Below, one piece after another: positions 1-45,697 of a DNA stretch of 45,697 bases. The stretch lies in assembly GCA_025062195.1 (NCBI GenBank), contig JANXAS010000026.1:1-45697 (forward strand). Reading direction: 5' to 3'. The notes under the pieces are model-generated. The model was not told the origin of the DNA, made no database searches, and saw only the letters and a program-made list of their open reading frames with translations. A program made the translations under genes and the position numbers. Origin of the DNA: Armatimonadota bacterium. GTDB lineage: Bacteria; Armatimonadota; Fervidibacteria; Fervidibacterales; Thermosaccharophagaceae. Positions within the stretch are counted from its first letter, which is position 1. Each line of letters starts with the position of its first letter.

Positions 1-985
1 TGAAAGCGTCAAAGTGCAAAGCGATTTCGCAACCTGAATCCAAAATCGCATGGTAAAGCGATGGCGGGTAGCCGCCAGGATAAAGCACACACCATGTTGT
101 AGTGATGCCCAAACTTTTCACAACTTGCAACAACTCAAAACCTAAGTCTGGTTCGTTGCCATCAGTATCGTGGGAGATTAAGCCGACAGCAGGGGCACCG
201 TTTTGCCAATACCAAATCATTGGCAATGGCAACCCTTTCTGCTGCGCAGCGAAGAAAATCGCTTGCAAAATCAGCACCCTTAACTCATCTGCAATTGGTA
301 ACCCGAAAAACACGAATGCTTGGTTTCCTCTCACTTGTCCTGTGTCCCTTGTCCCTCGTTCCATAACAATTCGGTCTTTTCCCCAATCCAACACATGCCC
401 GTCCTCGGTTTTCAAGATACCGTCGTCAAGGGGAGCGCTGCCGTCAGGTGCGGACTTACCGTCTTTTGTGACGGGAATTCCTTGCTGAATTTGAACGATG
501 GAATGCATCAAATCGGGAGCGATAAAAATGACAAGACCTTGACCGAACTTTCGGATAACAATGGCATCCCCAAGGATTTCGCCATTTTTGTCCACAACAT
601 GGGCAATGGCTTGCCCATCAGCATTCATTTGGACGACAGTGCCACCAAAAACACGGAGTGATGATTGCAAACCATTGCCAATGGGATGTGAAGTCACAAA
701 CCTTAACCAACCTTCATGCAACTCGCCGATACAACGAACCCCTAAAATTTCCTCAAGCCCGTTTGTTGCACCAATAGCAATTAAACATCCGCCTTGCCGC
801 ACAAACCATCTCAGTTTCGCTCTCTCCCCGGAACTGAACAATTTTCTCCCAGAAATTAGGCAAATCGTTGCTTTTTTATGGTCCAGCTCTTGAGGCGTCG
901 TCGTAAAGTAGAATATCCCTGCATGAGTTAATACTTCAATGCAGTAACGGTTGGTCGGTTCGTCGCCGACGATTAACCCGAGCAT
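1..985 (-). CDS. GATase-like / polysaccharide deacetylase-like protein, 3' end cut by window edge
   Basis: An open minus-strand frame starts at the ATG at 985 and runs off the left edge, giving 328 codons without a stop. An in-frame TGA lies just upstream of the ATG and a GAGGGTGAT ribosome site lies about 12 nt before it, so the start is well supported. Residues 1 to about 230 look like a flavodoxin/class I glutamine amidotransferase-type fold (MLGLIVGDEP at the start; GGCLIAIGA in the middle). From about residue 270 the protein resembles polysaccharide deacetylases: a SHDTDG motif sits where the NodB family has its metal-binding Asp, and EIALHFDAF follows where the metal-binding His is expected. 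No signal peptide is visible. It is the last visible gene of the minus-strand carbohydrate cluster, 48 bp after the previous gene. The function inside the cluster is inferred; catalytic completeness cannot be judged because the C-terminus is missing. Confidence 0.7.
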   Translation of the reverse strand, partial: MLGLIVGDEPTNRYCIEVLTHAGIFYFTTTPQELDHKKATICLISGRKLFSSGERAKLRWFVRQGGCLIAIGATNGLEEILGVRCIGELHEGWLRFVTSHPIGNGLQSSLRVFGGTVVQMNADGQAIAHVVDKNGEILGDAIVIRKFGQGLVIFIAPDLMHSIVQIQQGIPVTKDGKSAPDGSAPLDDGILKTEDGHVLDWGKDRIVMERGTRDTGQVRGNQAFVFFGLPIADELRVLILQAIFFAAQQKGLPLPMIWYWQNGAPAVGLISHDTDGNEPDLGFELLQVVKSLGITTTWCVLYPGGYPPSLYHAILDSGCEIALHFDAF

Positions 986-1033
986 TTTATCAATTAATCA
1001 CCCTCTTCTGACCGCTAACAACTTAGAAAATAT

Positions 1034-4000
1034 TCAATAAACTTTTGCCATAATTACGCGAACCTGAAATCCCTCAACTCCGTCTGTATCAAACAAAACT
1101 CGCAGGCGATTCCGCCCAGGTCTTAGCCTTATAACCCCACCCTTTGGTTTCACTAATTTTTCCCCATCTTTAGTCAAAATTACGCACTCGTGGGGCGATT
1201 TATACAACAACTTATCACCTGCTCTCAGTGACACAGGGAATATCACCCTTTTCCCATTTATTGAGATAGAGAAGCTTCTTAATTCCTTAATCTTTCCCTC
1301 AACTTTATTAACAGTCAGTTCAAATATCAATATGGCACTCTTGGCATCTCGCCTGCAAATCAAATCCCACTCATTTTGCCTGCCATCCAGGGCATAAATT
1401 ATGCGTGGGTCATCATATTCCACGCGCAATATTTCCCAATTTATTTTTCTTTTCGGCGAAATGCCCTTTATCGGTCTGCCCGTGCAGATGAAAGTCAATT
1501 TTGCCCTCGCCTTCTCTGTTCCTTCAGGTTTACAGGAAAAGACAGCCATATTTTGCCCACGATTAAGTATAGGTGTTGTTCCTGTTGTAGTAATGTAAGC
1601 GATTAATTCCCCATTTTCCCTGTAATGCTTGCAATTTGAAGGTGATTCAAATTCAATATATTGCCCGCTTTCAAGTGTCACTGGAAATTCTATTCTCTTG
1701 CCATTAACCGATATTGCTGGGTTGGAAAACTTTAGCCTCCTTAGTGGCAGTGCCTTTATTGGGGAAATATAGCAAGTTATAGACTCATTTTGCGGAACAT
1801 TGTTAACATATATGTTCAACTCATTAACCGCATGTTTGACAAGTGGCGAGCGATAAATTTGGTAAATTCCAAAATATGGCCATATAAAATCCCCATGCCT
1901 TTCTGCGTCTCTTTCCCGCAGGAGCAACTCAAAATACCGCCAACCAACAAAATCCACATCAATGTAATGGTCATCATAAGTGCCATGATAATATTGTGGC
2001 ATATCTCTAAGCTGAAAATTGAGCACTTGCCCTTTACCATCGCCATAAATCCATACTCCAAGCGCACCATACTTTCGTGTGTCAATTGGCGGCAAAAATG
2101 TCCTTGTTATTCTCGCCCATGAGCCATTTTTTGGAGCACCAAGATTCTTCACGGAGATATAGCCACAAATCCCCCCAAATTTTGATTCCTCTTTCATCGG
2201 CTTAAATTCGCATGTTACCCCCTTTGCAGTGCCTGTAACTTTAAACCCACTATTTTCCGAAAAATCTGCCAAAATAATGCTTTCAGGAGCATCATACGGC
2301 GCTGCAGAATAGAGTGCTTGTATTCTAAACTTGGCATGTTGCTCATCAAATGGGTTATTTATGGCTAATTTAGTGGCCTCTCCCAAGTTTGTGACCTTTT
2401 TCACAATGTATTCTGTTGGCATGAGTTCCCATGAACCATCCTCAGCTTGTATAAGCCTAAATTCTTTGCCAAATTCCCTCAGTTTAGCCCTTACATCTTC
2501 CGAGAAATAATTTGCAAGGCGTAGCCTTTCATATCGCCCAAGCATTACCAAATATTCATCTTGGCGTGCATTCCACGGACGACTGCCAACAGTTACTCCC
2601 TGCAAAGATACAGGCACATTGTATCCTAAGGCTTTACAGCAAAGATATTCCATTTCATCTGGAGTTTCTGCGTCATAATCTTCAGTCGGACCGAGTATTA
2701 CCCACCATCCGAGTTGTCCTGGCAAAAGATGGAATCTTTCATATTTCTCCAAATCTTGGCAATGAATATCCACAAACCGCTTCAAGCCCCAGCATGGATG
2801 GTCCCATGCCCCAATACATGAGTGGAATGTCCATGAGTGATAGCCCCATTCGCTCGCTTCAACCCTTACCGGTTTTCTGAATCTTTTGGCAATTTCTGCC
2901 CTCATTTTTGACACGCCATGCCATCCGCCAGGCATACCCTCAGCACCATCTTGATAAATCAGGTCAAATCCACACTCATTCACTATATCAGCTATTCTTT
3001 GGGCAATTTCGTCAACAAGGCTTGAATTCTCGTCTGGATAAAAAGTGCCATAGTATGCGTATAAATAGTGCACTTTTGAGCCTGCAGGATGAGATGAAGG
3101 TTTCGTCCCGAAAGCCCCTCTCTTGCACCCGAAAAATCTGTAAGGCGGCTCTTGAGAATATCCAGAGTATTGCACAAGTTCTTCGTCAATTTGCAACACA
3201 TTGCCTCTACTTGCATATGCCCAAATCGTGTCCATATCCTCCGGCTTCTCTTCAACATATATAACATCATCTTTCTCACTAATTTCCCTGGAAAGAGTGA
3301 AAGTTTTCCTTTTTGCCAACCTTTTGTCAGGAATTGGCGTCACATACGGGTCATGTGGCGATATGCAACCTGTCAGTGTGTGCAGCCCAGCTTTTAAGCC
3401 AGCTTTGTGTATTTTCTCCACGACTTTTTTCAAACCCAACATGCCGTTTGGAAAAAAGTCCTTCCTCGGCTCATAGTGTCCATAAGAACTTTCCCAACCA
3501 ATGAAATGAATAATGTTGATTCCAGACATTTTAGCAACTGTAATCCAATCAGATACATTCTGTTCGCTAACAGATGCAAATACATATGAAAGCTTATTTT
3601 CCTCGGCATCAAGCGCGAAAGGACCTCCAAGCCTTGAGTGAATTAATCCCTCATTTTTTACGACTTCCTTTAACACATCCCTAATTTGCTGCATTGGCGC
3701 TGCAACTAATGCAACGCCCGCACCAATAAAGCCGTATTTTTTGAAGCAAGTTGCCGATATCGTTGCAGGTCTTCCACCGACAGTAACATTTGTTTGCAGG
3801 TTTAACGCCCTAATACAAACACCAAATTCATCGTCTGCCGCCATTCCAACTATGTGACTTACATACTTTGATGGTTTTAAACACAATGTGGCAAATTTTA
3901 TTTCATCGGCATTTCCAGAAAAATCCGAAATTTTTATGGAAAAATATCGGTCTTTCTTCCCAATCTTCGCCCTAAGTTTCGCACCCAAAAATTCAACACT

Positions 4001-4273
4001 TAACTCGCCATCTTTCTCAGAGAATGCCCATGATGATGGGAGGAGAACCTTTCCATCCACATTTATTGTCACAAATGGCTTCGCATCGGCACAATTCTCT
4101 TTGCCGCTCTTTTTGTCAATTATTGACACAACTCTCAGCGATTCATCAATCAATATTCTTGCCATTTTGTTCTCCAAAATTATCTTACCGTCTAAGAAAC
4201 CCTGTTTGGGTTGAAGTGATAAAGCCAACATAGGTGCCACAAATGATGGCAAAATTATCCAAATAAACCTCAT
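1034..4273 (-). CDS. large secreted TIM-barrel enzyme, probable unclassified glycoside hydrolase
   Basis: A 1079-residue protein. The ATG at 4273 is preferred over the GTG at 4282 because GAGGTG sits 6 nt before the ATG. A signal peptide is visible (MRFIWIILPSFVAPMLALS). Residues about 30-235 look like a beta-sandwich domain. Residues about 240-590 look like a (beta/alpha)8 barrel of the alpha-galactosidase/GH27-GH36-like type, with IIHFIGWESSYGHYEP and DLIYQDGAEG strands; Asp442 (YQDGAEG) and Glu473 (VRVEASEWG) are candidate active-site acids. The barrel is interrupted by an insert at about 320-405. A jelly-roll-like region follows at about 665-860, and two related beta-rich repeats end the protein. 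I cannot assign a CAZy family. It lies 23 bp downstream of the next gene in what looks like an operon, suggesting a role in extracellular glycan breakdown. Confidence 0.75.
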   Translation of the reverse strand: MRFIWIILPSFVAPMLALSLQPKQGFLDGKIILENKMARILIDESLRVVSIIDKKSGKENCADAKPFVTINVDGKVLLPSSWAFSEKDGELSVEFLGAKLRAKIGKKDRYFSIKISDFSGNADEIKFATLCLKPSKYVSHIVGMAADDEFGVCIRALNLQTNVTVGGRPATISATCFKKYGFIGAGVALVAAPMQQIRDVLKEVVKNEGLIHSRLGGPFALDAEENKLSYVFASVSEQNVSDWITVAKMSGINIIHFIGWESSYGHYEPRKDFFPNGMLGLKKVVEKIHKAGLKAGLHTLTGCISPHDPYVTPIPDKRLAKRKTFTLSREISEKDDVIYVEEKPEDMDTIWAYASRGNVLQIDEELVQYSGYSQEPPYRFFGCKRGAFGTKPSSHPAGSKVHYLYAYYGTFYPDENSSLVDEIAQRIADIVNECGFDLIYQDGAEGMPGGWHGVSKMRAEIAKRFRKPVRVEASEWGYHSWTFHSCIGAWDHPCWGLKRFVDIHCQDLEKYERFHLLPGQLGWWVILGPTEDYDAETPDEMEYLCCKALGYNVPVSLQGVTVGSRPWNARQDEYLVMLGRYERLRLANYFSEDVRAKLREFGKEFRLIQAEDGSWELMPTEYIVKKVTNLGEATKLAINNPFDEQHAKFRIQALYSAAPYDAPESIILADFSENSGFKVTGTAKGVTCEFKPMKEESKFGGICGYISVKNLGAPKNGSWARITRTFLPPIDTRKYGALGVWIYGDGKGQVLNFQLRDMPQYYHGTYDDHYIDVDFVGWRYFELLLRERDAERHGDFIWPYFGIYQIYRSPLVKHAVNELNIYVNNVPQNESITCYISPIKALPLRRLKFSNPAISVNGKRIEFPVTLESGQYIEFESPSNCKHYRENGELIAYITTTGTTPILNRGQNMAVFSCKPEGTEKARAKLTFICTGRPIKGISPKRKINWEILRVEYDDPRIIYALDGRQNEWDLICRRDAKSAILIFELTVNKVEGKIKELRSFSISINGKRVIFPVSLRAGDKLLYKSPHECVILTKDGEKLVKPKGGVIRLRPGRNRLRVLFDTDGVEGFQVRVIMAKVY

Positions 4274-4296
4274 AAGACCCACCTCAAGATTTTTGT

Positions 4297-6141
4297 CTAT
4301 TCAAACCCAATAATCCCAAAATTTTCTGCCTCAAGGAATCCTCCAATAACTTGCGACCATGTGCTCCATTCTGTTCCATTAACGCACCTTTGCCTGCACA
4401 AATTTGCCCGCCTCTTTTCACCAGTTTTTGGCATTTTACCGATTGCTTCCCAAGGTATTGCCATCTCACAAAACCAATCTGTTTTTCCAATTGATGTGGC
4501 GCTTTTCCAATTAGCATTCCATCTTGGGTCATCATTACCGTCAGCTGATGCCCCATCCCACCTAACATTCTTCGGGTTGACTATAAAGTGACGATAAGGT
4601 TTAGGTGATGCTTCCAAACTAATCAACAACTCTACACAATCTCCAAGCCAAATTTCATCATCATGCTTTTCTCCAACTATCTTAATCTTTTCTGGGAATG
4701 GTTCTTCACATCGGAAAGCAACATAAAGGTAGCGGTCGTCGTAAGTTATCCAAGCTGTTGTCTTAGCTGATGGTTTAACTTTGGAACTCCCCAGATTTGT
4801 CACAAATTCCTCAAAAGGCTTCAAATTCTTCCAGACGGTATCATCAATTTTTCCGTCAATTTTTGGTGGTTCTTCATTTGGACGGAGCCTTTGGACTTTA
4901 GCCTCGCGTTTTATCAGTGATTTAGCAATTTCTTCCCTCATCTTTTTCTCAGCCGACTGTAGCATTTCACGGATATCAAAACCAAGTGGTCTTGCCTCTT
5001 CCAATTTTTTGCGAGCTGATTGAACTGCTTCATATGCACCTTGCGGGACAAATTTATACCATTTCGCTTTATCCTGAGTCCCCCACCAGTCAAGCCTTTC
5101 ACTATAGCACCAAACATATTCATCAGTTGTATAAAGTGCCCAATAGACATTATGTTCAAACCACTTTGCTCTTTCATCTGGCGCTAAGTAATGGCTCAAC
5201 CTCCCCCATTTCAGTTCAAATGGGACAAGCCCAAAATAAAAGTCCATATAAAGTGCAAATCCAGCTTGAACATGAATTGCATATTTTTCCCTATTCTCTG
5301 GCGATATTAGTGATAATGCCCTTTGGCGCATCAAGTGGTATGCTCGGAAATACTGCTCTGGTGAGTTATAGTAGTAAGCCGATTCGTTGCCGTCAATTAT
5401 TAATGTTTTTCCGCTTATTGCATCAAGCATTCCGTTTAAGAAGGCTGGGAGCAATCCATAACTATGCCTTGATAGACGAGACATTGCTTCTTTCGCGTCT
5501 TCCACATCAGCCACATCTCCCAGGATACTTCCCCAAAAGAAGGTCAAAATGCGCAAGTTTGGGAATTCATCTTGAATGGCTTTCATGAAGCTTGCACCGC
5601 ATTCACGAACCCTTTCATAATAGTCAGAAAACAATTTAGCTTTTGCATTTGGCAAACTTGGGTAATGCCATGGATTTTCGCCATACGGTTCTGGATCAAA
5701 GCATATTCCCACTAAACCGCCAACTCTTGCCACATGTGCAATTAACTTAGCATTTTGCTCAGCAGCACGCCAATCATCCTCATTAAACCAATCCCAACCC
5801 TTTTCGGCAGTCCCCCACACAAGCGCAAAATTTTCCCTAAACCTTTCAAACTTTGTCGCTTTAAGGTTTGCTATATCAGCCTCATACTCTGCCAAAGTTG
5901 CCGCCGACTTTCGGAAAATGTGTGCTGGATATGTTTTCCAACCACCTCTCAGCCTTATCACAATCCCGTCAAAGAATGGGCAAGTCTTTTCCATTTCACC
6001 TATGTTTTGGCGCACAAAGTCAGTGTATGGGACACACCAACCATATTGAATGAGTTTCTTCTTCGGTCGCCCAAACTGCGCAACGGAAATGCCCAAAGTT
6101 AGTGCAAATATGGTTATGAGCGCAATTAGTAACTGCTTCAT
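4297..6141 (-). CDS. secreted barrel protein with C-terminal CBM9-like domain
   Basis: A 614-residue protein. The ATG at 6141 has GGGGTGAT 7 nt upstream; an upstream TTG in frame lacks this. A signal peptide is clear (MKQLLIALITIFALTLGISVAQ). Residues about 30-390 look like a barrel enzyme domain (LIQYGWCVPYTDFVRQNI; FDPEPYGENPWHY; ILTFFWGSI) rich in Trp and Tyr, typical of carbohydrate clefts, but I do not recognise the family. FDPEPYG is a plausible catalytic acid site. Residues about 430-614 match the family 9 carbohydrate-binding fold: IDGKIDDTVW at its start, then ITYDDRYLYVAFRCEEP, DDEIWLGDCVELLIS and FCEMAIPWEAIG. It sits between the GH26 gene and the 1079-aa enzyme on the same strand. 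Role in polysaccharide use is inferred from the CBM and neighbours. Confidence 0.75.
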   Translation of the reverse strand: MKQLLIALITIFALTLGISVAQFGRPKKKLIQYGWCVPYTDFVRQNIGEMEKTCPFFDGIVIRLRGGWKTYPAHIFRKSAATLAEYEADIANLKATKFERFRENFALVWGTAEKGWDWFNEDDWRAAEQNAKLIAHVARVGGLVGICFDPEPYGENPWHYPSLPNAKAKLFSDYYERVRECGASFMKAIQDEFPNLRILTFFWGSILGDVADVEDAKEAMSRLSRHSYGLLPAFLNGMLDAISGKTLIIDGNESAYYYNSPEQYFRAYHLMRQRALSLISPENREKYAIHVQAGFALYMDFYFGLVPFELKWGRLSHYLAPDERAKWFEHNVYWALYTTDEYVWCYSERLDWWGTQDKAKWYKFVPQGAYEAVQSARKKLEEARPLGFDIREMLQSAEKKMREEIAKSLIKREAKVQRLRPNEEPPKIDGKIDDTVWKNLKPFEEFVTNLGSSKVKPSAKTTAWITYDDRYLYVAFRCEEPFPEKIKIVGEKHDDEIWLGDCVELLISLEASPKPYRHFIVNPKNVRWDGASADGNDDPRWNANWKSATSIGKTDWFCEMAIPWEAIGKMPKTGEKRRANLCRQRCVNGTEWSTWSQVIGGFLEAENFGIIGFE

Positions 6142-6331
6142 GGCTATCACCCCTTTCAAGGCGATGCGAGATATTACACACAATGAATTATTTGCAATCC
6201 ATCACAAATCCACGGTAATGCCGTTCACGATTTTCGCCCAACATTCTGGCAGAACCTTGTTTTTTCGCGTCTTATTGTGGACTTTCGGCACCACTTGCAG
6301 CAAACTCGCCAGAGCATAAAAGCTGCCATTT

Positions 6332-8041
6332 TCACTTAATCGGGACAGGGATTTCAATCTCCGCCAGATCATAGCCACCCCAAGTCTGACCCCTTGGGCG
6401 CTTCTTGGCAAAAACCCTCACATAACGGGCAAATATAGGGCTGAACTGTATGCGATATGTAGCTTTCCATGTTACCCAAGGCAAGTTACTTTGAGAATAA
6501 ACTGTGCGCCAACTTTTCGGATTTTCTGGGGCAGATTCAGCCACATCAATTGTGAAGTCAGCGGCATGTATTTTCCAACCCCAAAGAAGATTCACCTTGT
6601 CAATTCTGACTAATTGCCCTAAGTCAACGATCAGCCATTCTTCGTCACTCTTTTCAGATTTCCAACTTGTGTAATAGTTACCATCAACAGCAAGCTCTGG
6701 ATGTTCTCCAGAGGATGCCTGCACCTTCTTCCCTTTTGCAATGTTTACCATTTTAACGCCTATTCTGACGGAGTTTGATGTGCTCCTGTTACCCTCATTG
6801 TCATATGCAACGGCAGTAATAGTGTAGCATCCGGCGGGCGGATTTTCCCAAACAAATGAGAAGTTTTTTCCCAGCAAATTGTTAATAGCCCCTATTTGCA
6901 TCTCATTTGCGAAAAATTCAACTCGTTCCACTTTTCCGTCCCTATCAATCCCGTATCCTTCAATGTTCACAGGTCCACTCGTAAACCATGCGGAGCCATC
7001 ATCACGGGGAGAAAAAAGCCCAATATGGGGGGAAGTTTTTGCCCAAGAAAATGCGGGCAATTCCTCCAAAGTTATGACCAAATCATGTGACATTGTGAAA
7101 TTAGCCCATTCAACTGTTCTTCTCGGGTGAGGGCATCCCCACCAAGGCAAGGCATACAACCAAACTGGTGTATATTTGCCGCGAATTTTGTCTGGATTTG
7201 GGATATCGTCACACTCAGTAAGTGCGATCATCTTGTTCGGGTCAATTTCAGACATCATTTTGAAATAGTCCAAATAGCGCTCGTCATCCCCACGAACATC
7301 CACACCATAAATATCAATGCCAATTATGTCAACATAATTTGAACCTGGGTAAAACCGCCGTCTGTATTCAACCGGTTTCTTCTTCCTATCACCAACTCCA
7401 GTGCTGTAAACCCAAATGAGGTTGTTCAACTGGCGCTTATTCGTGAAATAATTGAACATAATTCTCCATAGTTCTGCAGTGTTTTCTGGTTGATTAGTGT
7501 CTGTCCACCAAAACCAACCACCATCAATTTCGTGTAATGGGCGCCACAGAACCGGGACATTTGCATTTTTGAGCACTTCAAGTTTATCCGCTGCCTCAGC
7601 CAACTCTTTCATCAACTGTTGGTATTCTGAGGTGCCCGGAGTTACAACCCGCCCAACATCTACTGGTTTCTTGCGCTCTCGCTTCCATGCCGAATCACCA
7701 TCAAAGAACCAATGCCAGTGTATGGTGAGGATATAACCGTAACGGATGGCATGTTGCACAACTTCGTGTGGGTTGCCAAGCCATCGCAAGTCACGCCCCC
7801 AGACAGCACCATGCCGACCGGTTTGTTGAAAGTCATCCGGTGTGTGGGGGTAAACATTATACCCACTCAAAACTTGCTTGCCGTAGATTTGCTTAAGGTA
7901 ACTAAATACTTCTCTTGCTGCTAAACTGAGGTTTGGATTAACTGGTTCATAAATTTGCTTAGCGTTTTTGCAAAGGACAGCGATATAGTTGATGAGCAGA
8001 ATAACGGCGCCTGTTAACAAAACATATTTCCTAAATTTCAT
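6332..8041 (-). CDS. GH26 family endo-beta-mannanase-like enzyme with Ig-like and CBM32-like domains
   Basis: A 569-residue exported glycoside hydrolase. The ATG at 8041 has AAGGTGAGAAG upstream; residues 1-24 form a hydrophobic signal or anchor. Residues about 35-330 are a GH26 domain: WRPLHEIDGGWFWW carries the acid/base Glu171 in the classic RPLHE context, and IALTECDDIPNPD carries the nucleophile Glu276. GH26 enzymes hydrolyse beta-1,4-mannan and sometimes mixed-linkage glucan or xylan. Residues about 355-430 form an Ig-like domain (VAYDNEGNRSTSNSV), and residues about 433-569 an F5/8 type C/CBM32-like domain (AVDGNYYTSWKSE; LIVDLGQ; ARYVRVFAKKRPRG). It is the first gene of the minus-strand cluster, 190 bp upstream of the CBM9 protein. 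Family assignment is strong; the exact substrate is inferred. Confidence 0.9.
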   Translation of the reverse strand: MKFRKYVLLTGAVILLINYIAVLCKNAKQIYEPVNPNLSLAAREVFSYLKQIYGKQVLSGYNVYPHTPDDFQQTGRHGAVWGRDLRWLGNPHEVVQHAIRYGYILTIHWHWFFDGDSAWKRERKKPVDVGRVVTPGTSEYQQLMKELAEAADKLEVLKNANVPVLWRPLHEIDGGWFWWTDTNQPENTAELWRIMFNYFTNKRQLNNLIWVYSTGVGDRKKKPVEYRRRFYPGSNYVDIIGIDIYGVDVRGDDERYLDYFKMMSEIDPNKMIALTECDDIPNPDKIRGKYTPVWLYALPWWGCPHPRRTVEWANFTMSHDLVITLEELPAFSWAKTSPHIGLFSPRDDGSAWFTSGPVNIEGYGIDRDGKVERVEFFANEMQIGAINNLLGKNFSFVWENPPAGCYTITAVAYDNEGNRSTSNSVRIGVKMVNIAKGKKVQASSGEHPELAVDGNYYTSWKSEKSDEEWLIVDLGQLVRIDKVNLLWGWKIHAADFTIDVAESAPENPKSWRTVYSQSNLPWVTWKATYRIQFSPIFARYVRVFAKKRPRGQTWGGYDLAEIEIPVPIK

Positions 8042-8610
8042 ATCTTCTCACCTTGTCCACAAGCCCGCTGCATTGAAATGGAGAGCTTTTTGAGGAAGTT
8101 CAATCACCTCATCAGCACGATACCTTGACGCGTTATGTCATTCCAAAAAATTAAAGTAACACAGTATCAATACCTATGAAAGCTTTCGGAAATCTGTCAT
8201 CCAAACCGCAATGTGAATCACGAAACAGCGATAATTTTCACCGCTCTTTGCCAAAAACTTCGTTAGTTAGGTTCGTAGTTAGCCACGAAGCGTCAGCGTA
8301 GTGGCGTCAAATTCGTTACTTTACTCCTTTTCTTTGCCCTTTCCCTGATGGCACCGCACTTAGCTCCGTGCCTTACTACGAACAAACAAACTTTCATCAC
8401 TCCGAGGGCGAGGCTAATGCCGAGCCAAAACTCACTTTGACAGCACTACGCTTCACTCCATGCCTTACTACGAAAGCCTGCCCAAAACATTGCCTCAAAA
8501 TCATGAGGTATTACCAATCCCCATGAAACAGCGAAGAACTTGATTTGGCATAAGCATTGCCCGCTTCTCACCTTGCCAAAGTTCAATCTGCTATCACCCT
8601 ATTACTCGGC
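8042..8610. other. intergenic region with foldback repeats
   Basis: No gene is visible here. It holds one foldback element (8271-8383), a second lone right arm (8437-8474) and a short G-rich hairpin module near 8403-8425 (GAGGGCGAGGCTAATGCCGAGCC). The region separates the mannanase gene from ileS. Confidence 0.6.
8271..8383. repeat. foldback (MITE-like) element, copy 1, plus an extra arm at 8437-8474
   Basis: The left arm is GTTCGTAGTTAGCCACGAAG continuing to GTGGCGTC; the right arm reads GGCACCGCACTTAGCTCCGT then GCCTTACTACGAAC. The reverse complement of the right arm matches the left arm imperfectly, so the 113-bp unit can fold back on itself, and each arm also contains its own hairpin (GCCAC/GTGGC and GGCAC/GTGCC). 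A second right-type arm lies at 8437-8474. Confidence 0.7.
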
Positions 8611-11484
8611 TCAAGCAATGCCAGATGCTTCAAGCTGAGCGACTATTGATGCGCACCGTTCGCATAAGTCATCATATGTCTTGTCCTTTCCAACACTTTC
8701 CTGGCGCTGCCAACACCTTGCGCACTTATCCCCGCTTGCCATTGTGATTTTGACCCTCACACCCGGAAACTCCTCTCCAACAACCGCGTCCTCTGGCGCT
8801 AATGATAGCTCATACAACCCAACCTGTGAAACAATGAAAAGTTCGGTCAATGGCGTCTCAAACAGCTTTAGGAATTTCAACACCTCATCTGATGCATAAA
8901 TGTCCACTCTTGCCTCAAGCGGGTTGACGACCACACCCTCCCTCTTAGCGATTTCAAGCGCTCTATGAACGTCGTCTCTTAGGCGAAGTAGTTGCTCATA
9001 CCGATTGCTGAGCTGTTCATCCAACCATTGCTCCCTTGCAGTTGCCCAAGATGCAAGCGCAACACTCTCTTCCTTGCCCTCCCAACTTGGCAGGTGCTGC
9101 CATGCCTCTTCAGCAGTGTGGCTTATCATTGGGAAGAGCATCCTGCAGAGAGAAGAGACAATCTCAAACAATGCAGTTTGAGTTGAGCGCCTTTGATGCG
9201 AATCTTGTGGCATAACATAGAGCCTATCCTTAATCACATCAAAGTAGAAGGCGGATAGTTCAGAGGCGCAAAAGTTCTGCATGGCTTGGAAGGCTCGGTA
9301 AAATTCAAACGCCTCAAAATGCTTCGTCACATCAGTGATGAGTTTATGCAGGCGGTGAAGGATATATCTGTCAAGCTCGGTGAGCTTATCATATGGCACC
9401 GTGTGCTCATTTGGATTGAAGTCATAAAGATTGCTCAGCGCAAACCGAAGTGTGTTTCTGAATCTCCGATATGCATCAACGAGTCGCGCAAGTATATCCC
9501 CACCAAGGCGCACATCCTCAAAGTAGCTTGAGGAACAAACCCAAAGCCTGAGCACATCCGCACCATGTTTATCAATGACTTCAAATGGCGAGATGACATT
9601 CCCAAGCGACTTGTGCATTGCCCGCCCTTGCTCATCAACGACAAATCCGTGCGTTATAACTGTGCGATATGGTGCAACACCTTTAGTCGCAACCGAGATC
9701 ATGAGCGACGAGTTAAACCATCCTCTGTGTTGGTCACTTCCCTCAAGGTAAACATCGGCAGGAAAGCGCAACTCACTTCTCCCCTCAAGGACAACACGGT
9801 TGGTTGAACCCGAGTCAAACCAAACATCAAGTATGTCCGTCTCCTTCTCAAATTCGTCACAACCGCATGTTGGGCACTTAAACCCATCGGGCAATATTTC
9901 GGAAGACGGCTTGACGAACCATGCATCTGAACCTTCCTTCCGTATCAGCTCCGCAACTGCCTTCACAGTCTCCTGTGTCAGTATGTCTCTCTTACAACGG
10001 CAGCAGTAGAAGATGGGTATGCCAACTCCCCATGCCCTCTGCCTTGAAAGACACCAATCGGGACGAGCTTCAACAGTGCTCCGCATCCGCCTGTAGCCCT
10101 CGGGCGGAACCCAATTTACCCTTTCAATCTCTTCAAGGCATTTCTTTCTGTGCTCATTGTGGTCAACGCTCATAAACCATTGAACTGTGGCACGGAATAT
10201 GACCGGCTTACGGCAGCGCCAACAGTGCGGATATGAATGAACGACAACTTCGCTTTTTAGCAGTGCGCCAACTTCGCTTAGCCAACCCGTTACAAGTTCA
10301 TTTCCCTCCTCAACATCAATTCCGGCGAGCCTTTCTCCAGCCTCATCAGTGAAGCGCCCAAGCTCATCAACCGGGCTGATTATTTCAATGCCCTCGCGCC
10401 TGCATATCTCAAAGTCCTCTGGTCCGTGCCCCGGTGCGGTGTGGACTAACCCTGTTCCCTGCTCAAGCGTTACATGCTCACCGAGTATGATTGGCGATGG
10501 ACGCCCATATAGCGGGTGCGCAAAAGTTACACCCTTAAGTTCATCGCCATATAGCCTCTTTGTGACCTTGAATGATTGAAAGTTCAAAACCTCCGCCACA
10601 ACGGGTAGCAAAACATCGGCGATGAGATAGTAAACGATACCGCCATCGGCATCCTTAACTTCGGCGACGGAATACACAAACTCACCATTTATGGCTATTG
10701 CCATGTTGCCCGGTATCGTCCACGGCGTCGTCGTCCAAATGACGGCATAGCATTTTTCCTTCGGCAAACCATCAAACAATCCCTTGGAATCTTCAAGCAG
10801 CTTAAATCGCACATATATTGATGGCGATTCTTTCTCATGATATTCAAGTTCGGCTTCAGCGAGAGCTGTGACACAATGCTTGCACCAGTGAACTGTTTTT
10901 AGGTTGCGGTAGATGTAACCGCTTAGGTATAGCTCACCGAATATCTCAACTATGCGCGCCTCAAACTCGTAGTCCATCGTCAGGTATGGATTGTCAAAGT
11001 CGCCAAACACACCGAGCCTCTGAAATTGCTCATTCTGCACCCTTGTAAAATGCATGGCATAATCTCGGCACCGCCTGCGCAACTCAGCCTTTAAATCCTG
11101 CGGTATCGTCTTTCCGCGCACCCACTTGCCTTCCTTTATCATCTGCTCTTCAACAGCCTTCTCAATTGGCATTCCATGATTATCCCATCCGGGAGTGAAT
11201 GGAGCACAGTAACCGCGCATGGATTTGTATTTGACGATGACATCTTTAAGGACTTTGTTTAGAGCGTGACCGATGTGAATATCACCGTTTGAGTATGGAG
11301 GACCATCGTGAAGAATGAACAGCTCATTGCCTTTATTTCGCTCGAGCATCTTGCGGTATATCTGGCGCTCACGCCAAAAGCTTTGGATCAGCGGCTCACG
11401 GTGGGGCAGGTTAGCCTTCATTTGGAACGAAGTCCTTGGAAGGTTCAAAGTCAATTCGTAGCTGCGACCCTTTGAAGCCAACAT
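8611..11484 (-). CDS. ileS: isoleucyl-tRNA synthetase
   Basis: A 957-residue class I aminoacyl-tRNA synthetase that charges tRNA-Ile. The ATG at 11484 follows AAGGGAGTGATGAA. The HIGH signature is at residues 70-73 (GDIHIGHALNK); the KMSKS-type loop reads MHKSLGNVISPFEV; the editing domain lies between them (about 190-400). WCLSRQRAWGVGIPIFYC and TDILDVWFDSG are typical of this enzyme. The C-terminus carries the bacterial IleS zinc-binding cysteines (CARCWQRQES and LCERC). Length is normal for bacterial IleS. It diverges from purF across a 302-bp gap. No T-box-like leader was recognised. Confidence 0.98.
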   Translation of the reverse strand: MLASKGRSYELTLNLPRTSFQMKANLPHREPLIQSFWRERQIYRKMLERNKGNELFILHDGPPYSNGDIHIGHALNKVLKDVIVKYKSMRGYCAPFTPGWDNHGMPIEKAVEEQMIKEGKWVRGKTIPQDLKAELRRRCRDYAMHFTRVQNEQFQRLGVFGDFDNPYLTMDYEFEARIVEIFGELYLSGYIYRNLKTVHWCKHCVTALAEAELEYHEKESPSIYVRFKLLEDSKGLFDGLPKEKCYAVIWTTTPWTIPGNMAIAINGEFVYSVAEVKDADGGIVYYLIADVLLPVVAEVLNFQSFKVTKRLYGDELKGVTFAHPLYGRPSPIILGEHVTLEQGTGLVHTAPGHGPEDFEICRREGIEIISPVDELGRFTDEAGERLAGIDVEEGNELVTGWLSEVGALLKSEVVVHSYPHCWRCRKPVIFRATVQWFMSVDHNEHRKKCLEEIERVNWVPPEGYRRMRSTVEARPDWCLSRQRAWGVGIPIFYCCRCKRDILTQETVKAVAELIRKEGSDAWFVKPSSEILPDGFKCPTCGCDEFEKETDILDVWFDSGSTNRVVLEGRSELRFPADVYLEGSDQHRGWFNSSLMISVATKGVAPYRTVITHGFVVDEQGRAMHKSLGNVISPFEVIDKHGADVLRLWVCSSSYFEDVRLGGDILARLVDAYRRFRNTLRFALSNLYDFNPNEHTVPYDKLTELDRYILHRLHKLITDVTKHFEAFEFYRAFQAMQNFCASELSAFYFDVIKDRLYVMPQDSHQRRSTQTALFEIVSSLCRMLFPMISHTAEEAWQHLPSWEGKEESVALASWATAREQWLDEQLSNRYEQLLRLRDDVHRALEIAKREGVVVNPLEARVDIYASDEVLKFLKLFETPLTELFIVSQVGLYELSLAPEDAVVGEEFPGVRVKITMASGDKCARCWQRQESVGKDKTYDDLCERCASIVAQLEASGIA

Positions 11485-11786
11485 TTCATCACTCCCTTCT
11501 TACGCTTCCGCTCGGGTTAAAAAGCCAACACAAAGATTGCAACATAAGCGTTGTGAGCGCTCTATTTCCTAACATGAGCTCAAACTCACAAATCCAAGTG
11601 ACCTTACCACGAATAGCAAAATAGTGCGCCCATTTTTCTTCCGCTTCATCGCATTATAACGCTATGTTGCGATGGCATGAGACATACTAAGTTTATGGGT
11701 TTATGGTGAGCGGATGGTGGAAGTAAGAGTGAGCGGAAGATAAAGGTGGGTATAGGCACACATCAGATTCGGGAGAGAGGAAAGAG
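11485..11786. other. divergent promoter region between ileS and purF
   Basis: This 302-bp gap must hold the start signals of both divergent genes. I found no convincing -35/-10 pair, purine riboswitch or T-box structure by eye. The last 40 bp are purine-rich and form the purF ribosome site (GAGAGAGGAAAGAG). Confidence 0.4.
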
Positions 11787-13310
11787 ATGGAGAAAGAAAT
11801 GAATTGGGGAGATGGTTGGCACGCTGATGGAACCCTGATTGACGCAATTGAAGTTAACATGAATGAAATTGTTTCGGAGCGGTGCGGCGTATTTGGCATT
11901 TATGCACCCGGTGAGGATGTGGCCCGCATAACTTTCTTTGGGTTGTTTGCGCTACAACACCGCGGGCAGGAGAGTGCTGGCATAACCGTATCAAATGGCG
12001 ATCGCCTGCTCACATACAAGGGCATGGGTTTGGCATCGCAAATCTTCACAGAGGATGTGCTTGCAAGGCTCAGGGGCTACATTGCCATCGGTCATAATCG
12101 CTACTCAACGACTGGCTCAAGCGTCCTTACAAACACACAACCGATTGAAGGCAGACACCGTGGCAGACAATTTGCAGTCGGTCACAACGGCAATATTGTA
12201 AACGCCTACGAGATTCGCAGAGAGCTTGAGAGGATGGGTTTGCTGTTTGAAACGAGTTCCGATACAGAGGTCATCGTGAAACTAATAGAGAGCCACGAAG
12301 AGTTTGATTTTGAATCGGCGGTGGTATCTGCACTGTTGCGATTGAGGGGCGCATTTTCTCTTGTCATCATGACGGCGGATAAGCTGCTTGCCGCAAGAGA
12401 CCCTTGGGGAGTTAGACCGCTATCACTCGGCATCCTTAACAGCAACCATTACATTGTGGCATCAGAGTCGTGTGCGTTCAACATTGTGGGAGCAAGGTAT
12501 GTCCGTGAACTGCAGCCGGGCGAGCTTATAATCATTGACGAAAATGGGATAAGGGAGCTGCGCTACCGAACTGAACAAAAGCAAGCCTTCTGCATCTTTG
12601 AGTTCGTTTACCTTGCCCGCCCGGATAGCTACATGCTTGGAAGAACTGTTCATATGGCAAGAAGGCGTATGGGCAACCTGCTCGCACAAGAGCATCCAGC
12701 AAATGCTGACATAGTTATACCAGTCCCGTTGAGCGGGGTGCCAGCGGCGATTGGATATGCTGAGGTCTCAAGGATACCTTATGCGGAGGGCTTTGTTTAC
12801 AACCGCTACATACAAAGGACATTCATTCAACCCGACCAAAGAATGAGGGAGATGGGTGTTCGGCTGAAGATAACCCCGATACGAGAGGTGCTTGCTGGGA
12901 AGCGAGTCGTCGTCGTTGAAGATTCAATAGTTCGTGGCACAACGATAAAGAGCATTGTCTCAGTGCTCCGTGAAGCCGGCGCAAGGGAAGTGCATTTAAG
13001 GGTAAGCTCACCACCATACCGCTATCCGTGTTTCTATGGCATAGATACTCCAACCCGTCAGGAACTGATCGCAGCACAGGTTAAAGACATTGACCAGATA
13101 AGGGAGTTTGTCGGCGCTGATAGCTTGGGTTACTTAAGCTTGGAGAACTTAGTCAAGGCTGTGGGCTTAGCAAAGAAATGTTTTTGCACAGCTTGCTTTG
13201 ATGGGCGCTATCCGATTGCGATACCGAGGGCATTGCGTCTGACAAAGTTCCTGTTTGAATGCGTGGAAAAGGAGCGGCAGCCTGCCATGCTGCAATCTGA
13301 TGGCAGTTAG
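11787..13310 (+). CDS. purF: amidophosphoribosyltransferase
   Basis: A 507-residue enzyme for the first committed step of purine synthesis, making phosphoribosylamine from PRPP and glutamine. Residues 1-32 form a propeptide removed to expose the catalytic Cys33 (SERCGVFGIYA). The glutaminase domain follows (ALQHRGQESAGI; GHNRYSTTG; GHNGNIVN). The PRPP loop is VVVVEDSIVRGTT at about 374-386. Cys269, Cys415, Cys467 and Cys470 fall where Bacillus-type PurF binds its 4Fe-4S cluster, so this is the iron-sulfur, propeptide-processed class. The ATG at 11787 is favoured by the purine-rich ribosome site just upstream; a second in-frame ATG four codons later is possible. The tRNA-Sec gene lies 176 bp downstream on the same strand. 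Confidence 0.98.
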   Translation: MEKEMNWGDGWHADGTLIDAIEVNMNEIVSERCGVFGIYAPGEDVARITFFGLFALQHRGQESAGITVSNGDRLLTYKGMGLASQIFTEDVLARLRGYIAIGHNRYSTTGSSVLTNTQPIEGRHRGRQFAVGHNGNIVNAYEIRRELERMGLLFETSSDTEVIVKLIESHEEFDFESAVVSALLRLRGAFSLVIMTADKLLAARDPWGVRPLSLGILNSNHYIVASESCAFNIVGARYVRELQPGELIIIDENGIRELRYRTEQKQAFCIFEFVYLARPDSYMLGRTVHMARRRMGNLLAQEHPANADIVIPVPLSGVPAAIGYAEVSRIPYAEGFVYNRYIQRTFIQPDQRMREMGVRLKITPIREVLAGKRVVVVEDSIVRGTTIKSIVSVLREAGAREVHLRVSSPPYRYPCFYGIDTPTRQELIAAQVKDIDQIREFVGADSLGYLSLENLVKAVGLAKKCFCTACFDGRYPIAIPRALRLTKFLFECVEKERQPAMLQSDGS

Positions 13311-13447
13311 TGGAAAAACCGTTGCAAGATAGGAGATGAGCAGAACATACGCCAGTGTGAGATTGCCCCTCCAATAACATTCCGTGCATAGAGCAGTCCA
13401 TGCAAGTATTGAGGAGTCAGTTTGAAATGGGCGCTAAATTGCTCCGT

Positions 13448-13471
13448 GCGAAATTTAAATGGAAATTTCGC
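13448..13471 (+). terminator. AT-rich hairpin between purF and tRNA-Sec
   Basis: GCGAAATTT and AAATTTCGC form a perfect 9-bp stem with a 6-nt loop, followed after GCAGGGCG by a run of five T. It could be a weak terminator for purF or a structure in the tRNA-Sec leader, ending 15 bp before the tRNA. Confidence 0.35.
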
Positions 13472-13486
13472 GCAGGGCGTTTTTGT

Positions 13487-13584
13487 GGGGGCGGTTGGGG
13501 GCTGGTGCTCCTCCGGGACTTCAAATCCCGTGCAGCGCTGTGAGTGCAGCGCCGGGTGGGTTCGATTCCCATTCGCCCCCGCCA
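13487..13584 (+). tRNA. selC: tRNA-Sec (anticodon UCA)
   Basis: A 98-nt tRNA with the features special to selenocysteine tRNA. The acceptor stem is 8 bp (GGGGGCGG with TCGCCCCC, one G-T pair). The D stem is 6 bp (GGGGGC/GCTCCT) closed by the 4-nt loop TGGT. The anticodon stem is CGGGA/TCCCG with loop CTTCAAA, giving anticodon TCA at 13521-13523. A long variable arm (GCGCTG/CAGCGC, 6-bp stem) follows. The T arm is GTGGG-TTCGATT-CCCAT, making the bacterial 8+5 arrangement. Discriminator G and an encoded CCA end the gene. It decodes UGA as selenocysteine with SelB. The biosynthesis genes selA, selB and selD are not in this window. Confidence 0.95.
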
Positions 13585-13619
13585 ATCAGTTTTATGATCG
13601 GAAGGTGAGAATATACCTC

Positions 13620-13691
13620 GTGGATAGAGACCACCCCCTAATACTTGACCAGAGATTGCAAGCTGCGCTGATGCATCCTGTATGGAGGTGA
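13620..13691 (+). CDS. possible 23-aa peptide ahead of the aldo/keto reductase
   Basis: A GTG at 13620 with AAGGTGAG about 10 nt upstream opens a 23-codon frame (MDRDHPLILDQRLQAALMHP then VWR). Its TGA lies inside the GGAGGTGA ribosome site of the next gene, so translation could be coupled. No similarity is recognised. It may be chance. Confidence 0.2.
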   Translation: MDRDHPLILDQRLQAALMHPVWR

Positions 13692-13698
13692 CCCCTAA

Positions 13699-14796
13699 AT
13701 GCGCTACAGGCGTTTGGGGAAAACCGAATTGAGCGTCTCCGTGATAGGCTTTGGCGCGATAAAGCTGCCGCAGGTTGACACTGAAACAGCAATTGAGGCA
13801 ATAAGGCGAGCCGTTGACTTGGGCATCAATTTCATTGACACGGCGCGCGGCTATGGCGACTCTGAGAGAAAGATTGGGATGGCAATTAAAGGGCTTCGTG
13901 AGAGGGTAATTGTGGCAACCAAGACGGCGGCGAGAACGGCTGATGGCGCAATGCGCGACCTTGAAATGAGCTTGAAAGAACTCGGCACGGATTATATTGA
14001 CCTCTACCAGCTGCACAGCGTCAGCGACCAAGAGACATATGAGCAAGTTATGTCCGGGGGCGGCGCATACGAAACATTGTTGAAGGCTAAGGAAAAAGGG
14101 TTAGTGCGCCATATAGGGGTGACGATGCACAGGGCGCTTGAGACTATAAAGCAAGCCATCACTTCAAACTGCTTTGAGACAATCATGCTCGCTTACAGCC
14201 CACTTGATCAAGAATGTGTCGGGAGAGAAATAATACCGCTCGCACACAAGCACGATATGGGCATTATCATCATGAAGCCGCTTTCCGGGGGACAGCTGCG
14301 CAGCAGGCTCAACCCATTGCCGAGCGATCCGCCTGAGAGGGACGAAGCTGTATTTGAGTCGCTGCGCTTCATCATCTCAAACGAGATGGTGAGCACCGTC
14401 ATCCCGGGGATGACATGCGCAAGAGAAGCCATTGAGAACGCATGGGTTGGAGAGGCACCGCTCCCTATGACTGAGGAAGAAAAGCGCAGGTTAATGGAGG
14501 CGATAGGAAAGTTGCGCAGGAGTTATCGCTATGGGCAGATGTGTTTGAGGTGTGGTTATTGTCTGCCGTGCGCCCAAGGAATACGCATACCGGATGTATT
14601 TCTCGCCTATGACATGTGTTATGGCTATCCGGAGAACCTGCGCCACATGGGGATAGACCTTTACATGTCGCTTGAAGTGAAGCCGAGCGAGTGCATTGAA
14701 TGCGGCGAATGTGAGGAGAGATGCCCAGCAGGGTTGCCTATAAGGCAAAGGTTGAGGGAAGTGATGAAGGAGCTTGAAAGGGCTATCGCTAAGTGA
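13699..14796 (+). CDS. aldo/keto reductase with C-terminal iron-sulfur cysteines
   Basis: A 365-residue NADPH-type aldo/keto reductase. The ATG at 13699 has GGAGGTGACCCCTAA upstream. The catalytic tetrad is visible: Asp47 and Tyr52 (FIDTARGYGDSE), Lys75 (VATKTAA) and His106 (YQLHSVSD). After the barrel, residues about 285-350 hold two cysteine groups, CLRCGYCLPC and CIECGECEERCPAG, typical of the 4Fe-4S-bearing AKR subgroup found in many anaerobes. The physiological substrate of this subgroup is generally unknown. It follows the tRNA-Sec gene but has no in-frame TGA, so it is not itself a selenoprotein. Confidence 0.9.
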   Translation: MRYRRLGKTELSVSVIGFGAIKLPQVDTETAIEAIRRAVDLGINFIDTARGYGDSERKIGMAIKGLRERVIVATKTAARTADGAMRDLEMSLKELGTDYIDLYQLHSVSDQETYEQVMSGGGAYETLLKAKEKGLVRHIGVTMHRALETIKQAITSNCFETIMLAYSPLDQECVGREIIPLAHKHDMGIIIMKPLSGGQLRSRLNPLPSDPPERDEAVFESLRFIISNEMVSTVIPGMTCAREAIENAWVGEAPLPMTEEEKRRLMEAIGKLRRSYRYGQMCLRCGYCLPCAQGIRIPDVFLAYDMCYGYPENLRHMGIDLYMSLEVKPSECIECGECEERCPAGLPIRQRLREVMKELERAIAK

Positions 14797-15181
14797 GCTG
14801 CATCGGTGAGTGCGAGATCTGTGCTTGGACTGTTAGCTTGATGGCATCATCTCCACCTGTGTTAAGGGGAGCTTTGTCGGGCATTTCTGAGAGCATCTTG
14901 AGTGTAGGAACTTTCACAAAATCTTAACACTCAATCGCTGCGCCGAATCCGCTTCAACACGCAGTCAAAACATCCCCAATCTGACAAAATTCTCAAGGGC
15001 GTGGTGGCGCCCAACCCCGCAAAACCAATCACCAAAAGACATGCCAAAATCTTTGGAATTTTTCGGTGGCGCCTCTCACGCCATATCAGTTTTTGAGGCG
15101 GTGCAATGCGCCACAAAACGGCCCACCAACAATTGCTCCACAGCTTTACATCCAGCGCATGCGCGCTATACTTTGACTTGG
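14797..15181. other. intergenic region, no gene seen
   Basis: I see no convincing coding sequence. An 8-bp inverted repeat (GTGTTAAG at 14859-14866 and CTTAACAC at 14923-14930) encloses about 56 bp. The loop is too long for a simple terminator and no T-run follows. Confidence 0.35.
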
Positions 15182-15206
15182 TGTTACGAATTTTAATTTC
15201 GTCACA
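15182..15206 (+). promoter_or_regulatory. operator-like inverted repeat upstream of the pseudopilin genes
   Basis: TGTTACGAATT and the reverse complement of AATTTCGTCACA agree at 9 of 11 positions, forming a 25-bp near-palindrome. It ends 18 bp before the first pseudopilin start. This spacing suits a repressor or activator site; the regulator is unknown. Confidence 0.35.
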
Positions 15207-15224
15207 AAGGGAGACTGAGGAGAG

Positions 15225-16130
15225 ATGGGATCGGACGGATGTGCTTCGGGAGACTGCCGCATAAGGATGTTCAAACGCGAAGGCCGCCTTGCATCCTGTA
15301 ATGAAACGAAGGCATCAACACTCTGCAAGAGGTGCCTCATTGAGCGACTCACAAAGCCGATCCCGGACAAGCTCCCACACCCAATTTATTTGCACTGCGT
15401 AAAAACCAACGGACTTCAAAGCTTCACGCTAATAGAGCTTCTGGTCGTCATCACCATCATTGCTATCTTGGCAGCAATGTTGCTGCCGGTGTTTGCGCGC
15501 GCTCGTGAGAAAGCAAGGTCAGTCGCATGCTTGTCTAATTGCCGTCAGATCGGGATCGCCCTCGCAATGTATGTTCAAGATTACGACGAGGGTTTTCCGC
15601 TAACTGAGCCACACGAGTATGCTGGCTCTCATGTCCCTGTCGGTCCAGGCTGGCTAAAAAGCTGCCAACCTTATACTCGCACAACTTTACTCCATCGTTG
15701 CCCCTCTGACACAAGTTCGCTTTGGGATGATGACGACCCAACAACTCGCCCAACATCATATGGGCTGAATGGCTATTTCCCGCCAGACCACCCACCATAC
15801 TTTGGAATACGGCTCAGCCAAGTTGTTAATCCCTCTCAATGCATCATCGTCGCTGAGTTGGCTGATCAAGTCGTGGACGACCATTTTGTTCCTGCTGCTT
15901 GGGGCAATCCGACGAAGGTGCCCGAGTTTGGTCCCGGTTCTGAAGAGCACGAGGCTGAATGGGATGACGAAAATGGCGAACCTAAAAGCCTCGCAATACG
16001 AAGGCATCAAGGCGGTGCCAATTATGTGTTCGTTGATGGACATGCTAAGTGGATGCAGTTCCATCAAACATGGAGGCAAACTCCGGGCTACCCACCCAAT
16101 GTGGATTACTATGACCCGCTACACCCTTAG
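15225..16130 (+). CDS. type IV pseudopilin-like protein with H-X9-DG motif and unusually long leader
   Basis: A 301-residue protein with the prepilin core [20 protein letters not shown] at 67-86, followed by [20 protein letters not shown] and QDYDEGFP typical of the large DUF1559-like pseudopilin family. Glu71 is the conserved +5 Glu. The H-X9-DG motif is [17 protein letters not shown] near the C-terminus. Two things are odd: the leader is 66 residues with six cysteines (including CKRC), and the residue before the cleavage site is Ser66, not Gly. The ATG at 15225 has GAGGAG only 2 nt away, so the start is not certain; a TTG start (about 12-aa leader) has no ribosome site. It is followed by a second pseudopilin 11 bp later. 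Confidence 0.75.
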
Positions 16131-16141
16131 GAGGTGAGCTT

Positions 16142-16831
16142 ATGGTGCGCCGTGGCTTCACATTAATTGAGCTGTTGGTTGTGATTACAATAATTGCCAT
16201 CTTGGCAGCAATGCTGTTCCCAGTCCTGTCAAGGGCAAGGGAATCGGCAAGGAGGACGAGATGCATTTCCAACCTCAAGCAGATCGGGATGGCTATGCAG
16301 ATGTATGTTCAAGACTATGATGAACAGCTTGTGCCTTGGTCGTATCCAGATGTCCAAAGAGGAGCATGGCGAATCGGCACTTATGGTTGGCAGGAATTGA
16401 TAAAGCCTTACCTTGCGAGCCGAACATACACAAGGACGACAAACCCATCGGGGACAACAGTCTTCCAATATGAGGATCTTTTCTGGTGTCCGAGCCAGAA
16501 GGAGGAGTCACGCATGATGCTGGGGCAGGCAATTTCATATGTCTCATATGGCATCAACGGAAATGTTTCTGGCTTCGTCATCGCTTCCAACGGCAATGCA
16601 GCTCTCGTCCCGCCGCCACATATCGCCAAGATTGCCCAGCCTGGCGATGTCATGTGGGTTTGCGATTCGCCGGGGCATGTCGTTAGGCGGTCAAACTGCA
16701 GCAGCGATGTAGCGGATAGACATTTTGAGCACGCAAGTGTGGTCTTCATTGACGGGCATGTAAAATGGTTGCGAAAGGACAAAATATGTTCGGCACAGCC
16801 GCCAGAAATTTGGTGGTATGACCCACAGTAA
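16142..16831 (+). CDS. type IV pseudopilin-like protein with H-X9-DG motif
   Basis: A 229-residue protein beginning [20 protein letters not shown]: a short charged leader with Gly at -1 and Glu at +5, as prepilin peptidase needs. [20 protein letters not shown] and QDYDEQL follow. Near the C-terminus [17 protein letters not shown] has the exact His-9 residues-Asp-Gly spacing. These proteins are abundant in Planctomycetes, Verrucomicrobia and Armatimonadota and are thought to be surface-associated pseudopilins; their individual roles are unknown. The ribosome site AGGAGGTGAGCTT overlaps the stop of the previous gene, suggesting an operon. Confidence 0.9.
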
Positions 16832-16854
16832 GTCACAAGGGGGTGAGAATAAAA

Positions 16855-18102
16855 ATGCGGCTCGGAAACACAGCTAAAATGTTGTTCACCGCAGTCTTTG
16901 CACTCGCTTGCTTTAGCGCTGCCAGAGCGCACTTCCTTTGGGTTACAGTTGACAATTACAACCCGAAGGTGGGTGAGGCTGTCACTTTTCGCATCGGGCT
17001 TGGTCACGGAGATGAGTTCCCCAAAAGTGACATCTTGATTTCAACCGAACCGTTTGTGGAAATTGTCAAACCAGACGGCAAAACATTCACCGTCAAAGTT
17101 AGCCCGGATGAAGCTACAAAGGAATGGGCGGGCAAGTTTATAGCGGAGCAAAAGGGCACATATGTCATCCACACTTGGTTCTATGCGCGGCGCCGCCAAG
17201 AAACACAGGCAAAAGAGGCACCTCAGAAACGAACGGAACAAGAGGAATGGAAGCAGCTTATAAAACCGTTCACACCAAAAGAAGGCGAAGGCTTCCCTGT
17301 TTATCCGATTGGCGTAATTTCATCACCCTATGACCCCAAATTGAGGCGCCCACCACATCAAGGTCGCTACTCACATGAAGTCTGTCAAATTAAAATCCAA
17401 GATGAGTTTACAGAGGCACTTATGGGAATTGAGCGTGCGTCACATTTGATTGTGCTCTACTGGATGGACAGAGCACGCCGAGATGTCCTCGCTTCAAGGA
17501 CACCATGGAGCGATGAAACCTTTGGCGTATTCGCTACGAGGTCGCCGAGCCGCCCTAACCCGATAGGAATTTGCGTCGTTGAATTGATTGAGAGGAAGGG
17601 AAATACACTTTTCGTAAAGGGGTTGGACGCTTTTGACGGCACGCCAGTAATTGACATAAAGCCATTCTCCTTCGGCATTGATGCAGTATTGGGCAGCAGG
17701 GGACTATTTGGAGGAGAGATGCAAAGCCAACCCACCGGTTTCCATATGGTCGGTTTAGCCCTCTTGGATGTTGAGCAACCGTCAATGACTGTGCTGAGAC
17801 GACCACCACAGCTTCTTTTGCTCATGCTTGACAATTTTGCGAGGCAGAAAGTCAATTCAGTTGCACCACTTCTTGTGATGTCCGATGGTTTCCCTACAAG
17901 CACTGCTATTTACGCCACCTATCTCGGAGCGAAGCCAACCAACGGTGAAGAGTTCCCCATCAAGTTAGCAACGACCGAATTTGGGTTAGCTAACCTAAAA
18001 CTTGACCGAAGCGGCATTTGGTTAGTCGCTTGCCAGAAGGATAACGCCAGAACTACCTTAACATTCTTTGTGCGCAATAACAAAACCAAGGGGGTGCGTT
18101 GA
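16855..18102 (+). CDS. exported DUF4198 protein with inserted TsaA/TrmO-like methyltransferase domain
   Basis: A 415-residue chimera in one uninterrupted frame. The ATG at 16855 has GGGGGTGAG 7 nt upstream; an in-frame GTG lies inside that site. Residues 1-25 are a signal peptide ending in ARA before [10 protein letters not shown], where DUF4198 proteins begin. Residues 26 to about 110 match the first half of DUF4198 ([18 protein letters not shown]), a family linked to periplasmic metal uptake. Residues about 148-275 match the TsaA/TrmO (UPF0066) domain: [23 protein letters not shown] and the signature [19 protein letters not shown]. TrmO N6-methylates t6A in tRNA using SAM and is cytoplasmic. 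Residues about 330-405 look like the DUF4198 second half ([20 protein letters not shown]). It sits between two pseudopilins in a tight operon. How the domain works outside the cytoplasm, if exported, is unknown. Confidence 0.8.
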
Positions 18103-18103
18103 A

Positions 18104-18781
18104 ATGCGGCGTGGCTTTACATTGATTGAGTTGTTGGTTGTAATAACGATTTTCGCCATATTGGCGGCAATCTTGTTTCCGGTGTTTGCCCGTGCCCGTG
18201 AAAAGGCGAGGTCAACTGGGTGTATAAGCAACATGCGCCAACACGGATTAGCCTTCCAAATGTATCTCGCAGACTATGACGGCGTATACCCACCATTCCC
18301 TCAGTGGAAATCTCGCCTTGACCCATACATGAAAAACCAAGATATGTGGAAATGCCCCAGCCGCCCACAGCTGCCTTGGTATTACGGACATGGCTATAAT
18401 CTTGGCTGCCCACCAACCATAAGTGGTTGTGATAGCACTCCCGGCTTCCCAGAGAGGCACGAGGCTCAGATAGCCAACCCGGGTAACAAAATTCTGGCGC
18501 TTGAATGGGATAGGTGTAACTCCGGACCGCCCAACGGACCTTATGGGACATATCACGGTGGCGCAACAGGCTTTTGGTCTGTCTGCCGAATACACAATGA
18601 CGGTTCAAACATTCTCTTCGGCGACGGACATGTCAAATGGATGAAGCCGGAGCAGTTTCATAGCACTACATGGAAGGAAGATGGGAACGGCAATCCGCTG
18701 CCGCCGCCCGGTCAAAGCCAAATACAGGTTGTGCCCGAAAACATTTGGCGCAAGTTCTGGGACACATCACACGGCTGGTAA
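18104..18781 (+). CDS. type IV pseudopilin-like protein with H-X9-DG motif
   Basis: A 225-residue protein starting [20 protein letters not shown], with Gly at -1 and Glu at +5 of the prepilin site. [21 protein letters not shown] and [10 protein letters not shown] follow. The H-X9-DG motif is [19 protein letters not shown]. The ATG at 18104 starts just after the TGA of the chimeric gene (18100-18102), whose last codons supply the GGGGGTG ribosome site, so the genes are translationally coupled. Its last 15 bp overlap the 3' end of trmI on the other strand. Confidence 0.9.
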
Positions 18782-19570
18782 AAAGTCACCTTTCGCTAAA
18801 GTGACTTTCCTTGCAGCTATCAAGAAGGCGGTGTGAGCAACCATCCTATCCTCTGGACGAAGCCTTTCAGGGTTTGGCTTGTAATGGCGCACGAGTATCT
18901 CACAAACTTCAATGTCAACCAATGGCAGACGCTGCATCACCCTCAGCGTCTCACAAATCTGATTTGTCGTCGGAACAAGTATTCCAATTGAACCACCTGT
19001 CGCTAATGCCTCAAGAGATTGTTCAAGGTATTCCCAGGGCGTGCGCACATCAAGGAAAACAGCATCAACATCCTTCTCGTCAAACCCGCTGGCAATATCT
19101 CTCACCTTGAACTCAACGCGATGCAACAATCCGGCAAGTTCCAAGTTCCTTCTCGCCCTCTCAGTGAATTCCAAACGCCTCTCATACGAATAGACCTTAC
19201 CATCATCACCAACAGCGGAAGCAAAAAGGAGGGTTGATGCGCCACTTCCGGTGCCAGCCTCCACAACTCTGCATCCGGGAACGATGCCCAGGCGAAGGAT
19301 TAAGTAACCCATCTCCTTCGGGTATGCAATTTGCGTTTCTCGCTTTATGGCGTGCATGACAAGGTCATTTGGTGTTGGGCGAAAGGCATAGCAGCGATAG
19401 CCAAGATGCGTGCTGATAGCGCACCCGGGAGCTTTCCCGATCAATTCGCTTAGATTGATCGTCCCCTGGCTTATCGTAAACTTTCCGACGGAGACTTTCG
19501 TCACCCACTTGTTTCCGACTTCGTCAACGAGCAACACAACATCACCGTCTTGGAATGGTTGGCTATGCAC
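18767..19570 (-). CDS. trmI: tRNA (adenine-N1)-methyltransferase, TrmI family
   Basis: A 267-residue class I SAM methyltransferase. The start is a GTG at 19570 with GGAGGTGAG upstream. The N-terminal beta-rich domain ([14 protein letters not shown]) and the central segment [29 protein letters not shown] are typical of TrmI, which makes m1A58 in the T loop of tRNAs and helps thermal stability. The SAM motif I is [12 protein letters not shown]; motif II reads [10 protein letters not shown]; motif IV is [14 protein letters not shown]. The C-terminal [22 protein letters not shown] is also characteristic. It runs toward the third pseudopilin and overlaps it by 15 bp at the 3' ends. Confidence 0.93.
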
Positions 19571-19633
19571 GCTACAAACTCACCTCCGGGCGAACTCACC
19601 CATATTGAAACTATGTCCCGTTATCAAAATTGC

Positions 19634-19814
19634 CCTTTGCTCAAAAGTTTGTCGGCTCGCAGTAAGGCACGGAGCAAGCACAGCGCCGTCAAAGTGAGTG
19701 CAATGTGAAAGGCAAGTAAAATGATAACATCGCGCATCGCGCCAATTTAACGCCGCCGCGCTTTCGCTTCATGGCTAACTAAGAACCTAACCAACAAGGT
19801 TTATAGTAAAGAGC
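19634..19814. repeat. foldback (MITE-like) element, copy 2
   Basis: An about 180-bp unit starting near CTTTGCTCAAAAGTTTGTCG and ending near AAGGTTTATAGTAAAGAGC. Inner arms are AGTAAGGCACGGAGC...GCCGTC and CGCCGCCGCGCTTTCGCTTC followed by ATGGCTAACT. The outer ends pair imperfectly. The gap between trmI and the transporter holds nothing else I can identify. No target duplication is obvious. Confidence 0.65.
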
Positions 19815-19993
19815 GAAGTCACTTATAGCACTGCCTGATTTATCACAGCAGCATTGTGAGAACAGCTTGTGAAAGGCACTTCATGATTGCTCATCGCACG
19901 CTCTATCCGTCGCTTGCGATTTGCTTGTGCTCAGCGAAGTTCGTCAAACTTGTTTGGTGGACGAAACCGAACAGCTTCCTTGGGGGTTCAGCA

Positions 19994-21316
19994 ATGGGCG
20001 GGGATGGAAATTGTAAATTGGATGGTGATTCAGCAGCTCTCATTCCAGTGCCACAACTCAGGGCTTGGAGGAGAGCTTTTGCCTTTGGTGTCCTAAATGG
20101 GGCTGCATTCCAACTTGGCTTTTCATTTTCACATCCATCAACTGTGCTCGTCACATTCGCAACGCGCTTGACCAACTCCGAGCTTGGAGCAGGCTTGATT
20201 GGGACAATCGCCGGCGCTGGATGGTTTCTCCCACAGCTGTTCGTTGTCAGCTACATTGAATCACAACCCTACAAGATGCCCATTTACAGGCTCGCTTCAA
20301 CTCTCAGGCTGCTCAGCTGGGCAATGATGATGCTTACCACGATAGCATTCTTCGGGGCTTCAAAGATGCTTACGGCGATCTGTTTCTTCCTCTTCTACGC
20401 CTTCTTTATGCTCATGGGTGGTGTTGCCGGATTGGCATTCATGGACATCGTTACAAGGACAATACCACCAAGAAGGCGCGGTGCATTCTGGGGCGCAAGA
20501 AACCTTTTTGGTGGATTGCTCGGAGTTCTATCCGGTCTAATCGTCAGAGAAATACTGGCGATGGAGAGGGCACTCCCATTCCCAAACAATTATATGCTCT
20601 TGATGTTATTCTCACTCATCTCGTATGCCATTGCATTTTCGCTTTTCATGGTCATTGATGAACCACCGGATCTGCTCACACAGCCAAGGTTAAAACTCAT
20701 CGGCGAATTGAGGGACTTGTTCAAGCTGCTTCGTGATAATAGGCAGTTCAGGCTGCTCATACTCACACGCCTCATTTTGGACTCATCATCAATCGCCGGA
20801 CCGTTCTATGCCACATTCGCAATTAGGGTTCTTGGCGCCCACGATTCAGTCATGGGCACATTCCTCATCCTTCAAACTATCACAGGCTTGCTCTTCACAC
20901 CGTTTTGGAGTTACATAAACGATGCCAAAGGGTGCGCAACTGCAACACGAGTATGCATTTTCCTTCTGCCGATTGTGCCGCTTATGGCTTTTGCAATTAG
21001 CGCCGTTAGCGTCATAAGTGGAAGCGGCGATTGGATGTTAACTGCTTGGATGATAATTTACGCTCTCATTGGAGCAATATCATCGGGACCTGGAATTGCA
21101 TTCACGAATTACTTGCTTGAGCTTGCCGAGACAGAGCGTAGACCGCTTCTCATTGCTTCGTTTAACACGATTGATGGCTTGGTCATGTTCTTCCCAATGC
21201 TTGGCGGCTTAATTGTTCACTCAATTGGCTACCACGCTGTGTTTGGGTTTGCAGCCATAAGCGCTCTTTGCGCCATCGTCATCGCAAAGGGGCTATTTAC
21301 ACATCGCGAGCCATAA
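19994..21316 (+). CDS. MFS transporter
   Basis: A 440-residue membrane protein with about 12 hydrophobic segments. The ATG at 19994 has TTGGGGG upstream and precedes a short polar N-terminus; the open frame extends 46 codons further upstream but that part is hydrophilic and repeat-adjacent, so it is probably not translated. The layout has two six-helix halves with a charged central loop (DEPPDLLTQPRLKLIGELRD). FMDIVTRTIPPRRRGAFWGA resembles the MFS loop motif between helices. MFS permeases of this type move small solutes by ion coupling; I cannot infer the substrate. It stands alone between repeat-rich gaps. Confidence 0.8.
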   Translation: MGGDGNCKLDGDSAALIPVPQLRAWRRAFAFGVLNGAAFQLGFSFSHPSTVLVTFATRLTNSELGAGLIGTIAGAGWFLPQLFVVSYIESQPYKMPIYRLASTLRLLSWAMMMLTTIAFFGASKMLTAICFFLFYAFFMLMGGVAGLAFMDIVTRTIPPRRRGAFWGARNLFGGLLGVLSGLIVREILAMERALPFPNNYMLLMLFSLISYAIAFSLFMVIDEPPDLLTQPRLKLIGELRDLFKLLRDNRQFRLLILTRLILDSSSIAGPFYATFAIRVLGAHDSVMGTFLILQTITGLLFTPFWSYINDAKGCATATRVCIFLLPIVPLMAFAISAVSVISGSGDWMLTAWMIIYALIGAISSGPGIAFTNYLLELAETERRPLLIASFNTIDGLVMFFPMLGGLIVHSIGYHAVFGFAAISALCAIVIAKGLFTHREP

Positions 21317-22052
21317 AACCAATTTGCACATCGCCGTTGTTTTAGCCACGGTGTGCGAATGGCGTCATCGTTTCTGCTCCCGGTCACTTGATTAGAGACG
21401 ATGCCATCACCTCTCGCACCTCAATCGCAAAAGCGCATCATAGGACAAGTCCGCTAACTGCGGAACGCAATCTCACCATAAGAGGTTCGGAGCATAAACA
21501 TATGGGGAGGGGATTTAGTCCCAAACAAATTTTTCGCTTTATACTGCAAAGTTTGTTGGTGCTTGGTCATCCACGCCGTTGGCTTTAGCAAGTGGTTGAT
21601 GACGAATAAACGGAACACCGAATTCATTCGGCGAAAATTTTCTCCCCCAACGAAGGAATCAAGATGGAAAATTGGGGGGCGGCTACTACCGAGCCGAGAA
21701 TTTTTCGCAGAAAAAATTCGGAGGGCAGGGCTACTGCCCTGCCGAAAATCAAGACGAAAAATTTGGCAAGCCGGTAGGCTTGCCCTCCGAACTGAGGAAA
21801 GATTCAGGAACAATCTTTGTCGGCTAAGTTCGTAGTTAGCCACGAAGCGTTAGCGAAGCGGCGTCAAAAATCTGCTTAGGTTCGTAGTTAGCCACCAAGC
21901 GTTAGCGAAGTGGCGTCAAAAATCTGCTTAGGTTCGTAGTTAGCCACCAAGCGAAGGCAAAGCGGCGTCCCAAATTATCTCTTGTCCTGCGTTCCATTTT
22001 TGACGGCACCCTGCTCCATGCCTTACTACGAACCAGCTGGGTTTTATCACCC
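21317..22052. other. intergenic region rich in hairpins and repeats
   Basis: No gene is visible. From about 21600 to 21790 there is an array of hairpin modules, including CCGAATTCATTCGG, GGGCAGGGCTACTGCCC and GGCAAGCCGGTAGGCTTGCC. The rest is occupied by the foldback element at 21826-22034. Confidence 0.55.
21826..22034. repeat. foldback element with three tandem 52-bp left arms, copy 3
   Basis: The left arm (AGGTTCGTAGTTAGCCACGA and on to GGCGTCAAAAATCTGCTT) is present three times in direct repeat at 21826, 21878 and 21930, exactly 52 bp apart; the third copy is shortened. A single right arm (GACGGCACCCTGCTCCATGC then CTTACTACGAACC) follows at 22002-22034. Confidence 0.75.
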
Positions 22053-23447
22053 CTATAAGAGGCGCATTACTAACCCTGAGGGGACTTTCGGATAAAAGTA
22101 GGTTGACTTTGGCGGAAGCCGTTCACCGAGCTCCGCAGCAAGGCGCAGCTGAGTTATAACTATTGGGCGCAGCAAAATAGCGACCGACCTCTCATCGCTT
22201 GAAGCTGCTTTAAGTGCCTCCGTCACATCTTGAGTGTATGAGAGGAGTGGCTCATCAATTGCTCCAATGGAGTGCCTCGCCATCGGGAGAATGAGTTCAT
22301 GCAACACCACTGTGTTCACACCGGCATTAATTAACTCTGACCTTCCTATCATTTCACCGGGACACAACTTGACCAATTCATGAGTTGACGCGCGCAGCAG
22401 AAGCGTTTCATTCCCATATGAGATAACGAAATTGACCACCCCTTCACCATCAGTTAGCTGCTGGAAACGCAATAGCGCATCTTGAACGCTCATTCGCTCA
22501 GCATAGCCATTTTGCCAAAATGTGTTTATAAGCCACCTTACAAACCTATCGCGCTCATTCGGCGATGAGAAGTGCAACAGGCGATGCGTCGGCAATATCG
22601 TAATTTGCCCATAGAGATTAGCCAACGCCACACCAATGTAACATGCCGGATGACCCTCACTCAACCCGCCCTCATAGCGCCATCTCTCACGCATATATGC
22701 GATGGCTGTCTCATACCTGTGATGACCATCGGCGATGAGAACCCAAGAGTCCTGTAAGGCTGACTGCAGCTCTGATAGCCAGACGATATCATCAATCCGC
22801 CAAATTGAATGTAAGATGCCTTTGTCGTCCATAACAGATAGCCAAGGCTCTCCACGGCTTGTGCCGCTCAGCAACAGCTCATCAATGTCTTTATCCTCAT
22901 CAACGAACAGCGCATAAACTTGCCCCATCTCAAGTCTCGTGGCTCGCAGCAGCATTAGCCTATCAAGCTTTGAAGCCTTTGTAGTCATCTCGTGTGGGCG
23001 CACAACCCTCGTTGAATACTCCCGTAATTGCATTGCTACGATGATGCTCCACTGCTCAACCGTATTGCCATTATCGTCTTTGAAAAGCTGCCTGTAGGGG
23101 TAAACGAACGGTTTTTGTGACAGGACAAGTATACCCTCACTCAACCATCGCCTTGCAATAGCACCTGCCATTTCGTAATCCTCATTGGTGCGCTTAATCT
23201 CCTCGCAGGCTTGTCTTGGAAGGAGGATGTGAACTATGTTGAACGGGTGGGAGCGTGCGTATTTTTCCCTCTCCTGAGGTGTCATCACATCGTATGGTGG
23301 CGCAATGACATCTTCAAGTCTCCCAACTCGCTCAATGTTGTATGTCACAGGTTGAAATGGCTCAACGAGTAAATCTTCCCTCCGCAACAAGTGACAGTCA
23401 TCCTCAGCGTCTGTCAAATTGAGTTCATTGTCACTGATGCCTGCCAT
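22053..23447 (-). CDS. DUF1015 family protein
   Basis: A 464-residue soluble protein of the DUF1015 (SerK-like) family. The ATG at 23447 has GGGGGAGG 5 nt upstream. Family marks include VIAPPYDVMTPQEREKYA near residue 47-64, HPFNIVHILLPR, then VEQWSIIVAMQLREY, and the core motif IADGHHRYETAIAYM around residue 240. Some archaeal relatives act as ADP-dependent serine kinases making O-phosphoserine; bacterial members are mostly uncharacterised. Its start overlaps the end of the LysM-G5 gene by 17 bp, so the two are probably cotranscribed. O-phosphoserine is also a route to serine and cysteine, but nothing here proves the activity. Confidence 0.88.
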   Translation of the reverse strand: MAGISDNELNLTDAEDDCHLLRREDLLVEPFQPVTYNIERVGRLEDVIAPPYDVMTPQEREKYARSHPFNIVHILLPRQACEEIKRTNEDYEMAGAIARRWLSEGILVLSQKPFVYPYRQLFKDDNGNTVEQWSIIVAMQLREYSTRVVRPHEMTTKASKLDRLMLLRATRLEMGQVYALFVDEDKDIDELLLSGTSRGEPWLSVMDDKGILHSIWRIDDIVWLSELQSALQDSWVLIADGHHRYETAIAYMRERWRYEGGLSEGHPACYIGVALANLYGQITILPTHRLLHFSSPNERDRFVRWLINTFWQNGYAERMSVQDALLRFQQLTDGEGVVNFVISYGNETLLLRASTHELVKLCPGEMIGRSELINAGVNTVVLHELILPMARHSIGAIDEPLLSYTQDVTEALKAASSDERSVAILLRPIVITQLRLAAELGERLPPKSTYFYPKVPSGLVMRLL

Positions 23448-24417
23448 GCAACCCTCCCCCTACAACGACAAGTTGGTCAACTGGCTCTTTTATGATTCGT
23501 TCTGATATAACTTCCCTTGAAACCTCAACTCCGTTCTCGCACTTCACTTCGTAGATGACTTCCTTCAAACCCTCCTGTCCCTTCCTTTTAATGATCACCT
23601 CGCCACCTGGCAAATGCGGCACGAGCTTTCGCTCCTCTTTGAATGGCAATCTCTCCTGCAAACGCTGCTGATGAAATGTGACAACAGTGAGCAAAGGCTT
23701 GCCCGGCTTGATTAGAAGCAGCTCACCTATCTTCAATTTGTTCAAGTCTCTGCCACCATTCAACCTCTGCAACTCGGCAAGGCTTATGCCATACTTCCTT
23801 GCGATAGCTATCGCAACTTCACCTCGCTGCACCTTATGATATAAGGGCTTTTCACCGCCTTCAAGCAAACGCTTTAGGGCTTCATCCTCCGAGTGCGCAT
23901 AAATCTCCACAGGTATGCCCGCCACTTTGACTTCCACCTTCTCTTTAAAAGAAGCCTCCTTAATCAGCTCTCCGGCATAAGATGCAAACTTCGCAAAGTG
24001 AGCTTTCAATCCTTCAATCACATTGCGAGCCGATTGTTCATCCTTGAGAGCCAATATTGGCTTACCATCCACGAGTATCGCCCCTGCTTTGTAGCTCAAA
24101 GTCAAATGCCTAAGGAGCAACGAAGCTAATTCTCTCGGCATCAGCAACTCTACTTTCCCACGGGGCATTTGACGCTCGCAGAGAACCTCACCGCCTTCAA
24201 CCTCAATGAAACTCACTGGCATATCCCTGTGCAACCTTCTTGCCTCATTCAAAGCCATATTGAGCGCATGTTGATAAATGCTCTTGCTGCCAACCCAACC
24301 TATAACATTGCCCTTTACGATGACTGCATACGGCTGCCGTGAACGCCATTGCACAGCGATAACAACTAACAGCATCGCAATGACTGCCCAATAAACGAGG
24401 CGTTCAATACGGTGCAT
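23431..24417 (-). CDS. membrane-anchored LysM and G5 domain protein
   Basis: A 328-residue protein. The ATG at 24417 is preferred over the GTG three codons upstream because GGGGTG lies before it. Residues about 6-24 form a single membrane anchor (VYWAVIAMLLVVIAVQW). A region of about 160 residues resembling the N-terminal part of YabE/SpoIID-type envelope proteins follows. A LysM peptidoglycan-binding domain is at about 192-238 (YHKVQRGEVAIAIARKYGIS; LNKLKIGELLLI). A G5 domain is at about 245-318 (LTVVTFHQQRLQERLPF; EVISERIIKEP). In Gram-positive relatives LysM and G5 often precede an M23 peptidase, but here that domain is on a separate gene nearby. Role: binding of cell-wall glycan, inferred. 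Confidence 0.8.
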   Translation of the reverse strand: MHRIERLVYWAVIAMLLVVIAVQWRSRQPYAVIVKGNVIGWVGSKSIYQHALNMALNEARRLHRDMPVSFIEVEGGEVLCERQMPRGKVELLMPRELASLLLRHLTLSYKAGAILVDGKPILALKDEQSARNVIEGLKAHFAKFASYAGELIKEASFKEKVEVKVAGIPVEIYAHSEDEALKRLLEGGEKPLYHKVQRGEVAIAIARKYGISLAELQRLNGGRDLNKLKIGELLLIKPGKPLLTVVTFHQQRLQERLPFKEERKLVPHLPGGEVIIKRKGQEGLKEVIYEVKCENGVEVSREVISERIIKEPVDQLVVVGGGLHGRHQ

Positions 24418-24503
24418 CCTACACACACCCCACAGTTAGGGGAAAGCATATGCAGCTTCATCAATGGCGGAGTAGCCATCAGCTTACGCACGGCTTTGTG
24501 AAA

Positions 24504-25931
24504 TCACCTTCTGCTCTTTATTTCCTGCTTCAACAACTCCAGACACTGCTGCAACTCCTGATCCTTTTCAATTGGTTTTCCTGCTGCCCTCCTTTGCCCC
24601 CAACCATTCCAAGCTTCGTCCCAGAGCTTGCTCAGCTCCTTATCCTTCGGATTTAGTTGCAACGCCCTTCTGAGACAAACAAGTGCGTCCTCAAACTGTT
24701 CAAGCTTTATGTGCTCCCTTGCCCTCTCCTTCCAAACTTCAGCGAGCGATGCATCCTCAAACTTTATCTCCACATCCGGCTCTATGCCGCTCTTTTCGGT
24801 TATGTCATATCGGCTGGGTGTTAAGTAACGATGTGTTGTGAGTATTACACTGCCACCGTGCTTCAATGGAATGGCAGTTTGAACCGAGCCCTTGCCGAAT
24901 GTGCGCTCACCTACCACCTTACCGAGCTTTCTGTCTTTGATTGCGCCTGCCACTATCTCACTTGCGCTTGCGCTCAGCCGATTGACAAGCACAATCAACG
25001 GCACATTTAACCCGGCATAATTTTCAGGGCGCGCCTCATAAACATCCTCATTGCCATAGCGGTCTCTAACGATGACCACAGGACCTCCCTTTACAAACCT
25101 GCTTGCAACAGCAACAGCCGCATCAAGCAAGCCACCAGGATTATCCCTTAGGTCAAGTATTAACCCGACAACCTTCTCGTCCTTGAATTTGCGCAACTTC
25201 TCGGACAATTCCTTCTCGGCAAGCTTGCTGAAGTCAAGAAGGTGTATGTAACCGACTTTCCCAACATCGGTCTCAATTACACTTGCCTTAAGCGTCGGCA
25301 CTTTTATTCGCTCCCTGATGAGCGTGACATTAATCGGATGCTCAAATCCTGGTCGCTCTATAGTGAGAGTTACTGGTGTCCCCTTTGGTCCCCGTATGAG
25401 CTTAACTGCCTCACTCAAAGTCATCTTATCGGTTGGCTTTCCGTCAATCGCCTTTATTCTATCCATTGGCTGCAAGCCAGCTTTGTGAGCCGGTTGCCCA
25501 GGGAAGACGGTGACGATAGTTATCCTGTAGCGGTTAGTAGCTGGGTCGGGTATTTGAGCGAGCTCAGCTCCTATGCCTTCAAACTCGCCCTCAGTTTGTA
25601 TTTCAAACTCACGCTGTTCTTCGGGCGTCAGAAAGCGAGCATGCTTATCGTCAAGCGCTGTCAGCATGCCTTGAATTGCCCCATACACCAACTCTTTGTC
25701 CTTCACATCACGGTTGTATGTGTTGCGCTTAATGCATCTGTATGCCTCGTCAATGTGTTCAATTGGAGCAATGCTTGGAAGGATAGCACCTGCAGGTGAG
25801 ACACCACTTTCAGGAAGACCGGCAATCAAGGAGCCGAACTTGCCAAACTGCGCACTCAACCTACCTATGCCGAAAGCCGCAACGAGAGCAAGGATGATTA
25901 AGACAGCTTTCCATGCCTGCCATTTGTGCAT
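24504..25931 (-). CDS. ctpA: C-terminal processing serine protease, S41 family
   Basis: A 475-residue exported protease. The ATG at 25931 has GGAGGTTGAGTGCG upstream; a TTG three codons earlier is less likely. Residues about 8-27 are a membrane anchor or signal. A PDZ domain lies at about 115-205 (GEFEGIGAEL; GLQPMDRIKAIDGKPT). The catalytic domain carries DLRDNPGG, then Ser322 in LSASASEIVAGA and Lys347 in TFGKGSVQT, with the 25-residue spacing known for the Ser-Lys dyad of Tsp/Prc. The C-terminus adds a TPR-like pair of helices (LVCLRRALQLNPKDKELSKL). It follows the M23 gene, a common pairing in which CtpA controls cell-wall hydrolases. Confidence 0.95.
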   Translation of the reverse strand: MHKWQAWKAVLIILALVAAFGIGRLSAQFGKFGSLIAGLPESGVSPAGAILPSIAPIEHIDEAYRCIKRNTYNRDVKDKELVYGAIQGMLTALDDKHARFLTPEEQREFEIQTEGEFEGIGAELAQIPDPATNRYRITIVTVFPGQPAHKAGLQPMDRIKAIDGKPTDKMTLSEAVKLIRGPKGTPVTLTIERPGFEHPINVTLIRERIKVPTLKASVIETDVGKVGYIHLLDFSKLAEKELSEKLRKFKDEKVVGLILDLRDNPGGLLDAAVAVASRFVKGGPVVIVRDRYGNEDVYEARPENYAGLNVPLIVLVNRLSASASEIVAGAIKDRKLGKVVGERTFGKGSVQTAIPLKHGGSVILTTHRYLTPSRYDITEKSGIEPDVEIKFEDASLAEVWKERAREHIKLEQFEDALVCLRRALQLNPKDKELSKLWDEAWNGWGQRRAAGKPIEKDQELQQCLELLKQEIKSRR

Positions 25932-26119
25932 CGCACTCAACCTCCAGCATCGGTTGTGAATTTGTCATCAGCATTGCCTCATATGGGCAGATACAACTCA
26001 ACGACAATAACCCAACGGCATCCTGGAAGCTCACAAACCACTCGTTCAATTTAATTGTGTCCGCCACGCCACAATGCTGCGGCGCTAATTGAACCGCTCT
26101 CTGAGAATTGCAATTTCAT

Positions 26120-27274
26120 TCACTCCACCGTGAATGGGTTTACAGGCGTCCCATATCGCCTCACCTCAAAGTGAAGGTGAGGCCCTGTTGACAGCCCAGT
26201 GCTACCAACTGCAGCTATGATCTGACCGGCTTCCACAGTTTCGCCCTCCGAGACATACAACCTTGAGCAATGGGCATACAAAGTTGCAATGCCATTGCCG
26301 TGATCAATGATAACAGTTAAGCCGTAAGCTCTTCTCCAACCGCTGAAGACGACCGTCCCACCTGCTGCTGCTCTTATCGGAGTTCCATAATCTGCCGCTA
26401 TGTCAATCCCAGTGTGAAAACGCACAACCTTGAACACAGGGTGAACCCTATAACCAAAACCGGAGGTGACCATCCCAACGACCGGTCTTACAAATGAGCC
26501 TCTCCAAGGCACCGCTCTAACATTACCCCTTAGCTGCAAAGCGCGCAACATGCGCTCAATGGCTGCCGATTCCTCTTCCCACTCACGCAGGTAGCGTTCA
26601 TACATCATCCGTTCCGATTGAACGGAGCGCAAAATCTTTTCCTGTCTCGCCTTGTGAACTTCCATTTGTCGCTTCTGCCTTGCAACTTGCTCTTGAAGCT
26701 GCCTCAATCTCTCCTCTTGTTCCTCAAGCTCACGCTGCTTCTTTTGAAGCTCATCAAGCCTTTGCTCTATGTCTCTTATCAGCTGCGAATCGCTTGCGAT
26801 GACTTTGCGCAGGACATAAAGCCTGCTCGCTGCATCCATCACATCTTTTGAGGAGAGCAAGAGTGACACATAAGCAATAGGCTCCTGTTTATATATGCTG
26901 ACGAGCCTCTCACGAAACCTCTCTCTATCGCTTGCGAGTTTGTCCGAGAGCAGTTTCACATCCGCCCTCAACCTGTTTACGCGTTGCCTTACAAAAGAAA
27001 GTTGACCGCTTAAGCGGCTATACTGCTCCGTAGCCGAGAGCAAACCTATCTGTATCTGCTGCAGCCTATCCGAGATTGAGCGCTCCTTCCTTTTAACCTC
27101 GCGTAATTTTCTCAGCGCCTCTCTCTTTTTGCGTTCAAGCTCGGCTTTCCTCGCCCTCAGCTGCTTCACCTTTGCTGGCAACGGTGTCTTGCGCTGCGAT
27201 GCTGCTACATCCTCATCCATCATCATTGTAAGCATTATTGCAAGCATCAATATAATGCATGCAATCGCCCTCAT
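26120..27274 (-). CDS. M23 family peptidase with long coiled coil, EnvC-like
   Basis: A 384-residue exported protein. The ATG at 27274 has GGCGGGTGAG upstream. A signal peptide is at 1-25. Residues about 30-245 form a long charged coiled coil (repeated Arg/Lys/Glu/Gln heptads; SIYKQEPIAYVSLLLSSKDV is the usual EnvC-like hairpin). The C-terminal LytM/M23 domain keeps all zinc and catalytic residues: His287 and Asp291 in RFHTGIDIA, YAHCSRL and His368 in PHLHFEVRRYG. It is therefore likely active against peptidoglycan cross-links and not a degenerate activator. It heads the minus-strand envelope cluster with ctpA. Confidence 0.93.
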   Translation of the reverse strand: MRAIACIILMLAIMLTMMMDEDVAASQRKTPLPAKVKQLRARKAELERKKREALRKLREVKRKERSISDRLQQIQIGLLSATEQYSRLSGQLSFVRQRVNRLRADVKLLSDKLASDRERFRERLVSIYKQEPIAYVSLLLSSKDVMDAASRLYVLRKVIASDSQLIRDIEQRLDELQKKQRELEEQEERLRQLQEQVARQKRQMEVHKARQEKILRSVQSERMMYERYLREWEEESAAIERMLRALQLRGNVRAVPWRGSFVRPVVGMVTSGFGYRVHPVFKVVRFHTGIDIAADYGTPIRAAAGGTVVFSGWRRAYGLTVIIDHGNGIATLYAHCSRLYVSEGETVEAGQIIAAVGSTGLSTGPHLHFEVRRYGTPVNPFTVE

Positions 27275-27753
27275 CCACACTCACCCGCCTCACAGCTTGC
27301 TGCGCCATCTTACGGGTGCTATTATGGCTCTTGCAAGGTTTGTTGCCAAACATTGCACCGTGCCGCCTTACAATTAACTATGCTAACGCAAACGCATAGT
27401 TGGTATAGTCGGGCGTGTGATAACATGCGTGATGGTAAAGTGGTTTGTGGATAAAGCAATTTCTAATTTTGCGGTGAGCTATACCATTTTCAAAAATGCA
27501 GTCTCATTGCTTTTCCCAATGGTTATTCCCTATCGTCTACAAGGCAACACTGCATCATTGATGCTTCTGGATGACCGTAGCCCACAATGGGCAAAACTGC
27601 GGGATGAAAGCTTCTGCCATTTCACAACGCAAATAGCGACACAGTGAGGCGCCCCGACAAAAGCTTTCGTTGATTTTGATGCGATGAACAGGATGATAAT
27701 GCCGCATTAACTTCTTGAATGATATTGATATTGGCTTCGTAGAGGTGAAGCGC
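27275..27753. other. intergenic region between divergent M23 and radical SAM genes
   Basis: No convincing gene; a 76-codon open frame on the plus strand at 27417-27647 has no good ribosome site and no recognisable features. The inverted repeat at 27376-27401 is the only clear structure. Confidence 0.4.
27376..27401. promoter_or_regulatory. perfect 8-bp inverted repeat, operator-like
   Basis: AACTATGC and GCATAGTT flank a 10-bp spacer (TAACGCAAAC). It lies about 100 bp upstream of the M23 start and 350 bp upstream of the radical SAM start, so it could be a regulator site for the M23-ctpA cluster. Confidence 0.3.
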
Positions 27754-28863
27754 ATGGGAAAGGATACACAATGTCAACAACCAACATACGTGTGTGCGAA
27801 CTTAAGGCTTGTATTCATCGAGACGACTGTGTCATGTAACTTGGAATGCTCACATTGCCGTCGCACCGCTACATCCCCTACAGACCTACTCTCATTGAAT
27901 GAGCTGGTTGTGCTGACACATGAGCTTATTGAAGTTGGTGAGCCTGTCGTTGTCCTCTCCGGCGGTGAACCGCTATTGCGCGGCGATATCTTTGAAATCG
28001 CGGAAAGCATCGCATCCTCTGGTCTCACCGTATGCATGGCTACTAATGCCACGCTGATTGACGGAGCCGTCGCCGCAAAGATAAAGGCGAGTGGCATAAA
28101 GCGATGTGCCGTAAGTTTGGACGGAGCAACGGCACAGCTGCATGATGCTGTTCGTGGCGTTGCCGGTGCATTTGAGATGGCAATAGCCGGCATACGAAAC
28201 CTCATCTCGCACGGTGTTGAAGTGCAGATAAACATGACGCTAACAAAGAGCAACACAGCCCACCTTAAAGCGACTTACGAACTTGCGCGCAATATCGGAG
28301 CAATAGCTTTCCATGCCTTCTTGCTTGTTCCAGTTGGGTGCGGCGCAAAAATTGCAAGTGACGAACTTATGACAGCAGAAGAATGCGAGAGAGTTCTCAA
28401 CGAGCTATGCGAACTCATGGCGATGGATGAACTTCAGGTTAGAGCCACATGTGCGCCTCACTTTTACAGAATAGCCATGCAGCGCGGTATACTCCAAGGC
28501 GAGCGCAAAGCGACATCCCGCGAGCACAGCGAAATAACCCATAAGGCACTAAGGCACCTTTATCGCTTCACTCGTGGCTGCTTAGCTGGCAGCGGCGTTT
28601 GCTTCATCTCGTATAATGGCAATGTCATGCCATGTGGCTACTTGCCGCTGTCTGCGGGCAACATACGAAAACAATCATTCTCTGATATTTGGCGCAACTC
28701 GGAGTTGTTACGAAGGTTGCGAGATGAAAGGTTGCTTTCCGGTAAGTGCGGGATGTGCGAGTTCAAGCTCATATGCTATGGGTGCAGGGCAAGGGCTTAT
28801 TTTGCAACTGGCAATCTCATGGGCGAAGAGCCATTATGCGCATACGAGCCGGCTACCTGTTAA
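27754..28863 (+). CDS. radical SAM/SPASM protein, NirJ/AhbC/AhbD-like
   Basis: A 369-residue radical SAM enzyme. The ATG at 27754 has GAGGTG 6 nt upstream. Cys28, Cys32 and Cys35 form the CxxxCxxC SAM cluster (CNLECSHCRR), followed by LSGGEPLLR and AVSLDGATAQLHD. RATCAPHFYRI in the middle, and a cysteine-rich SPASM tail (CLAGSGVCFISYNGNVMPCG; GKCGMCEFKLICYGCRARAY; EEPLC), match the heme d1 / alternative heme pathway group that acts on siroheme-derived or coproheme side chains. Its pathway partners are not nearby; the MoxR gene follows on the opposite strand. Another SPASM peptide-modifying role is possible but no precursor peptide gene was seen. Confidence 0.85.
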   Translation: MGKDTQCQQPTYVCANLRLVFIETTVSCNLECSHCRRTATSPTDLLSLNELVVLTHELIEVGEPVVVLSGGEPLLRGDIFEIAESIASSGLTVCMATNATLIDGAVAAKIKASGIKRCAVSLDGATAQLHDAVRGVAGAFEMAIAGIRNLISHGVEVQINMTLTKSNTAHLKATYELARNIGAIAFHAFLLVPVGCGAKIASDELMTAEECERVLNELCELMAMDELQVRATCAPHFYRIAMQRGILQGERKATSREHSEITHKALRHLYRFTRGCLAGSGVCFISYNGNVMPCGYLPLSAGNIRKQSFSDIWRNSELLRRLRDERLLSGKCGMCEFKLICYGCRARAYFATGNLMGEEPLCAYEPATC

Positions 28864-29054
28864 ATCATTTCAAAAACCAATGCTCAATGGGCATCATGAG
28901 GAGGAGAAGATTCTCGCCCGAAGCAAGTGCTCACCCTTCCATTGGTTCCATTGCCTTCCCAAGTAAATTGCGTCCCTCGCCTTACCAAACCCGCACAATC
29001 TCAACTCCAGAATGCGTTTGATACCGCCTTAGCCTTTGAAGGCGGTGTAAGGTA

Positions 29055-30023
29055 TTACCGTGCGATCGGCACCGGAACTGAGCGAATTACATCCTCAACG
29101 ACTTTCTGCTGCGTTATTCCCCTGAGTGTTGCACCGTGCTGGAGTATGAGGCGATGACTTAAAACTGGGATGGCAAGCTCCTTTATGTCATCCGGCAGGA
29201 TGTAGTTTCGCCCATGCATTAAAGCCCATGCTTGACTCATGCGCATCAATCCGATTGAGCCTCTTGGGCTTGCACCAAAAAGCACATCTTGATGTCGGCG
29301 GGTCATTTCAACGAGCGTGACAATGTAATTTCGCAACGCCTCAGCTACATGCACCCTAAGGACAAGCTTCTTCAGCTCAACAATTTCGTCGGGCAAAAGC
29401 ACTGGCTCAACTGATTCAATCGGGTGACCATGTTCTTGGCGCGATAGGACATCAACTTCTTCATCATGCTCAGGGTAGCCCATCTGAACTCGTATGAGGA
29501 ACCTGTCCTTTTGAGACTCCGGCAATGGATATGTGCCGCGCTGCTCAATCGGGTTCTCAGTCGCTATCAGGAAAAATGGGCGCGGCAACTTGTGCGTCAC
29601 ACCGTCAACTGTAACTTGAAACTCTTCCATGCATTCAAGCAAGCTGGCTTGTGTGCGCGGCGTTGCCCTGTTTATCTCGTCAACTAAAACGATGTGTGCA
29701 AATATCGGCCCCGGACGGAAGACAAACTCGCCGGTGCGTTGGTCGTAAACGGAAGTCCCGGTTATGTCGGATGGGAGCAAGTCTGGTGTGCACTGTATGC
29801 GCTTAAATTCACAGCCCGACGCCTTAGCCATAGCCTTTGCAAGGGTTGTCTTTCCGACGCCCGGTATGTCCTCAATCAGCGCGTGCCCGCTGCCCAACAG
29901 GGCTGCTGTCACAAGCTTAATCGCCCGTCGCTTACCCACAATAACCTTTTCAACCTCGGCTATAAAATGTGAGAGGCGCTCCATAGCAGCTTTGCATTCG
30001 GCGTCCGAAAGAGTTGCAGCCAT
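29055..30023 (-). CDS. MoxR family AAA+ ATPase
   Basis: A 322-residue AAA+ chaperone-like ATPase. The ATG at 30023 has AGGTGGTGAG just upstream. The Walker A motif is GVGKTT at 55-60; FAHIVLVDEINRA is Walker B; ATENPIEQRGTYPLPESQKD is the sensor 1/arginine finger segment; a C-terminal lid domain contains GASPRGSIGLMRMSQAWAL. MoxR proteins help maturation of metal-enzyme or VWA-domain partners, and usually sit beside DUF58 and VWA genes; none lies in this window. It is monocistronic here as far as can be seen. Confidence 0.94.
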   Translation of the reverse strand: MAATLSDAECKAAMERLSHFIAEVEKVIVGKRRAIKLVTAALLGSGHALIEDIPGVGKTTLAKAMAKASGCEFKRIQCTPDLLPSDITGTSVYDQRTGEFVFRPGPIFAHIVLVDEINRATPRTQASLLECMEEFQVTVDGVTHKLPRPFFLIATENPIEQRGTYPLPESQKDRFLIRVQMGYPEHDEEVDVLSRQEHGHPIESVEPVLLPDEIVELKKLVLRVHVAEALRNYIVTLVEMTRRHQDVLFGASPRGSIGLMRMSQAWALMHGRNYILPDDIKELAIPVLSHRLILQHGATLRGITQQKVVEDVIRSVPVPIAR

Positions 30024-30530
30024 AACTCACCACCTGATGATCAGCGCATGCAGTTGTTTACACCGCAACGATACGCTAATATGAGTTTGCCGTGATTTAA
30101 TTTGCTAAGCCATTTACCGCACCGCTTGTTCAAAGGTTACAATTTTTAACTGTCATCGGTGTGGCGAACATTGAAATGGTGCGCAGTCTGCAGCTGTCAT
30201 GAAGCAACAGCGAAGTGGCTTTAAAATCTGTGCCAAACGAATCTGATGGCGCTCAACTTCGTTTCATGCCTTACTGCGAGCATTGGGCATCATTTGTGCT
30301 TCGCTCACTGCCAAAATGACTGTCGGGGAAAAGCCCCGACGATAAAGTTAATCGGGACGCTGCCATTTGATGGCGACACTACAAAGCTGGTAGTGACACC
30401 TAAGAGTTGATGCGAGTGCAATGCAAGTGCAATTTGAACCACAAAATGTGGTGTTGCCAATTACACGCAACGGCTATTAAATTCCGTCGGATGCAAACCC
30501 TGATGTTAAAGATGTGAGGTGGTGAGGGCG
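30024..30530. other. intergenic region with degenerate repeat and hairpin
   Basis: No gene is seen. 30199-30280 is a decayed copy of the foldback element (GAAGCAACAGCGAAGTGGCT on the left; CATGCCTTACTGCGAGC on the right). 30322-30340 is a perfect hairpin, GTCGGGG-aaaag-CCCCGAC. The genes on both sides point away, so it is not a terminator for either. Confidence 0.5.
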
Positions 30531-33500
30531 ATGCATTACACCCTTGGACATCAAATTGCTTTCGCATGTCAAAGGTCAATTGCGCTTGCGTGTTTGTCTA
30601 TGTTGGCATTCCTTTCCACAGCGATGTGCACTGATGAGCTTCTCACCAAGTTCGTTAACCCGCCGCACGAGGCAAAGCCACACACATGGTGGCATTGGAT
30701 GAATGGCAATATCACAAAGGAAGGTATAACGAAAGACCTGACTGAGATGAAGCGTGTGGGGCTTGGTGGCGCACAGGTCTTCAATGTTGGCGAAAGGATC
30801 CCCGAAGGCACTGTGCAATTCATGAGCGAAGAATGGCGCGAGTTGTTCAGGCATGCTGTTGAGACTGCATCAAAGCTCGGCTTGGAAATTTGCATCCACA
30901 ACTGTGCCGGATGGTCAAGCAGCGGTGGTCCTTGGATAAAGCCAGAACACGCTATGCAAAGGGTGACTTGGAGCGAAATAAATGTTCAAGGTCCAAAGCG
31001 CTTTGATGGGCAGCTGCCACAACCACCAACAACAGCCGGCTTCTATCGCGACATAGCCACCCTTGCTTTCCCGACACTGCACGGCGAGGGCGTGAGCATC
31101 CGCGCTCTCTCGCCAACGATAACGGCGAGCACAAAGCCCTTTGATGCCAAGCGCATAATTGATGGGCGAGTTGATACTGTTTCCGTCCTTCCACTCCCGG
31201 TAGCCGGGCAGCCACAGTATGTCCAGTTTGAGTTTCAAAAGCCGATCAGAGTTTTTGCCATAACGCTGACAATGGGCGCCGGAAGACAAAGCCATTCTGG
31301 AGAAATACTCATCTCCGAGGATGGCAAATCGTTCAAGCGTCTGCGCTCATTCTCCATACCGAGAAACCAACGCTCAATAACGCTCGCCATAGATGCACCT
31401 TACGACCACATCTACAGGATTGCATTCACACGCCCGGATAGTCAGGCAAAGCAGATCGCAGTTGCTGAGGTGAGCTTTGAACTTTCATTCCGAATTGATA
31501 ACTGGCAAGGCAAAGCAGCCTTCACTCGCATGGACAATCCGGCGCCGGATACTCGTGCTGTTCCCGAGGGCTGCATCATCAAACGCAACAGTATCATTGA
31601 CCTCACATCAAAGCTATCACCGGATGGACATCTTGTGTGGGATGTTCCCGAGGGCAATTGGACAATATTGCGAATTGGCTATACGCCAACTGGGAAGACG
31701 AATCATCCAGCACCACAATCTGGGCTTGGTCTTGAATGCGATAAGCTCAGCAGGGAGGCGCTGGATGTCCATTGGAAGAATGCTATTGCGCCATTGCTTA
31801 AAGATGTGGGGCGGCTTGCCGGAAAGACATTCAAGCATGTCTTGATTGACAGCTACGAAGTTGGCTCGCAAAACTGGACGCACAACTTCCGTGATGAATT
31901 CAGGCGAAGGCGAGGCTATGACCTTCTTCCCTTTCTACCAACACTGACTGGCAGGGTCGTTGACAGCTTGGATATCTCTGAGCGCTTCCTTTGGGACTTC
32001 CGAAAGACGATAGCAGAGTTGTTTGCCGAAAACTATTTTGGTTACTTTGCCGAGCTGTGTCACAAGCACGGTTTGCTACTTTGGGTTGAGCCATACGGCA
32101 ACGGACCGTTTGACGACATAACATGTGGCGGCAAGGCTGATGTGCCAATGTGTGAGTTCTGGGTTGGCACCGGCGTTGGGACTGGAAAGCACATGAATGC
32201 AAAGCTTGCAGCATCAGTCGCCCACACATACGGTAAGAAAATTGTTGCGGCGGAGGCATTCACAGCCTCTCCTGAGAGGGCAGGCTGGCGAAATTACCCG
32301 TATGTTTTGAAGGGGCTTGGTGACTTCATGTTTTGCAGCGGCGTCAATAAGTTCGTCTTTCACCGATTTGCGCACCAACCTTGGCTTGACAGGAAGCCGG
32401 GCATGACGATGGGACCTTGGGGCTTTCACTTTGAGTGGACAAACACTTGGTGGGAGAAAGCGCCCGCATGGATAACCTATATTTCACGCTGCCAATATAT
32501 GCTCCAACAGGGTGTGCATGTTGCCGATGTTTGCTACTTAGTCGGTGATGGTTCGCCAACATCAATAAGCTTGAGCATGCCTACACCACAGGGCTACGAC
32601 TTTGATGCGTGCGATGTTGAAGTCTTATTCAAGCGCATGTCAGTGAAGGATAAAAGGCTTGTCCTGCCCGATGGCACTTCATATGAAGTGCTCGTCCTGC
32701 CAAATGAACAAGTGATGACACCAAATGTGCTTAGAAGGGTTGGCGAGTTAGTTAAAGCTGGCGCGTGGGTCATAGGACCAAAGCCAACTCGCTCACCAAG
32801 CTTGATGGGTTACCCTAAAGCCGATGAAGAGGTGCGATTGCTTTCCGAAAAGATATGGGGCGATTGTGATGGGAAGACGATCAAAGAGCATGCATATGGT
32901 GCCGGAAAAGTTATTTGGGGCAAAAGCATCGCTGAGGTGCTTGAACAAAAAGGCATCAAACCAGATTTTGAGTTTGAGGGAAAGATTTTTGGAACGGCAC
33001 TAAATTACATCCACAGAAGGGTTGGCAACACCGACATCTACTTTGTGGCTAACATGAGGGAGAGATTTGAAACCGTTGATTGCACATTCAGAGTCAGTGG
33101 CAAGTTGCCCGAACTGTGGCACCCAGATAGCGGAAGGATTGAGCGTGCACCAATTTTCTCTCTGTCTGATGGAAGGACGAAGGTGACGTTGACGCTTGAG
33201 CCATACGGGTCGGTCTTCGTCGTCTTTAGGCAACCCGTTGCACGCCCAATTGCGATAACGAGGGTGCTTAAAGACGGTCAGAATGCACTCATGCCAAAGC
33301 CATTGGTCATTGGAAGGCTTGAGATTGTGAGAGCAATCTATGGCGTCCTTGAGGACCCGAAGAGATGCATTGATGTCACAGAGCATTTGAGGAAGTTGGT
33401 GAAGAACAACACGCTGTTTGTTGCGGCATCAAACGAGATAGCTGGTGACCCAGCATACGGCATAGTCAAAAAGATGCGAGTGGATTACACGATTGATGGG

Positions 33501-34268
33501 AAGCCGCACACAGCCATAGTCAACGAGAACGAGATTGTTGAGTTACCACCCAAGGCGATTGGCATCGGATCGATGCTCAGGCTGCGAAGCCTACCTCAAG
33601 GTGCAATTGAATTGCGGGCATTTGAAGCTGGAACATATGAGCTGCATACGACTGAAAGGAAAGTGCTAAGAGCAAAGTTTGCCAATGTGCCAAAACCGAT
33701 TGAGCTAATTGGACCTTGGGAAGTGCGCTTCACTCCAAACTGGGGCGCACCAGAAAAGGTCATATTTGAGGGGCTCATTTCTTGGACGGAGCATAGCAAT
33801 GAGGGCATCAAGTATTACTCAGGCACCGCAACATATGTGAATGAGTTTGAGTTGCCAAAGGAACTCATAGGAAAGGATAAGGCGCTTTACCTTGACCTTG
33901 GCGATGTGATGGTCATTGCAGCAGTAACACTAAATGGGCGAAACCTCGGCATACTGTGGAAACGACCATTCCAAGTTGAGATTACCGATGCCGTTAAGGT
34001 GGGAAAGAACAGGCTCGAAGTCAGCGTCACAAACCTTTGGGTGAATAGACTTATTGGCGATGAGCAACTGCCTGACGACAGGGAGTGGAACCCAGACGGC
34101 AGTTTGAAAGGTTTTCCAAAGTGGATGCTTGAGGGCAAACCGATGCCCAAGACGGGAAGATACACTTGGACGACTTGGCGCCACCACACTAAGGACTCGC
34201 CACTTATCCCGTCAGGGCTGCTTGGACCTGTAAAGATACTCATTGCTACAAAGCGCATACTACATTAG
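30531..34268 (+). CDS. GH106 family alpha-L-rhamnosidase-like enzyme
   Basis: A 1245-residue exported enzyme. The ATG at 30531 has GAGGTGGTGAGGGCG upstream. Residues 1 to about 35 are a signal peptide. The mature N-terminus FVNPPHEAKPHTWWHWMNGN and ITKEGITKDLTEMKRVGLGG are the hallmark of GH106. A discoidin-like insert lies at about 185-330. The barrel continues with LIDSYEVGSQNWT, LLLWVEPYGNGPFDD and KKIVAAEAFT, where candidate catalytic glutamates sit. The C-terminal part (about 1060-1245) is a beta-sandwich ending with a sugar-binding-like domain (DLGDVMVIAAVTLNGRNLGI, typical of GH2-like sandwich domains). GH106 enzymes remove alpha-L-rhamnose from pectin side chains and arabinogalactans. 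It stands alone between repeat-bearing gaps. Confidence 0.9.
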   Translation: MHYTLGHQIAFACQRSIALACLSMLAFLSTAMCTDELLTKFVNPPHEAKPHTWWHWMNGNITKEGITKDLTEMKRVGLGGAQVFNVGERIPEGTVQFMSEEWRELFRHAVETASKLGLEICIHNCAGWSSSGGPWIKPEHAMQRVTWSEINVQGPKRFDGQLPQPPTTAGFYRDIATLAFPTLHGEGVSIRALSPTITASTKPFDAKRIIDGRVDTVSVLPLPVAGQPQYVQFEFQKPIRVFAITLTMGAGRQSHSGEILISEDGKSFKRLRSFSIPRNQRSITLAIDAPYDHIYRIAFTRPDSQAKQIAVAEVSFELSFRIDNWQGKAAFTRMDNPAPDTRAVPEGCIIKRNSIIDLTSKLSPDGHLVWDVPEGNWTILRIGYTPTGKTNHPAPQSGLGLECDKLSREALDVHWKNAIAPLLKDVGRLAGKTFKHVLIDSYEVGSQNWTHNFRDEFRRRRGYDLLPFLPTLTGRVVDSLDISERFLWDFRKTIAELFAENYFGYFAELCHKHGLLLWVEPYGNGPFDDITCGGKADVPMCEFWVGTGVGTGKHMNAKLAASVAHTYGKKIVAAEAFTASPERAGWRNYPYVLKGLGDFMFCSGVNKFVFHRFAHQPWLDRKPGMTMGPWGFHFEWTNTWWEKAPAWITYISRCQYMLQQGVHVADVCYLVGDGSPTSISLSMPTPQGYDFDACDVEVLFKRMSVKDKRLVLPDGTSYEVLVLPNEQVMTPNVLRRVGELVKAGAWVIGPKPTRSPSLMGYPKADEEVRLLSEKIWGDCDGKTIKEHAYGAGKVIWGKSIAEVLEQKGIKPDFEFEGKIFGTALNYIHRRVGNTDIYFVANMRERFETVDCTFRVSGKLPELWHPDSGRIERAPIFSLSDGRTKVTLTLEPYGSVFVVFRQPVARPIAITRVLKDGQNALMPKPLVIGRLEIVRAIYGVLEDPKRCIDVTEHLRKLVKNNTLFVAASNEIAGDPAYGIVKKMRVDYTIDGKPHTAIVNENEIVELPPKAIGIGSMLRLRSLPQGAIELRAFEAGTYELHTTERKVLRAKFANVPKPIELIGPWEVRFTPNWGAPEKVIFEGLISWTEHSNEGIKYYSGTATYVNEFELPKELIGKDKALYLDLGDVMVIAAVTLNGRNLGILWKRPFQVEITDAVKVGKNRLEVSVTNLWVNRLIGDEQLPDDREWNPDGSLKGFPKWMLEGKPMPKTGRYTWTTWRHHTKDSPLIPSGLLGPVKILIATKRILH

Positions 34269-34457
34269 GCATCCCGCACGCAATAGCGAGCACCAACAAT
34301 GCATTCCTTAGGATGAACGAGTAACGAGTATTTATCGGGGTGGCCATCTTCCGCCCATACAAAACAAAAAACAGCTACATAACCCCTATGAGTAAAGAGC
34401 GCGCACCGTTTAAGCTACTTAATCACAAACTTTGAATAACTGTCCGAGGTGATAAAA

Positions 34458-35141
34458 TTGAGGTGGGAAGTTAGCAACCGCCCATCATACTCACTGCTCA
34501 AAATTTCGCTTGAGCCTGGTGAAGCATTGGTAGCCGAGCCTGGCGCAATGGTCTTGTATCGTGGCGCTGTTTTAATTGATACAGGTGCAAGAGGCGGCAT
34601 AGCAGCAGCACTGTTGCGAAGTATGTTTGGTGGCGAAAGTCTGTTTTTGAACACTTTTAGGGCTGAGGGCGAATCCGAGGTTTGGCTTGCTCCGAATCTC
34701 CCAGGAGACATACACTACCTGCCACTTGATGGCAACGGATATATCATACAGCAAGGCTCTTACCTTGCGCATCATGGCGATGCTGAAATTGGAATTGCGT
34801 GGCGTGGCTTCCGTGGCTTGTTAACCGAGGGCGAGTTAATCTGGCTGCGTGTAAGAGGCTATGGTGGTGTTTGGGTGACTGCCTTTGGAGGAATTGAGCA
34901 AGTTAACATTAATGCGGGTGAAAAAGTCATCGTGGACAACTTCCATTTTGTAGCAATGGACGAGGACACAACACACTACATAAGGACATTTGGTGGAATA
35001 AAATCATTCCTGCTTGGCGGTGAGGGTATTGTTGTGGAAGTCCAAGGTCCAACTAACCTATGGCTGCAGACAAGGCACATTGCTTCACTTGCCAATGAAT
35101 TGCTCCCGATTTTAAGGCGCCACTTGAGGAGGAGTTCTTAA
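34458..35141 (+). CDS. AIM24 / TIGR00266 family protein
   Basis: A 227-residue protein. The start is most likely the TTG at 34458, because GAGGTG sits 6 nt before it; the GTG at 34449 lies within that ribosome site. The family pattern is clear: YSLLKISLEPGEALVAEPGA near the start, the Gly/Ala-rich GARGGIAAALLRSMFGGES, and PNLPGDIHYLPLDGNGYIIQ, followed by a double-stranded beta-helix-like repeat. AIM24 relatives are found in mitochondria and bacteria, but the bacterial function is unknown. No operon partner is evident; the next gene is nearly 400 bp downstream across a foldback element. Confidence 0.88.
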   Translation: MRWEVSNRPSYSLLKISLEPGEALVAEPGAMVLYRGAVLIDTGARGGIAAALLRSMFGGESLFLNTFRAEGESEVWLAPNLPGDIHYLPLDGNGYIIQQGSYLAHHGDAEIGIAWRGFRGLLTEGELIWLRVRGYGGVWVTAFGGIEQVNINAGEKVIVDNFHFVAMDEDTTHYIRTFGGIKSFLLGGEGIVVEVQGPTNLWLQTRHIASLANELLPILRRHLRRSS

Positions 35142-35278
35142 ATCTCATCAACGATTTTGAGAAGATCGCCATCAGCGTAATGTGCACATGAAATGCGCAG
35201 CAAAATTCTTCTGCCACTTTGAAAGGATGCTCATATCGTATTGTTAGAGAGCACTTATTGGCATTCATTATCCTCGGC

Positions 35279-35468
35279 TGTTCTTTACTCAAAAGTTTGT
35301 TGGTTCATAGTAAGGCACGAAGCAAAGTTTGGTGCCGTCAAAGTGAGTGCAAGGTGCGGAGTGGAAAGAGCGCAATTAAAATGACAACATAGCACTGATT
35401 TTACACCGCTTCGCTTTCGCATCGTAGCTAACTACGAACCTAACCAACAAAATTCGTAGTATATAGCG
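35279..35468. repeat. foldback (MITE-like) element with exact 8-bp target duplication, copy 5
   Basis: A 190-bp element starting TGTTCTTTACTCAAAAGTTT and ending AATTCGTAGTATATAGCG. Direct repeats TCCTCGGC lie immediately outside, at 35271-35278 and 35469-35476. Inner arms AAGGCACGAAGC...GTGCCGTC and CACCGCTTCGCTTTCGCATC are present. The target duplication marks it as an insertion. It fills most of the gap between the AIM24-like and YedE genes. Confidence 0.85.
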
Positions 35469-35523
35469 TCCTCGGCAAACTGAGCTATTGCTTGTGCCTT
35501 AAACCGAAAGGAGGATGCGTCTT

Positions 35524-36603
35524 ATGCGATGGGGGACATCTTTGTCTGTTGTTTTGGCGGGTGCTTTATTCGGCATCCTTGCAGCATCGCTTAGCAAGCT
35601 TGGCAACCCACCAAACATGGGCGTATGTGTTGCATGTTTCCTTCGCGACATAGCTGGCGCACTCGGATTGCATAATGCCGAAAAGGTTCAATACATGCGC
35701 CCTGAAATAGTTGGCTTTGTGCTTGGCGCATATATTTCTGCCATGCTCTTTGGCGAGTTTAAGCCGAGGGGTGGTTCATCGCCATTATTGCGCTTTGTGC
35801 TGGGAATGCTCCTTATGTTTGGTGCGCTTGTCTTTTTGGGCTGCCCGGCAAGAATGATGCTTAGGCTATCAGCGGGCGATATGACGGCAGTGGCAGCATT
35901 AGTTGGTTGGATTGTTGGGGTTTACATTGGCGTGCAATTTTTTAAAGCCGGCTTCTCCCTTGGCGCAGCATCAAAGGTTTACAGCTTGAACGCGATCGTG
36001 CTTCATCTTTTCCTTGTCACAATACTTTTGCTTAACTTGCTTATCCCAAATATCTTGCGCTCAAGCATTAGTGGTCCAGGAGCAATGCACACTAACTGGC
36101 TTATTTCGCTTTGTGCAGGATTGCTCATAGGGTCACTCGCACAGCGCGGGCGACTGTGCTTTGCGGGCGGTTTTCGTGACCTCATCCTGATCGGCGATGC
36201 ACATTTATTTTGGGGTGTAATCTCATTTTTCATTTCGGCTCTAATCATAAACATCGCTTTGGGGCAATTTAATTTTGGTATTTCAAATCAACCGGTGGCT
36301 CATTCAGCCCATATATGGAATTTTGCGGGTATGATGCTTGCTGGAATTTGCGCTGTCCTCATAGGTGGCTGTCCTCTTAGGCAACTTGTGCTTGCTGGTG
36401 AAGGTAACTCCGATTCGGCTTTAACAGTCTTCGGGATGCTCTTTGGTGCAGCACTTGCCCATAACCTTAAATTGGCTGCAACTCCTGATGCACAGGGCAT
36501 AATTGGCGGTCCCTCAATTCATGGCAAAGTTGCTTTGCTAATTGCAATTTGCGCAGTCATACTCATAGCGAGCATAAGCAGAGAGAAAACAGAACAATCT
36601 TAG
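35524..36603 (+). CDS. yedE: YedE-type selenium metabolism membrane protein
   Basis: A 359-residue membrane protein with about 10 hydrophobic segments. The ATG at 35524 lies 9 nt after AAAGGAGG; the ATG at 35515 abuts that site and is unlikely. It belongs to the YeeE/YedE (DUF395) superfamily, and the conserved cysteines (Cys35, Cys38 in GVCVACFLRD; Cys107 in FLGCPAR; Cys212 in RGRLCFAGGFRDL; Cys283 in IGGCPLRQLVLAGEGNSDS) match the subgroup that co-occurs with selenium use. It probably transports a selenium or sulfur compound. A TusA-like gene follows 650 bp downstream and a tRNA-Sec lies in the same window, both supporting a selenium role. The transported species is inferred. Confidence 0.88.
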   Translation: MRWGTSLSVVLAGALFGILAASLSKLGNPPNMGVCVACFLRDIAGALGLHNAEKVQYMRPEIVGFVLGAYISAMLFGEFKPRGGSSPLLRFVLGMLLMFGALVFLGCPARMMLRLSAGDMTAVAALVGWIVGVYIGVQFFKAGFSLGAASKVYSLNAIVLHLFLVTILLLNLLIPNILRSSISGPGAMHTNWLISLCAGLLIGSLAQRGRLCFAGGFRDLILIGDAHLFWGVISFFISALIINIALGQFNFGISNQPVAHSAHIWNFAGMMLAGICAVLIGGCPLRQLVLAGEGNSDSALTVFGMLFGAALAHNLKLAATPDAQGIIGGPSIHGKVALLIAICAVILIASISREKTEQS

Positions 36604-36870
36604 GCAAAGGCATATTTTAAAAGCCCTTAGGAAGCTATGAAACAAATCTAAATATCCTCAGAAATAAGGCAAGTGAATTTGAAATGCCACTTCACTATTT
36701 CTTTGTGGCTAATTACAAACATTGCAAACTGCTAAAATGAAGCAGTTCATGAAATTTGCCCGAAAATATGTAAGATGGACACAAAGCAAGGTCAGTTGGC
36801 TTTGACTTTTGGGGTTTATTTTAGCCAAACTTCCAGTGGCAGCTTGGGTTATACTTAAGGATGAAGGTGA

Positions 36871-37158
36871 CGGCACAGAAAAACACTCAATAGATACCTT
36901 CGGCTAAGATGGCGAAGGGAATATTATGAGATTGATGAAGGCACTCTTAACTTCAGTCCAGACAGCAAAATATTGGCATATTTGGCAAGGAATGGCACGA
37001 AATGGTTCATAGTTGTTGATGGAGAGGAAGTTAGGGAATATGATGGCATCGTTAGTGAGAGCAATTTAGTTTTTGATAGCCCAAATCGTTTCCATACTTT
37101 GGCAATTCGTGGAATTGAATTCCTACTTGTAGAAGTTGAGATTGTTGGAGAATCCTAA
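36871..37158 (+). pseudogene. C-terminal remnant of a TolB/WD40-like protein
   Basis: A 95-codon open frame with no plausible start and stops in frame just upstream (36862-36870). It reads EGTLNFSPDSKILAYLARNG, then TKWFIVVDGEEVREYDGIVS, and ends FHTLAIRGIEFLLVEVEIV. FSPDSK-x-LAY and WFIVVDG are repeated-blade motifs of beta-propeller proteins common in this lineage, so this is probably the last blade of a deleted gene. The 9-bp repeat follows its stop. Confidence 0.5.
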
Positions 37159-37160
37159 TT

Positions 37161-37218
37161 GTGGAAATTGTGGAAATTGTGGAAATTGTGGAAATTGTGG
37201 AAATTGTGGAAATTGTGG
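37161..37218. repeat. 9-bp tandem repeat, about 6.4 copies
   Basis: GTGGAAATT is repeated six times without change, then a partial unit GTGG. The last residues of the preceding remnant (VEVEIV) are encoded by a related sequence, so it may have grown by slippage from that end. Copy number should vary among strains. Confidence 0.9.
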
Positions 37219-37257
37219 CTAATGTCTTTAAGCCATTTCAAGAAAGGGTGATAGTTT

Positions 37258-37497
37258 ATGCTGCAAAGGGAAGCAAAAATAGAGATAGAGATTGACTGTC
37301 GTGGATTACTTTGCCCAGAGCCAGTGATTCGTGCTCGAAGGGCACTTGAAGCAATTGAAAAGGGCAAAGTTATCGTGTTGGTTGATCCTGGCGCTCCAAA
37401 AGAGAATATTTCAAGAATGGCAAGAAGCATGGGTTATGATGTTGAAGTTGAGCCAACTGAAGATGGGTTCAAAGTCATCGTCAAAAAGAGTGGATAA
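37258..37497 (+). CDS. TusA/SirA-like sulfurtransferase, possible selenium-trait protein
   Basis: A 79-residue protein. The ATG at 37258 has AAAGGGTGAT upstream. It has the TusA fold signature: DCRGLLCPEPVIRARRALE, with Cys19 in the CPxP motif as the persulfide (or perselenide) carrier, and Cys14 before it; VLVDPGAPKENISRMARSMG and FKVIVKKSG complete the domain. TusA carries sulfur for thiouridine and cofactor synthesis; the related YedF accompanies YedE and selenium use, but has an added C-terminal domain missing here. Its closeness to yedE favours a Se/S trafficking role. The assignment to selenium is inference from context. Confidence 0.88.
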   Translation: MLQREAKIEIEIDCRGLLCPEPVIRARRALEAIEKGKVIVLVDPGAPKENISRMARSMGYDVEVEPTEDGFKVIVKKSG

Positions 37498-37962
37498 TTT
37501 TTGTATTATTTGGGTTTATTACCAGCTGCAATTGAACTTCCTGTATGATAACTTAGCTATTGCGATTTTGAAGGAGCTTTGTGCCGCCAAACTTTACAAT
37601 GTGCTTTCACCGTGTTTGTGTTAAAATTGAGTGCTCTTAACTCAAAAGTTTGTCGGTTCGTAGTAAGGCACGAAGCAAAGCGTAGTGCCGTCAAAAATGG
37701 AACACGGGACAAGGAACAGGGGACAAGGGACATGAGACAATTTAGGACGCCACTTCGCTAACGCTTCGTGGCTAACTACGAACCTAACCAAAGTTTGTAG
37801 TAAAGACTGAGAGTGAAATTAAGTCAAACAGAAGTGTATAGCAGTTTTCACTTGCCATCTCACAATACAGGAAGTAACGGGGGAAAATGCCATTAAAAGT
37901 TTTTTGCAAATAGAATTCTTATGCCACTTTAATTTCACGAAGGCAACATGCGAGGTGTTATG
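37498..37962. other. intergenic region with foldback element
   Basis: No gene is seen. The foldback element at 37633-37806 fills the middle; the last 40 bp hold the ribosome site of the next gene (GCGAGGTG). Confidence 0.5.
37633..37806. repeat. foldback (MITE-like) element, copy 6
   Basis: A 174-bp, well preserved copy. It starts GCTCTTAACTCAAAAGTTTG and ends CCAAAGTTTGTAGTAAAGAC. Left arm: TTCGTAGTAAGGCACGAAGC...AGTGCCGTC. Right arm: GACGCCACTTCGCTAACGCT then TCGTGGCTAACTACGAACC. The interior is a GGAACACGGGACAAGGAACA-type micro-repeat. Confidence 0.8.
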
Positions 37963-39924
37963 ATGAGCAAAGCAGGTGCAAAAGTTGAAGTAATTTCGGT
38001 TGAGAGGCGGGCGGAGATTGCGATAACGCCGAGAGCCTTGCTTTTGAGTGCGATCCTTGCGCCGCTCAACTCATGGTGGCTTGTGTATACCGAGATTGTC
38101 CGATACGCTGGTCACCCAACAACAACATCGCTTTACTTCAATGTCATTTTCACAATCACATGCTTGATTGCTTTGAACGCTATCATAGGGCGCATCAGAC
38201 CAAACTTAACACTCAAGCAAGGTGAATTGCTCGTCATCTACACATTGCTTTCGCTTAGCTCATGTATGGTTGGGCATGATATGTATCAAGTGCTAATTGC
38301 CTGTCTTGTCCATCCGTTTTGGTTCGCCTCACCTGAAAACGGTTGGGAATGGCTTTTCTTTGATGCGCTTCCAAAGTGGATGATGGTCAGCGACAAAGAA
38401 GTGCTTCGTGGCTATATGCTTGGCGGAGATACGCTTTACAAGATGCAGTATCTTCGCGTTTGGCTGCCCATCGTCCTTTTGTGGACTGGCTTCTTCATGG
38501 TTTTGCTGGTGGCTATGATGTGCCTAAATGTCATTTTGAGGAAGCGTTGGACTGAACAAGAGAGGCTTTCATTCCCGATTTGTTATGTGCCAATGGAGAT
38601 AACTCGTGCAGGCTCGGCAATCTTCCTCAGCCAACGCTTTTGGGGTGGCTTTGCACTCTCCTCGTTCATTGATGTGCTCAACAATCTCGCTGAGAATTTT
38701 CCGTCGGTGCCACGCATCAACATACGCACAATATTCCTAAACCAATATGTGACCGCAAGACCCTGGAATGCCATCGGTTGGACGCCATTTGCCTTCTTCC
38801 CATTCATTGTCGGCATCACATACTTCCTTCCACTTGACCTTTCATTCTCCTGTTTCTTCTTCTACTGGTTCTGGAAGGCACAGCGAATTATCACTGCTTT
38901 CCTTGGTTGGGATGCTTATCGCCCATTGATGCCATACATCAATGAGCAATCTTCCGGGGCATACCTTGGTGTGGCTGCGTTCGTCTTTTGGATAGCAAGA
39001 GGTTACTTTAAAGATGTGCTAAGGAGGGTAATTGGCATCACATCAGGCGCTGACGATCATGGTGAACCGATGTCATACAGAGTTGCAACTATCTTGTTCA
39101 TCATCTGTTTCATCATCTCTGTTGCCTTTTGGATCGCTGCCGGGATGACGCCATTGATAGCCGTTGTCTTTTTCATCATATACTTTTGCCTCTCAATTGC
39201 CGTAACAAGGATGCGAGCTGAACTCGGCTCACCAGCACATGACTTGCACTTTGCTGGTCCAGACCAAATCATCACGCGAGCACTCGGCAGCCAACTTATT
39301 CCCAAAAGGGTGCTTGCAGCATTCGCTATAACTTGGGGGTTCAACAGGGCGTATCGCTCACACCCAATGCCACACCAACTTGAGGGCTTTAAGCTCGCAA
39401 GGGATGTCGGCTATGATTACCGTAAGCTAATGTATGCTATGCTCGCTTTTGGACTATGGGGTTCACTCTGCGCCTTTTGGGCATTACTGGATGTCTACTA
39501 TAGGCTCGGAGCTGCATCGGCTAAGATAGTCGGACCTTCGGTTTGGTTTGGCTGGGAACCTTATAACAGGCTTGCCTCATTGCTTCGTGCTCCAACGAAG
39601 CCAGACAATGTCGGGACTGCCTTTGTTGCGGTTGGGTTTGCTTTCACAATGTTCCTTATGAGCTTGAGAGGCATGTTTTCATTCATGCCATTTCACCCAG
39701 TTGGATTGGCTGTCTCTTCAAGTTGGGCAATGAATTGGATGTGGGGAGCGATAATGCTCGGTTGGATTGTGAAAGCTTCAATACTGCATTTTGGCGGTCT
39801 GCAAGCGCTGAAAAGTTGGACGCCTTTCTTTGTGGGATTGATCATGGGCGAATACATTGTTGGGAGCATATGTAACATTATGGGCATAGTCCGAAACTGG
39901 AAGATCTATCGCTTCTGGGGTTGA
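37963..39924 (+). CDS. DUF6785/DUF6784 (OPT-like) membrane protein
   Basis: A 653-residue membrane protein with about 14 hydrophobic segments. The ATG at 37963 is 5 nt after GAGGTG; ATGs at 37948 and 37960 are too close or upstream. The layout PRALLLSAILAPLNSWWLVY, then KQGELLVIYTLLSLSSCMVG, recalls the oligopeptide transporter superfamily. RMRAELGSPAHDLHFAGPDQ (about residue 425) is the conserved signature between the DUF6785 and DUF6784 parts. These proteins are numerous in Armatimonadota and Planctomycetes and often sit near glycan-use genes. Substrate unknown. It is monocistronic here. Confidence 0.82.
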   Translation: MSKAGAKVEVISVERRAEIAITPRALLLSAILAPLNSWWLVYTEIVRYAGHPTTTSLYFNVIFTITCLIALNAIIGRIRPNLTLKQGELLVIYTLLSLSSCMVGHDMYQVLIACLVHPFWFASPENGWEWLFFDALPKWMMVSDKEVLRGYMLGGDTLYKMQYLRVWLPIVLLWTGFFMVLLVAMMCLNVILRKRWTEQERLSFPICYVPMEITRAGSAIFLSQRFWGGFALSSFIDVLNNLAENFPSVPRINIRTIFLNQYVTARPWNAIGWTPFAFFPFIVGITYFLPLDLSFSCFFFYWFWKAQRIITAFLGWDAYRPLMPYINEQSSGAYLGVAAFVFWIARGYFKDVLRRVIGITSGADDHGEPMSYRVATILFIICFIISVAFWIAAGMTPLIAVVFFIIYFCLSIAVTRMRAELGSPAHDLHFAGPDQIITRALGSQLIPKRVLAAFAITWGFNRAYRSHPMPHQLEGFKLARDVGYDYRKLMYAMLAFGLWGSLCAFWALLDVYYRLGAASAKIVGPSVWFGWEPYNRLASLLRAPTKPDNVGTAFVAVGFAFTMFLMSLRGMFSFMPFHPVGLAVSSSWAMNWMWGAIMLGWIVKASILHFGGLQALKSWTPFFVGLIMGEYIVGSICNIMGIVRNWKIYRFWG

Positions 39925-40350
39925 GCTTGCTTGCACAATTTTTCTCTTCCGAAAACGGTGAGCAAGCTTTAAACGAGAGGGCGAGGCTCTCGCTAAACCA
40001 AAATAGGAGTTGCGCAGTTGAAGTGTGGGTGGATGGAATCCGCCAGAAAATTTCGGGCAGGTTTCACATGTCCCTACATCTCGCTCTGTGCGCGGATGAA
40101 ATCCAACGAAAGATTTTGAGGCGATATTGTGGGAAGGCTTTCGTCTGCCCCTGCAAAATAATTTTAACTGCTTAAGTCTTGCAGAAATTAGCCAACTAAA
40201 GTCGGTGCTCAAATGTTCGCCATCAACTATGGGCTGAAGCCTACAGGATGGATTAGTTTGTGACAGAGGGCAGGATTACACTCCCGCCGAAAGAATCCAA
40301 AACAAATTTAAGCAAGCTACAGGCTTGCCATCAAAGAGGAGTTGTGGAAG
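39925..40350. other. intergenic region with hairpin modules
   Basis: No gene is supported. Short palindromes GAGAGGGCGAGGCTCTCGC (near 39975-39995) and GCAAGCTACAGGCTTGC (near 40313-40329) belong to the same class of hairpin modules seen near 21600-21790. The ribosome site GAGGAG at the end serves the next gene. Confidence 0.45.
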
Positions 40351-41454
40351 ATGCGAAAAGAAGAAGCTATTGCTGGTGAGATAGTTCGCAGGCTTGAGGA
40401 ACTTGTCTCTGTGCCAACACCGACTGGTCAAGAGGATGCATTAGTGCCATACCTTGTTGAGTCTTTGTGCGAACTTGGCTTTGATGTGACGGAGCAACGG
40501 ATAAGCATAGGCAGAAAAAACATCATCGGAAGGCGCGGCAGAAGCCGGCTGATGTTTTGCGCGCACACCGATACAATCCCAGCATACACTCATCCAACAC
40601 CCTACAAACTCCGTTCATTCGGCAGCGAACTTATTGGAAGAGGCGTTGTGGATTGTAAAGGATTGATTGCAGCATTGCTTGTTGCATTGCGCCTCAGCGA
40701 ATCTCCGTGCAATGTTGCCTTCGTTGCCGATGAGGAGAAAAGCGGTCTTGGTTCAAAGGAACTTGAATTGCCTGATAGTGTTAGGGCTGCAGTTGTTCTT
40801 GAGCCAACCGACTTTAAGCTTGCCATAGCTCACGCTGGTGCAATTGAAATTGAAGTGACTACATTCGGAAAAGCAACACATGGCGCATTACCACACACAG
40901 GTGTGAACGCTATTGAGAAAGCAATTGAGTTGATAGAACGCTTAAAGTGCCTGCCAGCTTTGCAGAGGCGACACGAGCTATTTGAGGATGCACCGCTGTT
41001 CACGCTCGGCATCATAAGTGGTGGCTGCGATGTCATGGTTGTCCCAAACAGGTGCACATTCCAAGTTGACATGCGCATATTGCCCACAGACGATGCACAA
41101 GCTGTCTTAGAACAGATACGAGAGATTATCTCTGATGCCCAATCCGAAATGAGCGTCCTTGACATTTCGCAACCAGTAGTGCTTGACTTGAATGATGATG
41201 TTGTAGCTTCGCTTGTTGATGCATTTAAAAGGGCGCACGAGAATTTGTGTGGCGAGCCATTGAAATGCATCGGCTACCATAGTTGGACAGATGCGGTCAA
41301 CTTGATTGAGAGAGGCATTTGTGCGGTAGTTTATGGTGGCGGTAAGTTACACAGGGCGCATTCCGATTGGGAGAGCATAACGATTGATGAGCTTGTCATG
41401 AGCTGTAATGTGTATCGCTGCGTAATGGAGTATTTTGTCGAGACGCAAAAGTGA
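40351..41454 (+). CDS. M20 family metallopeptidase/deacylase, ArgE/DapE-like
   Basis: A 367-residue zinc-dependent hydrolase. The ATG at 40351 has GAGGAG 9 nt upstream; an in-frame TTG three codons before it is less likely. The first metal motif is LMFCAHTDTIPA; GRGVVDCKGLIAALL bears the bridging Asp; FVADEEKSGLGSKEL holds the catalytic Glu pair; VVLEPTDFKLAIAHAG the next ligand; and GGGKLHRAHSDWESI the final His. A dimerisation domain with FGKATHGALPHTGVNAIEKA lies in the middle. Family members deacetylate ornithine, desuccinylate diaminopimelate or cleave peptides; the substrate cannot be chosen from sequence. Neighbours give no pathway clue. Confidence 0.9.
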   Translation: MRKEEAIAGEIVRRLEELVSVPTPTGQEDALVPYLVESLCELGFDVTEQRISIGRKNIIGRRGRSRLMFCAHTDTIPAYTHPTPYKLRSFGSELIGRGVVDCKGLIAALLVALRLSESPCNVAFVADEEKSGLGSKELELPDSVRAAVVLEPTDFKLAIAHAGAIEIEVTTFGKATHGALPHTGVNAIEKAIELIERLKCLPALQRRHELFEDAPLFTLGIISGGCDVMVVPNRCTFQVDMRILPTDDAQAVLEQIREIISDAQSEMSVLDISQPVVLDLNDDVVASLVDAFKRAHENLCGEPLKCIGYHSWTDAVNLIERGICAVVYGGGKLHRAHSDWESITIDELVMSCNVYRCVMEYFVETQK

Positions 41455-41600
41455 GAGCATCATTTACGCCATCTGTTGGGCAGGCTTGCATTTAGCTATC
41501 AAACACTAATGGATACGGTGCAATTGGGGTGTGGCATCGCGCTTCAGCCATGCCTTGCTGTGAGATGGCAAACATCTGTGTAAAAGCAATTTAGAGGATT

Positions 41601-42124
41601 GCTCTTCACTCAAAAGTTTGCCGGTTCGTAGTAAGGCACGGAGCAAGGCGGAGTGCCGTCAAAAATGGAACAAGACACAAGGGGCAATATAGGACGCCAC
41701 TTCGCTATTGTTTCGTGGCTAACTACCAACCTGCTATTTGGCTCGTAGTAAGGCACGCAACGAAGTGGAGTGCCGTCAAGAAAGTTTTTAGCTTGGCAGT
41801 AGCCTCGCCCTCTAAGTGACGAAAGTTTGTTGGTTTGTAGTTTGTAGTAAGGCACGAAGCGTAGTGCTGTCAAAGTGAACATAGAGTGCAAGGTGCAAGC
41901 AAAATGATAACATTGCACTTGCAACAACTTGACGCCACTTCGCTATTGCTTCGTGGCTAACTACGAACTTAACCAAAGTTTGCCGGTTCGTAGTAAGGCA
42001 CGGAGCGAAGCGGAGTGCCGTCAAAAATGGAACACGGGACAAGAGACAAGGGACAATTTAGGACGCCACTATGCTAACGCTTGTTGGCTAACTACGAACC
42101 TAACTAAAGTTTGTAGTGAAGAGC
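41601..42124. repeat. composite cluster of foldback elements, copy 7
   Basis: Three or more partial units stand in tandem: left arms at about 41623, 41743, 41840 and 41985, right arms at about 41695, 41932 and 42063. The outermost ends match perfectly as inverted repeats, GCTCTTCACT at 41601-41610 and AGTGAAGAGC at 42115-42124. No gene lies in 41455-42169. Confidence 0.8.
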
Positions 42125-42169
42125 ATATAACTTTACTTAACTGGAATCGCATTAAGTGAGGTGGTTATG

Positions 42170-43069
42170 ATGGGACGAAGGATGCCAGCAGTCGCCGGAA
42201 GTTTCTACGAAGGGACCGCGGAGAGATTGCGCCGCCAAATTGAGAATTGTTTCCTTCACCGTCTTGGACCAGGGAAGTTGCCCCCACCCGACAATGAAAG
42301 ACGAACTGATATGCCAATAATTGGCTTGGTATGCCCGCACGCCGGCTATATGTATTCCGGACCGACAGCAGCAAGGGCATACTTTGCAATTGCATCTCAA
42401 AGGACACCTGAAGTAGTCATCATCATCGGACCCGACCATCACGGCTTAGCTGGCGATGTCTCAGTATACCCTGAGGGTGTTTGGGTGACGCCCCTTGGCG
42501 AAGTGCTAATCGCATCAGATGTAGCAAAGAGGCTTGTTGAGGCATGCCCGATCGCAGATGAAAGCGAATTAGCACACAGATATGAGCATTCGCTTGAGGT
42601 TCAAGTCCCATTCATTCAATTTTGCTTTGGGCAATCTGTGCCGATTGTGCCCGTCATGATTGGTCACCAGACAAAAGATGTAGCGATGACGCTTGGTGAT
42701 ACAATCGCACAAGTCATCCATGATACCAATGCCGTCATAATAGCAAGCACCGATTTCACCCACTATGAGCCACAAAGCCAAGCCAAGAAAAAGGACGAGC
42801 TTATCCTGAAGCGAATTGAGGCGATTGATCCTGACGGTGTCTTTGATGTCGTGCGCAAGCACAGGGTGACAATGTGCGGGTATGGTCCGACTGCCGCTTT
42901 GCTTTACGCCTGCCGAAAGCTCGGCTGCGAGAGCGCTAAAGTGCTCGGCTACTCAACCTCTGGTGATATAATCGGAGACTACTCTCAGGTCGTTGGTTAT
43001 GGTGCTGTGGCAGTGTTTAAAGCCGGCTATGAACCATCATCGCTGCAACTTGATTTCGTTGCACGATAG
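42170..43069 (+). CDS. AmmeMemoRadiSam system protein B (Memo family)
   Basis: A 299-residue protein of the MEMO1 family. The ATG at 42170 is 6 nt after GAGGTG; the ATG at 42167 and GTG at 42161 are alternatives. RRMPAVAGSFYEGTAERLRR at the start, LVCPHAGYMYSGPTAARAYF, VIIIGPDHHGLAGDVSVYPE, HRYEHSLEVQVPFIQFCFG and IIASTDFTHYEPQSQAKKKD hold the conserved His/Asp/Cys set. The fold resembles extradiol dioxygenases and MEMO1 binds iron. In many prokaryotes it is encoded with an AMMECR1-like protein and a radical SAM enzyme; neither is beside it here. The molecular function in bacteria is unknown. Confidence 0.95.
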   Translation: MGRRMPAVAGSFYEGTAERLRRQIENCFLHRLGPGKLPPPDNERRTDMPIIGLVCPHAGYMYSGPTAARAYFAIASQRTPEVVIIIGPDHHGLAGDVSVYPEGVWVTPLGEVLIASDVAKRLVEACPIADESELAHRYEHSLEVQVPFIQFCFGQSVPIVPVMIGHQTKDVAMTLGDTIAQVIHDTNAVIIASTDFTHYEPQSQAKKKDELILKRIEAIDPDGVFDVVRKHRVTMCGYGPTAALLYACRKLGCESAKVLGYSTSGDIIGDYSQVVGYGAVAVFKAGYEPSSLQLDFVAR

Positions 43070-43732
43070 CGCCCATTAAACAATCTTCAAAAACTTAAGG
43101 TGACATCCAACCCATGTAGCGCAGCATTTTCTCCACGACTGTCTTTTAAATTTCGTCGCCCACAATTGGCACGCTACACTGTGAGAATTTTCGTCATCTC
43201 ACAATTCAAACAGCAGTCATGTTACTCTGATAGGACTTACACAGTTGGGATAAATTCATCAGGTAGGTTGAGCCAGATAAGTTCGGATAGCATCCCGAAT
43301 AATTGCAGCCTTCGCCTTATACCAACTCCGCCCTGCCCGTAAGCGACAAACCTATAGCTTAAAAAGCCCTCACTTTGTAGTTTGCAGAACAATCCATGGC
43401 TGGGCAATTTATTTTAGGCATGGTTTTTTTCTCACCTCAGGAACCCAAACTGGATGAATGGTATGAGTTTACTTGAGGTTGAGGAATGCTTGGGAAAGAA
43501 AGCAAGATGAAACAAAATGCAAGGGATGTGGAGAGATAAAGAAGAACCCTCCAAAAGAGCTCTCTTTTCCAAAGCTGCCCTCTTTATTTCCTTTCTTCCT
43601 TCCCTCCTTGACTCTGCTTCTTGTCGCAAAACATAGTAGCACATTTTCTTTGGGATGTTAAGACCCAAGAGGGCACCAATTTGGCCATTTTTAGCGGCAA
43701 TTTTGGTTTCAGCTTTTGGTTTATCCGAACCA
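43070..43732. other. intergenic region, possible gene remnants
   Basis: No intact gene is supported. On the minus strand at 43259-43351 a short frame reads AGRSWYKAKAAIIRDAIRTY, then LAQPT and a stop, which recalls the second helix of ribbon-helix-helix antitoxins but has no N-terminal half. The rest is featureless. Confidence 0.3.
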
Positions 43733-44103
43733 TCATAAAAGATGGTGTTTTTGTCTCTCTTTATCAATCACTGACCTATCAATGTCAATGAAAGTTCGCA
43801 AGGGAAAGTCACAGCAGGTCGGTGAAACATTGAGGATAGATGAAATCTCTTCGGTAGTGGTCAAGTTGTATTCCACTATGAACCAATATGTCGCTAACTC
43901 GTGGTAAAAATCAGTTTTGGAAAAAGACAAACTCTTGCGAACATAACAGACAAGCCTTTGCCTAACAGTATTGAACCATCGTTCTATGTGCTCCAAATTC
44001 CCACTCCTTTTCTCAACCTGTTTATGTGTCCCCTTCAGAAAAACCAAATTATAGACTTCCCAAAACCACTGAAACTAAGACAATGACATATTATACCATT
44101 TTA

Positions 44104-44222
44104 AAAAATCGTCGTTATGTAGAGCGGGATTTCATATCCCGCCGAAAATTTCTTCGGCGCGGTATAAAACCGCGCCCTATAAACAGCAATTTTTCGGCAT
44201 AAGCAGTGCCTTCGCCCTAAAA
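44104..44222. repeat. 119-bp hairpin insertion with 7-bp flanking repeats
   Basis: It lies inside the transposase pseudogene and is flanked by CATTTTA at 44097-44103 and 44223-44229. It contains the hairpins GCGGGATTTCATATCCCGC and GGCGCGGTATAAAACCGCGC(C). It has no arms of the other foldback family, so it is a second element class, similar in design to the hairpin modules near 21600-21790. Confidence 0.6.
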
Positions 44223-44516
44223 CATTTTACGAAAATTTTTTGAAATGGTATTACAAAGGGATTGACTCCAAAAGACTACTACTCGTCTCTTTTCACCTGT
44301 CTCCAATGACAAAAGCCACAATTTGCTTAGTCCTACTGCAAAGGGCTGCCCATAACCACCTTCTTTGCTCTTTTTCCCAACAAAACTTTCCATCTCATCA
44401 ATCTCCAAAATGTCCCTCTCATCAGAAGGCAAAAGGGTCTGAGAAATGGAGGGAAGATTCGGGACTTTTTAAGCCATTTGACTAAAGTCTGCCTTGAGAC
44501 ACCAAAATTGCGCTTT

Positions 44517-44829
44517 GCTCTTATTACAAACTTCGCTGGTTAGGTTCGTAGTTAGCCACGAAGCGAAGGCGTAGTGGCGTTAAAAACCAGAAAGAGTTAG
44601 ACGGCAATTTACTTCGTTCTGTGCCTTAATACGAACTCACAGCCACCAAGTTCGTAGTTAGCCACGAAGCGAAAGCGCAGTGGCGTAAAATCTGTGCAGA
44701 GTGCAATGTGCGGGGTTCAATATTGTTGTCTTATTTTGCACTTAGCACTCCGCACCTTGCACTCAATTACGGCACTTTGTTTTGCTCCGTGCCCTACTAC
44801 AAACCAACAAACTTTTGAGTAAAGAGTGA
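44517..44829. repeat. composite foldback element inside the IS1 transposase, copy 8
   Basis: A 313-bp insertion made of two units. Outer ends: GCTCTTATTACAAACTTCGC and CAAACTTTTGAGTAAAGAGT (then GA). It is flanked by TGCGCTTT (44509-44516) and TGCACTTT (44830-44837), an 8-bp duplication with one mismatch. Removing the insert and one flank restores the transposase reading RAIKRNFGVSRQ. Confidence 0.85.
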
Positions 44830-45268
44830 TGCACTTTATTGCCCTCATGCTAAGTCTCCCCCGATAGGCTCTTAAGATTCCTTCCTTTTCCTCTTCACTA
44901 TAGCGAACTTTAGGTTGAAAAACTCCATAGACTCCACAATCCTTGCAGTGATATTTTGGGTTTCCATATCGGTTTTGACCGTTACTAACGGTATTTTGCT
45001 TCCGCATCTTCTGCATTGATAATTCATCTTCTTGGTCTATTTTGTCATAATACGAGCATCCTTTGCTGAGCTTTGATGCCATTAATGATAAAGCATCACT
45101 TGCCTGTTGCTCACTACCAGCCAGCAAACAACCTTGACTGTCCAAAGTTATCCCAAATTCACTTTCCATTCTTTCAGTGTCGGGATCACTATCCCTCTTC
45201 ATATCACTCTGAAAACACATCAAAATGTAAGCCACCCAATAATCTGTATTGTTCTGCGCACGGGTATC

Positions 45269-45697
45269 TCAATCTTGTGCGTTAATAACAGCATTAGGAT
45301 TAGGGATGATAAAACCACCGTCAACCTTAAGGATATCAAACGGCATATTTAGTTGAAAAGGCACAAAGTTATTGTTGTCACCCACATCAAATAAGACCTC
45401 TACATATGCTTCCTTCATGGCTGCTTTAAGAGCCTCTTTTTCTCTTTCTCCAGGCATCGGAACATCTTGCCCATCCCTTAGCCTATCATCGTCCACCAAA
45501 GAAAATCTGCCATTTTGCGTTGGCTTTGGAGAACCTGGTTCAAGAGTTATTTGGAAGTTATGTCCAACATTGTTCCCAAGAACATTTGATGAAGCCCTCG
45601 TTTTTTCGCCTGTAAAGGTTCCAGGCATATTAACTGAATCATTGAGATTTTGGTCTGTTGTGCAAGTGTAGGTTCCAGTGGCAGCATCATATTGGAC
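45269..45697 (-). CDS. unknown protein, 5' end cut by window edge
   Basis: An open minus-strand frame enters from the right edge and ends at the TGA at 45269, giving 142 residues. It starts VQYDAATGTYTCTTDQNLND and ends LKVDGGFIIPNPNAVINAQD. It is Asn/Asp/Gly-rich with patterned beta-strand stretches (NFQITLEPG; AYVEVLFDVGDNNNFVPFQL) and looks like part of an extracellular or surface protein. I do not recognise a family. The transposase remnant lies 240 bp downstream of its stop. Confidence 0.55.
   Translation of the reverse strand, partial: VQYDAATGTYTCTTDQNLNDSVNMPGTFTGEKTRASSNVLGNNVGHNFQITLEPGSPKPTQNGRFSLVDDDRLRDGQDVPMPGEREKEALKAAMKEAYVEVLFDVGDNNNFVPFQLNMPFDILKVDGGFIIPNPNAVINAQD

Follow-up and report, generated by a model that had tools for sequence, protein, structure and literature searches.

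Proteins of the TsaA (UPF0066) family are annotated wholesale as tRNA methyltransferases. In Escherichia coli TrmO (YaeB), a class VIII methyltransferase, methylation of tRNA needs a C-terminal DPRxxY domain, including its Asp and Arg (PMC4132733). Archaeal members do not have this domain, and no archaeal tRNA has been found to carry m6t6A (PMC4132733); the archaeal-type branch is without a known substrate. One member of this branch, AF0241, has a SAM-bound structure (PDB 2nv4), stands alone and carries no export signal. A second family, DUF4198, has been shown by experiment to consist of secreted Ni2+-binding proteins that use the N-terminal His and a second His as ligands (PMC12537917); IsDUF4198 (PDB 9GCB) is one such protein. 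Among fusions of TsaA to other domains, an FmdE–UPF0066 protein was noted earlier (PMC2954224).

Here we describe, from its sequence, a gene of an Armatimonadota bacterium in which the two families meet in a single frame. The gene keeps the residues of the SAM pocket and lies among pilin genes, and other TsaA proteins also carry predicted export signals. The window, that is, the whole stretch of DNA analysed, covers 45,697 nucleotides (contig JANXAS010000026.1). The DUF4198 fusion, the free-standing members with export signals and the metal-transport genes near TsaA point to a role that differs from tRNA methylation and is directly testable. If this is true, the 'TrmO' label is mistaken for many proteins, and evolution has made an extracytoplasmic binding domain out of a methyltransferase fold.

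One frame with two families

The gene is an uninterrupted frame of 415 codons on the forward strand (16855–18102) that starts at an ATG at 16855, as read directly from the sequence. The first-pass annotation had proposed that this one frame joins a signal peptide, the first part of a DUF4198 domain, an intact TsaA/TrmO domain and the rest of DUF4198, and the open frame and the Pfam and NCBIfam matches bear it out for the flanks and the insert alike. The layout is as follows.

16838..16847, forward strand: Shine–Dalgarno-like AGGGGGTGAG, preceding the ATG at 16855 (sequence read directly)
16855..18102, forward strand: whole gene, 415 aa, signal peptide, DUF4198 N-half, TsaA/TrmO domain, DUF4198 C-half (sequence, Pfam, NCBIfam)
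16855..16929, forward strand: predicted Sec signal peptide, residues 1–25, cleavage between ARA and H (sequence, hydropathy heuristic, alignment with DUF4198 relatives)
16930..17190, forward strand: DUF4198 N-half, residues 26–112, first beta-sandwich
17191..17298, forward strand: charged linker, residues 113–148 (low model confidence, no family match)
17299..17703, forward strand: TsaA/TrmO domain, residues 149–283, archaeal single-domain type (Pfam, NCBIfam, AF2, Foldseek)
17704..17808, forward strand: linker, residues 284–318 (no family match, low model confidence)
17809..18099, forward strand: DUF4198 C-half, residues 319–415

Searched with the whole protein, the Pfam DUF4198 model (PF10670) matches in two stretches with 53.3 bits, against a cut-off of 34, which places the protein in the family. 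The N-terminal flank alone scores 29.9 bits over profile positions 4–79 and the C-terminal flank 21.2 bits over positions 137–205; joined, they reach 45.8 bits, above the Pfam cut-off. The flanks match separately and together, so both belong to DUF4198, they follow the order of the profile, and the insert takes the place of profile positions of about 80–136. On this profile alignment, it comes after the first beta-sandwich of the family and before the C-terminal half.

The assembly is a draft in 170 contigs, and a false join of two genes was considered as the source of the frame. Several features speak against it: both junctions of the insert are in frame with no stop, and the two DUF4198 halves flank the insert in their proper order. 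The gene is uniform in base composition and codon use, both of which agree with the neighbouring genes, with no compositional seam along the N-terminal flank, the TsaA part and the C-terminal flank (GC 0.50, 0.49 and 0.47; GC3 0.53, 0.48 and 0.52). The synonymous preference of the insert (+0.072) falls within the range of 136-codon windows of the neighbouring genes (0.057 ± 0.026). We also found no second TrmO_N match in the genome, and thus no second TrmO copy to cause a join; the only other DUF4198 match is weak, C-terminal and within a long repeat protein. An assembly join is unlikely on these grounds, and we give an artefact next to no credence.

We rejected separate production of the TsaA part from an internal start: residues 100 to 162 include no in-frame start codon from which such a product could be expected, and no stop follows the domain. 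No structured RNA was found in the gene region. An imperfect 16-nt direct repeat (14/16; 17342–17357 and 17795–17810, 453 nt apart, both copies encoding LRRPP) lies close to the ends of the insert, not at them.

The insert and its SAM pocket

The insert matches Pfam TrmO_N (PF01980) over residues 167–276 (E = 5.6e-33, 114 bits; cut-off 26.8) and the NCBIfam TrmO equivalog TIGR00104 over residues 149–278 (146.9 bits; cut-off 93.25). Single-domain TsaA proteins make up the best matches listed for it, namely those of Archaeoglobi (58%), Desulfallas (53%) and Peptococcaceae (53%), and also its further relatives among other clostridia and methanogens. A tree places it near archaeal and clostridial TsaA, with a fork that is not resolved. 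The AF2 model has a pLDDT of 86–98 over residues of about 151–270, and Foldseek superposes it on SAM-bound AF0241 (2nv4) with a TM score of 0.91 (target-normalised). The model is confident for the TsaA part only; the DUF4198 flanks, for which a usable alignment was lacking, are modelled without confidence.

AF0241 and the insert share the same barrel (about 54% identity), the absence of a C-terminal domain and all four residues that contact SAM, the roles of which are taken from PMC4132733.

17359..17361, forward strand: Gln169, aligned with AF0241 Gln22 (SAM alpha-amino group)
17539..17541, forward strand: Arg229, aligned with AF0241 Arg82 (SAM carboxylate), invariant in the alignment
17626..17628, forward strand: Asp258, aligned with AF0241 Asp111 (SAM alpha-amino group)
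17659..17661, forward strand: Lys269, aligned with AF0241 Lys122 (SAM carboxylate, from the other subunit), invariant in the alignment

Whereas AF0241 is free-standing, the TsaA domain of the window sits inside a protein predicted to be exported. E. coli TrmO is also close, in that the insert passes its equivalog model and keeps the counterparts of its Q25, R92, D125 and K136; unlike that enzyme, the insert is predicted to be exported and lacks the DPRxxY domain, residues 284–415 being linker and DUF4198 instead. By its barrel without that domain and by its best matches, the insert is an archaeal-type single-domain TsaA (UPF0066). An active methyltransferase would also fit a wholly preserved SAM pocket. 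Methylation of tRNA, however, is not a safe inference from these residues even though the pocket is intact.

This bears on the conflict raised by the first-pass annotation, which set a cytoplasmic, SAM-dependent tRNA enzyme against an exported host protein. The conflict is real, but its tRNA premise does not hold for a domain of the archaeal type, since no member of that type has ever been shown to methylate tRNA (PMC4132733). Because the insert is of that type, the difficulty lies with the supply of SAM rather than with tRNA.

Predicted export and a pilin operon

The signal peptide was recognised by eye as Sec-like and ending in ARA, with an 11-residue hydropathy of 2.49, and its predicted cleavage site aligns with the AH[D/F]xW site of other DUF4198 genes. 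On this evidence (sequence, hydropathy heuristic and alignment) the export signal that had been proposed for the protein is upheld as a prediction, and a His directly follows it (ARA, then HFLW), as is characteristic of DUF4198. The mature N-terminus would thus be His, as in nickel-binding DUF4198. The link of the family to metals, earlier given as a general property, is published as secreted Ni binding (PMC12537917). Two residues are candidate ligands in the window protein.

16930..16932, forward strand: His26, N-terminal residue of the mature protein, candidate metal ligand in the position of His1 of Ni-binding DUF4198 (PMC12537917)
17005..17007, forward strand: His51 in GHG, candidate second metal ligand, invariant in the DUF4198 alignment

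Alignment with seven DUF4198 relatives shows W4, G25-H26-G27 and other positions (mature numbering) to be invariant, and the host protein would bind a transition metal through its new N-terminal His and the second His. It shares with IsDUF4198 the family match and the signal peptide followed by His, and the conserved His51 of its N-half may correspond to His18 of that protein; it differs in holding a whole TsaA domain between its halves and in having a metal site that is a candidate by sequence. A sequence search of solved structures returned no match to 9GCB, and a search with the joined flanks gave no hit in 249 genomes of the phylum of genome G295 or in plasmids.

The gene is flanked on both sides by DUF1559 pilin genes, of which the whole 3.4-Mb genome has 35.

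15225..16130, forward strand: DUF1559 pilin-like gene, true start probably internal (PF07596, N_methyl)
16142..16831, forward strand: DUF1559 pilin-like gene, directly upstream with a 23-nt gap (PF07596, N_methyl)
18104..18781, forward strand: DUF1559 pilin-like gene, directly downstream (PF07596, N_methyl)
18767–19570, reverse strand: TrmI/GCD14-like tRNA m1A methyltransferase gene, convergent with the pilin genes

This setting recurs. A pilin gene, recognised in relatives by an FT[LM][IV]EL motif, precedes DUF4198 on the same strand at six of the eight strong DUF4198 matches of the phylum (five of these six in one family), and the same order is found in a planctomycete; the two genes are adjacent or separated by one redoxin or DJ-1/YHS gene. 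The two matches without a pilin partner are G181 and G250, the latter with DUF4198 beside a CbiM-like gene (by eye). The window gene thus has the pilin neighbourhood that is usual for DUF4198, and the recurrence of this gene order speaks for export of the host protein. The loci L184–L190, together with 16142–18102 of the window, make up a recurrent operon of pilin and metal protein of which we found no description in the literature. Within the window no metal transporter adjoins the gene, its neighbours being the DUF1559 pilins, the TrmI-like methyltransferase and an MFS protein; the gene thus lacks the adjacent CbiM/NikM or other metal transporter that marks a Ni/Co uptake locus of the NikK type.

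Export and operon also bear on whether the protein could be a SAM-dependent methyltransferase of the cytoplasm, being retained, slowly exported or active before export. Such an enzyme would suit the four intact SAM contacts and the fact that the insert is the only TrmO-like gene of the genome. It would have to be reconciled, however, with a clear predicted signal peptide in the place typical of the family, with the pilin operon and with a frame that offers neither a start codon between residues 100 and 162, from which the TsaA part could be made separately, nor a stop behind it. The DPRxxY domain required in E. coli is missing (PMC4132733), and a TrmO match occurs in only 55 of 291 genomes of the phylum, most having none. 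We consider this reading rather improbable.

TsaA outside the cytoplasm and its metal context

Predicted export of TsaA is not confined to the window gene, because a heuristic signal scan of 199 TsaA loci, together with inspection, indicates a signal peptide or lipobox in seven of about 197 other TsaA proteins, none of which has DUF4198. Six were found by the scan (L160, L229, L112, L222, L228 and L254) and one on inspection (L236), and no other recognised domain is present in any of them. All seven keep the pocket Arg, Asp and Lys that hold the amino-acid end of SAM, and in this, as in the export signal, they resemble the window protein; they differ from it in lacking DUF4198 and in lying on other branches. 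In a tree of 197 rows, in which many forks are not resolved, L254, L228, L222, L229 and L236 form one clade (support 100), L160 pairs with L112 (support 88) and the window insert stands apart. By parsimony on this tree, export of TsaA would require at least two to four changes (L236 not counted as exported). The five-member clade has lost the Gln loop. We found no description of stand-alone exported TsaA proteins in the literature searched.

The fusion itself appeared in no other genome searched. The full protein gave hundreds of TsaA matches, none spanning both flanks, in a search of about 1,070 genomes from four phyla (291 of its own phylum and samples of 216, 281 and 277 genomes, probably of planctomycetes, Chloroflexi and Desulfobacterota, respectively). 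A scan of 85,000 species genomes with a seven-row alignment yielded no DUF4198–TsaA fusion in its 80 best TsaA loci. The architecture may be private to the lineage of the window genome. Five longer TsaA frames (L164, L175, L177, L136 and L143) were considered as DUF4198 fusions and rejected, their partners being other domains.

Metal-related genes recur near the insert's relatives. Among 92 neighbouring proteins of its 18 closest TsaA loci (up to three neighbours per side, mechanical gene calls) we counted FecCD (3), Peripla_BP_2 (2), TOBE (3), SBP_bac_11 (2), HypA (2), HypD (1) and FmdE (2); ModABC-type neighbours (SBP_bac_11, BPD_transp_1 and TOBE) and a molybdate permease recur. None of these metal families was among the top 25 families listed for 89 control proteins from the same genomes. 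At L110 (5114–8348) the TsaA gene has a ModA-like gene on one side and a ModB-like gene on the other, and at L100 (5785–8224) it precedes FecCD and its ATPase. At L269 the gene for an exported TsaA comes after one for an ABC-3 metal permease, and the lipoprotein TsaA L112 adjoins CobO, DUF169 and CGGC genes. These links to metals are associations by neighbourhood in a small sample, not proof.

The reading that we prefer, and to which we give about an even chance, is that TsaA has been reused outside the cytoplasm, the protein pairing an exported DUF4198 metal site with a TsaA pocket that binds an amino-acid-like ligand, possibly a metal chelate. On this view a pilin operon encodes a metal-binding DUF4198 protein that works outside the cytoplasm and that has taken a whole archaeal-type TsaA barrel into the linker between its halves. 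The signal peptide would be used, bringing the protein outside the cytoplasm, and the DUF4198 part would hold a transition metal by its new N-terminal His and second His. In SAM-bound AF0241 the equivalent pocket holds an alpha-amino and an alpha-carboxyl group; in the window protein the TsaA part would bind an amino-acid-like ligand outside the cytoplasm and would not methylate tRNA. Our most specific guess is that this ligand is a metal–amino-acid chelate or a metallophore of the aminobutyrate type, with the two domains capturing metal jointly. The idea of TsaA as a ligand-binding module outside the cell, put forward in the first-pass annotation, gains from the seven exported TsaA proteins and the pilin–DUF4198 order; the export remains a prediction, and the restriction of the fusion to one genome counts against our explanation.

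That restriction favours the strongest rival, a recent chance insertion: an exported DUF4198 gene would have received a TsaA gene, in frame, within its linker region and would tolerate it without a job. Insertion into a linker needs no selection, and the direct repeat at 17342 and 17795 may be a trace of the junction. Against it, the insert shows no decay, with every pocket residue kept and no stop or frameshift, and its codon use is that of the host as seen in the neighbouring genes. Chance would also leave the other exported TsaA proteins unexplained, although it need not explain them. We regard it as unlikely. An enzyme working outside the cytoplasm, on a small molecule or on pilins and with exported or scavenged SAM or another donor, would make use of the intact pocket and of the pilin neighbours as possible protein substrates. 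We know of no extracytoplasmic supply of SAM, however, and the loss of the Gln loop in the clade of L228, L229 and L254 fits binding better than methyl transfer; this alternative seems highly improbable.

Extending reuse outside the cytoplasm beyond the window protein, the TrmO-like fold may have an undescribed extracytoplasmic job, perhaps metal capture, because other bacteria are predicted to export lone TrmO-like proteins. Lipoproteins, Sec-exported forms and the DUF4198 insert could together form a class of extracytoplasmic TsaA, so far undescribed, whose SAM pocket has been turned to binding extracellular amino-acid-type metal chelates or metallophores, with the DUF4198 fusion naming the partner function, metal capture; we hold this generalisation to be possible but on balance doubtful.

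Other TsaA fusions turned up among the longer loci, to FmdE, CbiA/Fer4 and further domains. Like the window fusion, the FmdE, CbiA/Fer4, lyase and FMN-reductase-type fusions have partners often tied to metals; unlike it, they carry no recognised export signal and their partner is not DUF4198. On the Salmonella plasmid NZ_CP022016 (L070, 3630–5715), an adenylosuccinate-lyase-like domain is fused to TsaA and clusters with ThiF-like, MoaD-like, dehydrogenase and iron ABC genes, in what looks like a small-molecule biosynthesis cluster. At L071 (5022–10441) a TsaA gene lies inside or beside an ABC transporter operon dependent on a substrate-binding protein, and a 335-aa frame at L273 joins, by eye, a flavodoxin/FMN-reductase-like protein to TsaA.
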